Below, in pieces: positions 1 to 36,018 of a DNA stretch of 36,018 nt. Under the pieces are notes generated by a model. The model was not told where the DNA came from. It made no database searches and saw only the letters and a program-made list of their open reading frames with translations. The stretch comes from Candidatus Omnitrophota bacterium (GTDB lineage: Bacteria; Omnitrophota; Gorgyraeia; Gygaellales; JAHJCI01), in contig JADHWR010000004.1 in NCBI GenBank assembly GCA_016783355.1, positions 1-36,018 on the forward strand. The letters run 5' to 3'. The position numbers were made by a program, and so were the translations under genes. Position 1 is the first letter of the stretch. The number at the start of each line of letters is the position of its first letter.

Positions 1-1
1 A

Positions 2-859
2 AAGAGAAGCTTGGGTAAAGGCATTAGTGCTTTAATCCCGCCGCAAGAAGTAGAGGTAGAAGAGGTAAAGGAAAGAATATTGTATTTAAAAACAAAAGAG
101 ATTAGACCCAGTCCGTACCAACCAAGAGAAGCGATTGACCCTCAGGAATTAGGGGAGTTAGCACAATCAATAAAGGAAAAGGGTGTTATTCAGCCAATTC
201 TTGTCCGAAAAAAAGAGGATGGTTTTGAATTAATTGCTGGAGAGCGCAGATGGAAGGCAGCGTGCTTTTTAAACTTGGAAGAGATTCCTGCTTTGGTTAA
301 AGAAGTCAAGGATGAGGAATGTTTGGAGTTAGCACTTATTGAGAATATTCAAAGGCAAGACCTTAATCCAATTGAGCAAGCAAAGGCATTTCAGTATTTG
401 ATTAATAAATTTGGCCTCACTCATGAAGGAGTTGCTCAGATTTTGGGTAAGGCCCGTGTTTCGATTACAAATATATTAAGACTGTTAAAATTGTCCCCTG
501 AGATTCAAAATGAGATAAAAAAAGGGGGTCTTTCCTTTGGCCACGCACGCGCATTATTAGAGATTGGAGAGCCTGATGTACGTAGAGAGCTTATGGGGCA
601 AATTATTGCTAAGTCATTGTCAGTCAACGAATTAGAGAATTTAATCCGCAAAAAGAAAAAAAAGAGTCTTGTCGGAACACGTGGCTCAAAATCAAAAGAC
701 CCATACCTTTTAGCCCAGGAAGAATTATTGCAACAGGCCCTAGGAACAAAGGTGGAGATTATGCAGGGCCGCAAACGCGGTAAGATTTATCTGGAGTTTT
801 ATTCACGAGAGGACCTAGAAAGGATTTGTGCTCGGATTAAAGGAGAGTCTAATGAATGA
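2..859 (+). CDS. parB: ParB/Spo0J-like chromosome partitioning protein, 5' end truncated by window edge
   Basis: KRSLGKGISALIP N-terminus continues in frame to the window edge; LIAGERRWKA, ENIQRQDLNPIEQA and HARALL motifs. Confidence 0.93.
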   Translation, partial: KRSLGKGISALIPPQEVEVEEVKERILYLKTKEIRPSPYQPREAIDPQELGELAQSIKEKGVIQPILVRKKEDGFELIAGERRWKAACFLNLEEIPALVKEVKDEECLELALIENIQRQDLNPIEQAKAFQYLINKFGLTHEGVAQILGKARVSITNILRLLKLSPEIQNEIKKGGLSFGHARALLEIGEPDVRRELMGQIIAKSLSVNELENLIRKKKKKSLVGTRGSKSKDPYLLAQEELLQQALGTKVEIMQGRKRGKIYLEFYSREDLERICARIKGESNE

Positions 860-1355
860 AGCTGTCTTGATTTTAATTAAGCCCGATGGCTTAAGAAAGT
901 CATTAACAGGTAATATCTTAACTCGCCTTTCTGAGACAAAATTAGAGATTGTTGCCGCGAAGATGGTGCGTGTTTCTGAAGAATTAGCCCATGCACATTA
1001 TGCTCATCTTGAGAATGAGTCTTTCTTTCCGGATTTGGTAAGATATATCCGTGGTGAATTGCATGACCGACGCAAGACAATGGCTTTGGTTTATTGGGGC
1101 AATGGCGCAATTTTAAAGTGCCGGCAATTAGCCGGAGCAACCAATCCCGAGGAGGCAGAGGCAACATCAATTAGAGGATCCTATGGCCGGATTACCACAG
1201 CGGGTTTATACGAGAACGTAATTCATGTCTCCGGCAATCAAGAGGAGGCAGAGCGCGAGATAAAGCTTTGGTTTAAGCCGGATGAAGTTATTGTTCCTCT
1301 TTATCCTCTAAAAGAGATTACAAAAGACAAAGTAAAGACTAATCTTTGGACATAA
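852..1355 (+). CDS. ndk: Nucleoside diphosphate kinase family protein
   Basis: LIKPDGLRKSLTGNI and NVIH(V)S...EEAEREI motifs; ATG at 852 overlaps parB stop. Confidence 0.85.
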   Translation: MNEAVLILIKPDGLRKSLTGNILTRLSETKLEIVAAKMVRVSEELAHAHYAHLENESFFPDLVRYIRGELHDRRKTMALVYWGNGAILKCRQLAGATNPEEAEATSIRGSYGRITTAGLYENVIHVSGNQEEAEREIKLWFKPDEVIVPLYPLKEITKDKVKTNLWT

Positions 1356-1359
1356 AGAG

Positions 1360-2184
1360 ATGATAAAAAGTATGACGGGTTTTAGCCGGGTAGAAGGAAA
1401 TATTTCTTCTTTGGGTCATGCGGTTATAGAAATACGCAGCAATAATCACCGTTTTTTAGACGTAGTCTGTCAATTACCCGTAGAGTTGTCGGGCTTAACA
1501 GCAAGAATAAAACAGGAGGTTCGCAAGGCAGTAAGTCGCGGCCATATCGTTTGCCGGTTAGAGATTAGCTCTGATGTATTGCGTAAAGTCAAGCTCGACG
1601 AGAAATTGCTTTCCCAATATTACGATTCTTTAAAAAGAATAGCAAAAAAGTTTCATTTGAAGAAGGAGCTGAGTTTATCCACCCTGGTTAGTTTGCCTGA
1701 TGTTTGGGGGGTTGAGTCTATTAGTTATTCTCAACGGGATTGGCTCGGATTAAAAAAACTACTCAATCGGGCGCTCAAGACTTTAGTTGAAGAGCGCAAG
1801 GACGAGGGAAGGGCTTTATTAAAGGACCTTTTGAAACATACAAATCACTTAGACAAACTCCTGGATATAATCAAAAAGAGGACCAATTTAGTAACAAAAA
1901 AAAGATTCTCTTTATATAAAACAGAAGAGGAGAAAGTTAATTTTTTAAAAAGCTCAGATATTACCGAAGAGATTGTTCGGTTAGATTACCACGCGAAGAA
2001 ATTTAGCGAATATCTTAAAAGCGATAAATCCGTAGGCAAGGAGTTGGATTTTATCTTGCAGGAGATGCAAAGAGAGGCAAATACTGCCGGCGCAAAGACA
2101 GTAGATACATTGGTATCGGGCAAGATAGTTGTTTTAAAGAGTGAAATCGAGAAGATACGCGAACAAGTGCAGAATGTGGAGTGA
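1360..2184 (+). CDS. yicC: YicC family endoribonuclease
   Basis: MIKSMTGFSR N-terminus and C-terminal LDFILQEMQREANTAGAK...EKIREQVQNVE. Confidence 0.93.
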   Translation: MIKSMTGFSRVEGNISSLGHAVIEIRSNNHRFLDVVCQLPVELSGLTARIKQEVRKAVSRGHIVCRLEISSDVLRKVKLDEKLLSQYYDSLKRIAKKFHLKKELSLSTLVSLPDVWGVESISYSQRDWLGLKKLLNRALKTLVEERKDEGRALLKDLLKHTNHLDKLLDIIKKRTNLVTKKRFSLYKTEEEKVNFLKSSDITEEIVRLDYHAKKFSEYLKSDKSVGKELDFILQEMQREANTAGAKTVDTLVSGKIVVLKSEIEKIREQVQNVE

Positions 2185-2765
2185 GAAAACACGGTTTATT
2201 ATTTGTTATCTGCGGGCCTTCTGGTTCAGGCAAATCCACTTTGGCCAAGAGATTACTTAGCCACTCTTTATTAAAGACCAAATTGGCAAGACCTATTTCT
2301 TATACCACTCGTGCGCAGAGACGCAGAGAGGTAGATGGTAAGGATTATTTTTTTATTTCACCGGATGAGTTTCGAAAGATTCTGCGAGAAAATAAAATTC
2401 TTGAACACACACAAAATTTTGGTTATGATTATGGGACTCCCCGCCAGTATATTGAGCAGGCTTTAAAGAAAAGAAAAAACCTTCTTCTTTGTTTAGACAT
2501 TAAAGGCGCAGAGAGCTTAATCAATCTTTTTGGCAAAGAGAGGGTTGTCAGCATATTTATTAATCCTCCCAGTTTAGAAGTTGCAAAAGTCCGTATCATA
2601 AGAAGAGCCCCAAAAACGGAAATCAAGGAGATTAAAAGGCGAATGAACCTCGCTTCTTATGAATTAAAAGAGGCGCATCGTTTTGATTACCAGTTGGTCA
2701 ATGACAATTTGACAGAAACCGTAAGTAAAATAAAGGAGATTATTTTATGCCATATGTCCCGTTAG
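2181..2765 (+). CDS. gmk: Guanylate kinase
   Basis: GPSGSGKSTL P-loop, SYTTRAQRRREVDGKDYFF; GTG start overlapping yicC stop. Confidence 0.95.
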   Translation: MRKHGLLFVICGPSGSGKSTLAKRLLSHSLLKTKLARPISYTTRAQRRREVDGKDYFFISPDEFRKILRENKILEHTQNFGYDYGTPRQYIEQALKKRKNLLLCLDIKGAESLINLFGKERVVSIFINPPSLEVAKVRIIRRAPKTEIKEIKRRMNLASYELKEAHRFDYQLVNDNLTETVSKIKEIILCHMSR

Positions 2766-2962
2766 AAACATTATTGGATAAAACAAACAATTCTGTATAT
2801 AAATTAGTTGTTGTTGCGGCGAAAAGAAGTTTAGAGATTGCCGAGGGCCAGCCGTCTTTAATCCAAGTAGACAAGTCCTTAAAACCCGGCACCATCGCCT
2901 TGAAGGAAATTGCTGCAGGAAAAGTAAGGCTTAAGTCTAAGACAAAGAAGAATGAAGGATAA
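2747..2962 (+). CDS. rpoZ: DNA-directed RNA polymerase omega subunit
   Basis: Position after gmk, small size, NSVYKLVVVAAKRSLEIAEG motif. Confidence 0.85.
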   Translation: MPYVPLETLLDKTNNSVYKLVVVAAKRSLEIAEGQPSLIQVDKSLKPGTIALKEIAAGKVRLKSKTKKNEG

Positions 2963-3500
2963 ACAGATTATTTTAGGGCTGACAGCAAGCATTGCTATCT
3001 ATAAGGCAGCAGAGATTATTCAACAGCTGAAAAAGGATAATTTCTCTGTAAATGTAATTATGACGGAAAATGCCCGGCGTTTAATCTCTCCAAGACTATT
3101 TGCTACTTTAAGCAATAATCGCACTTTTTATAATGAATTCGAAGACCCTGCCGATTTTGACGTCGAGCATATCTCTCTGGCAAAAAAAGCAAACTTAATT
3201 TTGCTTGCGCCGGCAACAGCAAATATTATTGGCAAGATTGCCGGCGGCATTGCTGATGATTTATTGACTTCGACAATAATTGCCACAAAGGCACCTGTAT
3301 TGATTGCTCCGGCGATGAATGAGGATATGTATAAAAATAAAATTGTGCAGGCAAATATACAAAAACTGAAACAACTTGGTTATCGTTTTATTGGACCGCG
3401 CAAAGGCAGGCTTGCTTGTGGTGAAACCGGCATTGGACATTTAGCAGACGTCGACGAGATAATAAAGCAGGTAAAGAGATTTTTGAAGCATGGGGATTAA
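2952..3500 (+). CDS. Flavoprotein, phosphopantothenoylcysteine decarboxylase half of CoaBC (standalone)
   Basis: GLTASIAIYKAAEIIQQL, LAPATANIIGKIAGGIADDLL, APAMNEDMY, GRLACGETGIGHLAD; ends before any CoaB synthetase domain. Confidence 0.88.
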   Translation: MKDKQIILGLTASIAIYKAAEIIQQLKKDNFSVNVIMTENARRLISPRLFATLSNNRTFYNEFEDPADFDVEHISLAKKANLILLAPATANIIGKIAGGIADDLLTSTIIATKAPVLIAPAMNEDMYKNKIVQANIQKLKQLGYRFIGPRKGRLACGETGIGHLADVDEIIKQVKRFLKHGD

Positions 3501-3541
3501 ATATAAGATAAATAGGAATTTTTTCAAAACTTGTTTAGTAT

Positions 3542-3613
3542 GGCCAGGTGCCCGAGCGGTTAGGGGAAGGTCTGCAAAACCTTTTTACAGGGGTTCGAAT
3601 CCCCTCCTGGCCT
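3542..3613 (+). tRNA. tRNA-Cys (GCA)
   Basis: 7-bp acceptor ggccagg/cctggcc, anticodon loop ctGCAaa, T-arm ggttcgaatcc. Confidence 0.93.
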
Positions 3614-3618
3614 AAAAA

Positions 3619-3686
3619 ATTGTCAAATTGTTATATTGTTAAACTGTTATATTGAAAAACAATTTAGCAATTTAGCAATAAAACAG
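3619..3686. repeat. Inverted short-period repeat between tRNA-Cys and tRNA-Leu
   Basis: ttgtcaaattgttatattgttaaactgttatattg / caatttagcaatttagcaataaaacag. Confidence 0.65.
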
Positions 3687-3696
3687 TAAGAATTAA

Positions 3697-3780
3697 GCCG
3701 GGGTGTCGAAATTGGCAAACGAACGGGACTTAAAATCCCGCGTCCGTAAGGACTTGAGGGTTCGAGTCCCTCTCCCGGCA
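3697..3780 (+). tRNA. tRNA-Leu (TAA)
   Basis: Acceptor gccgggg/tcccggc, anticodon stem cggga-ctTAAaa-tcccg, long variable arm, T-loop ttcgagt. Confidence 0.94.
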
Positions 3781-3785
3781 AAGCA

Positions 3786-3840
3786 TTAGCGGATAGCGTT
3801 TAGCGGATAGATTTTACTATACGCTATACGCTCTACGCTA
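3786..3840. repeat. Inverted heptanucleotide-period repeat (tagcgga/tatacgc) between tRNA-Leu and tRNA-Val
   Basis: tagcggatagcgtttagcggatag then ctatacgctatacgctctacgcta. Confidence 0.75.
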
Positions 3841-3847
3841 ATAAAAG

Positions 3848-3921
3848 GGGCGCTTAGCTCAGTTGGTTAGAGTGTCACGTTGACATCGTGAAGGTCACAG
3901 GTTCAAGTCCTGTAGCGCCCA
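3848..3921 (+). tRNA. tRNA-Val (GAC)
   Basis: Acceptor gggcgct/agcgccc, anticodon stem tcacg-ttGACat-cgtga, T-loop ttcaagt. Confidence 0.94.
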
Positions 3922-3955
3922 TTTTAGTGAGTGGTGAATATAGGCAGAGGATAAG

Positions 3956-4159
3956 ATGAAAAAGATTTGGGAGAGAATAATTCCTCTTTCAGAGGCAGAT
4001 CGAGATTGGGATATTAAATTCTGGCAAGCACAAAGTCCCAGCCTTCGTTTTAGTAGTGCCTGGAAGATGCTCGGTGATTTTTATAAATTAAGAGGTAAGA
4101 AATTAAATGCAAATAGCCTCAGACTACAAAGATCTGTTGAAAATCTTAAACAAGCATAA
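3956..4159 (+). CDS. Small protein of 67 aa overlapping a nucleotidyltransferase gene
   Basis: ORF with 53-nt overlap into the next gene. Confidence 0.6.
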   Translation: MKKIWERIIPLSEADRDWDIKFWQAQSPSLRFSSAWKMLGDFYKLRGKKLNANSLRLQRSVENLKQA

Positions 4160-4574
4160 GGTAAGATATTTAGTTGTAGGTGCTTATGCTGTTATACACT
4201 ACACTGAACCTCGTTATACAAAAGATTTAGATATCTGGATTGAACCTAAGGGCAAGAATGCTGAAAGAGTCTATAAGGCATTGAAAGAATTTGGTGCACC
4301 CTTAAAGGATATCAGGTCTCAAGATTTTGTTAATGAAGGTCTAGTTTATCAAATAGGAGTAGCGCCGGTAAGAGTGGATATAATAATGGGCATTGGGGGC
4401 ATAAAGTTTAATCATGCCTGGAAGCATAGGGATATCACTACCTTCGACGGTATTAAGCTTAATATTATCGGGATAAATGAGCTCATAGAGTCAAAGAAAA
4501 AAGCAAAGCGCGATATGGATCTCATTGATATTAAAAGCCTGCGCTATAGGTTGAAAATAAAAAAGGAGAAGTAG
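4107..4574 (+). CDS. Nucleotidyltransferase-fold protein (AbiEii/DUF6036-like)
   Basis: YLVVGAYAVIHYTEPRYTKDLDIWIEP: G[AG]xAx...TxDxD NTase signature. Confidence 0.78.
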   Translation: MQIASDYKDLLKILNKHKVRYLVVGAYAVIHYTEPRYTKDLDIWIEPKGKNAERVYKALKEFGAPLKDIRSQDFVNEGLVYQIGVAPVRVDIIMGIGGIKFNHAWKHRDITTFDGIKLNIIGINELIESKKKAKRDMDLIDIKSLRYRLKIKKEK

Positions 4575-4581
4575 AAAGAGG

Positions 4582-6315
4582 ATGAATTTAGATATCTTAA
4601 GACATAGCGCAGCTCATATCTTAGCTTATGCAGTAAAGGAGCTTTGGCCGGATGTAAAACTGGGTATTGGCCCGGCGATTGAGGATGGATTTTATTATGA
4701 TTTTGAGCGCTCTTCGCCTTTTAGCGAAAATGACCTGAGGCAAATTGAAGAAAAGATGAAAGAGATTGTCGCTCGAAATGAGTCCTTCCTGCGTCAGGAA
4801 TTAAGTAAGCAAGAGGCAGAGGATTTATTTAGAAGATTAAATGAGTCATACAAATTGTCTTTGCTTAAAGACATCACTACGCAAACACTGAGCATTTATA
4901 AAACAGGGCAGGGCTTTGTTGATTTATGCCGGGGTCCACATGTAGAATCTTCCGGAAAGATTCAGTTCTTTCGATTACTTTCTGTTTCTGGCTGCTATTG
5001 GCATGGAATCGAAACAAACCCTATGCTCCAAAGAATCTACGGCACTTGTTTTGAGAAAGAAGAGGAGTTATTAGAATATTTAAAGAATATAGAGGAGAGA
5101 AAACTTCGTGACCATCGCCGATTAGGAGTGCAGCTTGATTTATTTAATATTTATTATGATCAGGCAGGAGCAGGACTTGTCTTTTATTGTCCCAAGGGCG
5201 CGATATTGAGAGATATTATTGAGAACTACACCAAAAAGAGACACCTGGACTCTGGTTATGATATGGTGGTGACGCCGCACATTATGCGCTTAGAGCTTTG
5301 GAAGACCTCCGGACACCTTGAATATTACAAAGAAAATATGTATTCAGTTTTTCCTGAGGGCCTTATCGAGAGCAATAATGAATTCATTCTCAAGCCAATG
5401 AATTGCCCCGGGCATATTCTTATTTATAAATCGAAATTAAGAAGTTACAAAGACCTGCCCATACGCCTTTTTGAATTGGGCACAGTTTATCGTTATGAAA
5501 AATCCGGTGTTTTACATGGGCTGATGCGCCTACGCGGCTTTACCCAGGATGATGCACATATATTCTGCACCGAAGAGCAATTAACGCAGGAAATTGTAGG
5601 AATAATAGATTTTACACAAAGGGTTTTGCATGATTTTGGCTTTGATCAGTTTGACGTAGAATTAAGCACCCGGCCAGAAAGGTCTATCGGCAGTGATGAA
5701 GATTGGCACAGGGCCGAGAGGGCATTAAAAGATGCCCTCGATGAGAAAAAAATGGATTACAATATTAGTGCGGGCGAAGGCGCCTTTTATGGACCAAAGA
5801 TCGATATTAAATTAAGGGATGTTTTAAAAAGAAAATGGCAATGCGCAACTATCCAATGTGACTTTGCCCTTGCGCAAAGATTTAATTTAGAGTATGTAGA
5901 TTCAAGCGGGGCAAAAAAGCAGGTTATTATGCTGCACCGGGTAATATTAGGAAGCTTAGAGAGATTTATTGGCGTGCTCATCGAGCATTATGCAGGGGCA
6001 TTTCCTTTATGGCTTTCACCGGTTCAGTTAAGGATAATTACCGTAAAGAGCGAGTTTGAAGATTACGCAGGAAAAATAAAGGAAAGATTGAAGGATGCAG
6101 GATTTCGTGTAGAATTAGATATGCGCAGTGAAACCTTGCAAAAGAGAATCCGTGAGACTGAAATGCAGAAGATTCCTTATGCCCTTATTGTTGGTGAGCG
6201 CGAAGTAAAATCAGATACCATTGCTGTGAGAAAGAGAGGCAATGTTGATATGGGGGCAATGCCCCTTGAGGAATTTATTGCGAGGCTAAAAAAAGAAGGG
6301 GGTGGTTTTTATTAA
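4582..6315 (+). CDS. thrS: Threonyl-tRNA synthetase, apparently lacking the N-terminal TGS domain
   Basis: HSAAHILAYAV, DLCRGPHV, MNCPGHILIYKS, GEGAFYGPKID motifs; upstream of infC. Confidence 0.96.
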   Translation: MNLDILRHSAAHILAYAVKELWPDVKLGIGPAIEDGFYYDFERSSPFSENDLRQIEEKMKEIVARNESFLRQELSKQEAEDLFRRLNESYKLSLLKDITTQTLSIYKTGQGFVDLCRGPHVESSGKIQFFRLLSVSGCYWHGIETNPMLQRIYGTCFEKEEELLEYLKNIEERKLRDHRRLGVQLDLFNIYYDQAGAGLVFYCPKGAILRDIIENYTKKRHLDSGYDMVVTPHIMRLELWKTSGHLEYYKENMYSVFPEGLIESNNEFILKPMNCPGHILIYKSKLRSYKDLPIRLFELGTVYRYEKSGVLHGLMRLRGFTQDDAHIFCTEEQLTQEIVGIIDFTQRVLHDFGFDQFDVELSTRPERSIGSDEDWHRAERALKDALDEKKMDYNISAGEGAFYGPKIDIKLRDVLKRKWQCATIQCDFALAQRFNLEYVDSSGAKKQVIMLHRVILGSLERFIGVLIEHYAGAFPLWLSPVQLRIITVKSEFEDYAGKIKERLKDAGFRVELDMRSETLQKRIRETEMQKIPYALIVGEREVKSDTIAVRKRGNVDMGAMPLEEFIARLKKEGGGFY

Positions 6316-6817
6316 GAGATATGTTCGTATAAATGAAAGGATACGCGTGCCTCAGGTGCGTCTGATTGGGGCAGAAGGTAATCAACTGGGTGTTGTGTCC
6401 ATACAAAAAGCCTTGGAGACAGCCGGGCAAAGTGAACTTGATTTGGTTGAGGTTGCACCAAAAGCAAATCCGCCTGTTTGTCGGATTACTGACTTTAGTA
6501 AATTTAAATATGACCAGGAGAAGAAAGAACGTGAGATGAAAAAACATCAAGCGAGAGCAAAACTTAAGGAGATTCGCTTAAGGCCAAATATCGAGGAGCA
6601 CGATTATCAGATAAAACTTAAACATGCAAAGGAGTTTTTAAGTAAAAAAGAAAAGGTTAAGATTAGTCTTCTTTTTCGAGGCAGGCAGATGGCGCATAAA
6701 GATATAGGAAAGAAGCTTATGGAACGCTTTGTTGCTGATTTGGGAGAAGCGGGTAAGGTAGAAAAGTTTCCCTCTTTAGAGGGTAGAATGATTTCGGCAA
6801 TAATGGGGGCTAAATGA
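6311..6817 (+). CDS. infC: Translation initiation factor IF-3 (probable ATT start)
   Basis: [24 protein letters not shown]; thrS-infC-rpmI-rplT order; ORF track gives GTG at 6302 but that lies inside the SD. Confidence 0.92.
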
Positions 6818-7011
6818 AACTAAAGACACATAAGGGTACAGCAAAGAGATTTAAATTAAGCAAAAAGGGTAAAATCAAACACTCTGGGGCTGGTAAATCA
6901 CATTTGTTGACAGGGAAGAGTCGTAAAAGAAAAAGGATGCTGCGAAAAGCGCGCTCTTTACAAACAAAAGGACAAAAGCAGCAAATCAGACGGCTGCTGC
7001 CGTATGGTTGA
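6814..7011 (+). CDS. rpmI: Ribosomal protein bL35
   Basis: [36 protein letters not shown]. Confidence 0.95.
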
Positions 7012-7018
7012 TAAGGCT

Positions 7019-7050
7019 AAAAGTGAAAAGTGAAAGGTGAAAGGTGAGGG
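7019..7050 (+). repeat. Heptanucleotide tandem gtgaaag x4, between rpmI and rplT
   Basis: gtgaaaa gtgaaag gtgaaag gtgaggg. Confidence 0.75.
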
Positions 7051-7054
7051 ATGA

Positions 7055-7402
7055 ATGGCAAGAGTTAAATATAGTCCAGCGAGGCGAAAAAAGAAAAGGA
7101 AGATTCTGAAATTTGCTTCGGGTTATTTCGGAGACAGAAGCAAGCAATATGCCCAGGCATTGCGCACAGTAAAAAGGGCCCAGGTTTATGCTTATCAAGG
7201 TCGAAAGAGAAAGAAAAGAGCCTTTCGCCGACTCTGGATTGTCCGCTTAAACGCTGCCTGCCGCGCTGCAGGGATTAAATACAGTCAATTTATCAATGGG
7301 TTGAAGAAAGCCAAAATTGACCTGGATCGCAAGGTCTTAGCTGATTTAGCTGTTAAAGATAGTCAGGTATTTAATAAGTTAGTAGAGATAGCCAAAGAAT
7401 AA
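7055..7402 (+). CDS. rplT: Ribosomal protein bL20
   Basis: [35 protein letters not shown]...[25 protein letters not shown]. Confidence 0.96.
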
Positions 7403-7404
7403 TC

Positions 7405-7472
7405 CGTTATTGAGTTACTTGCGTTATTGGGTTATTGCGTTCAAAACCCTATAACCCTGTAACTCTATAACG
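7405..7472. repeat. Inverted short-period repeat between rplT and trkA
   Basis: cgttattgagttac... pairs with ...gtaactctataacg. Confidence 0.75.
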
Positions 7473-7486
7473 AAATAAGGTATTTT

Positions 7487-8131
7487 ATGTACGTTATAAT
7501 TGTAGGTTGTGGAAGAGTTGGCGCAAAACTGGCAGAGCTGCTTTCTCGCGAAGGGCACAATGTAGTAGTGATTGATAAGAATCCCGGTGCCTTTAAGCGA
7601 CTACCAGAGGGTTTTGACGGGGTTACACTCGAAGGCAGTGGTTTTGATTTGGAGCTTTTAAGACAAGCAGGCATAGAGAAAGCAGATGCATTTTGCAGTC
7701 TTACTAATGGAGACAATACTAATCTTGTTTGTGCGCAAATAGCCAAAAGAATTTTTAATTTACCTAAGGTAATTGCTCGTGTTTATGACCCGGAAAGAGC
7801 ACAGATTTATCAGGGCTTGGGTCTGGATGTTATTAGCGGCACAATTCTTTTTGCAGCAATGTTAAGAGATAAGCTTGTGGAGAGTAGATTCTCCAGTTTT
7901 CTTATTGAGACAAAGAATTTAGGGGTGTTGGAGATTAAGCTAAAGAAGGAGTTTGTGGGAAGGCGCGTAAAAGAATTTAATGCAGAGGGTGAGTTTTTAC
8001 TTGTCGCAATTAAAAGACCAGAGGAGACTTTTATTCCCGGTCCTGATACAGTATTAGAAGCAAACGATGTCTTAATGGCTGTGGTAAAGACTGACAGCCT
8101 CCAGAAGATTAAAAAGAGGTTTGGTTTTTGA
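7487..8131 (+). CDS. trkA: TrkA-type potassium uptake regulatory protein (RCK N+C), first copy
   Basis: MYVIIVGCGRVGAKLAELLSREGHNVVVIDKN Rossmann motif. Confidence 0.88.
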   Translation: MYVIIVGCGRVGAKLAELLSREGHNVVVIDKNPGAFKRLPEGFDGVTLEGSGFDLELLRQAGIEKADAFCSLTNGDNTNLVCAQIAKRIFNLPKVIARVYDPERAQIYQGLGLDVISGTILFAAMLRDKLVESRFSSFLIETKNLGVLEIKLKKEFVGRRVKEFNAEGEFLLVAIKRPEETFIPGPDTVLEANDVLMAVVKTDSLQKIKKRFGF

Positions 8132-8796
8132 TGTATATTCTTATTGTCGGAGCAGGTAGGGTTGGTTTCTTTTTGGCACAGAGGCTTCATCAAGATAAGC
8201 ATAGTGTCGCCTTAGTTGAGAAAGATAAAAGTGTCTGTGATGAGATTTCCGAGGAGCTTGATGTTTTGGTAATTAATGGAGATGGCTGCTCGCCGACTAT
8301 TCTTAAGGAGGCAGGCATTGAGCGCGCTGATGTTGTTGCTGCAGTTACCGGTGACGATGAGGACAATTTGATTGTCTGCCAAATAGCCAAGGAGACATTT
8401 GATGTATCTCGCACTGTCGGTCGCGTTAATGACCCGAAGAATGAGCGAATCTTTGCTGAGCTTGACGTGGATATACCTATTGATGCTACAGTAATTATCG
8501 CCAAAATTATTGAAGAAGAGGCAAGTTTTACTGACTTTGTTAATCTTTTAAGTTTTAAACGAGGAAAACTGAGTATCGTTCGTGTGGATTTACCGGAAGA
8601 TTCTCCTGTGATTAATCGCAAGGTTCAAGATGTGCAGTTACCAGCGGATTCTGTATTAATCTCTATCCTTCGCGGTGAAGAGGTTATTGTTCCGCATGGT
8701 GATACTGTTTTTGAGGTAGGCGATGATATTATTGCCCTTACTTTGATCGGCAATGAATCAAAGCTTTTGGAAATATTAGTAGGTAAATTAGAATGA
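8128..8796 (+). CDS. trkA: TrkA-type potassium uptake regulatory protein, second copy
   Basis: MYILIVGAGRVGFFLAQRLHQDKHSVALVEKD; overlaps the preceding gene. Confidence 0.9.
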   Translation: MMYILIVGAGRVGFFLAQRLHQDKHSVALVEKDKSVCDEISEELDVLVINGDGCSPTILKEAGIERADVVAAVTGDDEDNLIVCQIAKETFDVSRTVGRVNDPKNERIFAELDVDIPIDATVIIAKIIEEEASFTDFVNLLSFKRGKLSIVRVDLPEDSPVINRKVQDVQLPADSVLISILRGEEVIVPHGDTVFEVGDDIIALTLIGNESKLLEILVGKLE

Positions 8797-8933
8797 TTTT
8801 ACATTCATTAAAGAAGGGTCTTTTTATTGTTCTGCGGGGAGCTTCAGGTATCTTTGCGGAAATCAGTTATGCCTTGGTGATTATTATTCTTGCGCTTCTC
8901 GTTTGTATAATTTTTACCCTCCATGCTGCTTAA
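8793..8933 (+). CDS. 46-aa predicted single-TM microprotein in the Trk operon
   Basis: MILHSLKKGLFIVLRGASGIFAEISYALVIIILALLVCIIFTLHAA; ATGA overlap with trkA stop and 11-nt overlap with trkH start; not in the supplied ORF track. Confidence 0.7.
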   Translation: MILHSLKKGLFIVLRGASGIFAEISYALVIIILALLVCIIFTLHAA

Positions 8934-10425
8934 ACCACAAATAAAAGATATAAAGATTACCAGCTTCTATCTGGGCAGGATTATTCTTGGCCTGGGTTTG
9001 GTTTTGATTATTCCTTGCCTTTTTGCCGTTTTAAATCAAGAGATAAATCCGGCATTGGATTTTGCCATAAGCAGTGCAATTGCTTTGATTGCCGGTTTTC
9101 TTTTGATTACTTTTTGTAAAAGCAAAGAGGAGTTAAACTGGATGCAGGCAATGGGCATGGTTTCTCTTTCTTGGATTGCGGCGATGTTTTTAGGAGCCAT
9201 TCCATTGTATCTTAGCGGACATTGGGCCTCCTATCTCAATGCTTGTTTTGATGCGATGTCAGGTTTTGCTACCTGCGGTTTAACTTTGGTTGAGGATTTA
9301 GCGCATCTTTCCCGGGCGCATAATCTCTGGCGGCATTTAATGATGTTTGTCGGCGGTCAGGGTATTGTTATTATTGCTCTTTCGTTATTTGTGCGCAGTT
9401 CCTCAGGCGCATTTAAGATATATGTAGGGGAGGCGCGCGAAGAAAAGGTTATGCCCAGTGTTATCTCGACGGCGCGGTTTATCTGGCTGGTAAGTTTAGT
9501 TTATTTAATTTTGGGCACAACTACCTTAGCAAGCATATTAACAGCAGAGGGGTTTTCTTTAAAATCAGCAATCTTCCACAGCAGCTGTATCTTTATGGCA
9601 GCTTTTGATACTGGTGGTTTTGCTCCGCAAAGTCAGAATATCGCATATTATCACAGTTTTGCTTTTGAGATAACCTGTATGGTCTTGATGATTTTAGGTG
9701 CTTTGAATTTCAAGTTGCATTATGCCCTCTGGAGTGGTAATCGTCGGGAAATTATACGCAATATTGAAACAACGACCTTTTTTATTACAGTAATGTGTGC
9801 CTTTTTGCTTGTGGTTATCGGTCTGACTAAAGAAGGAACTTATCCGGCGGGTCTGATGTTGTTTCGAAAAGGCTTTTTTCAATTAATTTCTGCCCATAGC
9901 GGCACAGGTTATATGACAATCTTTGCCCCTCAGTTTATTAAGGAATGGCCTGTTTTTGCCATTCTGGGTATTATCGCCGCAATGGGCTTAGGCGGTGCAG
10001 TCTGCTCAACCACAGGTGGCATTAAGGTATTAAGATTGAGCATATTTTTAAAAACATTAGGTAATGAAATAAAGAAAATAATGCTGCCTCGTTCCTCTGT
10101 GGTAACGGATAAGCTTCACCATGTTAAAGATATGGTTTTAGATGAACGTCAGGTGCGTATGGCATTGCTTATCTTTTTGATGTATTTGGGCTTGTATGGA
10201 ATTGGTGCTGTTTTTGCAAGTCTCTATGGTTTTCCATTCCTCGCTTCCTTATTTGAATCAGTCTCAGCAGGAGCAAATGTTGGCTTATCTTGCGGTATAA
10301 TAAATCCTTCTCTGCCGGCATTGCTGAAGATAATATATATTTTACAGATGTGGTTTGGCCGACTCGAATTTATTGCGATATTTACGCTTTTTGGCGTGCT
10401 TATTGCTGCTGTTAAAGGAAGATGA
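8923..10425 (+). CDS. trkH: TrkH-type potassium uptake membrane protein
   Basis: Polytopic; DAMSGFATCGLT, GGQGI, SAHSGTGYMT, STTGGIKVLR, SVSAGANVGLSCGI selectivity-filter-like repeats. Confidence 0.92.
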   Translation: MLLKPQIKDIKITSFYLGRIILGLGLVLIIPCLFAVLNQEINPALDFAISSAIALIAGFLLITFCKSKEELNWMQAMGMVSLSWIAAMFLGAIPLYLSGHWASYLNACFDAMSGFATCGLTLVEDLAHLSRAHNLWRHLMMFVGGQGIVIIALSLFVRSSSGAFKIYVGEAREEKVMPSVISTARFIWLVSLVYLILGTTTLASILTAEGFSLKSAIFHSSCIFMAAFDTGGFAPQSQNIAYYHSFAFEITCMVLMILGALNFKLHYALWSGNRREIIRNIETTTFFITVMCAFLLVVIGLTKEGTYPAGLMLFRKGFFQLISAHSGTGYMTIFAPQFIKEWPVFAILGIIAAMGLGGAVCSTTGGIKVLRLSIFLKTLGNEIKKIMLPRSSVVTDKLHHVKDMVLDERQVRMALLIFLMYLGLYGIGAVFASLYGFPFLASLFESVSAGANVGLSCGIINPSLPALLKIIYILQMWFGRLEFIAIFTLFGVLIAAVKGR

Positions 10426-10976
10426 TTAAAGTGTCAAAGTGTCAAGGTATCAAGGTATCAAAGACAGATATTAAAATTCAAGATCTTTTTAAAAATTTGT
10501 TTTTTTACTTTATTCTTTTGCCTTTTGCATTTTGCATTTTGAATTTAAATTGCTATGCTCAGTCTATATCCAGCACAGAGCTTATTGAGAATGCCAAGCA
10601 ATATGATGGCAAGACTGTTACCTATACAGGCGAGGTAGTTGGCGAGGTCATGCTTAGAAAAACAGGCGCTTGGGTTAATATTAGCGATGAAGAGGGGGTA
10701 ATCGGTGTCTGGATGCCTTTTGAATTGATAGACGAGATTGCTTATAAAGGAGATTACAAAACAATTGGTGATTGGATTGAGATTAAAGGGATATTTCATC
10801 GCGCCTGCCCTGAGCATGGCGGCGATTTAGACATACATGCACAATCCTTGCGTAAGATGAAATCTGGAGAGCCCAGAGAAAATATGATTATTGATCAGAC
10901 AAAAAAGAAGGTACTCTTTTGGCTGTTAGGTGTTTTATGCATAGTTTTGATTTTGAGAATATTTATCAGGAAATAG
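10422..10976 (+). CDS. Secreted/membrane-anchored OB-fold-like protein with a C-terminal TM helix
   Basis: N-terminal hydrophobic segment, YDGKTVTYTGEVVGEVM...GAWVNISDEEGVIGVWMP, C-terminal FWLLGVLCIVLILRIFI. Confidence 0.6.
   Translation: MIKVSKCQGIKVSKTDIKIQDLFKNLFFYFILLPFAFCILNLNCYAQSISSTELIENAKQYDGKTVTYTGEVVGEVMLRKTGAWVNISDEEGVIGVWMPFELIDEIAYKGDYKTIGDWIEIKGIFHRACPEHGGDLDIHAQSLRKMKSGEPRENMIIDQTKKKVLFWLLGVLCIVLILRIFIRK
10428..10463 (+). repeat. Octanucleotide-period tandem aaagtgtc/aaggtatc in the N-terminal codons of the 10422 ORF
   Basis: aaagtgtc aaagtgtc aaggtatc aaggtatc. Confidence 0.8.
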
Positions 10977-12046
10977 AAAAGGATTTTCAAAGAGTTTGCG
11001 ATAGTGAAGATCTGGAGAACTTGCGTATAAAGTATCTCGGCAGGAAAGGTCTTTTAGCCGGGATTACAGCAAGTATTCCTAATTTAGCTGTTGAGGAAAA
11101 ACCGAGGGTTGGCCAGGCAGTAAACGAATTGAAAAAGAGGATAAATTCTAAGATTCTTGAAAAACAAAAGGAGCTACCAAAGACGACTCGTCAAGCTAAG
11201 ATAACCTCTCAAGCCACGATAGCATCAGGCATAGATCTTAGTCTTCCAGGAATAAGAAGAGAGTTAGGTCATTTGCATCCAATTACTCAGATTATGGATG
11301 AGGTCTGCAATATATTTATCAATATGGGCTTTGTTGTTTATGATGGCCCGGAAATAGAAAGTGAATATAATAATTTTACTGCTTTAAACATTCCCTTAGA
11401 GCATCCATCGAGGGATGTGTTTGATACGTTTTATTTAGAGGGTCAAAGTGTCAAAGTATCAAAGTGTCAAGGAGCCAAAGAGGGAAAGTTATTGTTGCGC
11501 AGCCATACCTCACCGGCACAGATCAGGGCAATGAAGACGAGAAAGCCTCCTTTAGCGGTTATTGTTCCGGGCAGGGTTTATCGGCCAGACGCAACTGATG
11601 CATCACATTCTTTTATGTTTTATCAGATTGAGGGATTTATAGTGGATACAGATATAAAATTTTCCGATTTAAAAGGAACATTAGAGTTTTTTCTAAAATC
11701 AGTCTTTGGCAGAGGGATTAAGATGCGTTTTCGGCCACACTTCTTTCCTTTTACCGAGCCATCAGCAGAGGTGGATATATCCTGCATATTATGCAGGAGA
11801 AACCAGCCGCCGCCAGCCGGTAACCAGAAAAAGATTTGTCCTGTTTGTCATGGAAAAGGGTGGCTTGAGATTTTAGGCTGCGGCATGATTCATCCATCTG
11901 TTTTTAAACATGTCGGCATAGACCCGAAGAGATACACGGGGTTTGCCTTTGGTATGGGCGTGGATAGAATTGCGATGCTTAAGTTTGGTATTAATGATAT
12001 TCGGCTCTTTTATGAGAATGATTTAAGGTTTTTGCGGCAGTTTTAG
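10937..12046 (+). CDS. pheS: Phenylalanyl-tRNA synthetase alpha subunit
   Basis: GHLHPITQIMDEVCNIF, LLLRSHTSPAQIRAM, FTEPSAEVDISC, GFAFGMGVDRIAML; ATG at 10937 preferred over TTG at 10919. Confidence 0.95.
   Translation: MHSFDFENIYQEIEKDFQRVCDSEDLENLRIKYLGRKGLLAGITASIPNLAVEEKPRVGQAVNELKKRINSKILEKQKELPKTTRQAKITSQATIASGIDLSLPGIRRELGHLHPITQIMDEVCNIFINMGFVVYDGPEIESEYNNFTALNIPLEHPSRDVFDTFYLEGQSVKVSKCQGAKEGKLLLRSHTSPAQIRAMKTRKPPLAVIVPGRVYRPDATDASHSFMFYQIEGFIVDTDIKFSDLKGTLEFFLKSVFGRGIKMRFRPHFFPFTEPSAEVDISCILCRRNQPPPAGNQKKICPVCHGKGWLEILGCGMIHPSVFKHVGIDPKRYTGFAFGMGVDRIAMLKFGINDIRLFYENDLRFLRQF
11443..11482 (+). repeat. Octanucleotide-period tandem in frame inside pheS
   Basis: tcaaagtg tcaaagta tcaaagtg tcaaggag ccaaagag. 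Confidence 0.82.
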
Positions 12047-12069
12047 AATAGGGGACGGTTGTTAATGCT

Positions 12070-12267
12070 CACTAATTAGGTAACTCTTTAGGTGCCAAGG
12101 CTTGGTTTACGCCGCATCACTCGGTTTTCCCCAGCGAGGAAAACCTTCACTCGGAGAAAATTTTCGCTCGTCCCAACATTTTATATGTAGGGACACCGTG
12201 CCCGCTCAAATTTCATACGTGCGGCTTAAAACCAATCCTTGCCACCTATGATTAATAAACATTAGTG
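12070..12267. repeat. Approximately 200-bp imperfect fold-back structure between pheS and pheT
   Basis: tgccaaggcttggtttacgccgca (12093-12116) pairs with tgcggcttaaaaccaatccttgcca (12220-12244); outer taggtg/cacctat and cactaat/attagtg. Confidence 0.7.
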
Positions 12268-12302
12268 GGTAGGCGAGGCAGTGGGCGGCCCAGAATTGCC
12301 CG

Positions 12303-12324
12303 CCATGTACCGTATGGTACAGGG
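12303..12324 (+). mobile_element. 22-bp family-2 palindrome, TSD CCCG
   Basis: ccatgtaccgtatggtacaggg between cccg repeats. Confidence 0.72.
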
Positions 12325-12342
12325 CCCGCTTGTAAATGAGAG

Positions 12343-14382
12343 ATGAAATTTACTTATAATTGGTTAAAAGATTATGTTGAGATTAAGCTAAGACCCGGGC
12401 AATTAGCAGATAAACTGACGATGGCCGGCCTTGAGGTTACTAATTTAGAGAAGGCTGGCAATGATTGGGTCTTTGATGTTGAGGTTACACCGAATCGAGC
12501 AGATTTACTTTCGGTTATCGGGATAGCCAGGGAGGTAGCCGCAATTACTAATTCAAAATGTCGAGCGTATAGCGTAGAGCGTATAGCGGATAGTAAAACC
12601 TGCCTATCCGCCAAGCGCTATCCGCTAAACGCTAAAACATTAAAAATAGATATCGAGGATAAAAAAGATTGCCCTTTTTATTCGGCAAAGATAATTACCG
12701 ATGTTAAAGTAGGACCTTCACCCAGTTGGCTTGTGAGACGCCTGGAATTAGTAGGCATTCGCAGTGTCAATAACATTGTTGATATTACTAATTATGTGAT
12801 GCTCGAGACTGGCCAGCCCTTGCATGCCTTTGATTTAGATAAAATTAGCGCCTTAAAAATAGTTGTGAGGAGAGCAAGGAAAGAAGAGCAGATAATTACC
12901 ATTGATGAGGTGAAAAGGCCGTTAGAGGAGGATATATTAGTTATCGCAACCCAGAGACCAATTGCCATTGCCGGGATTATGGGAGGCAGAGACACTCAGA
13001 TAGAAGAGGCAACCCAGAATATACTCTTAGAGGCAGCATGCTTTAGCCCTCTTGTTATTCGCAGAGGCAGGAAGCTGTTAGGATTATCGAGCGAATCATC
13101 TTATCGTTTTGAAAGAAGCATAGATATTCAAGGGATAGAGACTGCTTCTTGGCGCACAATAGAGCTGATCAGAAAATTGGGTGGCGGTAATTTAGTTTTA
13201 TCCAAGAAAAACTCCACTGTTTTATCCAAAACCAAATCAATTAAAGTTGACCAAGATGACACGAATCGCCTCCTCGGTGAAACAATATCCATAATTTCAG
13301 CAGGCAGGATTCTGAAGTCCTTGGGGTTTAAGGTGCTCAAAAGAAAAAGAACTTTAAAGGTGAGCGTGCCTTCATTTCGTCAGGATATTCACACAAGCAT
13401 TGATTTAGTTGAGGAGATCGCACGCATTAACGGCTATGAGAATATCCCGAGGACCCTGCCGCGTATTAAAGCACAAGAGGAATTTTCTTTAAATTATAAA
13501 AAAATAAGGAAACTCAAAGAGGTATTAGTTGGTCTTGGATTAAATGAGGCAGTCACTTATAGTTTGCGCTCGACGCTTGAGTTTCAGAGATTTGGCTTTG
13601 AAGAAAAGCAAAGCCTCAAGATCCTCAATCCCTTAAGTAATCTTAATCAGGTGCTATCACCTTTTCTTTTTCCCCGCTTATTAACCGCTTGTCGTTATAA
13701 TTTCAATTATAAGCAAAAAAGTATTGGTCTATTTGAAATTGCCAAGGTTTTTAAAAATGCCAAACCCCCGGAGACATATGCCCTGGCGATATTATTAAGC
13801 GGGGACAACTACAGCGTATTATCCCTTAAAGGAATATTAGAGGTTGTCTTTGTGCGATTAGGAATAGCTGAGTTTGTCGAGATTCTACCGGGTCAAAGAG
13901 AAAGTTGGGCAGATTTATCAGCGGGTATCTGTTTAAAAACAGAGAATAGTTCGTTTCAATGCGGAGTATTTGGCCGGTTAAAGAAAGAGGTTTCATCTCT
14001 GTTTTCCCTTAAGCAGGATGTTTTTATTGCTGAGATTGACCTTGAAGAGATTCTTAAGGCTTGCGCAAAAGCAGTTAAAAAATATATTCCTTTATCTTTA
14101 TATCCGCAGATTGAGCAGGATTTAAGTATAATTGTAAAACAAGATACCCCTGTCGGTTCTATAATTAAAGAAATTAAAGAGCTAAATTTTTCTTATCTTG
14201 TGGACGTAAATATAAAAGATCTCTATGCGGGTGCGCAGATTAGTTCTGGTTTTAAAAGTATAACTATTTCCTTTGTTTTTCGTGCCCCGGACCACACATT
14301 AACTGATAGTGAAATCGAACCACTAATGTCGAGGATTATTCATTCTTTGCAGGATAAATTTAGTGCCCAATTACGAACATAA
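12343..14382 (+). CDS. pheT: Phenylalanyl-tRNA synthetase beta subunit (short form)
   Basis: MKFTYNWLKDYVEI, FDVEVTPNRADLLSVIGIAREVAAIT, NNIVDITNYVMLETGQPLHAFD, GIMGG; C-terminal FDX-ACB-like. Confidence 0.94.
   Translation: MKFTYNWLKDYVEIKLRPGQLADKLTMAGLEVTNLEKAGNDWVFDVEVTPNRADLLSVIGIAREVAAITNSKCRAYSVERIADSKTCLSAKRYPLNAKTLKIDIEDKKDCPFYSAKIITDVKVGPSPSWLVRRLELVGIRSVNNIVDITNYVMLETGQPLHAFDLDKISALKIVVRRARKEEQIITIDEVKRPLEEDILVIATQRPIAIAGIMGGRDTQIEEATQNILLEAACFSPLVIRRGRKLLGLSSESSYRFERSIDIQGIETASWRTIELIRKLGGGNLVLSKKNSTVLSKTKSIKVDQDDTNRLLGETISIISAGRILKSLGFKVLKRKRTLKVSVPSFRQDIHTSIDLVEEIARINGYENIPRTLPRIKAQEEFSLNYKKIRKLKEVLVGLGLNEAVTYSLRSTLEFQRFGFEEKQSLKILNPLSNLNQVLSPFLFPRLLTACRYNFNYKQKSIGLFEIAKVFKNAKPPETYALAILLSGDNYSVLSLKGILEVVFVRLGIAEFVEILPGQRESWADLSAGICLKTENSSFQCGVFGRLKKEVSSLFSLKQDVFIAEIDLEEILKACAKAVKKYIPLSLYPQIEQDLSIIVKQDTPVGSIIKEIKELNFSYLVDVNIKDLYAGAQISSGFKSITISFVFRAPDHTLTDSEIEPLMSRIIHSLQDKFSAQLRT
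12561..12635. repeat. Inverted heptanucleotide-period repeat in frame inside pheT
   Basis: gagcgtatagcgtagagcgtatagcggatag / ctatccgccaagcgctatccgctaaacgct. Confidence 0.8.
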
Positions 14383-14390
14383 GATGTAAA

Positions 14391-14864
14391 ATGTACAAAT
14401 TTATCGGAATATTTTGTATTCTGGCGGTGCTTTTTTGCTTTTCTGGGCCTGCCTTGAGCGAGCAAGAGCAATCAGGTCAGTCAGAGCAGTCAGATAGTCT
14501 CACGATTACTACGTATTACCCCTCACCCTATGGTGATTACAATGAACTAATGACACACAGCAATACCAACTTGGCAACAGATGAGGGAGATGTTGGAATC
14601 GGAACGACCAGCCCTACGCAGAAATTAGATGTAGCGGGTTTTGTAAAAGGACAATCTGGTTTATGTATTGGTGAGGATTGTCGAAGCAAATGGCCGGGTA
14701 TAATTTCTTGTTGGGATGCTTGCGTTGAGCATGGTTCGGCCGACGAGAGTTGTGATGATGTGTGTGCGCAGGATAAGGGATTCTGCACAGGCACCTACGG
14801 TCAGTTTTCTTGTGCTACGCAATCAACTGGACATGAAACCCTGCATTGTCGGTGCTGTAAATAG
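14391..14864 (+). CDS. Secreted Cys-rich fibre/S74-associated-type protein
   Basis: Signal peptide; LTITTYYPSPYGDYNELMTHSNT...GDVGIGTTSPTQKLDV repeat shared with the next gene. Confidence 0.65.
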   Translation: MYKFIGIFCILAVLFCFSGPALSEQEQSGQSEQSDSLTITTYYPSPYGDYNELMTHSNTNLATDEGDVGIGTTSPTQKLDVAGFVKGQSGLCIGEDCRSKWPGIISCWDACVEHGSADESCDDVCAQDKGFCTGTYGQFSCATQSTGHETLHCRCCK

Positions 14865-14904
14865 AATTGAATGGTAATAATGTATGTATCCCGCTTCATA
14901 AACT

Positions 14905-14935
14905 GCTCTAAAATTCTCCCTGATAATTTTAGAGC
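14905..14935 (+). promoter_or_regulatory. Hairpin (11-bp stem gctctaaaatt/aattttagagc) nested in an outer atcccgct/agcgggat pair (14888-14895/14940-14947)
   Basis: Perfect inverted repeats read directly. Confidence 0.7.
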
Positions 14936-14953
14936 ATTCAGCGGGATCAATTC

Positions 14954-14977
14954 GTCCGCCAACGAACTTTGGCGGAC
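14954..14977 (+). promoter_or_regulatory. Hairpin gtccgccaa/ttggcggac just upstream of the SD of the next gene
   Basis: 9-bp perfect inverted repeat, 6-nt loop, followed by gaggaggtg. Confidence 0.7.
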
Positions 14978-14995
14978 TCATTGAGGAGGTGTACG

Positions 14996-16066
14996 ATGCA
15001 CAAGTCAATAAAATTAGCTGCTGTATTTGTTTTTATCTTTTGTTTGTTTCTCTCCGGCACAGCCTTAAGCCAGCAAGAGCAGATGACGATTACTACTTAT
15101 TACCCCTCACCCTATGGTGATTATGATGAGCTTACAACTCATAATAACACCTATTTGGCAACAGATACAGGTAACGTCGGCATTGGTACAGCCACACCGC
15201 CTAGTTCTTATAAGTTAGACATTCAGGGTGGTTCTGTGCGCATTGGCAATTCCGCAGCCAATGCCTGGAATATGTACGGCTTTAATACGCAAGGCAATAT
15301 AAACTGGCAGCTCGGCAGCTGGGCTAATGATCATGGCGGCTTTGCCTTAGGCCAGGCTGATGGCACAAGAATGGTTCGTATTCTTGCCAGCGGAGATAGC
15401 TATTTTAATGGAGGCAGCTTCGGCATTGGGACAAGTAGCCCTGATAGAGCATTATCAGTAATAGGAATAGTTCGTGCAGCAAATGATACAGCAGAAACAG
15501 AATATACAGAAATAGGCCACAGCGGAAGCAATAGTTATATTAATGCTGTTGGAGACGGAAGGCTTGATTTTCGCCATGATGGCTCAACATTAATGGTATT
15601 GCAAAGTAATGGCTATGTCGGCATCCTCGATCCCACTCCCGAATATGAATTAGATGTCAATGGTACAATCAGATGCTATGGCTTGATTCTTTGCTCCTCT
15701 GAGGAATGCAAAAAGGATATAGTTGCTTTTTCTCCTTCTGATTACGAGGATGTCCTTTCAAAGATGAAGGCCCTTAATGTTTATCGCTTCCGCTACAAAG
15801 ACGAGACAGAGAACATTATTCCTCATACTGGTCTTATTGCCGAACATAGCCCCAAGGAACTCTTAAGCCCCTCAGGAAAGGAGATAGACGTCGCAAATAC
15901 CCTTGGATTTTTGATTGCTAGTGTAAAAGAAGAGCAGAGAATGATTGAAAAACAGCAGGGACAAATTAAAAATCAGCAGATTCAAATTAATGTCTTTGAG
16001 GCAAGAGTCTTAGAATTAGAGCAAAGATTAAGCAACCTTGAAGAAAAAGAAGAAATTTACCCTTGA
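14996..16066 (+). CDS. Secreted fibre-like protein with C-terminal peptidase S74 (intramolecular chaperone) domain
   Basis: Signal peptide, MTITTYYPSPYGDYDELTTHNNT, VGIGTxxP repeats, CKKDIVAFSPSDYEDVLSKMKALNVYRFRYKDE...HTGLIAE; C-terminal coiled coil. Confidence 0.85.
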   Translation: MHKSIKLAAVFVFIFCLFLSGTALSQQEQMTITTYYPSPYGDYDELTTHNNTYLATDTGNVGIGTATPPSSYKLDIQGGSVRIGNSAANAWNMYGFNTQGNINWQLGSWANDHGGFALGQADGTRMVRILASGDSYFNGGSFGIGTSSPDRALSVIGIVRAANDTAETEYTEIGHSGSNSYINAVGDGRLDFRHDGSTLMVLQSNGYVGILDPTPEYELDVNGTIRCYGLILCSSEECKKDIVAFSPSDYEDVLSKMKALNVYRFRYKDETENIIPHTGLIAEHSPKELLSPSGKEIDVANTLGFLIASVKEEQRMIEKQQGQIKNQQIQINVFEARVLELEQRLSNLEEKEEIYP

Positions 16067-16090
16067 CAAAAGAAAATGTAATGTTATCCT
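16063..16090 (+). promoter_or_regulatory. Putative sigma70-type promoter for the pyr operon
   Basis: TTGACA at 16063-16068, 16-nt spacer, TATCCT at 16085-16090. Confidence 0.6.
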
Positions 16091-16108
16091 TTAAATAACC
16101 TTTAAATC

Positions 16109-16130
16109 AGCCCGGGTGAGGCTGACAAGG
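16109..16130 (+). promoter_or_regulatory. Putative PyrR-binding RNA loop
   Basis: agcccgggtgaggctgacaagg resembles the conserved GAGGCU...AAGG PyrR anti-antiterminator element, located upstream of pyrR. Confidence 0.7.
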
Positions 16131-16137
16131 AGCAAAA

Positions 16138-16176
16138 ATGATCGGATTCTTAAAAGGAGAATTATGTAGCCCTTGA
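16138..16176 (+). CDS. Possible 12-aa leader peptide MIGFLKGELCSP
   Basis: aaggag SD 5 nt upstream of ATG; stop lies inside the terminator stem. Confidence 0.35.
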   Translation: MIGFLKGELCSP

Positions 16177-16206
16177 CATTGAAGATGTCAAGGGCTTTTA
16201 TTTTCT
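16168..16206 (+). terminator. Rho-independent attenuator before pyrR
   Basis: 12-bp perfect stem agcccttgacat/atgtcaagggct, 5-nt loop, followed by tttattttct. Confidence 0.9.
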
Positions 16207-16219
16207 AGAGGGAGAATGA

Positions 16220-17669
<1,450 letters not shown>

Positions 17670-17673
<4 letters not shown>

Positions 17674-19010
17674 AACTATTAATCAAAGACGGACACGTAA
17701 TTAATCCAGAGAGCAAACTTGACGGCATCTGCGATATATTAATTGAGAAGGGAAAGATTGTAAAAATTGCCAAAAACCTGAATGTTGCCGATGCAAACCC
17801 CGTTCGAAGTAAGGCGCCAGGGGCGACTGCCCCGCCTGCGGCGGGGACTTCGAACGGGGCAAAAATAATTAGCGCAAAGGGAAAATTAGTTTTGCCTGGC
17901 TTAATTGATATACATACTCATCTTCGTGTTCCAGGCAGAGAGGATGAAGAGACACTTCTTTCAGGGATGCAGGCAGCAGCAAGGGGAGGTTTTACGACGA
18001 TTTGCTGTATGCCCAATACTCAGCCAGTAATTGACCATGCGCAGGTTGTCCAGGCAATTACCAAAGAGGCAGGGCTATTGGGTTTAATAAATATTATACC
18101 TATTGGTGCAATTACCAAGGGCCAAAAAGGAGAGGAATTGACAGAACTTGCTGATTTAAAAGAGGCAGGATGCCGGGCAGTTTCTGACGATGGCTTTCCT
18201 GTAGTCAATGCCGGTCTTCTGCGTCGCGCTTTTGAATATGCCTCTATGCTTGGGCTTTTGGTTATTTCACATTGCGAAGATTTGAATTTGAGCAGAGCAG
18301 GATTAATGAATGAAGGTCTAACCAGTACAATTTTAGGCCTCAAGGGTATTCCTGAGATTGCCGAGACAGTTATCGTCAGCCGCGAGATTGAGCTGGCACG
18401 TTATTTGAATATCCCGGTGCATCTTGCTCATATCTCCTCATCTCGTTCAATAGAGTTGATTAAGCAGGCAAAAGAGCAGGGGATTAAGATAACTGCGGAG
18501 ACCTGCCCGCATTATTTTAGTTTAACGCAAGATTTACTGATGAGCTTTGATACCAATTTAAAGGTAAATCCTCCCTTACGCCGGAAAGAAGATGTAGAGA
18601 AAATAAAGTTAGCCCTTAAAGAAGGCATAATTGACTGCATTGCCACGGATCACGCACCGCATTCAGACAATGAGAAGGAATTGGAGTTTGATCTGGCTGC
18701 GTCAGGCACCATTGGCTTAGAGACTGCCTTAGCAGTAAGTATTACAGAATTAATTAATAAAGATATACTCAGCTGGCAAGGCCTGGTGAGGCTGATGTCG
18801 TTGAATCCGGCAAGGATTTTAGGTCTGGATAAAGGTAGTCTCAGAGAAGGAAAAGAGGCAGATCTGATTGTCCTCGACCCGAATGAAGAATGGGTGGTCA
18901 AAAAAGAGGACTTCCTTTCCCGCTCCAGAAATTGCGCATTCTTAGGAATGAAGCTAAAAGGCGTGGTTGAGTATACAATCTGCAATGGCAAGATTGTCTA
19001 TAAAAGGTGA
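17670..19010 (+). CDS. pyrC: Dihydroorotase, with a 22-codon repeat-derived insertion
   Basis: [36 protein letters not shown]. Confidence 0.95.
17798..17859 (+). mobile_element. 62-bp palindromic mini-element (family 1) in frame in pyrC, TSD CAAA
   Basis: 13-bp TIRs ccccgttcgaagt/acttcgaacgggg; caaa directly flanking both ends; 62+4=66 nt = 22 codons. Confidence 0.88.
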
Positions 19011-19011
19011 A

Positions 19012-19117
19012 CCCCGTTCGAAATTTAGATATGTATGGATTTGAGATAGATTTAAAAACTTCGGCTGCTTATGTATCATTAAACCTTAAGCAAAGATTGG
19101 AGGAATTTCGAACGGGG
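19012..19117 (+). mobile_element. 106-bp family-1 element at the pyrC/Mut7-C junction, TSD TGAA
   Basis: TIR ccccgttcgaaatt/aatttcgaacgggg; tgaa on both flanks. Confidence 0.85.
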
Positions 19118-19120
19118 TGA
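19031..19120 (+). CDS. Possible 29-aa ORF carried by the 106-bp element
   Basis: MYGFEIDLKTSAAYVSLNLKQRLEEFRTG; TGA overlaps the GTG start of the next gene; no clear SD. Confidence 0.3.
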   Translation: MYGFEIDLKTSAAYVSLNLKQRLEEFRTG

Positions 19121-19620
19121 AGTTTATCCTTACTCCTGAATTAGGTCGACTTGCTAAATGGTTGAGGATTCTGGGTTATGATAGTGTCTATTTTAAGGAA
19201 AGTAATTTTTCCTCTTTACCCCGTTCGAAATCGCAGACGCAGTCTGCGTCTTATTTCGAACGGGGTTTACTTATCCAGACTTTACGCGAGGGCCGCGTAG
19301 TCTTAACGCGTAATCACCGTTTCTTAAAGAAAGCAAGCTCTCGCGCATTAGAGATTAAAAGCGAAAAAGTAAAAGAGCAGATTAAACAGGTTTTAAAAGA
19401 ATTGAATCTGAAGCCGCAGAAGCATTTAATGTTTAGCCGCTGTGTTATCTGCAATGAGGAACTTAAATCTATAGAAAAAGAAAAGGTAAAAGAAAAGATC
19501 CCGGAATATGTATATCAGACAGAAAATGATTTCCTCAGTTGTCCTGTGTGTCAGCGTATCTACTGGCAGGGAAGTCATTGGGGTAATGTGCAGCGTTACT
19601 TAATAGAGGCTTCCTCTTGA
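19117..19620 (+). CDS. Mut7-C RNase-domain/zinc-ribbon protein
   Basis: MKFILTPELGRLAKWLRILGYD, REGRVVLTRNHRF, CVICNEEL...CPVCQRIYWQGSHW. Confidence 0.85.
   Translation: MKFILTPELGRLAKWLRILGYDSVYFKESNFSSLPRSKSQTQSASYFERGLLIQTLREGRVVLTRNHRFLKKASSRALEIKSEKVKEQIKQVLKELNLKPQKHLMFSRCVICNEELKSIEKEKVKEKIPEYVYQTENDFLSCPVCQRIYWQGSHWGNVQRYLIEASS
19219..19265 (+). mobile_element. 47-bp family-1 element in frame in the Mut7-C gene, TSD TTTA
   Basis: 13-bp TIRs ccccgttcgaaat/atttcgaacgggg; inner gacgcag/ctgcgtc hairpin; ttta on both flanks; 47+4=51 nt. Confidence 0.88.
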
Positions 19621-19663
19621 GCGAGGACAATTTTGGGCTCCGCCGAAGACAGGGCCCGCTCAT
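19603..19663 (+). repeat. Composite repeat copy W (atagaggcttcc...gagcgaggacaattttgggctc...cccgctcat)
   Basis: Near-identical to 27632-27692 (reverse) and 35616-35671 (forward). Confidence 0.85.
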
Positions 19664-19708
19664 AAAGGACCGTCTCCTTAAGTAGATCTAACGGGCAAAA
19701 CGGAAAAG

Positions 19709-22189
19709 ATGGAGTTTATTGCAGATTTTCATATTCATTCCAAATATAGCCGGGCAACAAGCAAAAATATGGATGTTGAGCATATTGCCATGTTTGCAAA
19801 ATATAAGGGAGTAACCCTGATGGGAACTGGCGATTTTACTCACCATTTATGGCTTGAGGAATTAAAGAATAAATTAGAGGATTTAGGCAACGGTCTATTT
19901 AAATACAAAGATATCTATTTTATATTAACGACAGAGATTAGCAGTATCTATTCGAAGAATGGCCGGGTTTATCGGATTCATAATATTATCTTTGCCCCAT
20001 CTTTTAAAACCGTAGATAAGATTAACAATACATTGATTCGCTGGGGCGCTAATCTTGCCTCTGATGGCCGGCCAATTGTCGGAATAGATGCAGCGCAACT
20101 GGCGCGTATTGTTTTTGATACTGATGATGATTGTTTTTTTGTTCCCGCGCATTGTCTTTTGCCTGATACATTTGTTCATACAAATAAGGGTATTAAGAGA
20201 ATAGAAGATATTTTAAAAAAAGATTTTGTTTATACTCATAAATGCCGTTTTAAAAAAGTGACCGAGTTATTTAGAAGAAAATATAATGGTAAGATCCTTT
20301 GTATTAAGCCGTATTATTTTAGAGAAGGTATAAAGGTTACATCTGAGCATCCATTTTATGTTATAAAGACACACAAATATTGTCCCTCGAGGGGTAGCTT
20401 TTGTATGCCTAATTGCGCCCATCTTAAAAATAAGGGCTGTAAAAGAAGGTTTTTTGAGAAATATCATCCTCAGTGGATTCAGGCTAAAGATATAAAAAAG
20501 AATGATATTTTTATATTCCCCAGATTTAACAATACTACTCTAGATAAACAAGAAATTAAAATTAATAAATTTTTATCTGGCAGCTTCGCCTTTAAAGATG
20601 ACAAAATAGCCCTAAAGAGTTCAAGAGCACATTTTGTGAAAAATGGTATTAAGATTGATAATGACTTTTGCAGATTAGCAGGTTATTTTGTTTCCGAAGG
20701 TTATACAAATAGCAGAGATTGTATTTCTTTTTGTTTTCTTGATGATGAAAAAGAATATATAGATGATGCGAAAGGTTTAGTGAAAAAGGTATTTGGCCTT
20801 AAGCTATCAAAGATGCAAGTTAAAAAAGATATCAAAGGCATAGAATTGATTTTTTATTCAAAGATATTATTTAAGTTATTTAGTAAACTTTTTTATACCA
20901 ATATAAAAGTTAAAAGAGCACATACTAAATCTTTACCTTTTTGGATGTTGTTCTTGCCTTTAGAGAAACAGGCAGAGATTATTAAAGGTTGGTGGCGAGG
21001 AGATAAAGGATATACTTCTTCAAGGACCTTGATGAATCAAATGAAAATTTTATTTTTAAGATTAGGGATTATTCCTTGTATCGGTATGGATTCCATAGAT
21101 AAACACAAATGTCGTGGTAAACATTCTTTAGGTTCAAGAGAGATATTAGCTAAGTATGACAGTTTTCAGTTTAGTAATCTTTCCTTTTTTGAAGATAAAT
21201 TTGCTTTATTGAAAGATAGGGCAATTTGTAAATTTAAAACAAAGCGACAATATAGACATGGATGGATGGACGATAACTATATCTACATTCCTGTTAGAGA
21301 GATTACAAAAGAGAATTACCGAGGTAATGTTTATAATTTAGAAGTTAAAGATGATAATTCTTATGTTTGTGAGTTTGCCGCAGTTCATAATTGCTGGACT
21401 CCCTGGTTTGCTCTTTTTGGTTCAATGTCCGGCTTTGATAAAATTGAGGATTGTTTTGAGGAACAGACACCTAAGATATTTGCCCTGGAGACAGGATTAT
21501 CGTCGGATCCGGCAATGAACTGGCGCTGGTCAGCATTGGATAGATTTACCCTGATCAGTAATTCAGACAGTCACAGTTCGCAGAGAATTGGCCGCGAGGC
21601 AAATGTTTTTAATTGCGAGTTGGCCTACAAGGATATTATCGATGTATTAAAGCAAAAGGATAAAAGCAGGTTTTTATACACTGTTGAATTTTTTCCTCAA
21701 GAAGGAAAATACCACTTTGATGGGCACAGGCTTTGTGGAATAAGCTTTTCTCCAAAAGAGACACAAAAGCACAATGGAATATGCCCAAAATGTAAAAGAC
21801 GCCTGACTGTTGGGGTGATGAACAGGATTGAACAACTTTGTGACCGAGAAGAAGGGTTTGTGCCGGATAATTCTATTCCATTTAAGAGCCTTGTTTCTTT
21901 AGATGAGATTATTGCTGAGGTAAGAGGCGTGGCAAAGGGCTCAAAGACAGTAGAGAAGGAATATTTTTCTTACATTTCTTATTTTGGTAATGAGTTTGAG
22001 ATCTTGCTGCGCGCAAAGGAGGATGATTTGCGAAAGAGGCTGCCTCCTCGAATTGTTGAGGCGATATTGAGGGTGCGTAGGGGTGAGGTTTTTATCCAGC
22101 CTGGGTTTGATGGAGAATATGGAAAGATTTCTATATTCAGAGAAGAAGAAAAAAAGACAAAGACTGAGGAACAGTTGAGTCTCTTTTGA
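19709..22189 (+). CDS. Endonuclease Q family (TIGR00375/PHP-domain) protein interrupted by an intein
   Basis: MEFIADFHIHSKYSRATSKNMDVEHIAMFAKYKGVTLMGTGDFTH PHP motifs; CWTPWFALFGSMSGFD...LETGLSSDPAMNWRWSALDRFTLISNSDSHS; C-terminal CGI...CPKCKRRLTVGVMNRI. Confidence 0.88.
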   Translation: MEFIADFHIHSKYSRATSKNMDVEHIAMFAKYKGVTLMGTGDFTHHLWLEELKNKLEDLGNGLFKYKDIYFILTTEISSIYSKNGRVYRIHNIIFAPSFKTVDKINNTLIRWGANLASDGRPIVGIDAAQLARIVFDTDDDCFFVPAHCLLPDTFVHTNKGIKRIEDILKKDFVYTHKCRFKKVTELFRRKYNGKILCIKPYYFREGIKVTSEHPFYVIKTHKYCPSRGSFCMPNCAHLKNKGCKRRFFEKYHPQWIQAKDIKKNDIFIFPRFNNTTLDKQEIKINKFLSGSFAFKDDKIALKSSRAHFVKNGIKIDNDFCRLAGYFVSEGYTNSRDCISFCFLDDEKEYIDDAKGLVKKVFGLKLSKMQVKKDIKGIELIFYSKILFKLFSKLFYTNIKVKRAHTKSLPFWMLFLPLEKQAEIIKGWWRGDKGYTSSRTLMNQMKILFLRLGIIPCIGMDSIDKHKCRGKHSLGSREILAKYDSFQFSNLSFFEDKFALLKDRAICKFKTKRQYRHGWMDDNYIYIPVREITKENYRGNVYNLEVKDDNSYVCEFAAVHNCWTPWFALFGSMSGFDKIEDCFEEQTPKIFALETGLSSDPAMNWRWSALDRFTLISNSDSHSSQRIGREANVFNCELAYKDIIDVLKQKDKSRFLYTVEFFPQEGKYHFDGHRLCGISFSPKETQKHNGICPKCKRRLTVGVMNRIEQLCDREEGFVPDNSIPFKSLVSLDEIIAEVRGVAKGSKTVEKEYFSYISYFGNEFEILLRAKEDDLRKRLPPRIVEAILRVRRGEVFIQPGFDGEYGKISIFREEEKKTKTEEQLSLF
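20153..21391 (+). mobile_element. Intein with LAGLIDADG-type homing endonuclease domain, 413 aa
   Basis: Block A CLLPDTFVHTNKGIKRIEDI; block B TSEHPFYV; DOD motifs LAGYFVSEGYT and IIKGWWRGDKGYT; block F/G GNVYNLEVKDDNSYVCEFAAVHN followed by Cys +1. Confidence 0.95.
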
Positions 22190-22203
22190 TAGCAGAGACT
22201 ATA

Positions 22204-22701
22204 ATGCAGGCAATAATTATTTACTATTCCTATACAGGCAACACGAGAAGGGTTTCTCAGTTTCTCTATGAATATCTTAAAGAGAAGGGTGAGGTAGATT
22301 TAATAGAGCTCTCGCCTTTAGACGAATCTAATGCCTTTTTGACTCAGGCAGTTCGTGCAAGACTACATAAGCAGGCAAAGCTTCCCTCAGTTAATTTTGA
22401 TTTATCCAGATTTGACTTAATCTGTTTTGGCAGCCCGGTCTGGGCCTTTGCCTCTGTTCCAGCAATGAATACGTATCTTAATAAGTGCTTAGGCCTTGAA
22501 GGCAAGGATGTTCTTTTGTTTGTTACTTATGGAAGTGGATTAGGAGTGAGTAGTTGCCTTGATTATATGCAAAGCCTATTGTCGAGAAAGGGCATAAAGC
22601 AGTTTAAAAGAATTTCTTTTCAAGAGAAAAAAGTAAGCAATAAGGATTTTATTGATCAGTTCATCAGAGAAAAATTAAGTGACTTCGCGCCTGTAGCGTA
22701 A
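22204..22701 (+). CDS. Flavodoxin-family protein
   Basis: IIYYSYTGNTRRVSQFL FMN-phosphate loop; FGSPVWAFASVPAMNTYL. Confidence 0.85.
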   Translation: MQAIIIYYSYTGNTRRVSQFLYEYLKEKGEVDLIELSPLDESNAFLTQAVRARLHKQAKLPSVNFDLSRFDLICFGSPVWAFASVPAMNTYLNKCLGLEGKDVLLFVTYGSGLGVSSCLDYMQSLLSRKGIKQFKRISFQEKKVSNKDFIDQFIREKLSDFAPVA

Positions 22702-22758
22702 TGGATAGCGCAGTGGCCTCCGGAGCCATATGTGCAGGTTCGACTCCTGCCAGGCGCA
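22687..22758 (+). tRNA. tRNA-Arg (CCG)
   Basis: Acceptor gcgcctg/caggcgc, anticodon loop ctCCGga, T-loop ttcgact; overlaps the flavodoxin stop by 15 nt. Confidence 0.92.
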
Positions 22759-22781
22759 TAATCTAGCATTATATTCTAGCG

Positions 22782-22809
22782 CAAGGTACAAAGTGCAAGG
22801 CGCAAAACT
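22782..22809 (+). repeat. Degenerate heptanucleotide tandem upstream of the LOG-like gene
   Basis: gcaaggt acaaagt gcaaggc gcaaaac. Confidence 0.6.
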
Positions 22810-22813
22810 TCAT

Positions 22814-23296
22814 ATGGTGAAAAAGAAGATTGTGGGTGTAATTGGGGGACATAATTGCTCAAAAGAAGTGGAGCAATTAGCCCAAAATTTGGGCAAAAAC
22901 TTGGCAAAAGTGGCAGAACATCTTGTCTGTGGGGGCTTAAGTGGAACAATGAAGGCAGTCTGTCAGGGTTTTAAAGAAGCTGGTGGCACAACTATAGGTA
23001 TTATACCAGGTTACAACAAAGATAGTGCCAATAGTTACGTTGATATCGTAATTCCAACTGGGTTGGGCTTGGCAAGGAATGTTTTAGTGGTTAAGACCTC
23101 TGATGTTGTTGTTGCTTTGCCCGGGGAGGCAGGGACTCTTTCTGAGATTGCCTATGCCTTGCAGTTTGGAATACCGCTTATTTCCCTCGGGTCCTGGGAT
23201 ATATCTGGTGTAATTAAAGTGGAGACTGTTGAAGAAGCAATTAGTCAAGTAAATAAGCAACTGAAAAAGGAATATGCGCGCAAGATTAATACTTAA
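22814..23296 (+). CDS. LOG/SLOG-type protein (TIGR00725-like)
   Basis: VGVIGGHNCSKE, VCGGLSGTMKAVCQGFKEAGGTTIGIIPG, ALPGEAGTLSEIAYAL; ATG at 22814 preferred, since the ORF-track start lies in the tRNA. Confidence 0.85.
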   Translation: MVKKKIVGVIGGHNCSKEVEQLAQNLGKNLAKVAEHLVCGGLSGTMKAVCQGFKEAGGTTIGIIPGYNKDSANSYVDIVIPTGLGLARNVLVVKTSDVVVALPGEAGTLSEIAYALQFGIPLISLGSWDISGVIKVETVEEAISQVNKQLKKEYARKINT

Positions 23297-24329
23297 AGAT
23301 GGCAGAGTTTTTTTAGGGGAAAGTGCTATCCCTATAACAGAAAGAACAGGAAGAGTAATCTTTGATACGCGCATTGTTGGTTACCAACAGGCAATTACTG
23401 ATCCGGCAAATGCAGGCAAGATTCTTATTTTCACCTATCCCTTAATTGGCAATTATGGCACAGCAAAAAGGTTTAATGAGTCAGAAGGGGTCTGGCCAGT
23501 TGCCGTAATCGTTAAAGAGAGCTCTCCTATTTATTCTCACTGGCAGGCAAAAGAAAGACTTAATGAATGGGCAAGGAATTTTGGACTGCCTGTAATCTAT
23601 GGGGTAGATACACGCTCCTTAACTGTGCATTTAAGAAAGAAGGGTGAGATGCTTGGGTTAGTCTCTACTGCTTCTTCTGTATACCGGGGGCGATTGCAAC
23701 AACGCGCAGAGAAAAAGCATAGCTATCTTGAGGATATTTCCTTAAAAGAGATTAAACAAGTAGGCAGCAGAAAAGGCAAAAGGATTGCTGTTTTAGATTT
23801 AGGTCTTACTCAGAGTATTTTAAGACAACTGAAGAGATTAAAATTAAATATTTTCCTTCTTCCATATAAGATGCCAGCAGAGGAGATTTTAAAATTAAAA
23901 CCAAAGACACTAATCATCTCTAATGGCCCAGAGAATGATTGCGGATTAAAAGAGATAGTTCCCACAGTAAAGAGGTTAGCTGGAAAGATTCCAATCTTAG
24001 GCATCTCTGCCGGGGCGCAGGTTTTAGCCTTAAGCTTAGGGGCGAAGATAAAGAGGATGTATATTGGTCATCATGGCTTGAATTATCCGATAAAATCAGT
24101 TAATTCCTTAAAAGGGGAAATTACCATACAAAATCACTCTTACGAGATTGAGGCTAAATCTTTAATTAAGTGCAAGGATATAAAAATTACTGCCTACAAT
24201 CTTAATGACCATACAGTTGAGGAATTTGAAAACAGAAGGCTTAAGCTTATAGGGGTGCTCTATTATCCATTAAGCCCTGGGTTTGAGGAGGTGCATCCTA
24301 TTTTTAGGAGATTTCTAAAATATGCCTAA
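23274..24329 (+). CDS. carA: Carbamoyl-phosphate synthase small subunit, predicted glutaminase-inactive
   Basis: [46 protein letters not shown]; nucleophile elbow reads GISAGAQ rather than GICLGHQ. Confidence 0.88.
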
Positions 24330-27300
24330 GCGAACCGACATAAAGAGAATCTTGGTTATTGGCTCAGGGCCAATTGTTATTGGTCAGGCCTGTGAGTTTG
24401 ATTATTCGGGCTCTCAGGCTTGTAAAGCCTTAAGAGAAGAGGGCTATTTCAGCATCCTTGTTAATTCGAACCCAGCAACAATCATGACTGACCCGGGCAT
24501 GGCAGACAGGACATATATTGAGCCCTTAACCATGGATTTTCTGATCAAGATTATAAAAAAAGAGCGACCCGATGCCATTCTTCCTACCTTAGGAGGGCAG
24601 ACAGGACTGAATCTATCATTTTTTTTAATGAAAGAAGGAATTTTAAAGAGATACGGTGTTGAGTCAATTGGTGCACCGATTGAAGCGATTGCTCGTGCTG
24701 AAGATCGAGACTTATTTAAAAAGGCAATGCAGGAGATAGGTGTAGGTATGCCAAAAAGCGGGATTGCACAAACCCTTAAAGAGGGTATGCGCATTGGGGT
24801 CTCTATTGGTTTTCCTTTAATTCTGCGGCCTGCTTATTGCCTGGGTGGTAGAGGAGGCTCAATTGCTTATAACAAAAATGAGCTGGAGAGTTTTTTGCTT
24901 AATGGCTTAGAGGCTAGTCCTGTTCATCAAGTTTTGGTTGAGCAATCTGTCTTGGGTTGGAAGGAGATTGAGTTTGAGGTAATGCGTGACTGCGTCGATA
25001 ATGTAATTATTATTACCTCAATGGAGAATGTTGATCCGATGGGTGTTCACACTGGTGATAGCATTGTTGTTGCGCCATCGCAGACCTTAACCTTTGAGGA
25101 ATATACTAACTTTGTTAATCTCTGTCATCGTATTATTCGCAAGGTCGGGATAGTTGGTGGAGGAGTAAATATTCAATTTGCCCAAGACCCCGCCTCTGGT
25201 AATATCGTCATTATTGAGGTTAATCCTCGTCTTTCGCGTAGTTCTGCATTAGCTTCTAAGGCCACAGGTTTTCCTATTGCACGCCTCGCTACCAAATTGG
25301 CTGTGGGTCTGACATTACCGGAGGTGATGAATCAGATTACCGAGACGCCTGCATTTTTTGAACCAACTGTGGATTATTGTGTGTTTAAGATTTGCCGTTT
25401 TACCTTTGAGAAGTTTCCTGTAACTTCGCGTATCATCAATACCTCAATGAAAGCAGTGGGTGAGGCAATGTCTATTGGACGAAACTTCTGCGAAGCACTG
25501 CAGAAGGGGATTCGCTCAACTGAAACAGGACGCTACGGATTAGGCGCAGACGCAAAGGATAAAATTACTGACCAGCAACTTGAGAATCCAAGCAGTGATT
25601 TACTTAAGGAGATAAAAGATAAAATACGCCTTCCCAATGATGAACGCTTATTTTATCTACGTTATGCACTTAAGGCGGGCTTGAGTATAAATGAAATACA
25701 TCGACTTTGCCGAATAGATCCTTGGTTTCTGGAGAATATAAAGAGGATTGTTGAATTAGAGGAGAAGATAAAATCTAAGGGCTTAAAAGCTAAACGCAAG
25801 AAGATAGATTTTGACGATAAAGAGTTTATTGCTTTATTAAGAAAGGCAAAAGAGAACGGCTTCTGCGATAGGCAGATTGCCTATCTTTTAGGAATTACTG
25901 AGAAGGAAGTCCGCATTTTCCGAAAAAGAAAAAAAGTGCTTCCGGTTTATAAACTTGTTGATACCTGCTCTGGAGGGCTGAAGGCCAAGAAGCCTTATTT
26001 TTATTCTACTTATGAAACTGCACAGGAAGCGCGGCCGAGTAAAAAGAAAAAGGTGGTAATTTTAGGCGGCGGCCCTAACCGTATTGGGCAAGGAATTGAA
26101 TTTGATTACTGTTGTTGCCATGCAGCCTTCGCCCTTCGCGAACAAGGCATTGAGAGCGTTATGATTAATTGTAATCCAGAGACAGTCTCAACTGACTATG
26201 ATACATCGGATCGGTTATATTTCGAGCCTTTAACCTACGAGGATGTTTTAAATATTATTGAAATTGAAAAGCCCCTTGGTGTAATTGTTCAGTTTGGAGG
26301 CCAGACACCCTTGAATTTAGCTCTTCCCTTGCGTGATGCTGGTGTGAATATTTTAGGCACCAGCCCTGAGAATATTGATATTGCCGAGGATAGAAAGCGC
26401 TTTAAGCAAATGCTCCACAAACTCGCTTTGCAGCAGCCAGAGAATGATACTGCCTTTACCTTTGAAGAAGCAAAGAAGATTGCGCAAAGAATTGGTTATC
26501 CTGTTCTTGTGCGGCCATCTTATGTTTTAGGTGGCCGGGCAATGGAGATTGTTTATGACGAGACTACCTTAGAGAGATTTATTGAAGAGGCAGCGAGTGT
26601 TTCGGGCGAGCACCCAATTTTAATTGATAAATTTTTAGAAGATGCTATTGAAGTAGATGTGGATATGATTGGGGATGGAAAAACATTTGTTTGCGCGGGA
26701 ATAATGGAACATATTGAAGAAGCGGGAATCCATTCTGGAGATTCAGCAATGGTTTTACCTGCTTTTAGCCTTTCAAAGACCACTGAAGATTTGATTCGGC
26801 AGGCAACCTATAAAATGGCAGAAGAGTTAAAGGTTGCCGGTCTGATGAATATACAGTATGCGGTTAAAAACGGCTCGCTTTATGTTTTAGAGGTTAACCC
26901 GCGTGCCTCACGCACAGTTCCCTTTGTTTCTAAGGCAATCGGTGTGCCTTTAGCGAAATTAGCAACGAGGGCAATACTGGGCGAGAGCTTAAAGAGCTTA
27001 GGATTTAGCAAGGAGATTATTCCTAAATATACCTGCGTGAAAGAATCGGTTTTTCCGTTTAGTCGCTTTCCCGGAGTCGATATCATCTTAGGTCCGGAGA
27101 TGAAATCAACAGGCGAGGTAATGGGGATAGACAGAGATTTTAGCTGTGCGTATATCAAAAGCCAGCTTGCTGCCGGGCAGAACCTTCCTCAGAAGGGCAA
27201 TGTGTTTATCTCTGTTTGCGATAAGGATAAAGCAAGGATTGGTTTTATTGCAAAAAAGCTTCATGACTTAGGCTTTAAGATATTCACTACATCCGGAACT

Positions 27301-27693
27301 GCTCATGCTTTGAGGAAAAACAATATTCCTGTAAGAGTTCTTCCCCGGGTAAGTGAGGCAAGGCCCAATGTGATTGATTTGATCAAGGATGGAAAGATTC
27401 AATTAGCAATTAATACCCCCTCAGGAAGAATACCTCGCGAGGATGAAGTAAAGATTCGCTCCCAGATTACTTTGTATAATATTCCTTATACGACAACTAT
27501 TCCAGGTGCCCAGGCTTTGGTAAATGGGCTTGAAGTTTTTATCAAAAGAGACCTGAATGTTACTGCCTTGCAAGAATATCACAAAGCAACGGGTAGCACC
27601 GAGACGAAATCCTCATTCGCGCGCAGTGAAGATGAGCGGGTCCTGTCTCGGCAGAGCCCAAAATTGTCCTCGCTCAAGGGAAAGCCTCTATAG
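24322..27693 (+). CDS. carB: Carbamoyl-phosphate synthase large subunit, with repeat-derived C-terminal tail
   Basis: Duplicated ATP-grasp halves; [23 protein letters not shown] and [21 protein letters not shown]. Confidence 0.97.
27632..27692 (-). repeat. Composite repeat copy X (reverse orientation) covering the carB 3' end
   Basis: Reverse complement matches 19603-19663 and 35616-35671. Confidence 0.85.
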
Positions 27694-27729
27694 GGTGTAA
27701 TTCGCTGCGGGCAATTCTGGGCAGCCCAC

Positions 27730-27771
27730 CCATTCGACAAGCTCAGGGTTGGCACTGAGCAAAGTCGAAGT
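27730..27771 (+). mobile_element. 42-bp inserted palindromic repeat (attcgacaagctcag...ctgagcaaagtcgaagt), flanked by gcccac duplication
   Basis: gcccac at 27724-27729 and 27772-27777; the corresponding empty site is at 12276-12298. Confidence 0.75.
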
Positions 27772-27818
27772 GCCCACTGCCTCGCCACCCGTTCATCTTC
27801 ATAGACAAGGAAGGAAAG

Positions 27819-28619
27819 ATGCCGGAGTTACCTGAAGTTGAGACAATAAAAAGGGATCTGGAAAGATATATTCTGCATAAGAAAATTAAAGGAGTAGTAA
27901 TTAAAGAGCCGCGTTCGATTAAAGAGCCAGGACCAGCAGCCTTTAAAAAGAAAATAGAAGGCCAGTCGATAAAAGAGATTAAAAGACGAGGCAAGGTTTT
28001 GGTGCTAAGCTTAACAAGCAAGGAATTCCTTGTTGTTCATCTGCGTCTTACAGGCTGGTTTAGCTGGGATAAAAAGGCAGATAAAAGCGCACGCGTTATT
28101 TTTTTATTTTCTGATGGATTTCTTAACTTTTGTGACCCGCGCCTATTTGGAGAACTAAGACTCATAAAAGATTGGCAGAATCTGCCAATGATTAAAAAAA
28201 TGGGTCCTGAGCCATTGGAAATTAGCAAGTTTGAATTTATTCAGATGTTTAAGACCAAGAGAGCAAAGATAAAGCCGCTTTTGATGGAGCAAAGTTTTCT
28301 GGCCGGTATCGGTAATTTGTATGCTGCTGAAGGTTTATTTTGTGCCGGTATTCATCCGCAGAGGGGGGTTTACAAGATAACCTCAGAAGAATTAGGCAGG
28401 CTTTATGATTGCCTTAAAGGGATTTTATCCGTAGCAATTAAAAACCGCGGCACATCAGTTGATACCTTTCGTGATTTAAAAGGAAAAGAAGGAGGGTTTA
28501 GCAGTTATCTGAAGGTTTATGGCCGAAAGAATCAGCCCTGTTTTAAATGTAGGACTCCCATAAAAAGGATTACCCTTGGCGGACGAGGCACATATTTTTG
28601 TTCCCAGTGTCAGCATTAG
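27819..28619 (+). CDS. mutM: Formamidopyrimidine-DNA glycosylase
   Basis: MPELPEVETIKRDLE, LLMEQSFLAGIGNLYAAEGLF, C-terminal CFKCRTPIKRITLGGRGTYFCSQCQ zinc finger. Confidence 0.96.
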   Translation: MPELPEVETIKRDLERYILHKKIKGVVIKEPRSIKEPGPAAFKKKIEGQSIKEIKRRGKVLVLSLTSKEFLVVHLRLTGWFSWDKKADKSARVIFLFSDGFLNFCDPRLFGELRLIKDWQNLPMIKKMGPEPLEISKFEFIQMFKTKRAKIKPLLMEQSFLAGIGNLYAAEGLFCAGIHPQRGVYKITSEELGRLYDCLKGILSVAIKNRGTSVDTFRDLKGKEGGFSSYLKVYGRKNQPCFKCRTPIKRITLGGRGTYFCSQCQH

Positions 28620-28655
28620 TGCGCTGTCAAATTAATTTTTATTATAACAGCGCAC
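28619..28655 (+). terminator. Hairpin after mutM (gtgcgctgt/acagcgcac)
   Basis: 9-bp perfect inverted repeat with AT-rich 19-nt loop; no clear T-tract. Confidence 0.4.
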
Positions 28656-28782
28656 AGAGCAATTGAGCAATCGAAAATAGACAATAGACAAAATAAAAAG
28701 GCTCAATTGCGGTCTAATTTCAATTTTCTATTGTTCAAAGCGGTAGGTTTGCCGCTAAAAACTAATTTTACAAAGCATTAGT

Positions 28783-29640
28783 ATGGCAAAGCGTATATTT
28801 CAGACAAAGACAAAAATTCTTTCTAATATCTGCGTCGGAGAAAGGTTCTATAAATTAACATTTCTTGCGCCAGGGATTGCCCGCTGTGCTCGGCCTGGTC
28901 AGTTCCTCAATATAAGGATAAGTGAAGAATACACCCCATTTTTAAGAAGGCCTTTTAGTATTCATAAATTAGTTCATAGTTCAAAGCTCATAGTTCATAG
29001 TCAAAGAAAAAATCTTAAAGCAGATGGTATAGAGATCCTTTATGAAGTAGTGGGCAAAGGCACAGAGATTTTATCAGAAAAAAAACCAGGCGAATATTTG
29101 GATGTTTTAGGGCCTCTGGGTAATGGATTTAATCTATCCGCTATCCGCTATCCGCTATCCGCTATTTTAGTAGGCGGTGGGATAGGAGTAGCACCCTTAT
29201 TATTTCTTGCCCAAAAATTAATAGAGTACTATCCGCTATCCGCTATCCGCTATCCGCTTGTTTTAATCGGCGCAAAGACAAAGAAAGAGATTTTATGCAA
29301 AAAAGAATTTGAAAGTCTAGGTTGTCGTGTTAAAATATCCACAGATGACGGCTCCAGTGGATTTAAAGGCAAAGTCACAGACTTATTGAAGCATTTACTA
29401 AGAGCTAAGAGCTATCAACGAGGAACTATTTACGCTTGTGGTCCGAAGCCAATGCTTAAAGAGATAACACTACTTTCAAGGCAATATGGGATTCCTGGTC
29501 AGATTTCTTTGGATGAATATATGGCCTGTGGCATGGGAGTATGTTTGGGTTGTCTGGTCGAGACTTACGAGGGTAGAAAACTTGTTTGTCGTGATGGACC
29601 AGTATTTGATACATCAATAATAAAAGGAGGTGACAGATGA
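28783..29640 (+). CDS. pyrK: Dihydroorotate dehydrogenase electron-transfer subunit PyrK
   Basis: FLRRPFSIHK FAD motif, LLVGGGIGVAPL-like ILVGGGIGVAPLLFLA, CGMGVCLGC...VCRDGPVF 2Fe-2S ligands. Confidence 0.9.
   Translation: MAKRIFQTKTKILSNICVGERFYKLTFLAPGIARCARPGQFLNIRISEEYTPFLRRPFSIHKLVHSSKLIVHSQRKNLKADGIEILYEVVGKGTEILSEKKPGEYLDVLGPLGNGFNLSAIRYPLSAILVGGGIGVAPLLFLAQKLIEYYPLSAIRYPLVLIGAKTKKEILCKKEFESLGCRVKISTDDGSSGFKGKVTDLLKHLLRAKSYQRGTIYACGPKPMLKEITLLSRQYGIPGQISLDEYMACGMGVCLGCLVETYEGRKLVCRDGPVFDTSIIKGGDR
28971..29006 (+). repeat. Heptanucleotide tandem in frame inside pyrK
   Basis: agttcat agttcaa agctcat agttcat agtcaaa. Confidence 0.75.
29134..29165 (+). repeat. Heptanucleotide tandem tatccgc in frame inside pyrK (copy 1)
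   Basis: ctatccgctatccgctatccgctatccgctat. Confidence 0.88.
29230..29259 (+). repeat. Heptanucleotide tandem tatccgc in frame inside pyrK (copy 2)
   Basis: tatccgctatccgctatccgctatccgct. Confidence 0.88.
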
Positions 29641-29879
29641 CGGATTTAGATTTGTGGGGGATTTTTCTAAAAAATACAAGCATTATTGCAGCCATAGTTA
29701 GTCTCTTAGTTGCTGTGGATTTACTTTTGGGGGCACGTGTTTTAATTGGTTTAAAGCGGATATTAGAGAAACCAATAGAGATTGATAAAACAATACTCAG
29801 CTCTAAGATAAGGATTGTCTTGGCGATTATATTTATAATTCTTTCTATCCTTATATTCTTGTTGGTAAAGCAAGTCTAA
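29637..29879 (+). CDS. Small two-TM membrane protein
   Basis: Hydrophobic segments; overlaps pyrK stop. Confidence 0.6.
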   Translation: MTDLDLWGIFLKNTSIIAAIVSLLVAVDLLLGARVLIGLKRILEKPIEIDKTILSSKIRIVLAIIFIILSILIFLLVKQV

Positions 29880-29886
29880 TCAAAAG

Positions 29887-31011
29887 GTGAATGAGCCCTT
29901 TGTCTCTGTAATTATTCCTGTCAAGAACTTTGCGCGTACAATTGCAAAGACCTTTGAGTACCTCTTAGACATTGACTACCCTCGGGAATGCCTGGAGATT
30001 ATCATTGCTGATGGCGGCTCAAAAGACGAAACCCTTTCGATAATCAAAGAGTGGCAGGAAAAATACCCTTTCATTAAACTGATTCAGATTAAAGATTGTC
30101 CCTCACCTGCTTATGCGCGAAATCGTGCCTTAGAATCAGCAAGAGGTGATTTTTTGTTTTTTACTGACGCTGATTGTGCCCCCTGTCCTAATTGGATTTA
30201 TTTGATACTTGAGATTTTCAAGCGCGACCCCCAAATTGCTGCGGTAGGAGGCGAGGTATATACCCTAAGGGTTGAGCTAAATAATTTAGTTGAGGCCTGG
30301 TGTGAGCATTTTCGATTTAATATGGTTTCCCCCCGTTATGGCTTTATGGGCGAGGGTTATTTTCCTGATTTCCCCAGAGCCCCCAAGCCATCTGATATCG
30401 CAGGCCATAAGGCATATTTCTTTGGCACCTGCAATGTTGCCTATCGGGCGCAAGTAATTAAGCAGATAGAGGCAAAATTCTGGGATAACCCAACTGGCGA
30501 GGATATGGATTTTACTTTTCGACACAGAAGTAAGGGCTTCAAATTCTACTTTGCTCCTCAGGCAAGGGTTAACCATATGCACCGTGCAAACCTTAAGTCT
30601 CTGCGCAAGGTTTGGGTAACCTATGGTCAGGCACATGCTCCTTTGGTTGCTAAGTACGTAAAGAGAAAAGGAATAGAGCTAATCGCCCAATTTTTAAAGA
30701 CAGCCCCTTCCCTGGTTATACCATTTCCAATAAAGGGTTTTGTTTATATAGGCAATTTTCATCTGGTGCATATTTTTGCCTTATTTTTTATTTTAGGATT
30801 AATTTTTCAGGCAGGAATATTTGCCTGGGCTTTTTTGCTCGCTTCTTTTTATTTCCTCTTTCAGTATATTAAGTGGAATTTCCCAATGGAGCCGCGTAAC
30901 AAATTCCTCTTTTGGTGCAGGATAAAGTATCTGACAAACCTTTCTTTTATCTGGGGTGGACTAAAAGACTTTTCTAAATACAAAATCATCTGCATCGAAC
31001 CAAGCTTCTGA
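29887..31011 (+). CDS. Family 2 (GT-A) glycosyltransferase
   Basis: VSVIIPVKNFARTI, EIIIADGGSKDETL, FFTDADCAP, GEDMDFTFRHRSKG; C-terminal TM segments. Confidence 0.9.
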   Translation: MNEPFVSVIIPVKNFARTIAKTFEYLLDIDYPRECLEIIIADGGSKDETLSIIKEWQEKYPFIKLIQIKDCPSPAYARNRALESARGDFLFFTDADCAPCPNWIYLILEIFKRDPQIAAVGGEVYTLRVELNNLVEAWCEHFRFNMVSPRYGFMGEGYFPDFPRAPKPSDIAGHKAYFFGTCNVAYRAQVIKQIEAKFWDNPTGEDMDFTFRHRSKGFKFYFAPQARVNHMHRANLKSLRKVWVTYGQAHAPLVAKYVKRKGIELIAQFLKTAPSLVIPFPIKGFVYIGNFHLVHIFALFFILGLIFQAGIFAWAFLLASFYFLFQYIKWNFPMEPRNKFLFWCRIKYLTNLSFIWGGLKDFSKYKIICIEPSF

Positions 31012-31020
31012 GGAACAGCA

Positions 31021-32151
31021 ATGGAGTTTTATTTATTTTTTCTTATCGCATTAATTATCACTGCAGCAATTATCATTACTTTTTGGTGGTTGAGTAAACG
31101 CATCCCCCAGGCATTTGACCAAGAGCAGATTATCAGCCGGCTTAAAGAAACATTAGGAGCACTTTCCTTTGAAGCACTCTCTAAAAATACAGAACAATTT
31201 TTGAAACTTGCTCGGCAGACCCTGGCAAAAGAGACAGAGGTGCACACAGAGCAACTTCAGGGCAAAAAGGAGCTAATTGACCAGACACTTCATGAAATGA
31301 GAGAAAAATTGACTGAGGTAGAATCTGTTGTTAGAAATTTTGAAAATGAGCGCAAGGAGCAATTTGGAGAGGTTTCAACACAGTTGAAATCTGTAGTAGA
31401 AACCACATCTCGGCTGCAAAATGCACTTGCCAGCAGTAAGGCTCGCGGGCAGTGGGGCGAGAGGATGGCAGAGGATGTTTTAAGGCTCGCTGGCTTTATC
31501 GAGGGCGTAAATTATAGAAAGCAGAAGACATTAGAATCAGGTCGGCCGGATTTCACCTTTCTTTTGCCACAGGATCTCATTGTCAATATGGATGTTAAAT
31601 TTCCCTTTGATAATTATCTGCACTATCTTGAGGCAAAGGAGGATTCAGAGAAGCAAAGATATAAAGAGCAATTCTTGAGAGATGTAAAGGCAAGGATAAA
31701 AGAGGTTACAAGCCGGGATTATATTAATCCTGCTCAGAATACGATAGATTATGTGATTCTTTTTATTCCCAATGAGCAAGTTTACGCATTTATTAATGAA
31801 GCCGATAGTTCCATGTTGGATGAGGCATTAAGAAACAAGGTTGTATTTTGTTCTCCGCTTACTTTATATGCAATCCTTGCTGTAATTAGGCAGGCAACTG
31901 ACACATTTAAATTAGAACACACAACCGGTCAAATCCTTGGTTTACTGGGGACATTTAATAAACAATGGGCTAAATTCGTTGAATCTATGGCAAAAATGGG
32001 CAAGAGTTTGGAAGATGCCCAGAAGGAATTTGACACCTTGGTTTCTACCCGGCGCAGACAACTGGAGCGGTCCCTTGAAAAAATCGAGGAATTGCGCACA
32101 GAAAAAGGAATAAATCTGATTACCAATGGATCGACTCAAACAGAAGAATGA
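31021..32151 (+). CDS. rmuC: DNA recombination protein RmuC
   Basis: N-terminal TM, coiled coil, SSKARGQWGERMAEDVLRLAGFIEGVNYRKQ, DVKFPFDNY. Confidence 0.93.
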   Translation: MEFYLFFLIALIITAAIIITFWWLSKRIPQAFDQEQIISRLKETLGALSFEALSKNTEQFLKLARQTLAKETEVHTEQLQGKKELIDQTLHEMREKLTEVESVVRNFENERKEQFGEVSTQLKSVVETTSRLQNALASSKARGQWGERMAEDVLRLAGFIEGVNYRKQKTLESGRPDFTFLLPQDLIVNMDVKFPFDNYLHYLEAKEDSEKQRYKEQFLRDVKARIKEVTSRDYINPAQNTIDYVILFIPNEQVYAFINEADSSMLDEALRNKVVFCSPLTLYAILAVIRQATDTFKLEHTTGQILGLLGTFNKQWAKFVESMAKMGKSLEDAQKEFDTLVSTRRRQLERSLEKIEELRTEKGINLITNGSTQTEE

Positions 32152-34643
32152 AAGAGTCTGTTTCCTTTCCACATATTTATGTAGTGGAAGCATCTGCCGG
32201 TTCAGGGAAGACGCGTGCCCTTTCAGAAAGATACGTTGATTTCCTCTTAAACCCTCCGCAAGTTCCCTTTCCCATCCCTTTTGATTTCCGCAATATCTTA
32301 GCAATTACATTCACTAATGAAGCAGCCAATCAAATGAGACAGAGGGTCCTTCTTGTCCTTAAGAAAGAGGCATTAGAAAAAGGGAGAAAAAAGGCAGGGA
32401 ATCTGGTTGATAGAATCCTAAGGGATTATTCGGATTTGCGCATTATGACGATTGACAGCTTCATCAATCTGCTTTTGATTGCCTCAAGTCTCCAGTTGAA
32501 ACTACCGCCGTATTATGAGATTATGCCTGATTCCAGTCAATACCTTAGTTTTGCTTTGAATAGTTTATTAGAAGATATTGAAGCGCAACCAAAGATAAAA
32601 AATATTTTCTTAGGCTTCATGAAATCTTATCTTGAAATTGAGAATCAAAGGAGTTGGCACCCCAAAAGAATATTGCTTAATTTACTTGATGATTTACATC
32701 GTCAAGAAAATATGCGGGCAAAGGATTTTAGTGCAGATTTACCCCGCCCTGTACCGTATGATACAGGGCGGGGTTTATTTAAGACAGAAGCACAACTAAA
32801 ACAAGACCTCATGGTTTTTTTTGATTGCTTAAAAAGCAAAAGGAATATTGAACAGCGCTTTTTAAGAACACTAGAAGGCGCCTTGGATAAACAGGGCAAG
32901 GCTTTTGTTGCGAGCCTCTGCGAGATAGTTAAAAAAGAGCCACATCTGAGGGGCGAGGTCGAAAATTTATGGAAGAGGATTAAAAAGAAATCAGAAGATT
33001 ATCTTTATGTCTTCTGTCATCTCAAGAATAAGTTTTATTTAGAGGTATTTTTTGCCTTTCAGGAGAGACTTCGGGAGGTGAAAGAAAAAAAGCGTATTGT
33101 TTTTTTGGACGAACTTAATAAAAAGGCAAAAGAACTTTTAATGAAAGAAAACATCGTAGCAGCTGAGATTTATTATAAATTATCTGCCCAGATTTTCCAC
33201 TATCTTATTGATGAATTTCAGGATACAAGCAAACTCCAATGGCAAAATATTGAGGTTTTAGTTGAGGACGCTATCAGTAAAGGCGGAAGTCTTTTTTATG
33301 TCGGCGATAAAAAGCAGGCAATATATCGTTTCCGCGGTGGAGATCTTCGATTATTCGACCAAATAAAAAAACAATTCCATATTCCTTCTCAAAATCTGTA
33401 TGAAAGGAAGCTTAATTTTAACTATCGCTCTCGTTGGGGGATCGTCAATTTTAATAATCAAGTATTTAGCCAAGAGAATTTAACCAGGTTCCTGAGAGAA
33501 AATAAGAATTTAACCATTGAGGCCCAGAGAAGAATCCTCAATGTTTTTAAAGGCAACTTACAGGCGCTGCCTACTAAAGAAAAAAAAGACCAAAAGCGCC
33601 GCTGCGTTTATACGCAGATAGTCTCGGGTAAAGATAGAGGGGAGCTTGCGAAAAATATAAAGGCAAAGCTTAAAGAAACACTTTCTCGCTTAAGAAAAAG
33701 GTTCAATGATGAAGACATACTGATTCTTATGCGGCAGAATTCTCAGGTACGGGAGATTGTTGGTTTTCTGATTGAGGAAAATATTCCTGTTGCCTCCAGC
33801 CGCACAATTAGCATTGGTAACAATTTCTTAATTAAAGAGATTATATCTTTGCTTAATTTTTTGAATTCACCCACTGATAATCTTTCATTTGCAGGCTTTA
33901 TCCTTGGCGACATTTTCCTTAAAGCCGAAGGCATAAAGCAAGAGCAATTATATGATTGGTTTGAAACTTTAAGCAAGGAAGGTTTTCGGGGTAGTTTCTA
34001 TGCAGAATTTCGTCATTGGCAGCCTGGGGTTTGGCGCGATTTTTTTGAATATTTATTTAAAGGAGCAGGGATTTTACCTGTTTATGATTTAGTTTCCGAG
34101 GTATATTTCCGTTTTAAAATTGGCAAAAATTTCCCTGATTTTGAAGGTTTTTTTCGGCATCTCTTAGAGGTAATAAAGAATCGGCAAGAGCAAGAGGGCT
34201 CTTTGGGTGATTTTTTGAGGTGGTTTTCGGATGCCTCTGAAGAAGAATTGAGTGTTTTATTGCCTGAGAATCTGCCGGCAATTAAGGTATCAACCATACA
34301 TAAAGCAAAGGGTTTAGAAGCGAATGTTGTGATTTTACCTTTTGTTAATTTGGAACCAAAATTAACGCAAAGAGGAAAACCGGCTAATGTTGTTCTTGAG
34401 GATGAAGACAAACTCCACCTTCTTTATTTTAAAAAGGAGATTCTCTTTGCCCATCCATATTTAAGAGATATATATCAACAAAAATACTCTCAGGCATTTT
34501 TGGATGAATTAAACTGCCTTTACGTTGCTTTCACGCGGGCAAAAGAGGAACTTCACATATTAATACCGACGAAAGACAGAAAGGAAAATCCTATTATTTC
34601 ATTATTGTCGTATGAGCAAAGCGCCACACCAAATTCTTTCTAA
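32148..34643 (+). CDS. AddA/UvrD-like superfamily I helicase
   Basis: VEASAGSGKTRALSERYVDFL, LAITFTNEAANQMRQR, YLIDEFQDTSKLQW, VGDKKQAIYRFRGGD, STIHKAKGLEANVVILP, LYVAFTRAKEELHIL. Confidence 0.92.
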   Translation: MKESVSFPHIYVVEASAGSGKTRALSERYVDFLLNPPQVPFPIPFDFRNILAITFTNEAANQMRQRVLLVLKKEALEKGRKKAGNLVDRILRDYSDLRIMTIDSFINLLLIASSLQLKLPPYYEIMPDSSQYLSFALNSLLEDIEAQPKIKNIFLGFMKSYLEIENQRSWHPKRILLNLLDDLHRQENMRAKDFSADLPRPVPYDTGRGLFKTEAQLKQDLMVFFDCLKSKRNIEQRFLRTLEGALDKQGKAFVASLCEIVKKEPHLRGEVENLWKRIKKKSEDYLYVFCHLKNKFYLEVFFAFQERLREVKEKKRIVFLDELNKKAKELLMKENIVAAEIYYKLSAQIFHYLIDEFQDTSKLQWQNIEVLVEDAISKGGSLFYVGDKKQAIYRFRGGDLRLFDQIKKQFHIPSQNLYERKLNFNYRSRWGIVNFNNQVFSQENLTRFLRENKNLTIEAQRRILNVFKGNLQALPTKEKKDQKRRCVYTQIVSGKDRGELAKNIKAKLKETLSRLRKRFNDEDILILMRQNSQVREIVGFLIEENIPVASSRTISIGNNFLIKEIISLLNFLNSPTDNLSFAGFILGDIFLKAEGIKQEQLYDWFETLSKEGFRGSFYAEFRHWQPGVWRDFFEYLFKGAGILPVYDLVSEVYFRFKIGKNFPDFEGFFRHLLEVIKNRQEQEGSLGDFLRWFSDASEEELSVLLPENLPAIKVSTIHKAKGLEANVVILPFVNLEPKLTQRGKPANVVLEDEDKLHLLYFKKEILFAHPYLRDIYQQKYSQAFLDELNCLYVAFTRAKEELHILIPTKDRKENPIISLLSYEQSATPNSF
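32742..32773 (+). mobile_element. 32-bp palindromic mini-element (family 2) in frame in the helicase gene, TSD TTTA
   Basis: ccccgccctgta/tacagggcgggg 12-bp arms; ttta on both flanks; 32+4=36 nt = 12 codons. Confidence 0.85.
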
Positions 34644-35232
34644 TCTCCTGGCCAGCCAGCTTGTGCCTTTAAGCGAATTGTCCTATTTTGCTAAAGAGGC
34701 AGGAAAAAAGCGCGGTGAGGTTATTCATTATCTCTTATCCCTTGTTGATGATATTGATGAATTCCTGCCCGCACTGAAAGAAAAGGTAAGAGCTGCCTGT
34801 CATCGTTTTCTTTACCCCCTTCGAAGTAAGTCGCCAGAGGTGACTGCCTCGCCTGCGGCGGGGACTTCGAACGGGGTTTATAATGATGCAGAGGAGATAA
34901 TCGCCACCTTACGGAAGATTTTAAATTTGCCGAAGATACGGGAATTGTTTTCAGAAAAAAACAACCCTGCTTATAATGAAAAAGAAGTGGTAGACAAACA
35001 AGGTAACTTGAAGCGTATCGACCGGCTGATTCTTAAAGAAAAAGAGATTATTGTTGTTGATTATAAAACAGGAGAGTCATACAGCAAAGAACATGCAGGA
35101 CAGATTAAGGAATATATTGATATTTTAAAAGAGATTTATCCCAATCGTTCTTATCGCGGTCTTTTGATTTATATTGACACTAAAGAAATCAGGGAAATAG
35201 GGGACGGTTGTGCTCGCTCAGTAATTCAGTAA
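34612..35232 (+). CDS. PD-(D/E)XK (RecB-type) nuclease domain protein
   Basis: GNLKRIDRLILKEKEIIVVDYKTGE...QIKEYIDILKEI. Confidence 0.83.
   Translation: MSKAPHQILSNLLASQLVPLSELSYFAKEAGKKRGEVIHYLLSLVDDIDEFLPALKEKVRAACHRFLYPLRSKSPEVTASPAAGTSNGVYNDAEEIIATLRKILNLPKIRELFSEKNNPAYNEKEVVDKQGNLKRIDRLILKEKEIIVVDYKTGESYSKEHAGQIKEYIDILKEIYPNRSYRGLLIYIDTKEIREIGDGCARSVIQ
34815..34876 (+). mobile_element. 62-bp family-1 element in frame in the nuclease gene, TSD TTTA
   Basis: 57/62 identical by eye to the pyrC copy; ttta on both flanks. Confidence 0.88.
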
Positions 35233-35343
35233 CCTTTTAAAGAGTTGGCTAATTACTGAGCATTTATAAGCGGGTGGCGAGACTACCCGAATGAAAGTAT
35301 TTATTCCCAGCGCTGAAATCTTTCAGCGGCCTGCTACGGCTTA

Positions 35344-35411
35344 CCCCGTTCGAAGTCCCCGCCACGGAATTTAGCGGGGCAGTCGCCCCTGGCGTCTTAC
35401 TTCGAACGGGG
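35344..35411 (-). mobile_element. 68-bp family-1 element (reverse orientation)
   Basis: 13-bp TIRs ccccgttcgaagt/acttcgaacgggg; reverse complement shares aagrcgccaggggcgactgcccc core. Confidence 0.85.
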
Positions 35412-35573
35412 TAATTCCTTGCAGACACTTGCCGAGAGATTTCTAATTGCGCTGTCCATAAAAACTTTCATTCTCAAGTCAAGCGGCTCATAGATCTTTG
35501 GAAGTCGGACTTCCAAAATTGATCTTATAAGCGGGTGGCGAGGCAGCCCCGCCTACGGCGGGGAAATAGCCCG

Positions 35574-35595
35574 CCCCGTACCATACGGTACGGGG
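35574..35595 (+). mobile_element. 22-bp family-2 palindrome, TSD CCCG
   Basis: ccccgtacc/ggtacgggg; cccg on both flanks; empty site at 27704-27715 (reverse). Confidence 0.75.
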
Positions 35596-35671
35596 CCCGC
35601 AGCGAATTATGCCCTATAGAGGCTTCCCCTTGAGCGAGGACAATTTTGGGCTCTGCCGAAGACAGGACCCG

Positions 35672-35693
35672 CCATGTACCGTATGGTACAGGA
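35672..35693 (+). mobile_element. 22-bp family-2 palindrome, TSD CCCG
   Basis: ccatgtaccgtatggtacagga between cccg repeats. Confidence 0.7.
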
Positions 35694-35798
35694 CCCGCTT
35701 GTTTCGATGCTTGATATTTGATTCGAAGGATCATTTTCGGAAGTCGGACTTCTGAACTTTAAAGAAGTCAGCGAGAACCGTCCTTGATATGACCCGAT

Positions 35799-36018
35799 AT
35801 GATGAAGATTTTTGTTAAGGTTAAACCCAATGCCAAGGTAAATAGAGTTAAAAGAATTAACGAGAATACTTTTTCTGTTTGGGTGAAGGAAAGACCGAAA
35901 GAAGGCAAGGCAAATAAGGCAGTAGTTGATGTTTTGGCACAGTATTTTGGCCTTGCAAAAAGCAAGATTGTGCTTTTAAAAGGCAAAGGCTCTTGCCAGA
36001 AAATACTGGAGGTAGGAA
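35799..36018 (+). CDS. DUF167/YggU family protein, 3' truncated by window edge
   Basis: MMKIFVKVKPNAKVNRVKRINENTFSVWVKERPKEGKANKAVVDVLAQYFGLAKSKIVLLKGKGSCQKILEV; absent from the ORF track because it runs off the end. Confidence 0.85.
   Translation, partial: MMKIFVKVKPNAKVNRVKRINENTFSVWVKERPKEGKANKAVVDVLAQYFGLAKSKIVLLKGKGSCQKILEVG

Follow-up and report, generated by a model that had tools for sequence, protein, structure and literature searches.

Small dispersed repeats (SDRs) of cyanobacteria were reportedly described by Elhai et al. (2008, Genome Res 18:1484). SDRs, which are also treated in PMC2884548 and PMC3116915, are sequences of about 20-27 bp that are dispersed, thought to be mobile and found inside larger repeats. 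Mitochondrial DNA also contains short hairpins, the GC clusters of yeast and the repetitive hairpin-forming elements (RHE) of sponges, which spread into intergenic DNA and into parts of rRNA that tolerate them; transposition at the DNA level has been proposed for GC clusters, and the Allomyces elements reportedly have no target duplications (PMC2800124). Among bacterial repeats, REP and REPIN sequences, which occur with RAYT genes, are mostly extragenic palindromes of 20-40 bp (PMC3116915, PMC3733652), and REPs carry a GTAG or CGTC tetranucleotide at one end (PMC3733652). Bacterial MITEs, at 50-500 bp, and with them the Rickettsia palindromic elements (RPEs, ~150 bp), have inverted repeats, duplicate their target and occasionally insert in frame (PMC10969869).

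We analyzed a stretch of 36,018 nucleotides (the window; contig JADHWR010000004.1 of a Candidatus Omnitrophota bacterium) that holds a 22-bp palindrome between two copies of CCCG. Judged by description, the SDRs appear to be the closest known kind, and in its manner the palindrome also resembles the organelle hairpin elements. It has the length of an SDR, is repeated and has both filled and empty sites in copies of a larger host repeat (at site A, 22 are empty and 4 are filled); unlike an SDR, it is a near-perfect palindrome with target duplications of 4-5 bp, and its core GTACCRTAYGGTAC is common to several unrelated uncultured phyla. From the mitochondrial hairpin elements it differs in being bacterial and in having clear target duplications. 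The inverted repeats and target duplication that mark a MITE were found as well (CCCG and ACCCG in the window's own genome, and 15 of 57 sites elsewhere), but the 22-mer has no internal sequence and no known parent, and its 22 bp against 50-500 bp (PMC10969869) ruled out an ordinary MITE. No occurrence of the palindrome core turned up in the literature searched. We consider it probable that the 22-mer is mobile, a very short palindromic unit that inserted several times independently at staggered cuts of 4-5 bp in copies of a ~112-bp repeat. As a mobile unit, it would be among the smallest mobile DNA units seen.

The palindrome and its host repeat in the window

The 22-mer occupies site A of a host repeat in which a second site, B, is also filled. 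The relevant features, in window coordinates, are as follows.

35570..35573, plus strand: left copy of the doubled target CCCG, at site A of the host repeat; empty copies have one CCCG
35574..35595, plus strand: 22-bp palindrome CCCCGTACCATACGGTACGGGG, the presumed mobile unit
35596..35599, plus strand: right copy of the doubled target CCCG
35530..35698, plus strand: host repeat AGCGGGT...ACCCGCT, sites A and B both filled; ~112 bp when empty
35667..35697, plus strand: second insertion, at site B, with CCATGTACCGTATGGTACAGG (palindrome 35672-35692) between two copies of ACCCG
27636..27712, minus strand: empty host copy comprising the right part of the repeat, with a single CCCG at site A and a single one at site B
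27707-27800, minus strand: insert of the ACTTCGACTTTGCTCAGTGCCAACCCTGAGCTTGTCGAATGG type
19603..19659, plus strand: fragment from the right-hand side of a host copy, with an empty site B
12281..12333, plus strand: host remnant, with the left half to site A, CCATGTACCGTATGGTACAGGG (12303-12324) between CCCG copies, then the right-end CTTGT
32738..32777, plus strand: 32-bp palindrome CCCCGCCCTGTACCGTATGATACAGGGCGGGG (32742-32773) with TTTA on either side, inside a UvrD/AddA-like ORF (32148-34643)

The letters and coordinates that an earlier note on this DNA had given for the 22-mer and its two CCCG copies were right, and the empty counterpart it had named is real: positions 27680-27715, read on the minus strand, give TTGCCCGCAGCGAATTACACCCTATAGAGGCTT with a single CCCG. 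Right of site A, the two in-window host copies share 95% identity over 65 nt. Their left flanks are unlike (AAATAG vs AATTG, with other nested inserts further left), so this filled/empty pair is imperfect by itself. The earlier note had taken the pair as direct evidence of insertion; alone, it showed no direction, and a genome-wide count was therefore needed. The remnant at 12281..12333 (C3:12299) looks like the outcome of a deletion between site-A and site-B palindromes, which would make it an A-by-B recombinant. We also observed that the inner hairpin GTGGGC-GGCCCA of the host copy at 35530..35698 is swapped for the palindrome CCCCGCCTACGGCGGGG at about 35548-35564, a hairpin-for-hairpin exchange.

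The palindrome core is not a chance match. It was found 4 times in the window vs 0.05 expected. In the window's own genome (G000, a metagenome-assembled genome of 1.16 Mb whose assembly is 78% complete), pattern searches for the core with at most 2 mismatches gave 16 matches vs 7 for a reversed-pattern control, and the full 30-mer pattern with 3 mismatches gave 12 forward and 5 reverse matches vs 0. Within the UvrD/AddA-like ORF, CCCCGCCCTGTACCGTATGATACAGGGCGGGG translates in frame as PRPVPYDTGRGL, and 29 homologues of this ORF are about 5-8 residues shorter at that position; an insertion at 32742 is backed loosely by this comparison, because insert plus TTTA should make a difference of exactly 12 residues, not 5-8.

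The same ORF (831 aa) overlaps a PD-(D/E)XK ORF (206 aa) at 34612-34643 in a different frame, and relatives carry a single ORF of about 1050 aa; the two ORFs read as an AddA/RecB-type gene that has been split or frameshifted. The nuclease ORF (34612-35232) holds, in frame at 34814-34876, a 63-bp inverted-repeat element, ACCCCSTTCGAAG...CTTCGAACGGGG, and the homologues compared are short of about 22 residues there; the element is also found at 17797-17859 and 35343-35412.

Filled and empty copies of the host repeat

Filled and empty sites were compared among host copies within G000. The empty form of the host repeat, ~112 bp in length, reads AGCGGGTGGCGAGGC..GGCCCAAAATAG, CCCG at site A, CAGCGAATTAT..GACAGGA, CCCG at site B and a final CT. 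About 30 copies, full or partial, were found in G000, and the repeat was absent from the other 144 related genomes searched. An Rfam search with the window and four host loci returned tRNA matches only and none for the host repeat or the palindrome, and neither host repeat nor palindromes had a match in phage and plasmid records.

At site A, 26 copies keep both flanks, and 22 of these are empty, each with a single CCCG; this count leaves out two more filled copies that are truncated or recombined (C26:4084 and C3:12307). The earlier note had proposed such a count, with a majority of filled copies as the outcome that would tell against insertion, and the filled copies came to 4 of 26. At site B, the right end of the host repeat, 25 copies are empty and 5 filled. 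The filled copy at C71:12023 and the empty copy at C68:4 are identical across an 82-bp host segment after removing 26 bp. On a short and weakly resolved tree of host copies, the filled copies were scattered, with at least 4 changes required and a single origin in 0% of bootstrap trees. Since the majority of copies are empty and the filled ones scattered, insertion is favoured over loss, and the tree pattern, within its weak resolution, fits repeated gain better than repeated loss.

These counts uphold the earlier claim that a short palindrome inserts with a target duplication, and they amend its length, which is not strictly 4 bp but rather 4-5 bp. At C35:9297, site B shows a clean 5-bp duplication, with CCCTGTACCATACGGTACAGGG between two copies of ACCCG, and others at site B have lost one base; at site A, CCCG with a 22-mer and GCCCG with a 21-mer fit equally. 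Tandem palindromes with a 26-bp period were found at C35:24177 and C10:61814, as is expected if the doubled CCCG was reused as a target.

Filled copies could also have multiplied by homologous recombination, with one original insertion per site, after which filled host copies would have been duplicated or copied by gene conversion, and no further transposition. The palindrome subtype does track the site (the CCCCG type is mostly at A, the CCATG/CCCTG type mostly at B), some copies have wider downstream flanks in common (CTTGTTGTCAAAT), and C3:12299 resembles an A-by-B recombinant. However, differing subtypes occur at one site, site A of C35 is a tandem of two subtypes, and the core palindrome is found with its own flanks outside host copies (C3:32742). 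We regard spread by recombination as unlikely; repeated insertion of the 22-mer leaves room for conversion as a secondary route, given the flanks shared among some filled copies.

The same host repeat carries a second type of insert after GTGGGC, which begins with ACTTCGACTTTGCTCAGTGCCAACCCTGAGCTTGTCGAATGG and is followed by GTGGGC again. Besides the window copy at 27707-27800, it was seen in G000 at C68:8881-9036, C77:11921-12108 and C69:10991-11147, and it resembles a further nested mobile repeat that duplicates 6 bp.

Proposed route of insertion

In the mechanism that we propose, a staggered cut of 4-5 bp in a host-repeat copy would take up the 22-mer, and gap filling would double the target, giving CCCG/GCCCG at site A and ACCCG at site B. 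Re-insertion beside an earlier copy would then produce the tandem 26-bp units. The enzyme would be a recombinase acting in trans, making ~5-bp staggered cuts at C...G targets and recognizing the core. Lone half-sites outside full palindromes numbered none in G000, with its 78% complete assembly, and a few in genomes G182 and G176; with none in G000, no parent element with these ends is visible. Against the mobile-unit reading count the lack of a visible parent, the variable length of the duplication (4-6 bp) and the ~22-bp size of the palindrome, which gives little room for two transposase subunits. If a 22-bp palindrome does insert with target duplication, mobile DNA can shrink to two fused end repeats, and the distinct target duplications would offer a direct handle on the enzyme, from which stagger, target preference and core recognition sequence could be read.

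A described candidate for this enzyme would be a RAYT (Y1_Tnp / IS200-like) transposase, with the 22-mer as its REP element. The size and palindromic form match REPs, and carriers of the 22-mer often have RAYT genes (Y1_Tnp genes were present in 10 of the 12 carriers tested, with 2 in G000). However, the GTACC copies carry no GTAG/CGTC tag; their ends are CCC..GGG or other arms, and the variable target comes next. They also have a target duplication, whereas IS200-type transposition is not known to make one. Nor was the 22-mer seen beside RAYT genes: those in the inspected loci were bracketed, where palindromes were seen, by other palindromes (AATTTTGGAAGTCCGACTTCCAAAATT in G000), and among the core-bearing loci examined two had a Y1_Tnp gene, at 0.9 and 3.6 kb from the core. 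Because the REP tags are absent and the target is duplicated, we rejected a classification as REP, and we hold movement by a RAYT to be quite improbable.

Another palindrome of the window, GGAAGTCSGACTTCC, with T/A flanks, lies at 35494-35520 and 35733-35759, and the core of AATTTTGGAAGTCCGACTTCCAAAATT is also found at 35494-35520. A RAYT-type transposase gene (open frame of 252 aa) at about 9.2-9.6 kb of contig C61 in G000 (L293) lies between copies of GGAAGTCSGACTTCC; palindrome and gene are likely a REP/REPtron of this lineage.

Palindromes at tRNA 3' ends

At several loci the palindrome follows a tRNA acceptor end, and the acceptor's last 4-5 bases recur behind it. These are a tRNA-Gly 3' end with CCCG[22]CCCG (L217), a tRNA-Glu 3' end with CGCTG[22]CGCTG (L226) and two tRNA-Gln 3' ends with CGAG[22]CGAG (L243 and L248). 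The 29 tRNA-Gln genes from relatives of genome G456 end in CGAG or CGAA, and none has a palindrome after the acceptor end. The tRNA-end sites are independent evidence of gain, although past the tRNA the sequence is too variable for a full empty site to be aligned.

A palindrome flanked by short direct repeats is easily lost precisely, which also leaves an empty site. The ancestral repeat could have held the palindrome, with replication slippage between the CCCG copies removing it from most copies, and the scattered filled sites on the host tree are also obtainable by many losses. Such a history would demand many exact losses to arrive at 22 empty copies of 26. Moreover, at unrelated sites the same core lies between differing direct repeats, and some of these sites are tRNA ends that have no palindrome in relatives, so that a gain step is needed anyway; precise deletion is very improbable as an explanation. 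Insertion of the 22-mer, if true, means that small genomes of uncultured bacteria can acquire hairpins at tRNA ends and within genes.

The core palindrome in other genomes

Scanned for exact matches, GTDB genomes yielded 62 stretches with the 22-mer pattern, chiefly from Patescibacteria and Omnitrophota, with further carriers in WOR-3, Aminicenantes, Saganbacteria, Planctomycetota and Deltaproteobacteria; the core GTACCRTAYGGTAC is present in genomes of Patescibacteria, other Omnitrophota, Saganbacteria, Aminicenantes and Deltaproteobacteria. Since hairpins are frequent and the bare 14-mer was barely above the reversed control among 384 randomly drawn Patescibacteria (12 genomes vs about 7), the raw number of matches is by itself no proof of a family, and we took abutting direct repeats in the flanks as the proof. 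Among 57 distinct sites outside G000, 15 had exact abutting direct repeats of at least 4 bp (4-6 bp) vs 0.78 expected from 2000 shuffled pairings (maximum 4), and 11 had repeats of at least 5 bp vs 0.55 expected. Over all 123 sites, direct repeats were found at 49 vs a shuffled mean of 7.2 (maximum 16). The 42 of 57 outside sites with no exact duplication of at least 4 bp count against the insertion reading. Other palindromes in the same loci served as a control and gave no excess (4 with flanking repeats vs 3.96 expected) in a scan that trimmed G/C-extended arms; untrimmed, the signal went undetected even in the core set.

The duplicated targets vary by genome (CGGAG, CTCCG, CTTCG, CGAAG, CTGGG, CCTG, CTGA, TGAA, TCTA, TCCTA and GTCGCA), and most have a pyrimidine first and a purine last. 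Differing targets at unrelated sites are what independent insertion predicts, and they support it. Where the target has the form GCNNNGC, the site can be described equally well as a 20-mer with a 7-bp repeat; sites of the gaCGGAG[22]CGGAGcc type fix a 22-mer with 5 bp. Genome G182 (Levyibacteriota) has 14 core copies, most of them as GCGAAG[22]CGAAGC, between CGAAG copies of a common repeat, of which strict empty copies numbered 2-4 by a single pattern, too few for use. Nine IMG/VR contigs contained the 18-bp core with no clear duplications. We tentatively suggest, as a possibility somewhat short of probable, that one ~22-bp palindromic unit with the core GTACCRTAYGGTAC circulates in Omnitrophota, Patescibacteria, Saganbacteria, Aminicenantes and Deltaproteobacteria, that it inserts at 5-bp staggered cuts, including at tRNA 3' ends, and that an undescribed enzyme moves it.

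A second class of sites has no duplication and was left out of the evidence for the mechanism. Inverted flanks of at least 4 bp, as in terminator-like hairpins, were found at 11 of the 57 outside sites vs 1.0 expected. In L225 (1475-1791), identified as RNase P RNA by Rfam alignment, P3 consists of a GTACC palindrome and P12 of another. The palindrome also lies within 23S sequence in L101; on sequence grounds only, it does likewise in L241, and in L222 and L103, which gave no Rfam match, it stands ahead of AGGAAAGTCC at the P3 position of RNase P. The RNase P and 23S sites show no duplication. This class may comprise chance matches, hairpin-loop insertions, conversion or replaced hairpins.

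That the GTACC hairpins are throughout ordinary terminators or RNA hairpins matching the pattern, and the cross-phylum family an artefact of the large size of the collection searched, would agree with the inverted flanks, with RNase P palindromes that are simply P3 or P12 and with the near-control frequency of the 14-mer in Patescibacteria, but it is extremely improbable and already contradicted for the direct-repeat class, as it cannot yield a direct-repeat excess that is missing from other palindromes in the same loci, or 14-16 copies per single genome where control matches are few or absent.

A second palindrome, about TCGCATAAGATATATTATGCGA, adjoins GTACC palindromes in L198 (3093-3150, an IMG/VR contig) and L155 (4854-4920, a Patescibacteria MAG). 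In L133 (4464-4493, an Acidobacteria MAG), a 30-bp perfect palindrome, AGTAGGGGCGATTCATGAATCGCCCCTACT, lies between two copies of CGAAGA and is possibly another short palindrome with a target duplication.
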